The notes beneath the pieces are model-generated. The model was given only the letters and a program-made list of their open reading frames with translations. It was not told where the DNA came from and did no database searches. A stretch of DNA of 64,000 nucleotides. Origin: Cloeon dipterum (lineage: Eukaryota; Arthropoda; Insecta; Ephemeroptera; Baetidae). The stretch's first letter is position 1. Each line of letters opens with the position of its first letter. Positions 1 to 64,000 of this stretch are shown here, piece after piece. Where the stretch lies: contig NC_088788.1 of assembly GCF_949628265.1 (NCBI RefSeq), forward strand, positions 26,212,335-26,276,334, read 5' to 3'. Made by a program: the position numbers and the translations under genes.

Positions 1-1092
1 TTAATGTAGTTTAATTTACAAATGGTAGACCTAATCCTGAAATTTAAATGGGAAATACATCCCTTGACCCTTGGAGTAACGTTTGGAGTTCATTTTGGAA
101 AATCGAAAGTACAAAAACGTTCTCGACTGTTCATTTTGCCGTTTTTTATTGACCTGCTGATTTTGGTCTCCGAACTGTGACATTTTGTAAGGCGTGCTTT
201 CCATTTCTTGTTTATAAGCCACGCAACACATTCTAAAATTCATTGAATTGTGTCAAACATACATGTCTAAATAATATTTTCGACGCTATTTTAGGATAAA
301 TAATTTTTTAAGTAGCCGAAGCAACGTGAGAGACGAAAAATGAACGTGTCTTTCCAGTGTGAGTGTTTAAAAACTATGTGAGATTAATCTTCTATTTTTC
401 AATTTCACAAAAAAGTATATGAGTGTAATTGTGTGGTGTGTAAGCAGCAAAAGCGAACAATAAACATTGTATTTTACTATGTCTTATTTTTACACTGTGT
501 GTACAATGTAATAATCTAAACCACATTATTTGCAAGAAAAGGCCGTTTTCAATTCAGGGTATGGGATCATTGACATTCATTATGATTTGTATGACAATTA
601 TTATATTGCTTTCAAAGACCTTCAGGTGAAACCTGTTTCGAAACAACCCGTAATAAACCCCGGTACATGAAACACCACTTTTAAAAAACTGCAACACCAT
701 ATGAATAAATTGCAGGGATATGACGTTATGATATTCACTGTTGGAAAAATATTGTGTAGGCAAGTGCAGCGCCAAGGCCAGCTGAGAAGTCTATAACTGA
801 GGCGTAGAATATATAAAATTTATAGAATAATTAATCTTCGCTCAAGCGGCAATATTCAAATTAAAAGATAATTCTGTTTGGTGGGTAGAGAGCAATCCAC
901 GGAATTTCCTTTTTTGTAAACATTAATATCGGCGATCATTAATTTAACGCTTTGAGACTCTCAATATTGTTAAAATTTTGTGTTTTTTAGATTAGTTAAG
1001 ACACGAATGTAACCAATACTTTTATGCATTTTTTGGCGTTATTTAAATTGTTGCAACAAATATTAAAATTTTATCATTAAGTTAATACTAAC
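1..1092. other. AT-rich stretch without a recognisable exon
   Basis: About 1.1 kb of AT-rich sequence to the left of the last exon seen of transporter copy A. The final exon of copy B encodes RISYLWYTVIGV and a charged tail; I searched this stretch by eye on the minus strand for a counterpart and found none. The short open frames here show no family features. It is most simply read as the last intron of copy A. Confidence 0.6.
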
Positions 1093-4000
1093 TTTACGAT
1101 GATGGGCAGGGTGGCGTTCAAGCCCGAGAGCTGATCTGCGGAGCAACCAGAAACGGAAAACGGTTTTTTAGGATAGGAGATTTTTCCCGCTGCGATGTGC
1201 GCTTGAGTTCCAAGCGAGATGTAGGCAACCAGCAGTATGCTGCTTACACCTCCAGCCATCGCCCCCTGAAAAAACGAGCAGAATTTTAAATATAATTGTT
1301 TTCCAATTTACTGTAATAAACGGGGGCATACTCTGTTTTAATTATTTTTGTATATTTTATAATTTAAAAGCTTTAGAAAAAGCTGTCGATTTAAATTATT
1401 TAAACAGTTTCAAGTTTAAATTTTGCTATTCATAAAGCAACTAGATTTTCTGAATTTTCGACTGATGCCAAAAACTCAATTTATAGACTGTATTTGCTTA
1501 CCGTCGAGTTGGCCCAAGGAAAAAACATTCCCAGAGAGAAGGTTCCAAGAAGCGCTCCAGCAGTGATTCCAGACAAACTCTTCGCAACCTGGGAATAAAA
1601 ACGGTCAGAATACTAATTTCAGCCACTCGCGTACGAATCGCGCACTAAATATTAATGCTTCTGGGTTTATTACAGTGATGTATTGCTGGCCACTTGAAAT
1701 TTATTGGCATTAAGAATGCGCATCCGTGTGAGTTTGGTCAACAGACGCTTGCAGCACATGAGTAATTAAAATGCAGAATACATTCGCTGTGCCGCATCTA
1801 AAGTCGTGCCAGCATTAACACGTTACGCTCGAGCGAACAATTCATGCTTTAACATTTTTAATTGCTCCTAGAGACCTGCTTCAGATGGCATTCCTTGTTT
1901 AGTTAAGTCCAGTTAAGTTGTTGTGCAGGAGAGTACATTGAAAGTTGTTATATTTTATTTTATATCTCAAATTGGAACAGAAACTTTTATAAATTGTAAT
2001 TAAATCAAACTGTTGCGAATCATGAAATTTAGAACTTAGGAACGCAATATTAAGGGGAAATCAAGAAGTGAATTGTGGTGAAACATTGCAGGAACTTTAA
2101 AAGTACGTAGTATACAAAAAAAAATTGGTTTTACGTGTTACATAAAAGGTTTTTTTTTTTAAATTTGTAAATATTCTCTGAATGATTTAATTTTTTAAAC
2201 AAATTGTTATTTCCCTACTTAAACGAAATAACATGCTTTCTTTTGAAACAGCAGTAGTTGTTAAATATTCTAACCAAATCTTGTTTTCTGTAAAGCTCGA
2301 AAATGATCTTTTACTGTTTTCTTCTGAACTTAACTTCGCGAAAAGCGCAAAGATCTCCAAAATTATCATTCGCTTGCTTTCTCGGAGAACTTTTTTCAGT
2401 TTGGCACACTATCAACAGGTGCGTGGAGCGTTTTATTACCTGAATAATCGCGCCCATGCGCTCGACGAGGAAGACCAGAGCGACGCAGATGGTCCCGACG
2501 ACGACCACCACCACTTTCATAAGAAGACTTGCCTTTGCCTCTGACCATGGTTTTTTGACCGTTGGCTTCACAAAGTCCTCATACAAAACGCCCGTGATCG
2601 AATTCAGTCCGGTCGACATGGAACTGCATTTTCAAAATAAAAATAGTAAATTGTAATTTTTCAGGCTATATAATTTCACCTGAGCGCCGCACTGAAAACG
2701 CCAGAGACGAAAAGACCTGGTAGTCCCGGGACGCTAGACGCGATTTGCGTGACGAAATATGGGAGGATTTGATCAGATTTGCTCACCAACTGAAAAGATG
2801 AAGAAGTTATCGCATGGAGAAAAATGTGTATTTACTGTGAAAAACATTATATTGTTTCTATTAGCCTTACAATCAAGTAATCATTTCCTGAAGCGGCATT
2901 CAGAAATGCAAAAATATTCTCTAATTATTGAGTCATACGAGTTTGGATATACTCAGGTACCGGTTTGAATTTGAAAGGAAATTGGATTCAAATGTAAATG
3001 CTTTTCGTGGCAATGAAGCACTGTTTTCCTATAGGAAAGCATTCCAAAATGAGAGTTTCCCTTACTTAAGCATGACCGTTAAAAATATCACAAAGAGTTG
3101 AATCGGAATAATAAAGCGTCAAAATATTTATAGAAATTTAGGACAAGTTTGATAATTGATTGGTTTGGTTTATGTTCTGCTCACTGTAAAAATAAACTGA
3201 CTCACCAAAAATTGATAATATCGAGCAATATTTGTGATAGTCTATTGATATCTTGTAAGGTTCATTCATCATAAGGAATTAAATGTTAGTTCAGTTATTT
3301 ATTACCCAACTGTTGACTTTGCAATTTGACTTTTGAATCTGCAGTGCTATTTTCCCCCCATTAGTCCTCAATTTCATGGACCGAATATTGCATTAATATA
3401 TTTCATATTCATTCCACTAATTATGCAAACAACTATTTTGTGTCAACCAATCAAATTTTAAGGAGACTCTATTAGTACAAGTCAAAGCTGCCACTCAAAG
3501 TGTTAATTACACTGGATATCATATTTCTATCTGCTGTAAAGCAGAATTCAGAAACGGGTTTGATTCAGAAATAAATCTTGAACTGTACAAGAAAAACCCA
3601 TCAGGGGTCTATTCATATTCTCGCGGGTAAGTACATGCTTAAAATTAAACGATCGTAATTAAATATTGCGTGAAAAGTGGCCGCACTTACCTTGGTGGTC
3701 ACGGGGTCACAGTCATGGAAGGCGGCGTAAATCACGAGGCCTGTGTAGCACGACATGGACACGATGCTCAGTATTCCAAGCGCTAGTATCAGAACAGTGC
3801 TGTTAACGATTCATCATTCGGGATATTAACTAAGAGTTCTGCGCCGTTCGGACGGGAAAGGTTCGTCGGAAGAGGGTAATACACAGGCTTTCAACCAGCT
3901 ACGAATTAATATGTGTTTGTCACGTGCACTGCACAGTACTTGCATTTTGGCTTTTCCAATCGTTGGCATCGCGAGGCAGCGTTGGACCATTGCCTGATTG

Positions 4001-7000
4001 ACCGAGCAAGACGCGAGCCAATTGAAGTAATTGCCAACACACACGCTCCAGATGGTGTGCCGCACTGTCGGGTCGGGATCGAAGCTGACAGAGAAAATAT
4101 TTTAACTTAATGCAAAACAAAAACGGTGACATTAAAGCGAACTACAACTTATTTTAATTGGGTACTAAATATCACTCCCTATTTCTTCATCAATGAAATT
4201 GAAATAAAATTGACCACATTTATCATTTTATGAATTGCAAAATCAAAATGTAGCGTGATTTTGTGCTATAGTAAAAATTAGCAGAATTAAAAACCAACAA
4301 TACCGACTAAGTCGCCAAATATGCAGACTAACTGGGTAATATTGAAAAAATATTAGAGAGAATTTCACACCGAAAATTTAATTTTTTTAGTCCCCTGACT
4401 ATTTTGGTCACTGTGAGGTTTTAAAAAAAAATTATGGAGTCCAACAAATTGTACAAAAATAGATTTTATTTTCTCTAACGTTTTTGGAGTGCAAATGCAA
4501 AAATGTACAATCCAGTTGATGGTATGAATATTAAATGTCACTATATATAGGTCACGAAAATCAACTTTTATGTCTGTCAACGACTATTTTAGCCTCTCTA
4601 AATCCTACAAAAATAACTTCTGGGTCGTAACCTTCAAAGTCGTAAAAACCAACCCAAATTTCCAAGCCGAAAATTGTCTTTGAATTTGTAATAGTTGTAA
4701 ATTAATGCTAAAAGAGAGAAAAATATGATATTTATGTAATAATTTGAATTAGATAATCAATATAAATAATTTTCCTGTTTGAGGTCTCTATATGTTCAAT
4801 AAAGTATCAATATCATACTTGAAAAATTCGAGTCTGTCGCTGTGCGCGCTGCGGTTGAAAACGACCTTAAAGCCCCCGACGTGTGCTGTGCCAAGGATCA
4901 TGACCAACACCACCCCAAGAAACATGAGAATCGTCTGCAGCGTGTCCGTCCACACCACCGCCTTCAAGCCTCCCTAAATTTGAAAAATGTCAGTTTGGTG
5001 ATTTGATATGTTATGATACTGCAACGCCAATTAGTCGAGACGACCTTTTACGAGAGTTTACCCAGTCCAATTAATTTTTCTCAATTTTAAACTTCGTGCT
5101 CCAGAAGATTTAATTCGAGTCCCGCCTTTTTAATTCAATTTATTTTAATTACTACCTCTATGGTAACAAGTTATTAATTCCGCCTTATTCGATTAAGAGC
5201 GAGTAATTTTATTATTACTTTTCATCGGGACACGTTTATTTGTATCGCATTAAAATTCAGGCATTCGATGAGACTCTTGGACACATTGCGTATTCAAAAT
5301 AACCCATTTACATGCAGCAATAATTTACTCAGCGGATTACGACTGACAGTGAATGAAAGTCTCGAGGCATTTAGCAATGTTATTATATTCGCGGCGTAAA
5401 TTAAACGATTAGACGCTCACCAACGTGGTGTAAAAGATGCAGACGAGGCACACTGCTGGCGTGACGTAATGCAGATTTATTCCAGTGACTGAAAATAAAA
5501 TTATCAGTCACGCTCATTTCCACCTGCGTTTATTATGATACTGCGTCGACAACTTGCCTTGATTGAACGCCAGCGCGGGTACGTAGATAACCAGGGGAAT
5601 GTACAGCATCTGGAGTGCGAAAGTAAATTACCAAACGGCGCAGATAACAATAAAAACGAATGCGAAACACTGCGCAAAATCAACAAAAATCGCGTGGGAC
5701 GCTGTGGAAAGTGTGTTTTTATTTTTGCTTGGCAATCGACACACGCTAACAACGCTCTTGTTACCTTATCTAAATTTATGGCCTACAAAAGACCAAAAAT
5801 GTCTCCATCGCTTTAGTAAATTTACGAACCATTTTGATGATAAAAATCGCTGACCCCAAAATGCGGACCGACTGGTTGAAGCGAAGACATAGGTACTGAA
5901 AGCAGACAGGCACATTTTCACGTCACTTTTGGAAGTAATATATGTGATTAAAATTCCGCGCGGCGATTCCACTCACCTCGTATGAGGACGTTATATTCAG
6001 CTCGTAAAAGACTGGTATGTAGGCATTGGCCATTGTAAAACTGACGGCTATCTCAGGCAGCACAATCATCCAGTACTGCGTCCCGAACGTGTACATCTCG
6101 GCTGGCAGACCCAAAAGAGCGATGCCGGAAATATAACTAAACAATTGAAAATTTTCAAAACAAATATTGCTCATCTTAAGAGGATATATTTTAACAAGTT
6201 AAAACTGTTAGTGTTTTTGTTGGTTGAAGCTTTTTAAAATAATCTGTGTGAGACCGACACAGAGAAAATTACAGAAAATCGCAGAAATTAATTGAGTCTT
6301 GCAAGCGCGCTGTAATTGCTCTCCTTGACATTTTTAAGAAGCAACCAAAAGGATAAGTACGGGTTTTTACCTTTTATTCCTTCTTGCGCGTGAAAAGGTA
6401 AAATGCTGACGAAAATTCAATTTTTGAGAGGGTTCGAAAGATTAGATACCTCGCTTCGAAAATAAGATCCCATTTTTTTGTAACTTGTCCTTTGCCCTGA
6501 AAATATGCTTAACAACCATGGATTTTGCATTTCAGTTCATCTAAACAGCAACTTTCAAGTTTAAGATAAGCTTTTCCTTTTTCTATTCTCACCATTTATA
6601 GATTTTGTTACATTTTAGTCATATTTGCATTGATAATGTAAGTGTTATTTGCTCAATATTTTTAGTAGAATAATGTGATTTGTATTTGAATGGGGAGCAA
6701 ATAAATAAATATTCGGGATGGTCACAATTGTATCTTTTCCGTAAAATATTACCAAAAATTCAAGAACACTTAATTCCTATTATATTTAAAATATTTTAGA
6801 TTTTATTTTAGTCAGATTAAAAACACTTGTTTTAATAATGAATGAATCCAAAAATAACAATTAATTTGCAAACGAATACCAATTTTCCATTAAACCTTTT
6901 TCATTCACTGTACCGGTCTCTTTTGAAGCGCTTTCAAAGTGTTAGTTTTGACGCCTACCTGGCTATCAACGACATGGAGATTGGGAAAATACCCATGCTC

Positions 7001-7170
7001 CTGCCGCCCATGAGATACTCGTTGGTCGTGTTTTGCTTCTGCTTGGCGAAAAAGGCGAAGTAGATGCCGATGAGGGCAGAAAAGAAGAGCATGCCAACGA
7101 AGACGGCGTAGTCGACCCAGGAGAAGTACCTGGACGGAAGCTCCATCGCCGCTTCCGCCGGCACGATCAT
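1093..7170 (-). CDS. SLC5-family sodium-coupled transporter, copy A (3' end missing)
   Basis: Multi-pass membrane symporter of the SLC5 sodium:solute family, closest in feel to the sodium-coupled monocarboxylate/multivitamin transporter branch; the substrate cannot be read from sequence. Exons in reading order: 6959-7170, 5977-6136, 5830-5895, 5558-5609, 5421-5488, 4819-4973, 3944-4084, 3691-3799, 2680-2789, 2440-2623, 1502-1588, 1093-1265 (about 505 residues). Family signatures are [19 protein letters not shown] near residue 50, [18 protein letters not shown] (about 71-88), VNQAMVQR (about 266-273) and [11 protein letters not shown] (about 358-368). The first 11 exons have the same lengths and phases as copy B, which fixes the splice sites. 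Two introns (after 5558-5609 and 3944-4084) start with GC rather than GT. The expected last exon, about 80 residues, is not found in 1-1092, so it lies beyond the window or is lost. The start is the first in-frame ATG, giving MIVPAEAAM. Confidence 0.9.
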
Positions 7171-7249
7171 GTCGGCAGCACTTCAATTTTTGCGTCCTGG
7201 CGGCGGCGGATGTGCGCGATGCGAGTGCAAGAAAAGCAAGCGGCCCCGC

Positions 7250-7322
7250 AATGACTCTTTTGTTGCTGCTAATGGGTTTTAAATAGACTTGTCCCGCTGA
7301 TAAGGACCGCTGCCTCAATTTA
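7250..7322 (-). promoter_or_regulatory. Core promoter of transporter copy A: GATA site, TATA box, initiator
   Basis: Read on the minus strand, the region upstream of the copy A ATG holds CTTATCAGC (7296-7304, a GATA-factor site), TATTTAAA (7278-7285) and GTCATT (initiator-like, around 7250-7255). The first base of the TATA box lies 33 bases before the A of TCATT, the normal TATA-to-start spacing, so transcription probably starts near 7252, about 80 bases before the ATG at 7170. ATAAATT at 7317-7322 on the distal side is shared with copy B at the same spacing. Confidence 0.6.
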
Positions 7323-8456
7323 TGGCCCCGGATCGGCCGGCGAGTTGCATATGCATACGCTACTCACGCTGCACGTGCTAGATTTCGCGGAGCGAGCAAA
7401 TTTTGCCACTTTCGGCACAACAAACACTGCTTGCAGTTTTCTTACGTCTTCTTACGTCATGGAAAGTTACGGAGCTTGCTGACATCAATTTAAAACACAG
7501 GGGGGTTAATTTGAAACAATTTATTTCCACTTCCCTATTCTGATTTAATAATGCATTAGTAATTGAAACTAGGGCCGTAAAATTTAGACAAGAACTCAAT
7601 GGGTTTTCAAAGATTGCATTCTTTATATGGGACGATCAATTGAGATCGCACTTTGCTTGCTTGAAACGGTCTGAAACCTGCTAAAAATCCGTAGAAAACC
7701 ACATATTTGGCTTCGTATTTGGTGTCTCTTGCCTAGGTAGACTTTTGAGCTTTATTTTTTGGCCTAAAATTATTTTGACTGATTTTTTGAAAGACAATGC
7801 TTAAATAGGAAGGAAAATTACTACATGCATGGGTAATTTAACAAGTGGTAAATTTAGATTTGAATTAAATTGAATGAAGAATGAACTTGAGATGGATTAT
7901 TATTTGTTACCAATTCAGTCTCTATTCTCCTTCGGGAATACAATAGAGCCTCTTCAAAAAGAGTAAAACATAACAGGCTTTTATTTTGTACGATAAATTT
8001 TAAATTGAACCTTTTTTTATTTCTATTAAGTGTAATGATGAGGAAAAAACCGTTTATGACCAAACTAATTTGCCAAATACATTCGACCATTTTCTTGAGA
8101 AAAAGTTATTGGAACCAAGTACATTGATGTATGCTGTTTCGACTCATTAAACCTCATCAGCTTAATAACCTAAAAGTTTTCATTGCTTAATTAATTTATT
8201 CATGCTCCGCCGAGTCATAAAATCTGGATGTATTATTAGACTACTTTACATTTAATGACCAAGAAATACCTAGAAACGGTTGCAAAAACAATAAAAAGAG
8301 GTTACCGACGCGTGATCCTTGTGAAATAAAAAATATAATGAGACTCATAATTTAGCCTGATGTGAATGAAAGGGGATTTTAGTATAAAGTTATTTCCCGT
8401 GTGTTATAAGTGTAATGAATGAATACATAAGGTGGCTCAGAGACTGTAACCTGCAT
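7323..8456. other. Intergenic region between transporter copies A and B
   Basis: AT-rich spacer between the promoter of copy A and the 3' end of copy B. I see no coding segment, RNA gene or repeat in it. Confidence 0.6.
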
Positions 8457-8462
8457 TTTATT
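8457..8462 (-). terminator. Polyadenylation signal AATAAA of transporter copy B
   Basis: AATAAA on the minus strand, 41 bases past the stop codon of copy B (stop at 8503-8505). No other canonical signal lies closer, so the 3' untranslated region is probably very short. Confidence 0.65.
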
Positions 8463-8502
8463 GAGGATAAAAAAAACAGCTCGTCGTGAATGGGTCTTAA
8501 CG

Positions 8503-11500
8503 TCACGTCTTCGAGAGCAACTTTTCTTGAGCTTTCTGCAACTCGATTGCCTGCTCGTTGTCACATTTGCTGTTGAAAGTAATGAATCTCCTTATAACGG
8601 GGCTGAGCAGTCGCGGGTCCATGTCGCTCGGTTTGTTGGCTCCCGTGGCGAAACTAACCACCAGAGCGACGCTTAAAGCTGTCGAAACGCCGATCACGGT
8701 GTACCACAGGTAGGAGATGCGGAACAAATAAAACACTTCCCTGGTAGAAACAAATGCTTGAATTAACTTGACATACTCGATGGGCGCGAAGAGCATGAAT
8801 GTACACTTATGTATTTGTCTCATTCATGCTACGTAATAATCTTTAACCAATTCAAATCAACCTTCATCAGTCGACTTTGTTTATTAACTAAAATCAATTT
8901 TCAAATACTAAATATTTTTGAATCATTTGTCAACCAGCTTTAGAATTGAGAGGATGGATTCAATAACATTTAAGGACAGAAAATATAGCAATTATGTGAT
9001 GTTACATCTTTCGATAATGTTGCTCAACATTGTTGAATGAGCTTAACGCGTAAATTAAGTTGTTTATGAGAAATGCTCAAAAAAGTCTCTCCCAGGCTTG
9101 CTTCGGATTGTCACTATCTGAGGTCGTGGTTATTTTAGTTAAATGCCTGCATTTTAATAAACTGACAAATTACCGAGCAGTAGAGCGCATTAAAAGGTAA
9201 AATCAAAATTATGTTCGTTAGCCTTTTATCCGTGAAAATAAATTGCCTTGGCCGTAACAGCCTTGAGAGCAGTAAAAAAATAAATTTTACATTACTGGTC
9301 AGTTTGTGTTGCAGAGTAAAAGATGGTTTGGTTGAGATTCAGACCGGCAAGCTCCGCCGCCGAGCATCCTTCGACCGACAACGGTTTTTTGGGAAATGTG
9401 ATTCTTCCTGCCGCGATGTTCAATTGCGTTCCAAACGAAATCCAGGAAACGAGAAGGATGCTACTGATTCCACCAGCCAGAGCCCCCTAACAAAAGAGTC
9501 AGTCAAATCGCACAAGAGTGTATTTAGGAGAAATTCTCACCGCTGAATTAATCCAGGGAAAGAAAAGCCCCATAGAAAAGGTGCCGAGGAGGGCGCCGGC
9601 GGTAATGCCCGATAAGCTTTTCACCACCTGTCGCGAAAGAATTAAATTCGATTCAATGTCCTTTTATTTTTTTTTTCGAGCAGCACCTGAATAATGGCAC
9701 CTAATTTCTCGACCAAAAACACATTTCCAACGCAGACTGTGCCAACGATGACAACAACAACTTTCATAACGAAACTTGCTTTCGCCTCGGACCAAGGTTT
9801 TTTCACCGAGGGTTTCACAAAATCTTCATAGAACACGGCTGTAATCGAGTTCAGTCCTGTAGACATGGAGCTGAAACAGTTCAAAAAATTGGTTATTTTA
9901 TTTACAAAAAAAAAACAGTTTAATTTTTATCATTAATTCTTGCTCACTCTCCCCTGACATGAAATCTCATTAGTTAAAATTTGGTTTCTTTGAATCCTAT
10001 AATATATTTGGTTGAGCACTGTAAAAGCGTGTAATGTGTGCGCTTTATTGTGTCCTCAACGCTAAAAAAGAGTGGCAAGTACAAGGAAATTCTGATATTT
10101 AACTGCGGAATCTCGTTGTTAGTCATTAAAGCAGATGTCAAAAAAGCAGTGAAAGGGCAGCATTCCTGGCAAACCTGCTTTACCTGAGTGCGGCACTGAA
10201 AACGCCGGCCACGAACAGACCCGGCAGCCCCGGCACGTACTTGCTGATTTGAGTGACGTAGTACGGAAGAATTTGGTCCGATTTGCCCACCAACTGTGCG
10301 TTTGATTGCGATTAAGACTCGTTCTAGCGTGGAAGACACAAAAAATAATACCTTCCGCGTGATCGGGTCGCAGTCGTGGAAAGCGGCGAAAACCACAAGT
10401 CCCGTGTAGCAACACATAGAGACGATGCTCAATATGCCGAAGGTCAAAATCAAGATCGCCCTGCGGAGTAAATGGATCAGATGAATTTTGGTGTTTCTGT
10501 TGACAGCAAATAGAGCATTGTTTACTTGTTGGCTTGTTTGACCGACGGCATTGCCAGGCATCTTTGCACCATCGCTTGGTTCACGGCACACGCGGCCAGC
10601 CAGTTGAAATAATTGCCGAACGTCAACGTCCACACCGTGTGTCTGGCCGTGGGGTCAGGATCAAAGCTATAAAAATTTATTCAGCTATTTATTTGTATCT
10701 GTTTGAATCTATTAAAAAATACTAGATTTAAAGTCTAAGCCGATAAATTAATGCATATTCAAACAAACAAGAAGGCTAAAATTGGTTAATGCTTGCGTAA
10801 AAGAAAAATTAATATTGCACATTCTCGTATTAACATAAATGTATATTTAATTTGATTTAAATTAGGCACATCACTCATCTATGTCAAATGCGGTTTGCTA
10901 AATTGTTCAATTATTATTTTTCTTCGAACAAATATGTGGCTAAAAACAACGCAATCTTTTCTTATTATTCTTGTTTATTCTTGCCATGTCATATACATAA
11001 AATACAAATATATCGAATATCAAATTAAGCAAGAAAGGGCGAACAGCACTAACGAAAAAATGCTATAACGATCAATCACAGGGTAATATCACGCCGCACT
11101 GTGCCATTCTATTAATTTTAGTATGTAATTTGAAAGAATGACACTGAATTTTTCGTTTGCCACTGCTTCCAGTTGAAACTTGATTTTAATTTTCTGTAGT
11201 GAAACTAAAAATAAATCCAGTTATTAGAAATAAAAATAATACGAAATAAATATCAGTTGTGGAACAGAATACACGGAGTTAAAGCTGCATTTAATTCCAA
11301 CTAACTATTACGACCTTTTTTCAATTTCACCTGCCTTCATTTACATCTACCAGCATTTTTGTTTTCTTCAAATTCAACTTCTTTTCCATTCTGATCTTTT
11401 AAAATATAGCAGAATCAGTTTATTTTCTGGAATCCTGTGCAATTAATGTGTTTCTTCGGGTACTTAAAAGGGATTATCATGTTTACAAACTTGAAAAATT

Positions 11501-13091
11501 CCAGCCTGTCTCCCTTGGTGGTCCTTTCGATAACCACTCCGACTCCGCCGACTTGGATCGTGCCCAAGACCATGACCACAATGACGCCGAGGAACATCAA
11601 AACTGTCTGCAGGGTGTCGGTCCAAACGACAGCTTTCAAGCCACCCTAGCGTTAAAATTCTAGCTGTCAAACTAACCGAAAATTTCGAAGCGGACAACTC
11701 ACCAGGGTTGTGTAAAAAATGCACACCAGACACACCACTGGCGTGATGTAATGTATGTTGATGCCCGTCACTAAACAATGCACAAAAAAGAGATTAAAAC
11801 AGTGGCAGATCCGAGCGTGACTGCTAGGACCGGCAAAATATAAGCAATATAAAATTGCGAGGCACGGGCGAAAAGCGCGACAAAGTGAGCAAGATAGGCA
11901 ACCTGCCTGGCACCCATGCTGTCGGGTTGCGTAGCTGGACCTTATCAAGTGCGCGGACCGATAGTTGAAATTATCTCTGTTCAAAAAATGGTGATCATAT
12001 CCGCCTTTATAATAAATAATATTATCTTTATTGTTTGACAAGAAGATATTCTCCGGAGGCGAAGAGTAAATTCCATTTTAATGGGTAAAAATATGGACTT
12101 GCCCGCGCGTCATGTTGTCACAAAAGTTGTTGATTTTATAGCGATTAATCTGACTCGGACCACATGTCTTGCCTTGCTTGTTGATACAAAAATAATAGTA
12201 CTTAATCTTGAGGAAATATCGATAAATCTATTTTTAGCTCCTGCCGGGTATATTAATAACTCTAATTTATATATCGGGTGAAGCGCTCACCTTGGTTGAA
12301 GGCAAGAGCTGGCATGTAGATTACATTTGGGATGTACAGCATCTGCGGAATCACACCTATAATTATATCAGGTGTTTATATTTAAATAAATTACCATTTT
12401 AATCATGAAAATGATTGATCCCATGAGACGGACCGGCTGATTGAACCTCAGCCTTAAATACTGAAATTAGAAAAAAAGGTGGTTTTAAGCATGTTACTAC
12501 GAATTCCACACGCGTTGTGCAAACCTCGTACGAAGAAGTGATGTTGAGACCATAGAATACGGGAATGAAGGCGACTGCCATCGTCAGACTGACCAAGGCC
12601 TCCGATATTATGACTATCCAGTACTGAGACCCGAATGAATACATTTCAGCAGGGATCCCGAGCAATGAAATCCCAGAAATGTAGCTATATGATGATAACA
12701 AGTTCAAAATAGCCGAAAATTTGATTAGCTGGGTAAGGAAAATTTGCAATAATTTTAAAATTTGAAGTAAATTAAATTATTGAAAGTGTGAATCTAAAAT
12801 GAAATGGTTTAAAAATTTTCTGTAGTAAAAAGGGCATGGTATATTGCAGAGAAGATTTTGTAGAGTAAATCGTAAATACCTGGCAATAAGCGACATTGAG
12901 ATTGGGAAAATTCCCAAGCTTTTACTGCCCATGAGGTACTCATTGGTCGTGTTCTGCTTCCGTTTGGCAAAAAACGCGAAGTAGACGCCGATGGCAGCCG
13001 AAAACATGAGCATTCCTCCGAAGACGGCATAGTCGATGATTGAGAAATATTGGCTAGAGGACGAGGATAGGTCTCCGGTCGGACTCGGCAT
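8503..13091 (-). CDS. SLC5-family sodium-coupled transporter, copy B (complete)
   Basis: Complete tandem paralogue of copy A, predicted as a 590-residue multi-pass plasma-membrane sodium symporter, normal for SLC5. Exons in reading order: 12880-13091, 12525-12684, 12395-12460, 12291-12342, 11703-11770, 11491-11645, 10526-10666, 10352-10460, 10184-10293, 9687-9870, 9541-9627, 9296-9486, 8503-8740. All splice sites are GT-AG and frames join without gaps. Recognisable segments are [18 protein letters not shown] near residue 50, YISGISLLGIPAEMYSFG (about 71-88), VNQAMVQR (266-273), [11 protein letters not shown] (358-368) and the last membrane segment RISYLWYTVIGV, followed by a charged cytoplasmic tail ending LSKT. 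The two copies differ most at the N-terminus and in loops, so the duplication is not very recent. The substrate is unknown; monocarboxylate- or vitamin-like organic anions are the usual cargo of this branch. Confidence 0.93.
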
Positions 13092-13176
13092 TTCGACTCG
13101 ATAGAAGCGACTCTACTGTGTGCTAAAGCATCCAATCTTACTCCATTATGCTCTCTCGAATTAAGCAATTCTCGGA

Positions 13177-13203
13177 GCTGATAAGAGGATGCGCTCTAAT
13201 TTA
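13177..13203 (-). promoter_or_regulatory. GATA-type promoter module upstream of transporter copy B
   Basis: On the plus strand GCTGATAAG (13177-13185), then 12 bases, then AATTTA (13198-13203), 86 to 112 bases upstream of the ATG at 13091. The same two motifs with the same 12-base gap lie upstream of copy A (7296-7322). CTGATAAG matches the GATA-factor consensus typical of gut genes. No clear TATA box was found for this copy. Confidence 0.5.
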
Positions 13204-14368
13204 TTGTGCGCGAGGATGTCTCTTGAGCTGTACTGTAAGTATGCCAGTATGATGAAAAATGTATTTTCCACCCGCTCGGACACAATAAATCATCCGAGCG
13301 TGCGTGTATTCGTTCATTCTTTGGAAGAAAAGCGCTCTTTTCCTCACTTGCACACAAAGGGAAAAATAGTTGTCCAGAGGAACGCGCGTAAATCTTCGTC
13401 TTAATACCTCTTCGTGTTCGCTTTTAAACTCTGAGGCAATTAAAACTTTCCAACGGTGACTGGTGGTTATATTTTATCTTTCTGAGAAATTTATTAATAT
13501 GCATGTGACTGTTTGTAGAATCAGGTGCATGCGTTTGTTTGATTTTTTTTAGTGAAATGTAAAACCGCACAAAGCTTATACTCGGTGTCTGCGGATTTAC
13601 TTAAAGAGATAAAAGATCGTCTGTGGCATCAACAAGCTTTATAGAAATGGCGATCTCGTGGGAAGCGATTTGTCTCCCGCAGAAGCATTACACGTTCTGT
13701 ACTCTCGGTTGCGACTTACTACTTTATTAATTATTGTATGAAGTGATATACGAAGACATAATATATACGCACCAGGGGAGTACTGGTGGCAACATAACAC
13801 GAGTGATTTGATGTTGCGCACAGTCAGAGGTTGATTACTTATCCCCTCCAATTCTACCTCATTTATTTTTTTTCTTTAAATTCAGATCTTATTCCTTTAA
13901 CCAATGATATAAATACCAATCAAGAGCGGATTTCAAGATTTAATTATATTTATATTACCCACTTAATAGGGTCCTCAGTTGTGTTTTTTTCTGTCAACCG
14001 CGACCGAATAATTTTAGTCCTACCAATCAGTGCGCAAAGTTAGGTTTGGTCTATTATTTTATGCAGCCTCATATAAATATAAAAATTTCCATACACCTTG
14101 GATGAAGCTTCTCATGACTCAATTTAGAAAAAATAGAGGTTAAGAACAACTCAAATCGACTACTAAAAGATCAAACCCTTGGTACCGCAAGACGCAATTC
14201 ATTGCTTTGCAATATCTCAGTGGGTTGGCTAGTTTATTATTTATTTACTTAAGTTGTGACTCATGGACACTGCATTAGGATGAAAAAGGTGTTCCGATTT
14301 TTTTAATTAAAACAGAAGGTATTATTGAAAGTGTGTCCTTTTAATAACAGGAAAATAAATTCTACAAT
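13204..14368. other. Intergenic region between transporter copy B and BMS1
   Basis: About 1.2 kb holding the distal upstream region of copy B and the 3' flank of BMS1. The open frames here are short and lack family features. I see no RNA gene or repeat. Confidence 0.6.
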
Positions 14369-17300
14369 TTAATCATCTTTCTTTTTCCTCTTCTCCATTT
14401 TGCTTATGTTCCTAAAGATCTCCTTGCGCAGCGTCTTTTCCCTCTTGCTCTTCCTTGCCTCCTCCTTCTGTAGCTGGGCCCTGTGCGCGGCCATCCTGAC
14501 CGCGGTGGCCTTCTTCAGGGTCTCTTGTTTGTGCTCGAAGGTGGTCTTAAGCCGCCTCATCAGCTCATGCGCCTTTTGCTCGTGCTTCTCCAGCACAACC
14601 GCCACTCGTTGCGACTCAAGTTCCATTTTCCTCTGGTCCCTCTTCACAACCATCTTGGGCTTGTCCTCATAGGGCAGTTGCCGCTGAAGGCTTCTTGGGA
14701 TGGACAGGGGCGCTGGGGCCACTTCCTTGCGCTCGATCGGTAAGTACAGTGAGTCCAGCTGCGCCTCGTTCCTGATTCCCTTCTCCCTCTTTAATTCGCC
14801 GAGTGATTTGGCGCCCTTCCACTTGTTCTTCTGCTCGGTCGGCAGCAGCAGTGACGTCACTGGCGCGTAGAACTGAGGGATTTTCACCTGGTACCACGTG
14901 CGGCAGAAGACAATGTCGCTCAGCAGGATTCTGTCTTCGAAAGTGGCTCTGAACGAGCCTTCTGGTTTGCCCACCGCCTTTTTAATCTGGCCACGGATGC
15001 CAGACACGGTTTTTACTCTTGCTCCTTCAAATTTGGCGACCTGAAACATTTATTTTGAAATTAATCTCTTGCTTCAATATAAAAAATGTGTGCTTAAATA
15101 TAATAAAAAGGTTGCTGTAGAGAACACAGAAGATATTTTTGGGTGGTAATGTGGTAATATATTGATTTTGAGTTGTTTTAATTCAAGTAAAATAATCGGC
15201 TGCCGTCTTAAAATTTTCTGGTTTTGCTAAACACAAAATTTAGAATAGTAAATAAAGTTTTCGCATACCTCAAGACTTGAGGTGAACATTCCCTGGATGA
15301 AAGCAGTCTTCTTGTAGATCTTGAGTGGTGTTCCAACGAGCTTGAGCTTCTTCATCACCTGAGCCGATTTGTCCAGCTCAAGCACAGTGCCGGTGGCTGC
15401 GATGCGGAAGCCGGTCTGGCGCACAGACACGTCCTGCACGGCGAGGAAACCGGTGCCCTTGGGCGAGATGGGCCCCCAGAAGTGCGACAGGCAAGCCACG
15501 TGCTGCGGCGTGTACTTGAGATAACGGTTGCGCATGTTGTCCTCTTGCTTTGAATAAAGAGGCAGCGTCTGGAAGCGGCGCCAGCCGAGCGAGAAGATCA
15601 GCGGGTCCTTTGTCTTGAGGGTCTTGGAAAACCAGCGGTGGCGCTTTGTGCGGGCTTGAACGTAGCTGCAGGCAAAATTGAATGAGAGTTGCCTATTTAT
15701 TTGTATTTTCTAAAATATTCTGGATATCTATTAAAAAATGTCTAAAAGACAGCAGATTTTAGATAAACAATACTTAAAAATAACTAAATAAATTAATATC
15801 ATACACTGAATAAAAATTATTTTGTCAATATTAAGCACAAATTTTTCTCTGGTAAAAAATAGGACGTAATTTTCTTAGGTAAAATGTTGAAAAAAATTAA
15901 TAATTACACTATAAGTGATAATCATAATAACTATACGTAAAAAGACGCATAATTTAATTGCCTAAAAATGTTTTGAAAAACATTTTTTTACCCGATATTC
16001 TCCTCGCCAGGATTCAGCCCTCCAAGAATGATGGGGTACTTGGGGTCAAAATTGGTGATCATCTCGCAGGGCATGTTGGTCAACTCGACACGCACGTACA
16101 TGCCGGGGCGGTAACCCTCAAGCTGGACTCGCATCTCGTCATCCATGTGCTCAAACTCCTTCTGATTGAGCTGCGCCTGCTGGCTCATCTCCTGTTTCAG
16201 CTCGTCGTAGTAGGTTTTTCCACCATCCGTGTCATCATACTCAGCATCGAATTTCTCCTTCAGCTTCCTTTTCTTTTCGATCATCCGTTTTCTGCGCTCT
16301 TCAGGCGTCTCATCCTTTTCAGAGGGTTTGCCTAAACATTTTGCAGTAATTCAGGGCTCATTAATCAGCAAACTCAATTGTTATTTGATATGAATGTTAG
16401 AATTATTCAAAGATTGTATTCCCAAAAAAATACGAAGCCATTAGAAATTACAACTGGCTTCACTTTTTTCGTTTTAAAAATGTAATTCAACTAACCTGAT
16501 TCATGTTTCTCGCCCGTCTCAAGGTCTTCAAAGTCACCGTCTTCGTCAAGGTCGTCCATTTCTAGTAGATCGTTGGCGTCCTCCTCCTCCTTCCACTTTC
16601 CAGTCACAAAGCAGTCCCTGATCAAGTCCCGGACGTGCTCCTGCTTCCAGTCTCGCTGGTGTGTAGGGTCAGGGAAGCGAGACACATCTTCTCTGTTCCT
16701 TAGTGACCGCTCCTCCAGCTTCTGGCCCTGCGCCAAATTCACCTTGCGGAAGAGGCCACCCAGCTCTCCACCCATGTCATCTTCGTCGTCGCTGTCCTTC
16801 GCCAGGTTGCTCTCGCCATAGACTAGCTTACGCAAGCTAACTGTTGTGGCTTGTCTCTCCTGTGAGTTAAAATTATTTAAAATCGTGGGACTAATAAAGT
16901 TGTTTAAATTTAACATTGCCAATAAATATAATTCAAATAAACTCTAAATTGCGAAAGTTTGAACACCAGATTTGAGGACCCCTGGTTGATTTTGTGACAT
17001 ACAATTAAGAGATAGTTGAATTACTCTTCGTATTTCATTCAACCGACACCTAATCCTATAGGCTCATAATTTACCTGGTAGGCCAGGGCCGCTTTCTGTG
17101 CCAAGTTATCTTTCCACTTCATTGCAGAACCCTCAGCAGTATCCTCGTCACTGGCTCCTTCAAAGTCAGACATCTGGATGTCATCATCATCTTCTTCCTT
17201 AGAATTCTCCGCTTCTTGCTGAGCCTTCAGGTTGATCCTCTTTTCAGCCTGTTCGATGCTGGCCAATGCCTGTGCTACCTTGGCTCTTGTCTCCTCGTCC

Positions 17301-19644
17301 TTAGATTTGGGAGGCCTTTTGGCCACGGGGATGGGGGCTTCCACCTCGTCCTCCTCTTCCACTGGCTCATACTCGAGGTCACTAAGGTCGGACAAGCTGT
17401 CCGCGTCACTGTCCTCGCCCAGCTCCTGCAACAATTTCCTTTCTGCCAACGCAACTGAAGATTTTTTCTGCTTTTTCGCAGGCGGCGGCTCATCTACCTC
17501 ATCTCTATTGCTTTCTTGTGTCTGCCACGGAACATCCACTTTCACGCTAGTGTCCACTTTTGTCCTCAATGGGCCTGGCTTTCGCATCACTTTCTCTTTA
17601 CCGTTCAGCTTCGGAGCAACCGTCACAGTTTCTTCCTCGCTCTCCTCATCCTGTTCACTCTCTTCACTCCCCTCCTCTTCCTTTTCACTCCCATCATCCT
17701 CGTTCTCGCTTGCCTCATCTTCATTTTCACCCTCTGCGTCACTCTCCTCCTCAGCGTCTGTCCACTCGTCCTCATCTACCTTGCGACCCCAGTTGGAGGC
17801 GACGATCGCCTCCGAAGTCGAGAACAACTGCATCTGCGACATTTGCATCTTCTGGTCCATCGTCTGCTGCGTGTCCTTCATTCCGGACACCAGCTCGGTC
17901 TGCTCGTTGTCCGGCTGATGATGGAAAGAGTGGCTGCCGGCCAGCTCAACGTAGACTGCGTCCTTGTCGTACACAATGCCGCCCACCCCAGAGAACGGGG
18001 CGTAGATCAGTCGCTCCTTCTCGATGAGCACTCGCTTCTTGAGCTTGTCTGGCAGCGGACAAGGATCTGGCAAGAAAGACACATCCTTGATGGGGTGGTC
18101 GCCTGCGCCGGGGATGTGGACGCTGCTCTTCTTGTTCAGAGGTACACCACGAACCCAGCCGTAGAGACACAGCGTGCGGTCAGTCTTTTCATTCTGGCGC
18201 ACCTGAAACGAAAGGAATAAACATTATTTTACTGGTAAATTTAAACTATCACTCTGACAAAAAAAGTAGTCTTATCTAATAATCAAGTGCATTGAAAAAT
18301 CTAGAAAGTAACTTTATTTTTCGTCATTTAAGAGTAAAGGTGTTAAATTTAATGGGGGAAAATTCTTTAGTTTGAGCTGGGTTGGAGGTGGAGTTTTCAA
18401 AGAAAAGTTGCTAGTTTAGTAAGGAAGTGAAATTTTTAAAATTGCTTAAGGAGAGCAATACCAAACACTAATCACTTCCTAGCAGAAACAGCTAATAGAA
18501 AAATTCAACCTCCAACTGACGAAAGGAATTTTTCTACAGTTAATTTAGCATCATAGCTTAAAAATCATTCTTAATCGGACTAGTCATCATTCCACTACCT
18601 CCCAACTGGTTAAATTAATATATTGAAATACCCCCTTAGGTCACATAAATTTACCAATTTATATTTTCATAAAATAATCTTCTAGGAAAAATTATTTTTG
18701 CAAACGTAATTAATTTGTATTTTTTCGGTATTCCTGTTAAGTTTAAGAATGGTATTTTTCACTCACTTGCTCAGGGGGAGTAATGTCTTCAATGCGATCA
18801 GCCAGCAGGTAGGGATGGGTCGAGCGCCAGGTGAGCGGCCTAAACTTCATCACCGAGATGAACCGGCCGAGGTTCTTGATCTCGTTGCGAAGGTACTCCC
18901 CATGCACCATGCCTGAGAGGTAGAAGAGCTTAGCCCCGGCGTAGACCTCGGTCCAAAAGCGGTGCTTGAGCTGCTTCTTAGTACGCCTCATGGTCTTCAT
19001 GTTTGTGAACATGTCCAGGTGGGTCAGCACACCCATGATCCGGGGCATACCATGCACCTGGCAGATGTTGAGGAACTCGAAGATCTCCATCTCAAAGCCA
19101 AAGCTGGCGTCCACCATTAACAACACTAGGTCGGCCACCTTTGCCAGGTCGATCATCGAGTTGATATCGTTGTTACACTCGACAAAGGTGATGCGTCGCT
19201 TCTTGCCTGACACGATAGTCACAGGGCCCTGAATGCTGGACAAGGGCTTACGGGTGAAGTTGCGGATCAGGCACTGAATAAGGGTGCTCTTGCCGACCTG
19301 AATTTGGCGAATACAATATTAGAATTTGACATGACGAATTGAAACAAGCCCGAGCAAACCTTTGGAGGGCCAACCACAGCCACAAGCACTGGAGGCGGAA
19401 GAACCGGATTCCGGTCGACGACTGGAATGTGCTGCTTTTTGGTCTGAATATCCTCCTTGCGCCGGAATTGCCTCTCCGCCTTTACTGCAGAGTTGAACGT
19501 GAAGGCCTTCGGATTGCGTTGTTTTGCGGTCAAATCTTGAACGTGCGGATTTTTCTTCTTTTTCTTCTCGGCCTTGCGGCCCGCATTGCGTTCACGATGC
19601 GACTTTTTCTTGTCCAGCGCCTCGCTGAAGTCATCGCCTGCCAT
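14369..19644 (-). CDS. BMS1: Ribosome biogenesis GTPase BMS1
   Basis: Nucleolar GTPase of the U3 snoRNP/90S pre-ribosome, required for early 18S rRNA processing and 40S assembly; it works with RCL1. Exons in reading order: 19360-19644, 18767-19297, 17075-18202, 16496-16859, 15992-16331, 15269-15665, 14369-15040; all GT-AG, 1,238 residues (human about 1,280). The start [19 protein letters not shown] is followed by a basic region. The P-loop GPPKVGKST spans the first intron at about residues 92-100, and the GTPase and AARP2CN regions follow. Residues about 410-500 form an acidic D/E/S-rich segment. The C-terminal BMS1/TSR1 domain includes [26 protein letters not shown] and [11 protein letters not shown], all typical of BMS1. 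The protein ends in a basic coiled tail ([10 protein letters not shown]). It is divergent from TMEM41A across a 585 bp shared upstream region. Confidence 0.97.
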
Positions 19645-20229
19645 TTTTTAGATTTATTTAAGAGGACTTCCCTGACGTTTGCCTTGCAATTAACACTAAA
19701 AGTTTTCCATTGAGCCAGTAAAAAGTGAAAAAAAGCCGGTGTTATTTTTGCTCATGCCGCAAATCGCTGCACGCTGCACACATGGAGTCCACTCGTGTTT
19801 TCGTTTTCTATATAATCATCGATCATGAAATCAGTGTTGCAACGTAACTAGTGGAGAGGGCCGAGCTAATTACCAACGGCTCGAGTGATTTTTCGAGCTT
19901 AATTAATTAAAAATTTTAAAATGCAAAAAAATATTTTCTCTGAGCAAAACAAATGTTAATGGAAAATTAAATTAAACAGTTACATACATGAAACTGTGAA
20001 AAGTTTGTAGCGTTGGTACGTTGGTAGTACATAATGGTAGTAATGAAAGAAGAAAGAAGCTGAAATTGAACATAAACAAAAACACTCCTTCTCCCACTAT
20101 GCTAGAATTTCAGTCTTCATTCTTCATTCGTTGACCAATCGACCGAACTTTGACACCACCTTTATGGGCACTCATAAGCTAATTCTGTGTTAACAAAGTA
20201 ATATTATTTATTCGTCTTACATCTCCAGA
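19645..20229. promoter_or_regulatory. Shared upstream region of BMS1 and TMEM41A (head-to-head)
   Basis: The ATG codons of BMS1 (minus, 19644) and TMEM41A (plus, 20230) are 585 bases apart and point away from each other, so both promoters must fall here or overlap here. An ACCAATC box lies near 20132. I see no convincing TATA box for either gene, as is usual for housekeeping promoters. No coding segment is visible. Confidence 0.6.
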
Positions 20230-21207
20230 ATGGAGAAAATTTTCTTCATCATTCCTATTTTATTGATTGCAACGGGATGGCTTGTATTTCTCACAACCCT
20301 TGCGCCGCAAGTTACCTTGGAAAAAGAGGTTTAACTCATCCACTTAGAAAAATTAAACTGGTCGTGATAACTCAGATTTATTTTTACAGACTCGTCTTCA
20401 GTTCCCGAGTAATCTCCAAGAGTTGCAAGATCTTGCTCGATTGATGTCTGCGTATTACGCGAAAAATTGGTTCTACGTCCTCATCTTGTTTGGCAGCGCT
20501 TACCTCTACAAGCAGTCCTTCATGATCCCTGGCTCTGTTCTTTTGGTAACTTTAACATTCAGAACTGAAATTCTTGATGGTGCAACCTCTGTCACGCACG
20601 CAGAATGTCCTTGGAGGTGCTCTCTTCGATTTAAAAATAGCTTTTCCACTCGTGTGCACACTGACTGGACTGGGCGCCTCGTTCTGCTTTCTGCTAGCCA
20701 GATATTTTGGGAAGGATTTCATTCAGAACAAATTCCCAAACAAGATCATGTGGCTGCAGCAACAGGTTTGCGTGTACAAACTACTTTGTATTGCGTTGCA
20801 TCTCATTGTTGTTTGCTTGCAGGTTGAGCAAAACAAGGAACGACTCCCCTACTATTTGCTTTTCTTAAGACTGTTTCCCATGAGCCCCAACTGGCTAATC
20901 AATGTACTAAGTCCCTTAGCTGGAATTCCGCTGCCCCTTTTCGCTCTCACCGCTACGATAGGTATAATTTTGTGCTTCCAGTTTCAACCGCCAGACTCAC
21001 ATAGAAAATAAAATAGGTTTGATGCCATACAACTATGTCTGTGTTCACTCTGGGAAGATGTTGGCCAGTCTCAAGTCCCTGGATGACTTGTTCAGCTTTT
21101 CCACCCTGATGCAAATGGCCGTTATAGCCATTGTCGCCCTTGGGCCAAGCATGCTGATCAAAAAGACCAGCTTTGCAGAACAAGCACAGCGTCAGAAAGC
21201 AGATTGA
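20230..21207 (+). CDS. TMEM41A: Transmembrane protein 41A, VTT-domain membrane protein
   Basis: ER/Golgi multi-pass protein of the VTT (DedA-like) family; relatives such as TMEM41B and VMP1 are lipid scramblases, and TMEM41A is less well characterised. Exons: 20230-20328, 20390-20545, 20604-20765, 20823-20961, 21017-21207; 248 residues (human 264). The first membrane segment is near residues 5-22. VLILFGSAYLYKQSFMIPGS followed by NVLGGALF matches the TMEM41A pattern, and the VTT core FLRLFPMSPNW (residues 153-163) with NVLSPLAGIPLP and MPYNYVCVHSG follows. The tail KKTSFAEQAQRQKAD is short and charged. Exon 1 ends with a weak donor (GAG/GTTTAA), but it is the only one that keeps the frame. 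The gene lies tail-to-tail with UBA5, with 224 bases between the stop codons. Confidence 0.93.
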
Positions 21208-21431
21208 TTCATTCTTTCTTTTTTAAGACTGTGGTAAGCTATTTTTAATTTTGTAAGTGTCAATGTTTGATATTTATAAAGCACGTTGATGTTCATTATT
21301 ACATGTTTCAATTATTTAATAATACAAGCAAAATCAAGCAGAAAAATATATTTAATAAGTAACAAAAAGCTTTTTAAAACTTAAAAATATATCAGCGAGT
21401 ATATCAGATAATGAGAATGTCAGCTGTGCTT

Positions 21432-23574
21432 TTAAAGGTTTCCCATCTGCCTTTGCAATTCTTCCAAACTCAATTCCGTGTCTTGAACTAAATCTCCTGC
21501 ATCATCAGAAGTAGGGGCAGGGACTGTGTAGGCTAATTTTATTCCAGTAGCTATTTCTTTTTCCTCAGGCTCAACATCAGGCTCATTTTCTCCCACTAGA
21601 CTAATTCCTGGATAAACAAAAGATTAAAAATTTAGCAACTCATGTTATTTGAATATCGAACAATTTGGAAAAAATTGAATTGATAAAAAAACGCAAGTAC
21701 TTCGCATTTCTCGGGATTTTTTTTTCAATATTTGATTGTAAAGGAATTAAATGACCAACCCCAATCATTGTCTTCATGGACAACGTCCTCCTCGTCTTCC
21801 TTATTTGCAGCACCAGTTGGAGTTTGTGGTCTGTCTTTCATTTCAAGCTGCTTAGATCTGCAGTTTGAGTCATCACACGTTGGATTGGGCTTTATCCTCA
21901 TAGTTGGGAAGAAATCTTGCATGGCGTTGTATCCCAAGTAGTAAGATACAGTGCCAAAACCTAGTAGCTTCCTAAAATCATTTTCAGCATTTGTGGAAAT
22001 GATGATGCAGCCAGTCTCACTTTAAAGTATTTTGTGCCAGCATTCCAGCAACAATTCCCATGGTCGTTGGCAAACTGGCTGCGCAGACTCCTTCTCTCTT
22101 CAGGGTTTTCTCGTCGATTTGAGACGCTACCACTAATGGAGGCGCGCACTGAAATGAAACAAATCAGGCGATATTCCTATTTTGTAACAAAAATGAATTA
22201 CAGCAAAGCAAGCTGTCACTCCGGGCACGATGAGCTGGATGTGTCCCGAAACGGCGTTTTCCGCCACACCAGACTCAAACCATGTCTGGCCCAGTTCATT
22301 GCAAGCGGTATTGATGGCCATTCTAGCCTCGTAGTTGTCCACGCAGCTGAGCACTAGATCCACAGGGCTTCCAGTTAAACTGCCATTGCTGCAAAGCAAA
22401 TAATTATTGAAAAGTGTTTAAAATCAATTTTAGAAGGAACAAACGAAATAATTTTGCAGAAGTTGTCAAAGTTGTCTACTGTCGTGATATTGTAGTTGTA
22501 GGTCTCGATTTGAGTGTCAGGGTTGATGCCCTGGAGCGTCATGGCTGCAGCCTGCACCTTGGACATTCCTGCTTGATCAGGAGTGAAGAACAGCCTGTTC
22601 ATGTTGGCCAGCTCCACTTTGTCATAGTCAAACAAGATGAGCTGCACCAAAAGATTCGATCAGGATTTGGTAAAGGGTGTCAGAATAAAGCTTAATAATA
22701 ATCTTGGTTGCATTTTTATGCAATGAAGGCAAAAAACTTTCTAAATTATGCTTTCAAAAAATTACAAATTTTTGCAATTTTTCAATCGCGGGTTTTTTGG
22801 ACGCTCATATTTATTTTTTAATATAACAATTATAACCATTCGCACCTAAATTGGATGCAATTAGGATATATGAAGAAAACCCTGTGCTGCTAATATATTC
22901 ACGCCTAATTATAGACATAAAAATAATGACATTTTGCAACGTTTGCAACATTAATTTTAGATCCTTTAGATCCGATAAAAAATTGCTCAAATTATGTGTC
23001 TTTGCCATGACCTGCAGACCATATATTCGAACCATATTAAGGTGTGTTCCAGCCTTGAATCACACGTCATTTAGGTACGAAAATATCAATAAAACAACTA
23101 ATTTTGTATTATATTTGTTCATCAAATCATAATTTAAATAATCATTTAAAATTGGCAAAGTAAAGAGATTATTTTTAACCCCAACTTTTTGACCAAACCT
23201 GAAAGTGTCGACCTCACCTTTCCAACTCCACATCTGGTGAGCATCTCCGCAGTGACACTTCCAACCCCTCCAACGCCGACGACGATCACGCTCATCTGCC
23301 TGATGCGCTCGTAATTCTCGACGACTCCCATCCTTTGCAGTGCCATGAGACGGCTGGAGGAAATACTCTTCTGGTTAAATTGACGAGTTGCCATCGTGTC
23401 GGCTTACCTGTAAGGATTTGAGTCGACGACTTCAGCCGACATATGCCCGATTTTCTCCCGTTTCGTGACAGCACCCTCATTCTTGCGCCGCTCGTGCTCC
23501 AGAAGTTCCTGAGCCTCTTTCAGCTTCAACTCAAGGCGCTGAACTTTCAACTTCAGATCGCTGCTGCTTGACAT
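21432..23574 (-). CDS. UBA5: Ubiquitin-like modifier-activating enzyme 5 (UFM1 E1)
   Basis: Cytosolic E1 that adenylates UFM1 with ATP, forms a thioester on its cysteine and passes UFM1 to UFC1. Exons in reading order: 23408-23574, 23218-23353, 22445-22641, 22202-22388, 22021-22148, 21760-21971, 21432-21607; 400 residues (human 404), all GT-AG and in frame. An N-terminal coiled region precedes the nucleotide-binding loop GVGGVG (82-87) and [17 protein letters not shown]. The catalytic cysteine is C251 in [15 protein letters not shown]. Zinc ligands sit in CAPP (from 230) and CDDSNC. The C-terminal part keeps the UFM1/GABARAP-interacting motif WGISLV (about 342-347) and the final UFC1-binding helix ([12 protein letters not shown]). 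All key residues are present, so the enzyme should be active. Confidence 0.97.
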
Positions 23575-24286
23575 CTTGGTGACTTAAAGATTCAGCCCTC
23601 GCCTTGCTGTTGTGAGTCGTACGCCAGCTGTCAGAACTGGAGCTTGATTATTTGCTTTCCCTTTTCTCACTACGCCCTCGCGCTTTAAACGTGTCAGCGC
23701 ATTGCTACCAACTGAATGATCACCATGCCTTTAGAATTCCGTATGATTTCTCCTTTATCTATTCCTAAAGCATTAACCTTGTCATGACTGAAATTATTTA
23801 AAATATAAATAATGTTGAAAAAAATGAAACGAAACTGATTTACAGTGGTTAAACTTGATATTTATTAATCTTACACAAGTTCAATCGTGAAATAATAAAA
23901 CAATAATGATGATAGGGTGAAGTCATTACTGCGATAGGATCAAAGGAATCAACATGTACAGATTGATTTAGCTTCCTGACCACCCAATTTAAAAAGGCAA
24001 GCGAGGAGACACCTCTTACAAATTTTACTCCAGCTGCGCCACAAAAATGCTTATTCCAAAAACACAGTCCACACAAACGATGAACATGCTGGCGTTCGTT
24101 TATCTATTTACTGCCAAATTTGTAACAGTATGCATTCCAAATTTGTCTAGACACTTTGGTCAGCCAAGTATTAAATCAAAATTTTCTCTTGAGAGCCAAT
24201 GATAAAATGAATAAGTGTGCGTACATATTATATGCATTTACATTATCAAATATTTGACAAACATATATCATAATTGCATTTATCAT
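23575..24286. other. Gap between UBA5 and the pocket-protein gene
   Basis: Holds the upstream region of UBA5 and the 3' untranslated region of the pocket-protein gene; both genes run on the minus strand. An AATAAA on the minus strand at 23861-23866 is the likely polyadenylation signal of the pocket-protein gene, giving a 3' untranslated region of about 420 bases. No coding segment is seen. Confidence 0.55.
23861..23866 (-). terminator. Probable polyadenylation signal of the pocket-protein gene
   Basis: AATAAA on the minus strand, about 420 bases after the stop codon at 24287. It is the only canonical signal I found between that stop and UBA5. Confidence 0.5.
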
Positions 24287-27200
24287 TTACTCTTGGCTCC
24301 TGCTCAATCTGTCATCAAGTATGTGCTGGATTTTGCGTACAACCGCGAGCGGTTTCTTGGGCGGAGAAACGTCCAAATTGGTACCATTGGCTTCCGCATC
24401 GTCAAGAGAAATGGTGCGCTTGCCCAGAACGGGAACTGGCGAGCTCACTAACTTGTTGATCTGCTTCAGAGTCTGCAAAACAGAACATGTCGTCATTTCC
24501 CAGCTCACAAACATTTACGTTACATTAATCGAACAATCTTTCTCATACTTACATCATTCGGGCTCCTGCTGAACAGGTACTGCAGTGTTCCTGCTGCTTT
24601 CACTGGCGAGTCTATCAAACTTGTCTTGTCCAAGGCGCTAATGTACACTTTGCTGTAACCGTTTATCTGCACCTTGGGCGACATCGGTGCTGCTTTTTGA
24701 GTGGGCAGCGGAGACAGCAACAAAGAAGACTGAAAATTCCAAATTAATCTTGGCTCCATTAATTGTTTTGAATTCTACTCACTGTGTTGGCTGAGTCTGA
24801 GAGTTTTACAGAGAAGGGCCGCATGTGCACAACGTACACAGAGTTGTAGAAGACTATGAGATCACCTCGTTCTTCAGTACCGTCCTCTGAAAAGTTAAGT
24901 CTGATGTTATAATTCATTGAAATCAGGGTTGCATACTTGAAATAGTGAGATAAATTTATTTGGAGAAAATATCAAACAATAGAAAATAAGACTGGAAATT
25001 CAGCTAATGCTGACGAGGGCAAAAGCTAGTGAGGTAATAAAATATTATATCTTAAGTTACCTCTGAGACGAAGGAGAACTTTGCGGTACACATGGGAGGC
25101 TGACTGGGGAAGGTCGCGGTAGTGGTGCATTATGGTCCTGAACTCCCTGTTCTGACTGGTCACTTTGCATATTACGTAGATGGCACACATGATCAGTTGG
25201 TCCAGGTGGCGATCTCTGAGCAGCGAGTGCGCGTGATGTGTAATAGAATACTCAAGGTTGGTCCAGATCTTCTTGAGGTCCTCCTCGCCCAGGTTCAGCA
25301 TTTTGCACAACGCCTTCAGTCTTGTAGAGGCCAGGTAGTAAAACTGCAAACAGATCAAATGTAGACGCCAGCCCAAAATTGATTCTTTTCAATTACCTTT
25401 CTAAGGAACATGGCGAGAGGGCCAGTAACCTTTGGCTTTAGGCTGTCCCTCGCAGACTGGCCTTGAATGATGACGGAGCCACCACTCTGGACGGAGATCG
25501 GTATGTATCTTTGGCCATCACCACCTTGCACTGCTGTTTAGAATAAAATGTGGATTAGCAATTTATTTAGCTAAGATCTAAAAAGATCCTGTTAAATTAG
25601 GTGACTTCGAGATGCTGTGATTTGTAATCAGGCAACTTTACCTTTTACTGAGAATTTGGGCATAGGTAAATAATTATGACCTATATTATATGAAAATTGA
25701 AATGTCTGAAATGCAGACTTGTAGCACTCTCGAGCACAGTATTATATATACAACGCATTTCAGCCATTAATAATTTTTGAGACTCACTTGTTATGTTGAT
25801 AGAGACTTTGGCACCGCTGGAGGTCGTGAGAAGACTTTGTCCAGGGCGAGTAGTAATCAAGTTCCTCATGGGAGAACCAAGGTGCGCAGTGTTTGGGTTC
25901 AGGAGCGTTTGAATGCCGTCGTCGTCAGGTAGGCGGACATCTTCATAGGTGGGCAGAGGAACTCCTATGAACTTGTTGATTTCATTCCACAGCGGACTTG
26001 ATCTCTTCCAGACCAAACTTTCCAGGATTTGTTCTTCGATCTAACATAGGCTTATTAGCAAAGAGATGGATTTAGGAGTTGTGTGACTTACAAATTGCAG
26101 ATTTTTAATTGTGCCGCGCGACATTTTGTCAAAGGTGTTGATGACCATCACTTCGATCACCTTGTAGAAGTAATAAGGTTCAAGCTCTAGAGCCTCTAGG
26201 ATCCAGGGAAACTTGCGCTGGCTGTTGTAGGAGAAAAGCACAACCTCCAAACAGCAGGCAAACAGCGCTTTTTGGCATAGCTCATTTTCCAAAACAGCCT
26301 GAAATAAATAAAGACATGGTTACTGATAGAATTTAAGACTGTTATTAAAAGTATTTTCCCAGTTTGTTATTTCATTAGTTCGCCCTAACGAAGTTCCACT
26401 TTAAAGTTTGAAAAAAAAAATCTTGAACTATCATAGCAGTACAAACAAGTAGCAAACATTTTTTTGATTTTGAAGTCCAACATGCTTTAAAGACGCATTT
26501 TTCAACAATTTTCTTTTCTGTTGAATCTGGAGACAAACTCACCGAAATTTTGTCACTGCCTTTCTTCTGTTGTTCGTCTAGAGTGGTTACTTCAAGCAGC
26601 ATGTAGAACAGGGTGGTGCCAAGCTGCAGGCGCTTTTTGGCAAACTCGATGTGCGAGCCAGGAATCTCTCTTGTCTGCTGCGTGTAGGCAAAGATGAACT
26701 GCTCGCCCATGCTGGCAATGCGAGCTTCAATGGCGGCCTGCGGATTTGATGGGCACCCCTCGAAGATTTTGATCAGTGCCGCACTTGGCTTGGAGTCCCT
26801 GCCACGCAGCATCATTTGAAGTTTGCTTACAGACTCAATGGCGGTGGAAATTGGCGAGACACGCTGGTTCGACTCCATTTTGTTCAGGTAGTGGCCAGTT
26901 AGAGGTGTCTGTAATGTTGAAAGTATTAGTGTTCTGTTGCGAATTCAATAAGCGTTTTAAATTTTGTTATGTTTGCAGGTATTACCATTTTAGCTAAAGA
27001 GTTCATGCCAGGGATGCGCAGGTTTTGCACGTAATCGTTGACTTCAAACAGTTTTGAAGGTGAACCAACCTCCAGAGTAAACTCATCCTCAGAACCTTAA
27101 AAAATCAACCCTGTTATTCAAAGTTTCCAAAATGATTAATATTGAAATAAGTTTTACCATGATATAATATGGAAAAAAATGTATGCACTAATTGCAGTCA

Positions 27201-28914
27201 AAAACATTTTAGGCATAATCTATACAATACTCACTCAAGAAAGCACGTTCATCAAAGTCACTTTTGCTCAAGACAAAATCTTCATAGGACTTGTTGACTG
27301 CCTTGAAGTTAGCTTCAAAGGAGGTAGGCTCAAGCAGCCCACAGCGAGCGCCTGCTTCGGTTGGAGAATTTCCTCTCAGAACCTGCAAATTTTAATAAGT
27401 GAGGTGATGTCCTTGAGTTTAATATTGATCCATCTACCTCCAGTTCAAATTGCTTATCAATCAATTTGTTGAACCAGTAGCTTCGGATGCCATCTGCTTC
27501 ATGCAGAATTCCATCATGGCTCCTGCACAGCTCAGCAAGAATGCAGGGCGGTTCCTCTGGCAGCTCGTAATCTTCCTTCAAGAAATTGTGTGGCAGACCT
27601 GAAGAATATATAAATTAATTCCAGAACTTAATTTATAACACGAAAACATTGATGAAACAAAAAGTAACAAGATCTAGAGAAACTACGTACCCATGAACTG
27701 CGGATTGATGAGATCTCTGCGATCAGCAAGAACTGCATTTCCATAGACAAAATTGCAGCAAACTAACAGGAGATGGTAGGAGTTGACCAGGTCATCCAAA
27801 ATGTCTGGAATCTCAGACTTCGAGCTGATGAACAGGGTCCAGGTAAAGTCAAAGAGTTGGCCTGGAGTGCAGGGAGTATTCCTAATATGAAAGAATATTG
27901 GGTTAATAAAAGAATAATGCAAAAATCATGTGCAACTTGCTTTGGCTTTCTGGGGCGTCCTTTTTGACCCTCAGTAGGTGAGGGCTCAGGCTTGTGGAAC
28001 ATGTCATTGTAGATCAATCGATACTTCTTGAAGATGACCATGGAAACTGCAAAGCGTCTCTCCATTCGGTTGAGTCTGTCCTTGAATTCGGCACCTACAT
28101 TGGCCATTTCAGCCCACTTCTTGGCTTTCTCCAGAAACTGCATCAGGCTGGAAAGCAGGTGGGGAATACAATCCTTGCTCTAAAGATTCACCTGGCCTGA
28201 TACACGTACCTGATGTTGCAGTGCTTGAGGAGTTGCATGAAAGAAACTCCGTTGCCCTCAATCTGATCCAGACCGGCATCCTTCAATCGCCTGCAGGCAA
28301 CGAATAGGGCGCAGCAAAGCCAGTGTCGTTGATCGCCCTGGAAATATTCAGAGAAAAATTATTTCCTCATATCTTTAGGCAAGATATTTTGAAAAGCCAA
28401 ATTAATGCGGTTTATTTTGAATATGTACAGTATGATAGTTGCGATATGTAACAAAAATGGAGCATTAAAAGGTGAGCCTGGGTCCAAATCACTTCCGCAG
28501 ATAAAATATTGGCTGATATAGTAAGGCTCCTTGTAGGTTAACTGGCAACCATGCTCAATAATACATAATGCCGCGATTAGTATTACAAAATCAAATGGGC
28601 AGGATATGGAAACGTGGGTTAGGTGAACCGAAAATGAAATAAGTGTGTTCTGTGGCAATCCTCGAAGAAAAATTTACATAGCCCTTGAGGCAAAAATTAC
28701 AAGCGCTTGATATAATGCTGGTTTAGACCGTAGATCAGAAATTCAGGCTGTAAATCAAATTCAAATCACAACCAACCTCGAGCGTAAAATTGGTCTTGGT
28801 AGAGGTATAGCTGTGCCAGGCCTCCTCTGTAGCGATCTGGTCCATATTGAGCGTGGAGCAGACATCATCGTAAAACTTTTTGACGGACTCGTCCGTTTGT
28901 TCAGTCGTGCCCAT
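24287..28914 (-). CDS. Rbf: Retinoblastoma-family pocket protein (RBL1/p107/Rbf type)
   Basis: Nuclear co-repressor that binds E2F/DP and restrains S-phase genes. Exons in reading order: 28777-28914, 28210-28337, 27941-28147, 27691-27881, 27438-27598, 27235-27382, 26986-27095, 26543-26908, 26092-26298, 25788-26040, 25397-25533, 25061-25343, 24783-24886, 24553-24729, 24287-24472; 931 residues. The N-terminal part matches p107 (HWLCCALFVACRR, VSMVIFKKY, DDLVNSYHLLL, EEPPCILAELC). Pocket A runs about 365-570 (CCLEVVLFSYNS, FPWILEALELEPYYFYKVIE). A spacer of about 75 residues follows, then pocket B at about 660-810 (RDRHLDQLIMCAIYVICKVT). The C-terminus carries Ser-Pro sites (MSPK, DSPVK, SPPKKP). 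Compared with human p107, the spacer is much shorter and the pocket-B insertion is missing. The intron after 27941-28147 starts with GC. The symbol follows the Drosophila name. Confidence 0.93.
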
Positions 28915-29746
28915 CTTCTATACCCGAAAATTCGCTAAAAAACAACAATATTTCGCTTCACCATGTATCAGCTCACTCAGGGGGAGAGACTCAAGTAATG
29001 GCGCGAACGGCGGGATTTCTCATGAAAACTAGCTAAAATAGTCCTACGCGACAGCTCGTGACCCTGGGAAATTACGCTTTAGAAAATAGATCTGTACAAA
29101 AAAATTATTTTCTATAGGCTTGACTGCCATAAACTGCAAGGAAAGGAATTTAATATAACTAAAAATCGATCAATATCAAAACAAACAAATATATATCAAA
29201 ATTTAAAATAAATCTACATACCAAAATTTTTGATGAAATAAAAGCCACGTAAAGAGCGCGAAAACGCAGCTTGGATAAGTGAGTAGTAGGAAACGTAGGC
29301 GCGACAGGCGCGTCGGCTTGGCTGTATTGAAAGTACTTAACATAGGCGGCGCTTCGAACGTTTGAAAACAGGAACAGGACAGGAACACACATAATCCGAA
29401 CGCAAAATCGTCTTGTGCTTGCGTTTGTTGAGTTTTATTGGTGGCGTTGGTGCTACTGTGCTTACGTCATCAATCATATGTCCATATCCATATTATGGGC
29501 CCATGTTTACAACTAGCTTCTCCCACAACAAGTGAACTGGCACAACGGGTTTAAATTTCGGTTTAAACGTTTGAAGTAACAACAACTAAATTTGATTAAG
29601 GCAGTTACTAGAAGACACAAGCAAGTAGCCCAGGACCAGCCCAGGACCCAAGGAGCCGCAGCGGCTTACAATTAACAAATCTAAAAAAAATCAAAACGTG
29701 CAGTCAAATCTGGTGGCGAAACTTTTCGGTTTTTCATTTTCCAAGC
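28915..29746. promoter_or_regulatory. Bidirectional upstream region of pocket protein and RBFA, with E2F-like sites
   Basis: The two ATG codons point away from each other and are 832 bases apart. Close to the pocket-protein ATG lie GGCGCGAA (29000-29007) and GGCGGGATT (29009-29017), which read on the minus strand as TTCGCGCC and AATCCCGCC. A third site at 29256-29263 reads TTTCGCGC, a perfect E2F consensus. E2F sites are known to drive autoregulation of mammalian p107. No coding segment is visible. Confidence 0.6.
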
Positions 29747-30973
29747 ATGATCAACTTAAAAACTGCGTTGCTCACTTTCAATAAAATACGTCTACTACAG
29801 TGCTGCTCGTGCAAGTTTATATCAAAGAGTTCCAAAGGACAGGAAGCAAGGTTTATGATGAAAATAATGACCGGCTCGAGGAAGCCAAAAGGGTACAAAA
29901 TAATATTAAAAAAGGAATTTTATGGATATTTACCTGGCTTTTAATTTCAGCAAAGTGCTGAGACAGCTTGAATGTGAGAAGCAAAACAATCAAGTTTTTT
30001 CAGGGATGGAAAAATCTTTTACCGTGAAGAGCACTTCATCAGGAAAAATAAACAACAGACGGAGGGAATTGCTGAACGCCGTTTTCACAAGACACATTGT
30101 GGACCACTTAGCAACTTCTAGCCTTCAAGGATTAGATATCCAAATAACAAGCGTACAATTTTATTCTTGTTGTGGTTTGAAAATAAAAAGATGAATATTT
30201 CAGGTAACCGTGAGTCCAGACATTAGCTTGGTAAAAGCGCAGTGGATAAGCAGAAGTTGTCTCACTGGACACAACGGTTCCTTGCAAGTGGATCTTGACA
30301 ATTACGCAGCAGTACTTCGCAAAGATCTCTCTGATTTAAGGATCGTTGGAGTTGTACCTCCTATCAAATTTGTTCCTGGTAAAATATGAAAACAGCACAC
30401 AGCATTGAAGTTAAATTTAACATTTCAGATAAAACTTTGACTCAGGGTTCAATGATTGACCAGCTGTTGGAAACTGCTGAAATGAGTACCGAGGATCCTG
30501 AATATGAAGTAAACACTGACTTGATTTATTCCAACAAGCATCACCAAAACTTTTCTCTTATAGACTGAAGAAGTGGTTGACTCAATGCCACCTATGAGGC
30601 ATGATGTGCTCGGACTTGACCGAGAGAAAATCGTGACAAAGGTTGGCAATTGTTTCTAGGGTTTTGTAATCTTTTAACTATTTCATCTATTCAGATATTG
30701 AAAAAGAACTCGAAACACATCTCAGCTTCTTTGAGCCCATTGAGCAATGAAAGTGGACCAAATGAATTTGCGTCTTTGGCTGACATCAACAATGCTATAG
30801 AGGAATTCAAGAAGATGAGAAAGAAGACTTTGCGTGAGGAAAGGTTCAGGGAAAGGAGTCTCAGATCCATAGAATATGAATATTTCCTCAATAAAGAGAT
30901 TGATGTGCCTGATTTCGACCAGTCAATCTACGAAGATCAGGATTACATAGATGACGATGATGAGAGGAAATAA
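29747..30973 (+). CDS. RBFA: Mitochondrial ribosome-binding factor A
   Basis: Mitochondrial homologue of bacterial RbfA; binds the small mitoribosomal subunit and helps 12S rRNA maturation. Exons: 29747-29892, 29951-30152, 30204-30378, 30429-30508, 30564-30641, 30695-30973; 319 residues (human 343), all GT-AG. The N-terminus (MINLKTALLTFNKIRLLQ, with basic residues and no acids) suits a mitochondrial presequence. The KH-like RbfA domain spans about residues 70-180, with RRRELLNAVFTRHI, VTVSPDISLVKAQWIS and VVPPIKFVPDKTLTQGSMIDQLLE, the last being typical of the metazoan protein. The C-terminal part is charged and ends in an acidic run. It is head-to-head with the pocket protein and tail-to-tail with VAT1. 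Confidence 0.9.
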
Positions 30974-30981
30974 ATAGTTTA

Positions 30982-30987
30982 AATAAA
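30982..30987 (+). terminator. Polyadenylation signal of RBFA
   Basis: AATAAA on the plus strand 9 bases after the stop codon of RBFA, giving one of the shortest 3' untranslated regions in the window. Cleavage is expected near 31000, inside the sequence that serves the opposite VAT1 transcript. Confidence 0.65.
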
Positions 30988-31009
30988 ATTGCGTACGTTT
31001 TGACTATAC

Positions 31010-31015
31010 TTTATT
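31010..31015 (-). terminator. Polyadenylation signal of VAT1
   Basis: AATAAA on the minus strand, facing the RBFA signal 22 bases away. If used, the VAT1 3' untranslated region is about 1.1 kb (31000-32127) and the two transcripts meet or overlap by a few bases. Confidence 0.5.
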
Positions 31016-32127
31016 CATACACAAATTAACATTTTTGCAGACATTGATATTTTCTCTTCGGTGATACTAGTAATGCAATTGGAGATAAATGCAAACATAA
31101 ATGCAATCTACGAGTAAAAACAAATATTCTTATCAGTTGGTGCGTGTGCATTACTAGTCTCAAAACCACTATTACAGTTGTAATAATTTCAATACATAAA
31201 TGCATACCTGGAATTTTGCTCCGTTACGACTAGAACGATGGTGGTTGCAGTGTTTAGTTCTAATTTAGTCGTATGAAAAATACAATTTATAGCTGAACTA
31301 ATTTATTATCTAAACCAATTTAAAATTTTTCATATTTAAAACATTGTCAAAAAATAGTTCAAATTTCAAATAGAGTACATTTTTTAGATTATTTAGTTTT
31401 ACGTTGCGATTAGATGATATCATACTTATAATTTAAATTTTGTTTGATACACAGTCAATTATATTTTTGTTTCATGAGACACCCATTGTTACTGAGATTA
31501 AATGTTTGATATGAGTAGCAGTAACCTCAATCGATCAGTTTTATCAGAATAGTTTAAATTTTCATAAAACAATAAATCGCACCATTTTACGGTCGCATTG
31601 AACAGTAAACCGCAGACTGAATTTTCCGAGATCACGGTCGCACTTAACTTTTTGACGGTACATAATCATTACTGTTTCAAAATGCCTGCACCATTGAATC
31701 GTTTTCGTAAGTGATGATTGTGTTTGTCGTGTGTGTATTAAGCCACTTTAAAGTGTGAGGGCGTAAATTTAAAATTGGACACATCTCATGAGCATTGGCT
31801 GCGTTGTCAATTATCATCACTCAATGTTACAAGTCGTTGACCCTAACATACTAGAATAGTAGCTCAGCGTAATGTGAGAAATTCAATTAATTAGGCATGC
31901 AGGTTGAATACAGCACAATGAAGCTTGGTTCTTTAGCACTTCTTATAATCGCGATTATCAATCAGCGTAATATATCATATAAATATGTGATTTTTACAAT
32001 TAATAGTGACAGCGAGATAATGCCTTAATTAATAGACGCGGCATATTACAGATTATCTTACTCTTGATGAGGAATGGATCTTTCTCAGCTTTGGAATACA
32101 ACACTCGCACTCCTTTCCTCCCCAGTT

Positions 32128-35100
32128 TTAGCTGTCAGCTTTCTCAGCTGCAACGAGACAGAAAACAGACATGAAAATCTCGAGCTTTAAAAAAAGACCA
32201 TCCAGTTCCACAATCTTAATCCCTGGAAACTGATTAATTGCCTTTTTTAGGTTTCATAACTCAATTTTCATAGTTTAAATCGTGTGGAAATATTTTGAAT
32301 CAAGTGTCACAAACTTTAAAATTCTGTCAAAATTCGTTTTGCTGGGAGATTTTTCAGAGACATAAGTATATATTTTGTTGGCCTAGCAAACCTGTTTTCT
32401 CATCACTCACCAGCTTTCTCATCTTCCTGCTTAGCTTCAGGCTCCTTCTTCTCCTCCTCTTCCTCCTTCTTGTCGCTGCTGTCTCCGTTTTCAGCCGGCT
32501 TCTCCTCTTTCTTCTCATCCTTCTTCTCCTCCTTGTCCTTCTTCTTGCTCTTCTCCTCCTTGCTTCCCTTCTTTGCAGGGGTGGCAGGGCGCGGCTTGGG
32601 CTCCAGCGCGGGGTTCAAGATGAGCTTGCCGATGTTCTTGCGGTCGTGCATCACCTGCATAGCCTCAGGCACCTGCGAAACCAACGATTATTCAAACGAA
32701 TCTACATTATTTAAAAATTCTAAAACCCACGTCTTCAAGCGCCCAGCTGGAGTCGATGATTGGCTTGATGACCTTGTTTTTCCACAGTTCCATCACTTTC
32801 TCCATGGCAGCGCGTGCCCTTTCTGCACCGGCAGGCGTCCTCAGCAGGTGGCGTAGGTTGAAGCCGGCGATGGTTTTGTTCTCATCGAACAGCTTGATCG
32901 GCGACACCTTGTCTACTTGCCACCACTGCAAAATACAAGGATAATAGATTTTTGTGCATCGGCAATTCTATATTAGAATTAAACTGACTCAAAAATGCCT
33001 CAAACAAACAGCTTGTGTCAATGAAAACTATGCAACCTGCTCGGCACCAATGAAGATCGCATTGCCTACGTTCTGTAGGAACGGGATATATTACTAGGAG
33101 AAATATTCATTGAGAAAACTAGAAAATCTTAAGGCCGGTAGCATAATTTTTAAGATGTTGAATAGGACAATAATATCACAAGATATTTTTCCAAGACCAT
33201 TTAGGAAATTGCACTAGGAAATTGAAATGTAAATAACCATTAAAGTACTTGTGACTTAGACAAGAATAAACAATAATAATCTTAAGGAAAAGGATTTTTA
33301 ACGATTTAATTTTAAAATTTCCCAAGTTGTAAAATCTAAAAGAACCCGTACTTGTTAAATTATTTCATGAATTTTATTTTTCCTCCTAAATTTATCCAGC
33401 TCTTCTACGATAACCATCTCACTCATTACAATTCTGAGAAAACAAACTGCTAGTAAATGGAACACTCACCGATCGGGCCACGCTGAAGAAGCTCTTGGTC
33501 TCGCCGGTAACCACGTTGGAGGAGCCTGTGGGCACGGAAATTAGACTGGCACGGCGCACAGGAAAAGAAGGTAATTACCGTAGAGGACGTATTTTCCCAT
33601 GGGCTTGAGAAGCGAGTAGCCGCGGTTGCAGTCCTCGAGGCAGAGGCAGTCAAGCACCAGATCCACGCCGTCCGGGCTGATTCTGCGAGCAAAATCACTT
33701 GTGTGAGCCCGAGCGAGAGAGGATAATAAGCCAAAGTCTAGACTTACTTGCGGACCTCGCTGACATAGTCGCATCCTCTCTCAAGGAGATGGTCGAAGTG
33801 GTCCTTGATGGCTTCGTGCTTGCTCTTCGAGGCCACGCCGATCAGAGTCACGTTCTCCTTTGTGCGGGCCAACTGGGCGATCGCGAGGCCCTGGAATACA
33901 TTTTTGTTTTAAATTATGGTTAGCATCTTTAAGAGCTTTAGTGACGAAATTATTTAAAAAATAGGTATATTTATAATTTCCTACTCAAATGGATAAAGCT
34001 TTTTGATGATCATTTATTTTATGGTTGACTTTCAAATTTATTCCATAGATTCAAAGGAAATTATAAAGCCAATTTCATTAATCTTTATCTCTTGAACTTA
34101 AGCGCGAAGGCTATGCCACCCTCCTTGGAGAACAAAGACGAAAGCGCACAATAAATTTAACTGTGGGCGACATAACGTCGGCTTTTTACTCTCGTTCGCC
34201 TTGTTATCAGGGCGGACGGAATATTTTACGAGCGTTTCATGCAAGTGTGCTGCGGCGGTGGCTGAAATTTCAGTCAAAACGAATTCAGTCTGGCGGCAGC
34301 GGCGGCGGCGGCGGCAGCGGCAAAGGGTCAACGCCTCGTTTGTTACCGCCAAGCCACGTGATATCGGCAGCAGCACTCTAGGAAATTTCACATAAGGGCA
34401 CCAAACGCGCGCGAGAGAGAGAGAGCTAATAATAATGATTGCGTTTCCCACTACTAGTGTAATTACGCGCGCGCCTCCATGACTCGAAAGTGCTCCAGGC
34501 ATGCGACAAACTGCGTCCGTCCGACCCTCCACTCTGGCTTGTTTGCCCCCAATTCGGCAGTTAGCGGGCGGAACGTTCGCTGCTGATTACCGCCGATTTT
34601 CTTCGTCGACGTCGGCACAAAAACTTCGCTCAGTGCTTACATATACAGAAGCCTAAGCAATTAATTTAATATCTAATCGGCCGTTACGCAACATCCGCAT
34701 GACTAAGAAAAAGGAACCTCTGATCCCGTGGTGATATCTGACGGAGTTTCCGTTATTGGCTGGCTTGGAACGTTGGTGTCTCACGAAGACAAATTGTTCA
34801 CAGACACTGTAACTGTCATTTATTTTGCTGAGGAATTTAATATTGGTTTTCATGTGAAGACATTTTTAATAAATCACTTATTTCTTGTCTGGAGATAAAA
34901 ATAAATTCTATTCAAACCGGTTGGAACTTTGAAACTGATTTTATTAATTTATTTATGCCCCCTTAAATTCAAAGACCACATGAAAGAGAATTTAGAAATG
35001 TGCCCCGGGGAATAACATGCTCTCGGTCTGGTTTTACAATCAAGACGAGCGCAGCGTTGCGTGCCGAGGCGCAGTTAAAGTTTAATTTCGAGCCTCCGGC

Positions 35101-38100
35101 CGCTAACTGATAAACACCTCTTTCTCTCAGTCGGTTTCGGCATTGCAGACGACCGACTGCATCACATTGAAATTCGGTCGGAAAAGCAGTAATCGACCGA
35201 AATCGAAAAGAAAATAAAAATCCTGTTTAAACAGCCAATCGAGTAATTATAATGAAAGAGCAAGCGAGCAGCATCTTGATATTTGGCCGATCGGCTGCCA
35301 CGCGCCTCTCGAGGTGTGGAAAAGTGACGACGACGACGCCGCCGATCAATATCGCGGGCGGCGGTCGGTTGGCATGGCGACGCCAACCTGTTGATGATTT
35401 TCCGTCGGCCATCCGCCCACGCAGTCGGCGGCGGCGCCTCTGCAAAAGCGGCTTGTTCTCGGAACAGCGTCACAGCATCCTCACGCCGCCCGTCACGCGA
35501 GAATCCGGCAAAATGTAATGAATTTCCCCGTCAGCGCTGTACAATTTTTGCTCCAAATTCGTTGAGAGATTGATGGTGATGAATAAGTCCCATAATTTAT
35601 TTAATGGCAATGAGTCACCGTTAAAACAGTGATTGTGGAAATCACTCATATCTCATTCTAGACTAAACTAATTCACCAAATAGTTCTTACTGGTTTTCCC
35701 TTACACATTTATTTAACGAATGCAAAAGACACTAATAAAACTGAATCAGACGAGCAGACCAACATTTTTCATTAAAATTCAAGCTTAAAATTCACTCCTT
35801 TGCCAATTTAAATATAGTAAACATAAATGTAACGTATTTTTTCAGTATGCTGATTCTAATAATGCAATATCGCTTTTTAGAAGTTAAGACACGTTTTTGA
35901 GTTTGGATTCGTTTAAATTTGGACCGATTATTTTTTGAGTGAGTCCTTCTCAATTTAAATAAAAACAAGTTTTTTTAATTTAAACCTTTTTATATTTAAC
36001 TTGTCATTTTATAGCTTTGCACATGCACCCGATATGTCAGAAAGAAATAGCGTCAGCCAATTAATTTGTTCACTCTACTTCTTAAAGTATAAGGCGTCCA
36101 AATTTGAATTTTTAAATATAGAGTTTAAGCAAACAACAATAATTATAATTCTGGATTGTACAGGGGAGTAGTATTGGTTACTTACAATTCCACCTCCGGC
36201 TGAGTGGAGAAGCACTGACTGCCCCTCAGAGAGTCCAGCGACCTGGAAGAGCAGCATGTAGGCAGCGAGGGCGTTCATGGCGAGGGCTGCGGCCTCCTCG
36301 TTGGTCACGTCGTCGGGCAGGGCGAAGGCGAGGCGCGCGGGCACGCACACCAGCTCGGCCCAGGCCCTGAATTCAGGCAGACACACGACCCGCTGGCCCA
36401 CCTGGAAGTTTTCCACGCCGGCGCCAACCTGCACCACTTCACCCGCGCACTCTGAGCCCAGGATGAACGGCGTCTTCGGTGGGGCGTCGATCGCGCCCTG
36501 ACGAGCCATCAGGTCTTGGAAATTCAGTCCACTGTGCAGGAATATAGACGACGGATTAGTCTCGAAAAAATTGTCAGAATGCGATCACAGACGTGGAACA
36601 TGACTCATAGGGTTGTGTGTCAATTTCAGAAGGTTTATTTTATTTCTCTTTTGAGTACGAATTGAGCCCCTATTTAATCATATACGAATCTTAATATGTT
36701 TTTTTAATTTACACATTTTTTCTTACATTACCGCCAAAACAAGCAAGACGTGAATTTATCCACGTTCCAAAATTGTGAACGTGAAATTGTAAATTGTATA
36801 ATAAATTTAGAATCAAAACGAGGAACACTTTGTCTGTTTAATAACAGGTTTAAAAATTACAAATCTTATTTTAATTCGCATAAGTGAAAAAACTATTTTA
36901 CTAAAAACCGACCAAAAATTCCACGAAAATGGAAACTACGGGAAAACTTTATAAGCGCGAAGCAAAAATTATGATGTTTTAAAAACTGTTATTTACTAAC
37001 ACTGCTACATATTTTTTCGCACTATAAAACCCATAAAACCACTTCCAAACAATCCAAAAATTTGAGAACCCTCGCGAACAACTCTAAAAAAATCCAAATT
37101 AATATTTGTATTTGTTGCAATAACCTATAGAGTAGAAATTTTAGTTTTATTTAGCACTTATTTCCTCGTTGGGTTGTTTCGTGGAAATGAAAAACCGTGT
37201 GACACGCGTTCCCCAATTACCATTATATTTTTAACGTTTTTCCTCAAACACGAACGACGCGGTTAACTGTATTGCAAATTTAATGAATTCACGTTCGTAT
37301 TCAATTCATCTCGTATTAGCCTTCAATCATTTTCCACTCTTTGTTTCTGTGACAAAAATATCGTGCAAGGGAGAGAGATCGATGCTTGCTTGTCCGCTCC
37401 AAAAATGATATCTGCCGTCAACCGCAGCGTCCTATTACAGGGCACGCAGCAAGCCAAAGGCTGGCGTTTCGAGTATCAGGTGCGCCGTTCCCATTGATTA
37501 TGTCTGCACCGTTCACCGGCACAAAGCGCTTGACCCTCCTTGTTGTGATATGCTTGAGGATAATACTACTCTATTTATATTGGAGCACGAGAGCAGGCTT
37601 ATTTGCGATTGCCAAGGAAAGGAATTCACCTATCCGATAACGAATGACAGCTAAACATAAACAAAATAAAATAATATCTGAAAGTATAATTTAAATATTC
37701 AGAAGAAAACTCTGCAGATTCGTACAAGGTTTGATTTATGTGAGAACAGCAAACGTCAGCCAAAGTATCGGGGTAAACCCAGGTGGCGGGGACGAGAACA
37801 TCTGTTGAGCGCCGGGTTCAACCCCCGCGTCCGCAGGAAAACAAATTGTATCGGCTGAGCGTGCATTATTTTTCCTCTTAATCCACGGATCGAAGTGGTG
37901 ACCATAAACGCGCAAAGCAAGTAGTGTACGCTTTTAGTGTACATAGGAGTAGAGTGACGCAGGCAGGCAACCAACTACACTCTACTCGCAGACACATGCA
38001 CACGTGCCGCCGGGGCTGACTCAATAAACTTTCCTATTCCACGGAACAAATTATTACGACCAGCAGCCACCGACGCTGCCGCAATTTCCCCGAAGTGCAA

Positions 38101-41100
38101 AAGGGGCGACTCTCGCAGACAGACCTGAATTACAAATTTATCCCCCGCTGCTCCAATTTTTCTCCTTACAGATTTAACGTCTTTGATGGATTTGTGTCGG
38201 AATCTGACGCACTGACATTAAAATTTTCCGCTCCGACTGGGGACCAGGACAGACCACCAGACACGATTGGCAGAAAAAATTCTAATGAATAATAAACCAT
38301 TTTCATTTGAAATTATTCCCATGAATGTTTGCGAATTTAACTAAATATTTAAAAGAAACGCGTTTAAAGCAGGCGTTAAGTTCGCACCCTTCAATGGAAA
38401 TTCCAACCGTGTCGCATTTATTCCAACTATGCGGCTTTGAATTAAACAAAAGGCAAATTACCGAGAATAATTGCCTTCTGAGAAATTTACCCAACGTGCA
38501 GGCAATCAATAGGGAAAATGCAGTGCATGAATCACGAAGAGGGAATATAAAAAGGGTGCAAGTAGTGGTGCCAATTGGCCGCAATTCCGATCAGTAACCG
38601 CCGCCGCCGGCGTGGTTTTCCCTCCGACGCTCCGACAGAAATTTTCCCTTTTCCGCGCTCGCTGTCTCAAGGGTGCAGTGTAAACTTATTCGTTGGAAAA
38701 TCCAGACTCGGGTTGGCTGGCATGACCAGCTGATATTAAATTTCGGAGACGCCTCTTCACTCGCAGGCACGCAGACACGAGTATCGATTCGCCGCCGCCT
38801 AAACACAGCATAGGGCTGGCACCGGCGTGCTGCTGATGAACTGCAATCGCCTCCACGCGCCAGATGCACGCGCGAATTCGGGGAAGTGCCGCACAAGCCA
38901 AATTGCGAGTGAAGAGCAAGTTATCACCGGTATATTAAAAGAAGTGAAGAGAACAATGGTAACATGAATTGGAAAAATTGCTAAAATTCATTTTAAAAAG
39001 TCAAGTAAATTTTCTTCCACATATTTTTTATTCATTTCTAGTTTGAACGGAATTACTGGGAAAATCCGAATGGCGGCGGCTCTGACACCATTAAAATCAC
39101 TTGACCAAATTATAAATTCTAGAAATGTAAAAATAGCTATTTTAGCAGAAGAAACCTTTTAACAAGTAGAGATTAATGATAATATTTAATACTACTACAG
39201 CATATTTTTACTTCATCTTCTTCAGTTAACGCGAAAAACGAGAAACATGACGGTGAAACTCGAGCCTGAAGAAGAAGGGGTTGGCGTTCTCTCAGTGATG
39301 CGGCGTTTCGCCGAGATCGAATTAACTGCATGATAGAGCACGCTGAACTTGCATGTCGGGCCGAAATTTATGGTAGCCACTCTCTCTTCCAGCCGCATCG
39401 TTCTGGGCAAGAAAATCTCTGCCAGTTTCGCGTAAAAAACATGGGAGCAACGGTAAATTGATCTAACGAACCATTGTTACTACTTTCGTACAGCGAATAA
39501 AAAAGGGGCAAGTGGAAGCTGACGCGAGAGCCGGTACGTATTTGAATTTCACGTAAATGTTTGCCAGGTTTTATCTGCTGGAATTTGCCTAGAAGACCAT
39601 AAAATCCACAGTAAAATTGTCATAAAGCACAGGAACCGTAAAAATGCTAAATCCTTCTTGCATTCATATTTTTACAAGTCAAAATTTAAGCGCTAAATCA
39701 GTTTGTTTGAAAAATGATAACGAGTTTTTCGGTTAACTTTTGATATTAATGCCGTTTAATTCTTCTAGTGAAATGACTTTACTGCTTTCGTAAGATTTAT
39801 CAAGTGACTAATATCATTTAGTGCTTCATTCTACACAGGATTTCATATCAGTTCATCATTTCATGTCATAGTGTCAAAGAGATAAAGCAGTTTTTTAATT
39901 AAAAAAAGTGACACAGAAGGGGACAATGGCCGGTGCGAGGGTAAAAACGCTTGACATTAAGGCCACGTGTCGAGCGGGGCTGTGGAATCGGGCGAAGCGC
40001 AGCAGAGCGAGACTGAAAATAAGGCGACTGCGGAAAGGTCAACAGCCGTCTGGGCGCAAAAAAAGCAGTCGACAGGTGGCCGGCACGGCTTTTCGGCAAA
40101 CTGACCCCTGATTGCCTATGCACGGCGGCGGACGACGGATTTGATTGCCGGTCCGCGGAATGCCGGAGGCCACCTACCAAATTGGACACGGCGAAAATAA
40201 ACTCAAGAGTCGAGGGAGGAGAGAGCGGAAGCGAGCTCCGCGGAACGGAAGTCGGCGCCTGCTTTGCATCGCTGAATTGGTCATCGAGAAGCGATTGTGC
40301 TGCGGAAAAATTCGTCAGACGTAGCGCAGTCACCATTTCACCGCATGACTTGATATTTTCAGAGTTAACTGACTTATTCTCCGCTCATGAATCTTAAAAT
40401 TTATAGTATCAAAATCCTGTTTTCCAACAAGATTTTATACAGAATTTATACAAAAATATAACTGAAAATTAGTTTCACTCGAGTATTTTTTCATTTCGTT
40501 CCTGGGCTTTCTGGGTTTTAAAAAAATTATTGGTATTTCCAAATTAAAAAAATCCTCATATTAATTTGTGTTGCTATTGAATAAAATCGTAGTTTATTTT
40601 GGAAAATTTTTTAAAATGCTTATTATTATTATTAATAAAAAAACACTGAAAATGAATAAAGGTCTTGGAGAGCTGCTCAGGAGAAAAGTCCGGCATTTTG
40701 TTTCATACCAGCAGAGATAAAAAGCCGCGAACGGCATGGCGGAAATTGAGATGATCAATTATGTAGAGCGAGCGATAGTAAAATACTAAGAGGAAACTGT
40801 TTCGATATTGTGAATTATTCAAAGCCGCTGTGAATTCGCAGTGAAAATCAATTATGACAAAATAGAGAGATAAAATGGAAACTGCACGGCCAATAAAAAA
40901 TAATTGGTCTTTTGGGAAAGGAAATAGCAGCTGTTCGGTCGTTGGGTTCAAAGGGTCAGCGTCAGCAAACAACGGCGCGCATTAAACTGGCAATTAATGG
41001 CTAGAAAAAAACTCACTTTTGCTAGTTTGCTTATGAATGGGCCAGCCTGTTTTATTGAAAGAGTTGGCCGCGTACGCAGAGGAAAGGAATGTGCCAAGTT

Positions 41101-44100
41101 TTCCTTCCCCGACAGCACAATTAGCTTTTCTGCTGCCCCCGAATAAATGGAACATTAACTCTCGTCCATACATGTGCTCGCTCGTTTCCTGTCATGCCAA
41201 ATTGGCATGGCTCGGGGAAATGTGCCAACAATATGGAATGGAATTCCGAGTGGCGAAGAAAAAACGCGTTCCTTTGATACATATACCCCTCCGGCTACTT
41301 TTTTTCGTGAATGCCATAGAGCGAGCAATTTGCGAATTTTACTCCATTCATTTGACAACTTGTGCGAGAAGAACGGTGTGAATTTGCACGAATTCCATAT
41401 TCTTCTTGAATACCAACGCAAATCTTACTCCAGAGCAAATTAAATGTTTTTGCTATGGATAAATGTTGAGTTTTTTAATGGGATAAAGCGGCACTGCTAA
41501 ATTTTACTACCACTTATTGCATATATTTGTGCCACTGGTTTTGGCTTTTCATTAAATAATTAAAAAATTGCTGTATTTAATTTGAGAATTATTATGACTT
41601 AATGCAGTCACACATCGCTTCAATTTTGTTTCTCCACATTCTCTGTCCTGATATTGCTATCTCCTTTTTCCTTCCTGATGAAGAGTACGTTTTAAAGCTT
41701 ATATTACAGGAAAATGTTTTAATAGGCTTTTCCCGATTTCGCTTGTACTGAATAAAAATCCTGATTATTTGGTGTTAGCAAATATAAATCGACACCCACC
41801 TGTTATATTTAATCCGTTTAGCATAAATCCCTGAACACTCAACATTTTCATTAGTTGATAATAGTGAATTCAAATAACTTAGCAGCTTTGTGTGTGCCTG
41901 TTTATCTGCAATCAATTATTAGGTTTTGACTGGAAAATAAAAGTGGTAAAACCACAGGAAACTGTGTTTTCCACTAACGCAAGTTAATCTGGAATTTTCC
42001 AATCACTGCAAATTTGAAGGAAAAAAGAGTGGGTTCAATCACTATACAAAATTTAAATTACGCATTTTGAAAGCTAGCTTTGAATTTCTACTTTCGTTTT
42101 TCATTTCTCACACCCCACAAGTTTGGAACATTTTGAAATCAATATTCCCGGGGAAAAATTAAGGTCCTATATGAAAAGACGGCGCATCTCAAGAGTTCCA
42201 CAACTTTCTTTCGAGGAAAATAACACGAGAAAACACGCCGTTGAGCCCGATTTTATCAAACGAAACAAATCTCACGCCGATTCAATTTCGACTGAAGCAT
42301 CGGTGGTGGTGGTGGTGCAGAGCCACTCGAAGGTGCAGCTGGCCAACCGCACAGATAAAATCTGAGCGAGCGGAGACGAGCAACAGGCGCATGTTTCGAG
42401 CCAAAAAGAGTCGTAATATAAAATAAATTGGCTGCAACAAGAAGCAGTTCGCATGCAACAAGAAAAGGCGATTGCGGTTTTGCGCGCGCGGGGAAAAAAG
42501 CGGCCCTTGTCCTTCGCGGCGGCTCTCCGTGTCAAATTTCTCTCTATCTGCGCGTCTCCTTTCGCACTCGCTCTCTCGGACGCTCCACTGGCTGACTGAG
42601 TGAACAGGAGAAAAGGAGAGAATAACAGAAATAGAAAGAGAGAGCGACGTAATTGGCGAGCAGAAGAATGCGCCATAAAATTGCACCGAAATCGGAGCGA
42701 GAATCTTTCCACTGAGTCGTTCGCTCTGCTCGAGAAGGAAATAGAATCCACTCGAAGACTTCTGGAGTTCTCGAGAGCTGTTTAGAACGTCTGGTATAGT
42801 CTGCGCGTTATTCGGAGTGCTTTTCAGCCTTTGAAATAGGCAATGCTTCAAGTGTTTTTCAAACAGTCACATTTCCGCCTCGGGTAATCAAAATTCCAGA
42901 AGGTTCTAAATTGTACTGGAATTTAACCACACTAGCGCTCGGCGTAGGAATAACTGAACACTTGTAGATTTTTCGGAATTCATAAGGTCTATTCTTCCCT
43001 CAGCCATTATTTATTAAGTTAAAAAAGTTTTAAAGTGGAATGATACTGGGCAACAATTGAAAATTATTTGAATTGTAGGATGCCATAAAGAATTGATCGA
43101 TAAACAATTTGTTCAACAATTTGCAATAATAAAAAACGGCCCTTCCTACAATAAAAATTCAAATTTCGCCAATTTTCTCCAAAATGTACAGTGCTTGAAC
43201 ATAATTTTCTTGGCATAATTATTCCGATTCCTCTCGTCGAGATCTGTCCAACGGTGAATGCCACTTATTGGGGAAACTCTTGGTTTTGAAATTAAATCGG
43301 ATTTCAAGTAAGGAGACAGCCATTACCATTTGAAAAGCACGGTAACTTTTCAGGCAATTTTCTAGAAAAATTAGAGTGCTTCTTAGGTCAATTTAGGCTT
43401 TAACTGAATCCTAATGGATGAGTTTATGCATTGGCAATAAGCATTTTCCAGGCTTTTGCAGTATCATTCTTCATTAACCATGTTTGATTGATTGCCAATT
43501 TTCATCCCCTATTAAACTGAATTGACTTTTGAAGAACAAACAATATTGCTGAAAAATGTGGAGAGCAATAAGGATAAAAAATAGAGAGCACTGATTAATT
43601 CATTAAAATTACTTAGCTACTACATTAAAAAATCCCCAAACCGTGAACCCTAAAATGAGCGCAAAAATTAATGTTGGATCCCTTTTCATGCAGTTTCTCT
43701 ATTGTACAAAATCGAGGGAATTTAAATCATCTTCAATTCTTGGTCTTGGGTCAATCAGGTGGAAATAAAATATAGGATATTCAAAAATATTGTATCAAGT
43801 TTTCAAGTGGTCCAACTTAAATAAATTGATATAAGAATTCTGAAAATTCCACCGCGAGATGCGGGAAGGAAAAGCTGCGGATGGCGGCGGCAGGAATTTG
43901 GTGACATCACCACTTTGGGGCCGGGGGTGTGGTCGGTGCCGCCGCCACCACCCCACGCACCCTCGGCAGGTGCGAGGGCGAGTCAGGGAGTACATATATG
44001 TAAGAAATACGTCTCACCAGTGAGACACGCTGACGAGTATCTCGCCTTCCTGAGGGCTCGGCTCGGGCTTCTTCTGCGTCTTGACTGACTTGAGGCCTCC

Positions 44101-44265
44101 GAAGGCCGTCAGCACGACGGCCCGCATCTCCTTGGGCGGCTCGGCGGCCGGGGCCGCCTCCTCCTCCTTCTTGGCCTCCTCCTTGGGCTGTTCCTCCTCC
44201 ACCTTGGCCTCCGGCTCTGGCTGCTGGGTCTCCTGTTCCGGCTGCTTCTCCTGCTTTTCCGGCAT
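32128..44265 (-). CDS. VAT1: VAT1-like quinone oxidoreductase (MDR family)
   Basis: Zinc-independent medium-chain dehydrogenase/reductase, homologue of synaptic vesicle membrane protein VAT-1, probably NADPH-dependent. Exons in reading order: 44018-44265, 36186-36531, 33748-33890, 33579-33682, 33470-33525, 32731-32925, 32411-32672, 32128-32147; 457 residues. Residues 1-47 are E/K/P/Q-rich low complexity. The enzyme begins at MRAVVLTAFGG and includes GLNFQDLMARQG, GSECAGEVVQVG, the cofactor loop SAGGGIGLAIAQLA (about 193-206), ISPDGVDLVLDCL and LLKPMGKYVLYG. A second K/E-rich tail starts near residue 388. The last exon is 20 nt: AAGCTG/GTGAGT is a strong donor and a pyrimidine-rich acceptor joins it in frame to AEKADS-stop. 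If it is not spliced, translation stops at 32404-32406 two residues later (KAGE). The first intron is 7.5 kb. Confidence 0.92.
33891..36185 (-). other. VAT1 intron 2 with two GC-rich islands
   Basis: A 2.3 kb intron. GC-rich islands at about 34160-34580 and 35030-35520 stand out from AT-rich surroundings; the first contains a GGC/AGC trinucleotide run near 34291-34322 and a short (GA)n run near 34413-34426. The open frames in the islands have no family features and are interrupted, so I do not call genes. Confidence 0.5.
36532..44017 (-). other. VAT1 intron 1 (7.5 kb), gene-free, with GC-rich islands
   Basis: Joins the first two coding exons of VAT1. The base is AT-rich, with GC-rich islands near 37380-38290, 38560-38900, 39900-40350 and 42130-42800. 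Islands carry open frames of up to about 190 codons on either strand (for example 42282-42851 minus), but these have biased residue composition, no domains and conflicting overlapping frames. They may be alternative promoters or enhancers; no splice pair linking them to VAT1 was established. Confidence 0.5.
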
Positions 44266-47200
44266 TTTTCCTCTCGTTTGGTTAAGCGTCGGGAATAAGT
44301 TCAGTCAGTAAGGTCGAGACTTGTTGCTGCGATCAACGCCGTCTGATTCGAGTTCGCTGATTGTGAGAGTACTGACACTGCACTCGCACTGGCTCCAGCG
44401 GCTCCGCCAGCCAGCAAGGCGCGCCCGACTCGCACGCACGCGCCGGCAGCGCCGCGAGACGGCACCTCTCTCTCTCACTAAATGGTTGATTCCACTTTTT
44501 TGCTCGCTCCTCGCCTTTGTCGCCGGCAACCTGCACCGGCGGGGTGAATTGTTGTGAATTATTCACCTGCCGCAGCACACCTGCCCTCGTATGTTGCTCG
44601 CTCCGGCTGCAGATTGACCTAGATTTTGCAGAGCGTATAAAGGAATAAAAAAATCAAGGTAGATAACTTGCGTAGGCTTTCATGAATAGTTTTTTCCATT
44701 TTTTCGCACACATAAAAATATCTCAGAAATCTGCGCTGCATGGGTCCAAAGAACGTATTTCCTTTTTTTAAGGATAATTAATCTGGATGTTCGACGCTAA
44801 ATTTGCTATTCTACAATTTTCATGGGAGTTTTTAGTACCAGGTTTACAGCCTGTGGGATGTTACCCCAGCCAGGCAACACACAAAAGAGGCTTATTTTAA
44901 GTAAAAAAAACCTGCAATACTTTGAAGGAACAAATTGAAGGTTTTTTAGGTTATTAGGAATTTTTTCAGCTTTTTAACAAATAACCAGGAATAAAATTAT
45001 AGTTATGGCTCATTAAAGAAAAAGAAAATCAATCTGTCCCTTGAGCTAATTCTTAACTAGAAAAAAATCAATTAATATTTTAGACGTTCTATTCTTGGTA
45101 TCAGTACATAGTAATTCATTTCTCGTGACTATATTATACTATTCGTGATTCAGTGTACTATAAATTATTTATCATGACAACATATTAATATGATTAGTCC
45201 TTATAATGTTTTAAATGAGCCAATATTATTCAATTAAAATATTGTAAATTTACATTTCTGCCCTTTATTTTCTGTAAAAGTTGGTAGTGTAATTTTCTAG
45301 AAACTACCTTAAAAGCGCGTTTGATTTACCAACAGTTTTGTTTAAACCTCTTATTTACAAAAAAAAATTGTTTCTGATTGATTTCCAAACGCTTTTTTAA
45401 TTAAAAAATAAACACAATTTATAAACTTGATATTTATTATTTACTGATAAGATAACATCCCACAATGTGATCATTTATTACAACTCTTTTATTTATCGAT
45501 CGAATCTCAACACGTTAACATTGCCTAACCTTTATTAACCGAGAGTAAAATGAGAAATGCTTTTTAAATTAATCATTCTGCCAATTGACGGAAAATTTTT
45601 ATGAGCTAAAAAACCTAAAAATTTGTTTTCGTCCGCAATTTAGACAACTATGAACGTCCCCACAGCAGTTTCTAAACTACTTAGATGTCTGAAGACAGGA
45701 GGTTAAGATAAAAGTAAAAAGTTGTTTTTCAAGTTCATACAACATTTAATGGGCTCCATTTCAGGAATAAGAAAAGTATCAGTTGTTTATGAAATGACAA
45801 TAAAACTGTATATTAATATTCTACAATACGTCTCAACAGACGAAATGATACAATTAATTATTGTATTAAGTGACATGAGAGACTTATAAATTGGCCAATG
45901 GTCTTTCGATTTGCACTGAAGAAATTGGAAAAGTTTAAAAGTTATACACCTACAATGACAACATCAATTTCAAGAAGCATATAAAGATTAATAATGCACC
46001 AATCGCTAAGTAATGTGTCCAATTACACCGAAGAAGGTAACAAATAATGATTTTCTTTGTCAGTGGTCACTTTTGATTTTCCGGCGATAAAGAGTTTCTG
46101 TGGTTGAATTGTATTGTGTTAAATTTTGTTCAGCTACTCTGTCTTTTGCTGTATATCACACCAACTACTCTTTATCAAAAATATAGTACGATGAGAGCTA
46201 CCAAAATATATATTCTTGCTGATCAGTTTAATTTCAAGCACTGTTTTAACGTCAAAATTTCATGTTCCACTGATTTTTGGTTCCGCGTGAGTTACAAAAT
46301 AAGTTTAATAATTATTTTGATCACACACCGCTTGGCAAAACAATTGTTTCCTTCGAAATAACGCAAATACCAACAAATCGAGGTGTAAATCAACGCATCT
46401 TGCAATATTTTTCATAACATTTGCTCAACAAAACCAATACTTTGTAAATGGGAACATCCCTAATTTTTATTTTACAACTGAGGTGTTTAATTTTCTTCCT
46501 CGTCTTAATTCCTCTAGCATCTATAAGATGATTTTTCGGCACAAAACGACATTTAATGCTATACTGCTTGCTCAAAATTTCTCATCCAAGTGATAGAAAA
46601 AATACAATTTCCTTGATCATCTCTGCTAGTTTAAGGCTTTCGAGTTGGTTTGTGTTTAGTTAAACCGTGTTGTACTGTAGAAAGATTTATCTTTTGTTTT
46701 CTTGAAAACCATGCGAAAAATAAAAAAGGTCGAATTTTCAGACTTTACAACATTGCCATCAAAAGTTTTGGCAGGAAAATAACGGGCGCACACTCAAAAT
46801 AAAATCATCGACCGTTCAGTCATTGTCTAAAGTTGAGGTATGAAATTTTTGTGAGCACATATTCAACCACCCACCGCATTGCTTTGTTTTGAAATTAGGC
46901 AAGGATTAATTAATTCCGACATGGGGACATGCAAGCAGTTTTCTGTCTTTTGACCCATTACCCCACAAAGGGAAAAATAACAATACATAACAATATGCAC
47001 TATTTTCTATTTCACACAAGATGAAGAAGATTTTTGTTCACAGTTGGGTTCCTGAGGAGGTATTCACAAGTGATGATGCAACAAGGTTTATAAATGTGAC
47101 ACACAAGTCCACTTTTGAAACGTGATTACTAAGATGCTACCCTTTTCATACTTAAGTTCCTTGTATATTTTGATTTGAACTAAACATGAACAGAGACCTG

Positions 47201-47619
47201 GCGGCTTACATTTTTACAGTAAAAAATATACACCTCTTAATCATTTTAATAATGTACCTTTGAGGCTACCAAGTTGCACGCATTTTAAAAATGCATGGCT
47301 CAACATTTTAGAAGGAAATTAGTTAGTGTTTGGCATTACAGTGCGCTCGCGATCCCTTACTTTTGTTAGAAAACTGTAGAGCGGAGGCTACATTAATGCT
47401 TGGCCCTTATTTAATTGGAATACATTTTACTCTTGTTAAAATTAATGCATGGCGCTTACAAAATTGTTGAATTCGCAAATTTGTGTACAGTAGGTGGGTT
47501 TTCCGGGTTTTCCAGTCCGAAAATGCTTGTGTAAAAATGAGTGTTTCTTTCGACACTGTATGGCACTCACTCAATGTCAGTTCCACTAGAGAGGTCTGCC
47601 TTTTCCATACTACACCGAG
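44266..47619. other. Gap between VAT1 start and charlatan end
   Basis: Right of VAT1 the first 370 bases are GC-rich and should hold its 5' untranslated region and promoter. The rest is AT-rich and must include the 3' untranslated region of chn. AATAAA on the minus strand at 46466-46471 is one candidate signal (3' untranslated region about 1.15 kb); further candidates exist near 45480. No coding segment or RNA gene seen. Confidence 0.5.
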
Positions 47620-50600
47620 TCACTCGTCCTCTATTGCACTGAAGCCGACATTTGTCTGAAATTTGCTCTTAAGAAGCCTCGTTTATATAAAAAAGAGGAA
47701 GATATACTCACCAGAATGAATATGTGCCCAAGGAAGGCTGGTAGCACGATAGCCCGACGTTTTTCAGCAAAGTGTTTGGTCGATTGGTATTGGCACGGTA
47801 TTCCAGGGGACTGCGAATAAGGTAGAAAATTCACCATCAAACATTTTTTTTATGACAGCAAACAAAATCTCTAGAGCAACAAGCACTGCCAATTTCGTTC
47901 CGTCTTTATCAATTTCGCCTCACTCGTGCGTGTAGCCTATTCTCCAAATAAAAACTAGGATCAAATTGCAGGCTTGCGCAACGGACATTTAAACCAATTC
48001 CAATATTCCGAATTTTCCAGATGAAAATTGCTCAAGCCTTGGATAAAAACATTCATAGAAAACCTGAATGCGTAAAAATAATCACCTGCAGGTGTTGCAA
48101 CAACTTTTTCTTTTGGCTTGCTCCATGTCAAAGGAAAACGAATTATTCATTGTCACAGCGAAAATCGAAGGCACAATATATATATAATGATGACATGCAA
48201 GAAAGGGGACAATGGGAATATATCAACTTACTGGTGCTCTTGCGTGTGCTCGTTGAGGCTGAGCTGGTCGTCGGCGAGGAATTGGCACTTGTTGCACGAG
48301 CGCTTGTTGTGCACCTTGAGTACGTGGGTGGCCAGCCGCTCCGAGCGGGCCGCCTTGTAGTCGCACAGGGCGCACACGAAGGGCTTGATGTGTGTGTTCA
48401 GGTGCCGCTTCAGGCACCAGTTATCCACGCCGGACCACGTGCAGTAGCAACACGTGTACCGCTTCTCCTTTTGTTCCTTCTGCAGGCCGTTGCTGCTTGA
48501 GCCACCCAGACCTGACACATTCTTTTTCTGCAACACGAGACATTTTGCTGAATATTTGTGTGTGGGTGTTGATCCAAAAGATTTTAAGTTCCATTAAAAT
48601 GATTTTACATTGGCTACTCCCAAGGGGAAACAAATAAGAATGGGAGATTAAAAATTGTAATAGATAAATAATATCATAAAATCAGTTTCATTAAACCCGA
48701 CATGGTTTGAATTTGAATTTATTTTCGTGTTTTTTATTTCAGCTTGCGCAAAATTTACCCATTGTACTAAATAATTTGTAAGACAAAGAAAGAAATACAC
48801 ATAATTTAGGACTTCAATTTTACTAAAATTTAAAATTCGTTTGACTTCGGCACGCAGCGCGCAAAAGTTTTATAAGTTGCAAATTTTCCCTCTTTATCAT
48901 AAATATCAAAATTGCTATTTTTCAATTTAGAGTGGAGAAATTCTTTTTTACTGGTTTATCTCTTTTGGGATTGTTGACTTTCTGATAGAAAGCAACTCGC
49001 GAGTACTTCCCGCCCAAGATTGCGAACAAAGAACATGGGCTCACGAGCCTCATTGGAGGTCCAGAAAAGGACCACATTTAACTTAAAAGATTAAACAAAA
49101 ATCATAATAATGCAGCAGGTATTTAAAAATTAAAAGCTTATCCATTCGATGTTTTGGAGAAAGATAATTTTTTGCCTACTTTTGCCACTCCGTTTTGCTG
49201 TTGAGGCTGCTGTTGTTTGGACATGTAGGCTTTGGGCTGCGGTGTTCTGATGGGCAGGTTGTAATGTGGAGTCTGCAAAAGATGGTGTTGCTGAGGCTGC
49301 AGTTGGTGCATGTGGTGCGCCTGTTGAAAGTGCTGTTGTCCTCCGCTATGGTGCTGTACCTGCAGCAGAAAGGAAGGAATGCCTTTCGTCAATCTGACGC
49401 ATTAAGTTCCTTCTGGAGAGCATTGAAAAAATTATGTTTGATGGAGTGTTGAATTTTAATTACAAATTTAGACAAGATGGGAACATCGAAAAGTGTAAAA
49501 ATATCCAAGTGCTAAATTGAAATTCTTCTTAATTTTTTTTTGCTCTTTTTATCCCTGTCCGAGGACCGGAGGACCGGGAAGGGCGCGCACTGCACTAGCA
49601 CGAATGCTGAAACCCGGGTCCCAATAACACCGCGAACGGATAACATGGGCGCACCAGGCCGCACAGGGGCCCAGCCCACTCAAGGGCCACTTGCCTCCGC
49701 ACCGAGGACTGCATTGAAACGCTAGACATTCGTCCCGTGAAGCCAAATCACGCATGCTGGAAAGGTGCAAACCAGCAAGTAGCGAGTCGGCGCCGGTGCG
49801 CCTCCAAGCCCGTTGAGCAATTTGAGCATTTCGAGTCACTAAACTAACCACTTTTTGCCATCTCTGACATTTGGGTAGCCAGTATTAGATCTCCGAACTG
49901 CTCAAATACCTCCCATTGCTTTGACTTTGACACTCCTGAGAATGCCTTAACAATGCAAGCCAACGGGCTGGTAATTTACGTGATCATTTCAAAGGATCTT
50001 GAGACACAATTACTTTTAAGCTTAACTTAATTTTTAAATTACAATGAATTTTTGAATGATTGAATATGATCATAGTAAAAATAGTCTGTCTCGCTTTTAT
50101 ACAAGCATACAACAGACAAAACTCAGTCCTGGTTTCCGAAAAAAATCCCACCTGCGGCTGCTGTTGATGCTGCTGCTGTCCAGAGGGTCTTGAGGAGGAC
50201 GGCTGCGCAGCCGAGTACTTGTGGTAATAGGACATGCCGCTGGCGTTCTTGGGCGGCGCGCGGCGGATCTTGTTGATGTCGTAGGGCTGTTCTCGGTGCA
50301 TCCGCAAAAAGTGCTTCTTGACGTGGTCGGCCCGGTTGAACTGTTTGCGGCAGATGTAGCAGTGGAATGGCTTCTCGTCCTTGTGGATGTTCTCGTGGCG
50401 GGTGAACAGATCGCGTCGGTCCGTCGCGTACGGACAGTAGCCGCAACTGTAGCGCTTCTCCGTCGTTCCGGTCAGGCTGGTGCCCCGCTCGCGGTGGCCT
50501 CCGCCTCCAGGGCCGCCTCCGGACGAACCGCCTCCATACTCGTTTTTCACGCTCTCAGCCTGCAAGCAAATCACAATTCCAAATTGAAGGTCAGGTTACT

Positions 50601-53523
50601 TTATAAGATATAAGAGACGGCCAAATTAAAAATAAACGGAATTAAAAAATCAAATTTTGAAAATTCCCCAGCTGTAGGTAGAAATTTTCCTTTTTGCTTG
50701 TATAGTCAGGAAGCGGAAATAAAAACATTCATCTCAAACTAACCAATTTTTTCAATTTCTTTAAACATCATTTCTAACTGAATTAAGTATAATTCCACAA
50801 ATTTCTGCGCGAATGGGTATAATTCAAATATTAGCTTCAACTCAACAGATAAAAATGTCAACTGTTCATCTTTTCTGGGAAAGTTTAACTATAGCCATTT
50901 CAAAAAAAACAAAAATTTTACAATGAATTCAGGAGAAAAGGTAAAAGATTTATGTCATTTTGGACGAGGCTAATTTAAATTTACACTTACGTATTTTAAA
51001 TATGGACAAAACCTTTTAAAAGGTTTTTAGGTATATCTTCAATGAATAAAGTATTACGATAAAAAAAATGTATGCTAGGGTATAAATTTGGAACCTTTGT
51101 TTTCAGTCTCTGCAGGTACTTGGTGACTTCGTCGAGCATCTCCTTCTCCTTCCACAAGGATGAGGCGACCGGCGAGGTGCGGGGGTTGCTGGTTGACTTG
51201 TTGAATCGCTCTTCGTCCCCTGGCTCGATCTTGGTCTCGACCTCGTCAGCGCCGCTGCTACCCTCACCCATGTGCTGCTTGGCCACGTGCATTCGCACGG
51301 TGCGCGCCATGCCGCTCGTGAACTGACACTGCGGACACTGGTACATGCTCATGTTGCCGTGCGTCGATATCCAGTGGTCGGCGATGCGCCCCAAAACGCC
51401 ACTGCAGTCACACTCAGAGCATTTGAAGGCCCGCTGCGCGGGGTTGTAGGTGGCGATTTTGCTGCGCGTCCAGTTCAGCTCATCGTCGCTCGCGAACCAC
51501 CTGAAAAAATGAACGAATGAGCGATAATTCACGGGGAGAATCTTCTTTTAAAGAAAGGCAAAGGCTAAATATTATAGATTTCTCATTTTGGCACGCTGCA
51601 TAAAAATTACATTATTTGAAATGGTTCAGAAAATTGAACTAACGTGTTTTTTTATTTGTTTTGGCCAAATATATAGTTGTTGCAAATAAAAAAATTTTCC
51701 TTCTCAATTCGAATGCAGGACAGTGGTGAGTTTTTATTTTTTAGATTTATTTTTAAGTTGAAAATATGGAAATGAAATTTACCTGTCTACATGTGCAGCG
51801 GCCTGTTCGCTCGCCTGAGGCGCTGGAGGTATATTGATGGGCAGTTGGTTGTGTTGAGGGTGCGTCTGGTTTTGGTACTGGTTCTGGCCTCCATTAGCAG
51901 TGCCAGGATAGCCAGTCGAGTTCATTGCGGCCACAGCTGGTTGGAAGTTGGTCTGCATGAGCGCTATACTAAAGGCAGCAAGGGCATCCTCCTGAAACAA
52001 AAAAAGTTCATTTGAAAACATACATGCAATTTTCTGTGGAATAATAAATATTTTTTATCGGTTCATCTTTTGAGATGAATGAACCCCTGAACAGCGAAAA
52101 CTCCGCGTCCCAATAACATCGCGAACGAATAACATGGGTGAACTAGCCTCATTGGAGGAAGCCCAGTCCAGAAAAGGACCAGCTGAACTGGGGTCTTTCA
52201 TTGCAACGCTAGAAAAAAATTCACGCATTCTGGATAGGTGCAAACCAGCAAAAAGCGAGTCGGAAAGCTTTCGCCATCCTGCCAAAACGGAATGGACTCG
52301 TCACTGCAGTGACAAGAGTTAAACGTAGGCCCAAACATTGCTCGGATTCTCAAATTGCAAGTGCATGCGCTCAACAATGCGAGCCAATGGCTTGGTTAAC
52401 TTCATTAACTATAGCCGTTTAATCTTGGAAAAATTGTTGTTTCTTCTAGTTATTTCTATTTCTTTTTTACCATCTTTAAATGATTTGATTGGTTCCATGA
52501 ATTTCCTTGCGTGTGAAATTGGAATTTAAGCCTATTTTTTTTAGATATATTTACAGTGGCTATTTGCACCCATAAATCAGGAAAAAATGAGGAATGGGTG
52601 ACTACGAGTGAATCAAATTGAAGAGAAAAATCAAATCACACGCTTTTGTACTTTCGAGCAAACTGTTAGACTCCGCAGGCCTATATATCAATACTTAACT
52701 TAACCGTAAAAAATTCTTCGCTGCAGATTTCTGAACAGCGGTCGTTGAAAACATCCGACAGCACCTGCACCTGAGCTTGAAAAGAGAAACAGATAACGAA
52801 AAATTTGTCAACCCCCGCCGCTTGCCCTCTATGCAAGAAAACTCCCTCTTCATTTAAAAAATAAATCTTGTTTATCACCAGCTGTCAAAGCGCGGACAGC
52901 CAACACATGCACAGAAAGCATCAAAACTTAAAGGGGAAATAAAAATTTTAATAACATTAACTTAATTGCTAAATGCGACTCTGTCTCTTTTCGGGCTTCT
53001 GTAATTTAGTATTATTTTTTTAAAAAAATTATTGGGCACTCTACAATCGAAGAATATTTTTGGGCATCCCAATTTTACCTGTTTCAAATCTCGGGCAATG
53101 CTTTTACTGTAACGATTCTAGTACAACATATAATCTTAATCTGCATTGAATTACGCGTTTTCTTAAGAATGCAGTGTACCAAGATGATAAAAAGACGCAT
53201 CCCTCATTCTCTCTTCACAAGCTGCGCATCCCATCAGATACGCAGGTAGAATACAGCACCTCATAGGCATAGGTGCATTTTTTTAAAAGGAACATTGGAC
53301 ATACCTTAATAAAAGGAGCGGTGAGGGTTTGCTCCTCGGCGTACCGGTTGCGGTTATCAACCCCGCTCGGCGCCGAGGTGGTGATAGGCGTCGTTGTCGA
53401 GGACCCAGCGTTCGGCGCCGCCGAGCTGGTGGCCAACGCATCCTCACTCGTGCCGTACAGCTTTCGTGTGATTTCCTTGAACATGTCTTCATAGGAGTCC
53501 ATCGGCACCGCCCCTGAATCCAT
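47620..53523 (-). CDS. chn: Charlatan-type C2H2 zinc-finger transcription factor
   Basis: Nuclear C2H2 protein; in Drosophila, charlatan regulates proneural genes in sensory-organ development and is compared functionally with REST/NRSF. Exons in reading order: 53305-53523, 52705-52770, 51783-51991, 51095-51500, 50152-50559, 49180-49359, 48232-48527, 47712-47810 and a very short end exon (about 47620-47638); about 633 residues. The N-terminus has SYEDMFKEITRKLYG, almost identical to fly chn. Seven fingers are present: two in exon 4 (about 190-241), two in exon 5 (about 337-388; TDRRDLFTRHENIHKDEKPF, FNRADHVKKHFLRMHRE), and three in exon 7 (about 520-595; LKRHLNTHIKPFVC, DYKAARSERLATHVLKVHNK). 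Gly- and Gln-rich linkers separate them. The first seven exons are secure. Exon 8 fits phase and splice sites only, and the terminal acceptor is ambiguous: every option ends within about 15 residues. Confidence 0.9.
49010..49077 (+). repeat. Dispersed repeat, fragment C (in chn intron)
   Basis: A 60-70 base fragment sharing GAACATGGG, AGCCTCATTGGAGG and CCAGAAAAGGACCA with the longer repeat copy at about 52070-52405. It lies in the chn intron between exons 6 and 7. Confidence 0.55.
49555..49975 (+). repeat. Dispersed repeat, copy 1 (in chn intron)
   Basis: Shares an ordered series of blocks with copy 2: CCAATAACA..CGCGAACG, ATAACATGGG, AACGCTAGA, TCACGCAT.CTGGA, AGGTGCAAACCAGCAA, AGCGAGTCGG and, near the end, AACAATGC.AGCCAA. 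The surrounding GC content is higher than in the intron. Same orientation as the other copies. I see no coding capacity or terminal inverted repeats; a SINE or non-autonomous element is possible. Confidence 0.65.
52070..52405 (+). repeat. Dispersed repeat, copy 2 (in chn intron)
   Basis: Second long copy of the same family, in the chn intron between exons 2 and 3. It shares the block order given for copy 1 and, in addition, the AGCCTCATTGGAGG and CCAGAAAAGGACCA blocks with fragment C. Divergence between copies looks substantial (roughly a quarter of positions), so insertion was not recent. Confidence 0.65.
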
Positions 53524-53594
53524 TCCTCATTGCTAAATTGCAGGCTCGAGCACCCTTAGAAACAGCAGGCTCTCTTTCTCAAACGATCGCACAA
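53524..53594 (-). other. chn: 5' untranslated part of the charlatan start exon
   Basis: A strong acceptor on the minus strand (TTTGTTGTTGCAG, AG at 53595-53596) lies 71 bases before the ATG at 53523, so upstream non-coding exons are expected further right. An upstream ATG at 53530 opens a 14-codon frame that overlaps the main ATG out of frame and stops at 53489-53491. Confidence 0.55.
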
Positions 53595-56500
53595 CTGCAA
53601 CAACAAATTGACCACAGTTTAATATATGGGTGAAATGATATAACTCAATGAATCATAGGCTTAACAATTTGTGTATTAGTCATAATACTCTTTGCATGAA
53701 AATAAATATTCTCTTGGTGGAAGATAAAGACAACACTGTTCCTGTTGAAAATTTGTTTCATTTTGTGTTGTTACAACAAAGTGAGAGTGCGCAAAGTCTT
53801 ACAAATATTTTCTTTATCAAAATTTATCTGCAACCTATAGAGGAGAGGCTAAGAGTATAATTTCGTTTTTTTAGCGGTATTTTACTAACAAAATTAAATC
53901 GCCATAATACAAAAATGCAGGGACAGGCCGTGAAAAACAATTGACTGACCACGTCATTGACTTCACTAAAAAATTGGACAAGTTGATGAATTTCGCGAAT
54001 CTCGGCCAGTGTTAGAAAAGATGTCTATTTTCTAAAGATATTTACTTTTTCCCGAATGAGTAAACACTTAGAGAATAGAGAATTATCTCTCTTATTTATT
54101 ATTTATGTATTCATATTTTTTATGAAATTAGTCTGTGAATATCTTTCAACTGCTCTACTTGAGAGAAATTAACCATTTCTTTTTCAGTTTCTAAATAAGA
54201 TTAAAGAAAACGACATCCAGTTAAAAAATTTCACTGATTTGTGAACAAGAAGTTTGTTAAATTAAGCTGTGTCTCCTTTTGAAAATTTATAAATCAACCT
54301 CTTTCTGGAAACGTGCACTTTTGCAAAAGCTTCACATTTATTGCATTCCGCAGTAAAATCTTTTACGGTCAGAGCAGTGAGCCATCATAGAGTGCGCGAC
54401 GTCCAGAGCATCTTGATTTGCTCGGCCCCGCCTTGCACTTAGTGCAAAAAATGTGACCCTCACGGCCGGTGGATGGGGGCTGCCGGGGGGTTGGGCGCGG
54501 ATGACGCATTTAATTAAGTGCACGCCCGGCTGGTCGGCCAGCGCTCTTGATGCACCGGCGCTCATTACGCGCCGCGTCGGCACAAGGGCTGACTGCTTGC
54601 TCTTTGTCCGGAGAGAGGCGCCACGCACCCCACCAGGCCGCCCACCCTCGCCTCCCTCTTTCACACACTCCCCCTGGCAGCAAAGCAGGCAGGCAGGCAC
54701 AGTGTTGGGTCTATTGATCGCCAGCCACCCCCTGACTATAAAACTAACTAAAGAAGGGCCAGAAGAGACTCGCTCTCGGGGCGCCCACCCCAAAAACACC
54801 CCATCCACCCGCCTGCTCAGGCGGCCGACCAGCGAGAAAAGCGCCAGCAAAAATGGCTCCGCGATAATTGGTAGTCACTCGAATGACTAAATCCACCAAA
54901 TAATCGAAAGATGCACTTCTCTCGTTAATTATCGCGGTGACCGCAAAAGTAAAAGTTTTCCGTAAACGATAGAGCAGCTTTTAATATCACCTGCAATAGT
55001 TGTTCCACTTTGGTGTCAGGTACGGTGTATTGCCAGGAATTTTTCCTGCGAGATAATAGGCTTTTAACACCCTGCGTTGCACATTGCATAAGTGCATACC
55101 TGAGTGAGGTCATTCAACACTACAGCCAGAGGTTGAAAGCAACCTTCTGTGACTTTACTGCCGAAATTTTTGATCTCAAAAAGAAAACATATCTTTTTTG
55201 TAGAAAAGTAAGAATTTCGTGTGTTCCGTGCAAATCATTATCTAATGTTTGGTATTTTCTAGACCTATTAAAGTTGAAGAAAAAGCTTGGTTATGATAAA
55301 TTCTCTTAGTCTTTCCAGGCATGAACCCTGTTTGGTCACAAAGACGACCATTTATTTCTTTCGAGGCGATATTTTATCCTCGACCTTAAATTAAAACAAT
55401 TAGTGTTGAAAAAAATATGTTTGTGCTTTTTGTTCTGATTAAAATTATCTTGAAACATGTTAAGTTTTGGGGCAAAAGAGAAAATGATGCAACCAGTATG
55501 GTCTCAAACTATCAGCCTTTAAATTAAGTAACGCAGTGACAGTCAAATGAAAAAAAATGGTATAATTGAAAACTTTCGTTTTCCTTTCCAAAAATAAAAA
55601 GGGAAAATGTGCATTATAGAGTGTGACCTCTTGTCATGATCATTTGTTTGGAATGGAGAATGAATAAATAAATTATAAGGAGAAAAACATGATATTTACG
55701 TATTTTTGTGGAATAAAACCCATTTTGGAAAATCAAAATTGAGGAAAGAAATGCAATACCATACCGAATTATCAGGTTTATTTTCAGAATATACCTTGTA
55801 AACAAAACTGTCACATTTAATTGTAATGCGTGTAATAAAATAAGTTGAACAGGTTATTACAGCGATATCAAGGTACATTTTCAGTTTTTGTGAAGCTAAC
55901 TGGCAAGGACACATTGCCCAAAGGAGAATTGCTGCCACTATATATTATTTTCCATCCTACACTGCATGCAGAGCACGTGAGCCTAAAGCAAGACAACCGC
56001 ATTCTTCACTTTGTCGCGAAAGCGCCTAAAAAGCGACGCGTCAAGCCGGGATTTGTGCATATTTCAAAAAGTAAACAAAACGAAAGTGCCGGCTTTTCAA
56101 GTGGCAGGCAGCGTTGGGCGGTAAATAATTGAAGCGGGGGCGGCCGCCGTGGGAGCGATTAATTTTTAAGCACTGGCGCGCTAATTTGCATGACAATGGG
56201 CATAACTATGCATCTGCAAGCCCCGCGTGCTGCGTGTCGGGGCGCGGGGGCTGCATCGCAGAAAAAGGATATTTCTCGCCCCCCGCTGCACCGACCCTCC
56301 GCCCGCCCGCCCGCCACCCGATCAATATAAGACCCTCCCCCACCACCCTCTTTCATACATACCACCCTCGCCCGAGAGAGAAAATCACCCCTGCTGGCGA
56401 TACGTACGCACACACACACAGTATGCGGGAGGACCGACCGACCGACCCACCCTCGCCGCCCATCAACCCTTGCTGCCTGCCTGCATCTCACCCTCTGCAC

Positions 56501-58266
56501 ACACACTCCCATATTGTACACCAAGCAGGCAACCCCTCGCGCTGGAAATTATTTTTCCACCCGACGCAAGGGCCTGCCAGCGAAAGCGGGCACCGGGCGC
56601 ATGAAGGCAACCGCTTTTTGTCTCCAGCTCGCAGACTGACTGACCACCGTTTTTTCGCTTCTTTCGAGATTCGGCCGCACGCGCGCGTGAGGAGATGATG
56701 AATTGCCAGAGTTTTGCGCTTCGCCTCTGTGCCTTACCCTTTTTCTGGTTGGGCAAATTTAATTCCAATTTGAATTGCGAAACGGCGTATCAAATGTTAA
56801 GAAAAAAAGAGCTCAAGCGTGCCTAATTCAGCGTGCAATTCAGACCTGGGAAAATGCACAAGTTTTATTTTAGTTTGAGAAGCGCTTTTCAAATGAGTTT
56901 TATTTATTCAATTAATTTCTGCGTTTTCTTTTCATAATTTGAAATACAGCCACAGTATCCTCTTATTGATGAAGACATTCCACCCTTTCCATGACAAATT
57001 ATAATTGCATGTAAAATTTAAAAATATTTTAAAGTTCTAACTTTATGAGGTGCGATCGAAGTATTAAATAATTGCTTTTTGAATGTCCAAATATTTGCCT
57101 GAAGTTAAACTAATCGAAAATTCAGAGGTCTCAAATTGCGATGTTTTGACACTGCTATATATGAACAGACTCTACTAGAATATTAAAACAATGGAAAACC
57201 GACACAATAGAGAATTTTACTTGATTACTTGAAGTTGGCGAGAAGCTTTTTGATGTCCAGAATTCAATGCAGCGTTGCACTAATAATTTTACGGGTGGTT
57301 TATTGTTAGCCAAAAAGTTAACCAAGCTGGTCAGTGGTCCAAACTTTCGCGAATTACGAGAAAAATTTATATTCTGGGGAAATAAATCACGATTTTGAAT
57401 GGGGAGACAAAGCTCACCACTTGATTAGCATGATAACTTTGTAACCCTTTACCTCGCAACATGGAAAATTTTAGCTTTTTCCTATTTTTTAAGTTAATTT
57501 GAAGCTAAGGTAAAACGGATTTTCAATATTTTTCTTAATTAAAGCTTTACTTTAATAAAAGACCTCTGCAAGCAAAGCGCCAGCACTAAAAATTGCCTTT
57601 GAGTTTCGAATTACCTATTTTAATTGAGTAGGCAACATTTCAAAAATTTTAGACACTAAATTTCGAAAAATAAAAATGCGCATTTACTTGTCATTACAGG
57701 TGCTGTGCAATCATTTAATCACTTTGTTCTCTTTAATCAATTTTTTTGCTTTTTGCATAGTAAATTTAATGGCTGTATAGACAAAGAAAATTAAGTTGTA
57801 ATCCTATGGTAATAGCTTTCTACCGCAATTTTCTAGTTTTAAAATAAAGTTGATGTGAATGAGGCAATTAACAGTGGGCTAAATCCTTTGCCAACAGAAA
57901 AACGCAGGCTTTGATCTGCGCGGCTGATCGGGTTGATTGGTTCGATTTGATTCCTCGAACGTGCCTGACGGTGTGATTGATTGCCAGCAGCCACTTTGCG
58001 CCCTTTGTTCGCTACTGCTCGCTTCCTGTCGCCCTTTCTCACTGTCTGCACCACGATTCAAAGGCCGCGTAGTATTACACTGCCCAACTTTCGCCTCCCC
58101 TCCGCTCTCTCTCATTTGGAAGGATGATGGAATTGAAAAAAGTGTTGGCCTGCACCTCGCTCGCAGCCACATATTTATTTTTATAATTCAGCAGCACAAC
58201 AGAGATCAGGATCGGGAGACGGCGCGGTTTTAGTCGCATTGAGCGTCAGTCCTCCCCCAACTGGAT

Positions 58267-58338
<72 letters not shown>

Positions 58339-61300
58339 CAAAAAAACATCTTTGCTTTTCTTCTGAGGGTCCTGGGTTGCCAAATGTAGAGGGAGACTTT
58401 ATTCCTGTGTACCTGACAGATAAATAATCATAAACATAATAACTCATAAAGAGTGAATAGGTGCGCGGTAGGAAAAGCTGCGTTGCGATAGGTGAAGATT
58501 GAATTAGTGATGCTTCAGGTGAAGGTTGAATTGAATGCAACCAGATCTTTTATACGTTTCATATACAGTAAGTTGTTGATACATTTTCTCAATAAATATT
58601 CAGATCTTTTATTATAAAGAAATTTGTTTTTATGCAATATTATTATATAGTAGTTTTAATATAGTGATGCTTAAAATTGTGGTATCGTAATTAAAATCCA
58701 AATAAAAATGAGCACTCACAGCAACATTGATTTAAAAATTTGAGACTTATTTTAGTTCTTATTTAATGTAAATGTGTCTATTTAAATTGATGTTATGTTA
58801 AAGGAAGCCGCAGTTTGGGTGGCACTACTCCTTCTGAAATTTTTGTTGACCTATAGAGAAAAGAGCAGCCTCTTGATTCATTTGCTCTGTTTTGAAGCTG
58901 AAGGATCAAAACGTCGAATTTTCAGCTAACTGCTCACAATTTGAAATTGTGAAACAATCAAGCGTACCAATTTCCATTGGCAAAGCTAAATATTTTAGTA
59001 ACAAGTCAAACTCTATATAACAGAATTTAAATATTTGCACTTAACCTATGGAAAGTATGTACCTACTACCTAACAATAAACGGAGTTGTGGTGACAAGGC
59101 CATAATCAGCGTTGAGTGATTTGTGCAGACCAGATCTTTTGACAAAACTGTACCCATAAGAAAAATAAGTATGATCCACTTCTGAAGCTCAGATTACTGA
59201 CTTGTTTTTAAGATTTTTCCTTCTAAAGAATGATTTAAATTTCATATATTCACTAACAGCATTTTGGAGCTTGTGACATTGGCCGTGAGTTTTTCGGTCC
59301 CCTTGCTATGGACCATTCACGAGATACGCTTGTCACGGGTTTCGTTGTTCAATTTCGTAAAAAAATATCTCTGGCATTGCTCGGCAGGTGAGGCAAAAAC
59401 TGTGATGAACGATTCAGACTTTTCCATTTCCACAAATGTGAGTAAATGGTCAAAATTTTGTCTCAACCCGTGAAACTTTACGCAGAGTCAATGTTACTGT
59501 AATAATTGTGTTAAATTGAATATTCATTCCTTATTATAATAATTGGGGGAGGGGGAGCGTAACGCGTAAAATTGTTTAAAATAAAACTACGCTTTGAGAG
59601 ACGACTCCTTTAAAATTTTGTGTTCACTTGTTTACCTCATTCTGGGTTTTTATTAAACCAACAAAAAAATTTTGTTGTTATACTGCTCACCCTCTGCAGT
59701 ATCATAAAAACCAACCTGTTTCACAATAATTTAATTCAATCAGCTCTCGCAGGAAATTCGTTTTGGCGGTTTAAGCCCTTTATTGTTAACTTGTCAACAA
59801 TTATACTTGTTGCCTGTTGGGAGGTCTGGACACCCTCTACTCCCACAACAAAAGATACCCCCAGAATCTAATAACATGGTTCAAGGGGTTTAAACTGTGT
59901 CCCAGCGACTGCAGCTCTCAGGGGGTGGTGGTGAAGGTCACGGGGGAGGGGGTGGGGTGCGAGTGCACCTGTCGGTCAGAGAGCAGAGCGCTCCTACAGC
60001 AAATTTATCGTTCGTCCGCGCAGCAGAGTTTGAGTGTCTCGGAATGTTATTTTTTGACGCGGCGTGTACAGCCGGCTCTGGTCCCCCTCATTGTGAGCGA
60101 AGAGTGTACATATTGTGCACTGCCTCCCACCACCCCCGCCCACCGCCCGCTTCGGACGTCCGGCCGCGTCCGGGTGGGCGAGCCTCACCTGCTGACAGCC
60201 GTCGCACGGTGTTCCGCAGCGGCTGCGGCGCCGATGGCAGCGCGGTGTCCAGTCCAGCAGCACTCGAGGATTCGTCTCACTCTCGCTCCGCCCGCCCGCG
60301 CGTCTCTTTAATCCGGTGCTCCTCCGCCGTCGCTCGCTGCACTGCTCCGCATTCGCGACGCACACAACCACGCACTCTGGTCTGGCTGGTGAAACAACCC
60401 CCACCCATCATCTCCCTCGCATGCGATAAAGCAAGCACACAGTCGCCTCGTCGGCGGCAAAAGCGCCACCCCCTCCCCCACGGCCGCCGGCGAGCATGCC
60501 TCTGGTCTGTTTCTTTCGCTCTCTCGCACGAATTATTTTCTTCGCAGTTCGCACCCTGGGAGGTGGCAGCAAAGTGATGTGACCCCCTTGGGTGGTGTAG
60601 TGGGTGGCCGCACTGACCGCATAGATCAGCCGGAACGAATGCCAAATCCAATTGTTAACTGTACTACAAAGATTTATGACTTCGGTGTTCGTTGGCGTCT
60701 GCGCTGCTAATTAGGAAATGTCATTCAACACAACGTTTTTGCCAATTCCTTTGAAAAATTTATATATTTTCCACCAAATTTTTAGATTTTTTTTTTAATT
60801 TTGCATGTTAACTTTTTCTGTTGCTACTTGAATAATTAATTCGACATATTTCTTCCATCAGGGTTAGGAATTTAATACGAAATCAACTGTGTTTTATCTG
60901 AGCGCCTGCGGTTTACTTTAAGGCACCAAAGAGCACACAATTTTGAGCCAAAGTCTAAAACCCGTCAAAATTACTTAAATGCTAAATATACATACATAAA
61001 TAAGGTTTTGTAAAAAATGTTTTTTTTTTTCGAGGAAAATTTTTTACTTCATGAAGAGGGCTGCAGGAGTAGCTAGCAAGGAGGAACATAGTTCGTATTT
61101 GTCTCACAAGAAAGAATAAATGTTTGTTGCATGTTTGAGTTTAGCCAAGTAGCTGTCAGTTTATACCGAAAAATTTAAGATGATTTGGAGTGAATCACAA
61201 CCCTACTTTTTTGGCATCATATATTTTCAATTCAGTTTAGGCGGGTATTTGATATATAGCATAAATCAGCGGTTCAGTAGGTTAAAAATTGTGGAAGGAG

Positions 61301-61709
61301 ATCATCAATTTAATAATTCAGAGCACTGGTTTATATTACAATTTTGGCTAATCCCAAGTCTCGTCAGCAAACCTGGCTATTAAAATACCAACAAGTCGAC
61401 CACATCTGCGTGAAGACCAAAGAATATTTTCTAAGGTGCAAGCAAGGCTCGTTCACAGCCCTAACTGGTTTTCTCTGTTTTTGACTCCTCGGCAGCAATT
61501 TATAAAACTTCTCTTAACGACAGCTAGTTTCCTTTCATTTAAAAAAAATAATTATCAACACAATGAAATACATTGGCTGAGGCGGTTTTTCGCCAGAGGG
61601 TTGATGAGTCAGTTTGGACCTTAAAATAGCAAAAATTGCCGGCCTTTTAAGTTGATTTTATGTTAAATTTATAAAGGCTGAGTTTCTCAAGACTGAATTT
61701 TCATAAAAG
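53595..61709. other. Gene-free region upstream of charlatan with GC-rich islands
   Basis: About 8 kb with no recognisable gene on either strand. GC-rich islands lie at about 54340-54860, 56000-56700, 57930-58260 and 59890-60640, separated by AT-rich DNA. Open frames inside them (up to about 226 codons at 59897-60577) are Arg/Pro/Ser-rich, overlap on both strands and have no domains, as expected from GC-rich non-coding DNA. The most plausible role is upstream exons, promoters and enhancers of chn, whose coding start exon has a splice acceptor facing this region. Confidence 0.5.
58269..58335 (+). repeat. (GA)n microsatellite, about 33 units
   Basis: Uninterrupted GA dinucleotide run of about 67 bases. 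In insects, GAGA runs can be bound by GAGA factor; here it sits beside a GC-rich island upstream of chn. Length is likely to vary between individuals. Confidence 0.97.
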
Positions 61710-62556
61710 GAGCAGTTATTTGCGAGATTGGAGGTCGATTGGACGCGATTTTTCAGCGTTGAAATTTTTAGGTGGCAGTCATATTTGCTTAAAGTACTTG
61801 TTAATAGAAGGTGAAATTCCAAATTTGAAGCTCGGGAATGGGGGCGTTCCCTATTTTTTCGGTATCTCAAAAATACCCGAAAAACGAATTCAGTTAATGA
61901 ATTCTAAACTGCAACTCTTGACTGCGTTGAGGTATCACCTTGAAATTTTCACTGCCTAACCTAGTTTTTAATCCTGAACAACTTTTGCATTTGCAAAAAA
62001 TTCGCAGGTCGAAGGTCAAGGTCACCTTTTGCGACCTTTTTTTGAAAATTCAAAATTAAGGGATGATAGCCCCCTACGATTTTTTTGGGGTTCAGGGCTG
62101 AAATGTAGCCCGTGAAATTCTGCACAAGTACACCAAGTTTCATAGGTGCAATCGCGATACTTTTGCTGCAATTTGAATTTGAAGTTTGAAAACCTGCTCG
62201 AGGCCGCTTGACCGCGCATGCACTCAGAGCGGCGAGTTCGCCTCTCGTTCTTCGAGTTGATTTTTTTCGCATTTCACTTGCTTAGAAACACCAAGAGGGC
62301 CTAGGGTAGACCAATGAAGGTCGAAATCGACCTTCAGGGTCTGTCCCTGACGTGACCCTGAGATAAAAAATTTCGAAAATTTCCAATTTCATCGAACTTA
62401 GTGTCTTTTTATAGGTTTTCACCCCTGTACAGCTCAAATATACAGCCAAAATTGCTGAATTATAATCCTGAAACCGGTTCTTGAAGTAATTGTGGTAGCC
62501 ATTCATCCAGACGTGATGTGCAAAATGGTCAAAATTTTAAAATCTTTAATTTATGA
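61710..62556 (+). repeat. Long inverted repeat, left arm (847 bp)
   Basis: Reverse complement of 62842-63689 with only a handful of differences: single-base changes around 62415 and 62467 and small changes around 62355-62400. The arm begins GAGCAGTTATTTGCG. It contains TCAAGGTCA (62016-62024) and a 22-base palindrome (62315-62336, 10-base arms built on AGGTCGA). The 103-codon frame at 61961-62272 (minus) recurs in the other arm but has no features of a real protein. Confidence 0.95.
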
Positions 62557-62841
62557 TTTGATTCTTCTGTTTAGTACACACAAAGTTCATATTGAGTGTT
62601 AAAAATTAACGATTGTTTTTTTAAAAAAAAAAGTTTAAAAATTTATGTAGAGCAAATAACAAATGAATTACATGTTTAAAATTTTTTATTTGAAAAAGAA
62701 AGGAAACACAAATTTTTGGTTTTTAAAAGTGGCTTATTTGCCAGTGCATTTAATAACATTTTTTCATAGTATTAAGCATAAGATCCTTTATTATTAACAC
62801 ACATATTATGAACTTCATGTGTGCAAAATAGAAGCATCTTT
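62557..62841. repeat. Spacer of the long inverted repeat
   Basis: The 285-base AT-rich loop between the two arms. Its outer 40 bases on each side still resemble each other in inverted orientation (CACACAAAGTTCAT on the left against ATGAACTTCATGTGTG on the right), so the inverted symmetry continues inwards with more decay. No coding segment. Confidence 0.8.
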
Positions 62842-63689
62842 TCATAAATTAAAGATTTTAAAATTTTGACCATTTTGCACATCACGTCTGGATGAATGGC
62901 TACCACAATTACTTCAAGAACCGGTTTCAGGATTATAATTCGGCAATTTTGGCTGTATATTTGAGCTGTACAGGGATGAAAACCTATAAAAAGACACTTA
63001 AGTTCGATGAAATTGGAAATTTTCGTAATTTTTTATCTCAGGGTCACGTCAGGGACAGACCCTGAAGGTCGATTTCGACCTTCATTGGTCTACCCTAGGC
63101 CCTCTTGGTGTTTCTAAGCAAGTGAAATGCGAAAAAAATCAACTCGAAGAACGAGAGGCGAACTCGCCGCTCTGAGTGCATGCGCGGTCAAGCGGCCTCG
63201 AGCAGGTTTTCAAACTTCAAATTCAAATTGCAGCAAAAGTATCGCGATTGCACCTATGAAACTTGGTGTACTTGTGCAGAATTTCACGGGCTACATTTCA
63301 GCCCTGAACCCCAAAAAAATCGTAGGGGGCTATCATCCCTTAATTTTGAATTTTCAAAAAAAGGTCGCAAAAGGTGACCTTGACCTTCGACCTGCGAATT
63401 TTTTGCAAATGCAAAAGTTGTTCAGGATTAAAAACTAGGTTAGGCAGTGAAAATTTCAAGGTGATACCTCAACGCAGTCAAGAGTTGCAGTTTAGAATTC
63501 ATTAACTGAATTCGTTTTTCGGGTATTTTTGAGATACCGAAAAAATAGGGAACGCCCCCATTCCCGAGCTTCAAATTTGGAATTTCACCTTCTATTAACA
63601 AGTACTTTAAGCAAATATGACTGCCACCTAAAAATTTCAACGCTGAAAAATCGCGTCCAATCGACCTCCAATCTCGCAAATAACTGCTC
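62842..63689 (-). repeat. Long inverted repeat, right arm (848 bp)
   Basis: Mirror copy of the left arm, ending ...AACTGCTC at 63689. It carries the same nuclear-receptor-like site (TGACCTTGA, 63375-63383) and the same palindrome (63063-63084). The flanks directly outside the arms are AAAG on both sides (61706-61709 and 63690-63693), a possible 4-base target-site duplication, though so short and A-rich that chance cannot be excluded. Confidence 0.95.
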
Positions 63690-64000
63690 AAAGAGAATCA
63701 AAATTTTCAAGGAAAGTCATTTGAATTTAATTTAAAGCCCTATAGTTAACAAGAAAAAAACGAATATTTCCAATCACTGAAAATGCGAATTAATCGCAAA
63801 AAATTCCTACGTAATTTTGTTTCAATACACCTAAACCGCGTACAACGTACAAAACGTTCATATTTCTTGTTGTAAAATCGTTTAGCAATGTCCAAACAAT
63901 AATTAACAATCCAAAGCCACTAAAAACAAACTAATTTAAGCTATTATTTGCTGATAGTATCTAATTATACTAGTTTAAATATTGTATTTTACAATTCACT
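63690..64000. other. AT-rich right edge of the window
   Basis: About 310 bases of AT-rich DNA beyond the inverted repeat. I see no gene, repeat or motif. Confidence 0.6.

Follow-up and report, generated by a model that had tools for sequence, protein, structure and literature searches.

The window analyzed here is a 64,000-nucleotide stretch of the Cloeon dipterum genome (contig NC_088788.1, positions 26,212,335 to 26,276,334). On its minus strand, frames of a BMS1-like ribosome-biogenesis GTPase occupy positions 14369 to 19243, with matches to the RIBIOP_C, AARP2CN, and GTP-binding domains. A frame matching the retinoblastoma-associated A domain lies at 26375 to 26878 (minus strand), and two minus-strand frames at 49984 to 51532 match C2H2 zinc fingers weakly, without reaching the curated cut-offs. 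Near the right-hand end of the window lies a long inverted repeat. Its left arm (61710 to 62556, plus strand; 847 bases) and right arm (62842 to 63689, minus strand; 848 bases) enclose a loop of 285 bases (62557 to 62841), and the palindrome runs on, decayed, into the edges of this loop. Three substitutions (62373, 62422, and 62456) and one 1-base indel (62400) separate the arms; all differences fall within 62373 to 62456, and the outermost 663 bases are identical. Toward the loop, 62400 to 62599 pairs with 62799 to 62998 at 93%. The word AAAG is located directly outside both ends (61706 to 61709 and 63690 to 63693). Arm mapping thus confirmed the initial annotation, which had described a near-perfect inverted repeat with 847-bp arms, a handful of arm differences, a 285-bp loop into which the symmetry decays, and AAAG on both flanks. 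A scan of the window for other inverted repeats (seed of 12) reported none with a length of 60 bases or more, and no Rfam match reached the gathering threshold between 60001 and 64000. A chance origin of the repeat is excluded by arm length alone and by the copies found elsewhere.

The genome searched comprised 190.1 Mb in 10 contigs (C1 to C5, 33 to 43 Mb each) with approximately 40% G+C. When the left arm served as the query, at least 41 matches were obtained with the best 40 of 529 first-look candidates scored, and the best other copies reached 97 to 98%. In 26 of the 41 cases, the matches paired up, giving 13 close pairs in opposite orientation. The conserved 17-base terminus GAGCAGTTATTTGCGAG (61710 to 61726, plus strand; counterpart at 63673 to 63689, minus strand) was matched 159 times (81 + 78) with at most one mismatch, against two matches (1 + 1) for the reversed pattern used as a control. 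Forty-nine sequence-distinct two-ended copies were extracted, the window copy included, and 39 of them carried an exact 4-bp target-site duplication (TSD). Sequence-identical copies were left out of this set, namely repeat extractions of one and the same place and two real insertions, L023 (GTCT) and the second element at L032 (CGAG), both with exact duplications. Exact 4-bp duplications therefore flank 41 of the 51 two-ended insertions, whereas approximately 0.5 would be expected from base frequencies. The other 10 lack an exact 4-bp match. By eye, two of these share 5 bp instead of 4 (L027 and L063), five have a duplication off by one base (L014, L018, L038, L042, and L060), and three have flanks that do not fit a 4-bp duplication (L040, L064, and L066). 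Thirty-two different words occur among the 39 exact copies, TTAA only once, and these 39 duplications indicate an AT-rich insertion target with a weak, symmetric preference.

Terminal inverted repeats (TIRs) common to dispersed sites, a duplication of fixed length, and no transposase of its own are the features of a non-autonomous class II TIR transposon, and all three were observed here. As an alternative, the initial annotation had offered a recent inverted duplication. A single local event of this kind, involving no mobile element, would account for the near-identical arms and for the lack of any other long inverted repeat reported in the window, but it is refuted by the exact-ended dispersed copies. 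With 159 matches to the terminus across the genome and with exact 4-bp duplications of their own at 41 of 51 insertions, which is what the proposed search of the arms and comparison of ends returned, its probability is vanishingly small. The inverted repeat in the window is a copy of a mobile element, neither a local inverted duplication nor an assembly fold-over. It very probably represents one copy of a family of non-autonomous cut-and-paste-type (TIR) DNA transposons with very long TIRs; the suggestion of a large non-autonomous element with such TIRs was borne out by the dispersed copies and the AAAG duplications. This palindromic family, referred to as GAGCAG, is real, recently active, and non-autonomous, with dozens of copies in the genome. 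No published description of it was recognized in a search of the literature, Repbase and Dfam sequences lying outside the comparison. The GAGCAG family is regarded as a new family of a known kind, and absence from print is not claimed.

That the family has moved recently follows from identical copies occupying different sites. L022 and L023 are identical over all 1973 bases, although they lie 12.7 Mb apart on C2 and are flanked by different duplications (CAAT versus GTCT). At L032, two elements approximately 440 bases apart show no difference over 1967 bases, and their duplications are TGAT and CGAG; this adjacent pair suggests a local jump or a targeted insertion. The left arms of L022, L026, and L028, at three places on two contigs, are identical over 760 bases, and at least one arm pair free of differences was found in each of L037/L041, L042/L063, and L013/L014.

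Ten of the 49 copies fall outside a length of 1900 to 2000 bp. Five (L020, L039, L040, L045, and L060) are palindromic nearly or entirely from end to end (86 to 97% self-complementary), three (L030, L036, and L055) lack a large part of one arm, L035 is a rearranged copy, and L066 contains in its center a copy of a second palindromic family. A special DNA hairpin near arm position 530, close to the breaks in L066 and L035, was considered and found to be unsupported (z of -0.21). In addition, 20 loci with no partner end among the listed terminal matches were re-examined at up to three mismatches; both ends were present in 11 and only one end in 9. Four loci (L052, L054, L059, and L061) are one-arm copies in the assembly, and all break at arm positions 760 to 773. 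By eye, the second end of L052 is reduced to CTGCTC, after which the duplicated AAGT comes directly. The short palindrome AACCGGTT (arm positions 763 to 770) lies at or adjoining the break in these four copies. Since palindromes may mislead assemblers, the nine one-ended loci, with four breaking at nearly the same arm position, could be read as signs of an assembly fold-over artefact. However, fold-over does not produce two-armed copies with differing side flanks and direct duplications, and as an explanation of the inverted repeat it is extremely improbable.

The arms of the mobile element were compared across the family. Arm statistics were based on 39 of the 49 copies, those of 1900 to 2000 bp, and exclude the 10 copies of other lengths, L023, and the second L032 element. 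The median arm difference was 1.9% within an element versus 6.0% between elements. A maximum-likelihood tree was built by a quick method from the first 760 bases of all 78 arms. In it, the arms of 23 of the 39 copies were sisters to each other, 4 of these with support below 80, and those of the other 16 were not. Of 182 element-private alleles, 79 were present on both arms and 103 on one arm; unsampled relatives could make some of these alleles inherited, but agreement between arms still requires copying somewhere in their history. Private alleles shared by both arms became fewer toward the loop, with both-to-one ratios of 24:23 at arm positions 1 to 300, 43:30 at 301 to 600, 9:18 at 601 to 760, and 3:32 at 761 to 847. 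L033 and L038 show 15 fixed differences in 760 bases at which both arms agree, and one arm-specific difference. Furthermore, identical stretches with internal edges were found in L013/L014, L027, and L031: L013/L014 differ at 71 to 261 and next only at 691 or 791, and L031 is identical over 1 to 643.

Arm similarity, private alleles on both arms, and tract edges are all predicted by gene conversion between arms. These patterns support the view that arm-to-arm conversion keeps the outer arms alike, as the initial annotation had guessed, and the drop in both-arm private alleles toward the loop agrees with its remark that the outer arms are better conserved than the loop edges. Counting against conversion are the 16 of 39 elements with non-sister arms and the 103 of 182 private alleles confined to a single arm. 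Alternatively, the arms may be homogenized during transposition, each new copy being rebuilt from a single arm by hairpin copying rather than by repair-type conversion. One-arm copying of this kind could leave conversion-like traces, near end-to-end palindromes do exist, and in L031, L033, L038, and the window copy the arms are identical over the first 600 columns while differing by at least 2% from the nearest element. However, differences between left and right arm have been retained in the recent copies L022, L023, L026, and L028, so the two arms move as a unit, and the internal edges in L013/L014 and L031 resemble those of conversion tracts. In the arm tree, moreover, L021, L022, L024, L026, L027, and L028 group left arms with left and right arms with right, a pattern that fits transposition of the element as a whole. 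Hairpin copying is thus distinctly unlikely, and gene conversion remains the favored reading.

The coding content of the window element was examined by scanning all 14 of its stop-to-stop frames of at least 50 aa, the longest being 106 aa, against Pfam. None of the 14 gave a match above the cut-off; the best sub-threshold match was DUF5947 (17.6 bits against a cut-off of 25), and TelK_N and Tf2-1_C also matched below the cut-off. As no transposase match was found in these frames, the element is probably moved in trans. An autonomous partner was sought among the termini listed, that is, 100 of the 159 matches together with the position-12 variants (all 50 terminal matches in which position 12 is not T were listed), and no pair of ends spanning a transposase was present among them. 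The longer spans between termini corresponded to L032 (two adjacent identical copies), L035 (rearranged), and L066 (holding the second family). In L035, 5 of 14 frames of at least 60 aa were scanned and had no Pfam match at an E value of 1. Eight matches were obtained with a terminus pattern altered at position 15, and two of them make up a 1.5-kb pair.

For the placement of the element among known transposons, the length of the duplication counted against several types, since 4-bp duplications disfavor P/Galileo, MULE, TTAA, and TA elements. Drosophila Foldback (FB) elements have arms built from short tandem repeats and generate a 9-bp TSD, with which the 4-bp duplications here disagree. In the arms of the window element, no long tandem array was detected, only arrays of 21 to 27 bases at a low score threshold. 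Galileo, a Foldback-like element, resembles the window element in its very long TIRs, its near-identical arms within a copy, and the existence of a TIR-only copy. One report gives 959-bp TIRs that are 99.9% identical within a copy, a copy made up of TIRs alone, these being very long, a TSD of 7 to 8 bp, a P-type transposase, and, in some copies, TIRs extended by tandem repeats (PMC4168063). Although the architecture is alike, the duplications here are 4 bp instead of the 7 to 8 bp of Galileo, and the arms are devoid of long tandem arrays; membership in the P superfamily was rejected on the TSD length, and a Drosophila-type Foldback or Galileo element is very improbable. The label foldback-type in the initial annotation therefore holds for the architecture and fails for the family. 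By analogy, the window element may work like a long-TIR non-autonomous element of the Foldback/Galileo type.

Two further superfamilies share one feature each with the window element. MULEs can have long TIRs, but their TSD is described as 7 to 12 bp (PMC10741241), in contrast to 4 bp here, and MULE membership was rejected on this ground. For Ginger, the same source lists a TSD of 4 to 6 bp, a range that covers the 4 bp found here, along with TG...CA termini and TIRs of 40 to 270 bp (PMC10741241); the termini here are GAG...CTC and the TIRs are about 850 bases, and Ginger was rejected because of its TG...CA termini. The TTAA or TA duplications of piggyBac and Tc1-mariner do not agree with 32 words in 39 copies. 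Sola, whose termini begin with GAG, is the best superfamily candidate because 4-bp duplications and long TIRs fit, and it is regarded as a lead and not as membership. The likeness is to non-autonomous derivatives of Sola (Sola1/Sola2). Autonomous Sola elements encode a DDD transposase; among the termini listed, no autonomous partner of the window element was found. In published accounts of this superfamily, Sola elements have a 4-bp TSD and TIRs of 11 to 1124 bp (PMC10741241), and the TSDs of amoebozoan Sola2 elements are AT-rich and 4 bp long (PMC3627910).

The interior of L066 led to a second palindromic family. This interior had at least 76 genome matches, with the best 40 of 1962 first-look candidates scored. 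Members are approximately 1.68 kb long with a short loop and GTGTGTGTTC termini, for example, G000:C4:21872641-21874318 (within L066), L069, and L070. The terminus GTGTGTGTTCRGGAGTCTTTTAAGGG was matched 43 + 47 times with at most one mismatch, and its control 0 + 0 times. Exact 4-bp duplications were found in 12 of 12 two-armed copies examined, with ends GTGTGTGTTC...GAACACACAC; these were 10 copies chosen from the L066-interior matches plus L069 and L070. The copy nested in L066 is without a 4-bp duplication; it lies centrally in the GAGCAG element (L066:308-3053), and its flanks are mirror images and not duplicated. A pair of second-family ends 8.9 kb apart (C2:7976140-7985057) was considered as an autonomous element and rejected, as its mirror-image flanks mark an inverted duplication. 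The whole region (C2:7976100-7985090, L091 to L093) is a large inverted duplication and not one element. Within the middle 3 kb of the 8.9-kb span, 2 of 11 frames of at least 60 aa were scanned, and neither had a Pfam match.

The two families share a block of sequence. Arm positions 237 to 410 of the window element (61946 to 62119, plus strand; second copy at 63280 to 63453, minus strand) align collinearly with positions 233 to 405 of the second family, at 65% over 178 columns and 65.4 bits, compared with 34.0 for the best of 500 dinucleotide shuffles and 29.7 for the best of 72 window pieces. Inside this block lies the motif AAGGTCAAGGTCAC (62012 to 62025, plus strand, and 63374 to 63387, minus strand), which occurs 597 times in the genome versus 4 times for the reversed pattern. 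The motif resembles TCAAGGTCA, an orphan-nuclear-receptor site. A rather unlikely but broader proposal is that the GAGCAG and GTGTGTGTTC families are branches of one unrecognized lineage of palindromic transposons. Such a lineage would have a 4-bp stagger, a conserved block approximately 240 to 410 bases inside each end as a putative internal binding site for a transposase or a host factor, and arm-to-arm copying built into its life cycle that would renew the ends.

For the GAGCAG family itself, a transposase encoded elsewhere would bind the termini and move the whole element, and insertion would take place in AT-rich DNA with a stagger of 4 bp. The arms may fold or break between transpositions and be repaired from each other via gene conversion. 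This process would keep the outer arms alike and let the loop decay, and the repair might sometimes give rise to loop-less palindromes or one-arm deletion derivatives.

Together with the second family, the GAGCAG family makes it possible to study arm-to-arm gene conversion in chromosomal palindromes on clean natural data: conversion can be read in each copy, and both tract edges and a gradient toward the loop are visible. That the two families have kept a common block suggests a functional site deep inside the TIR. In addition, palindromic elements of this kind are a potential genomic source of hairpins, deletions, and mis-assembly.
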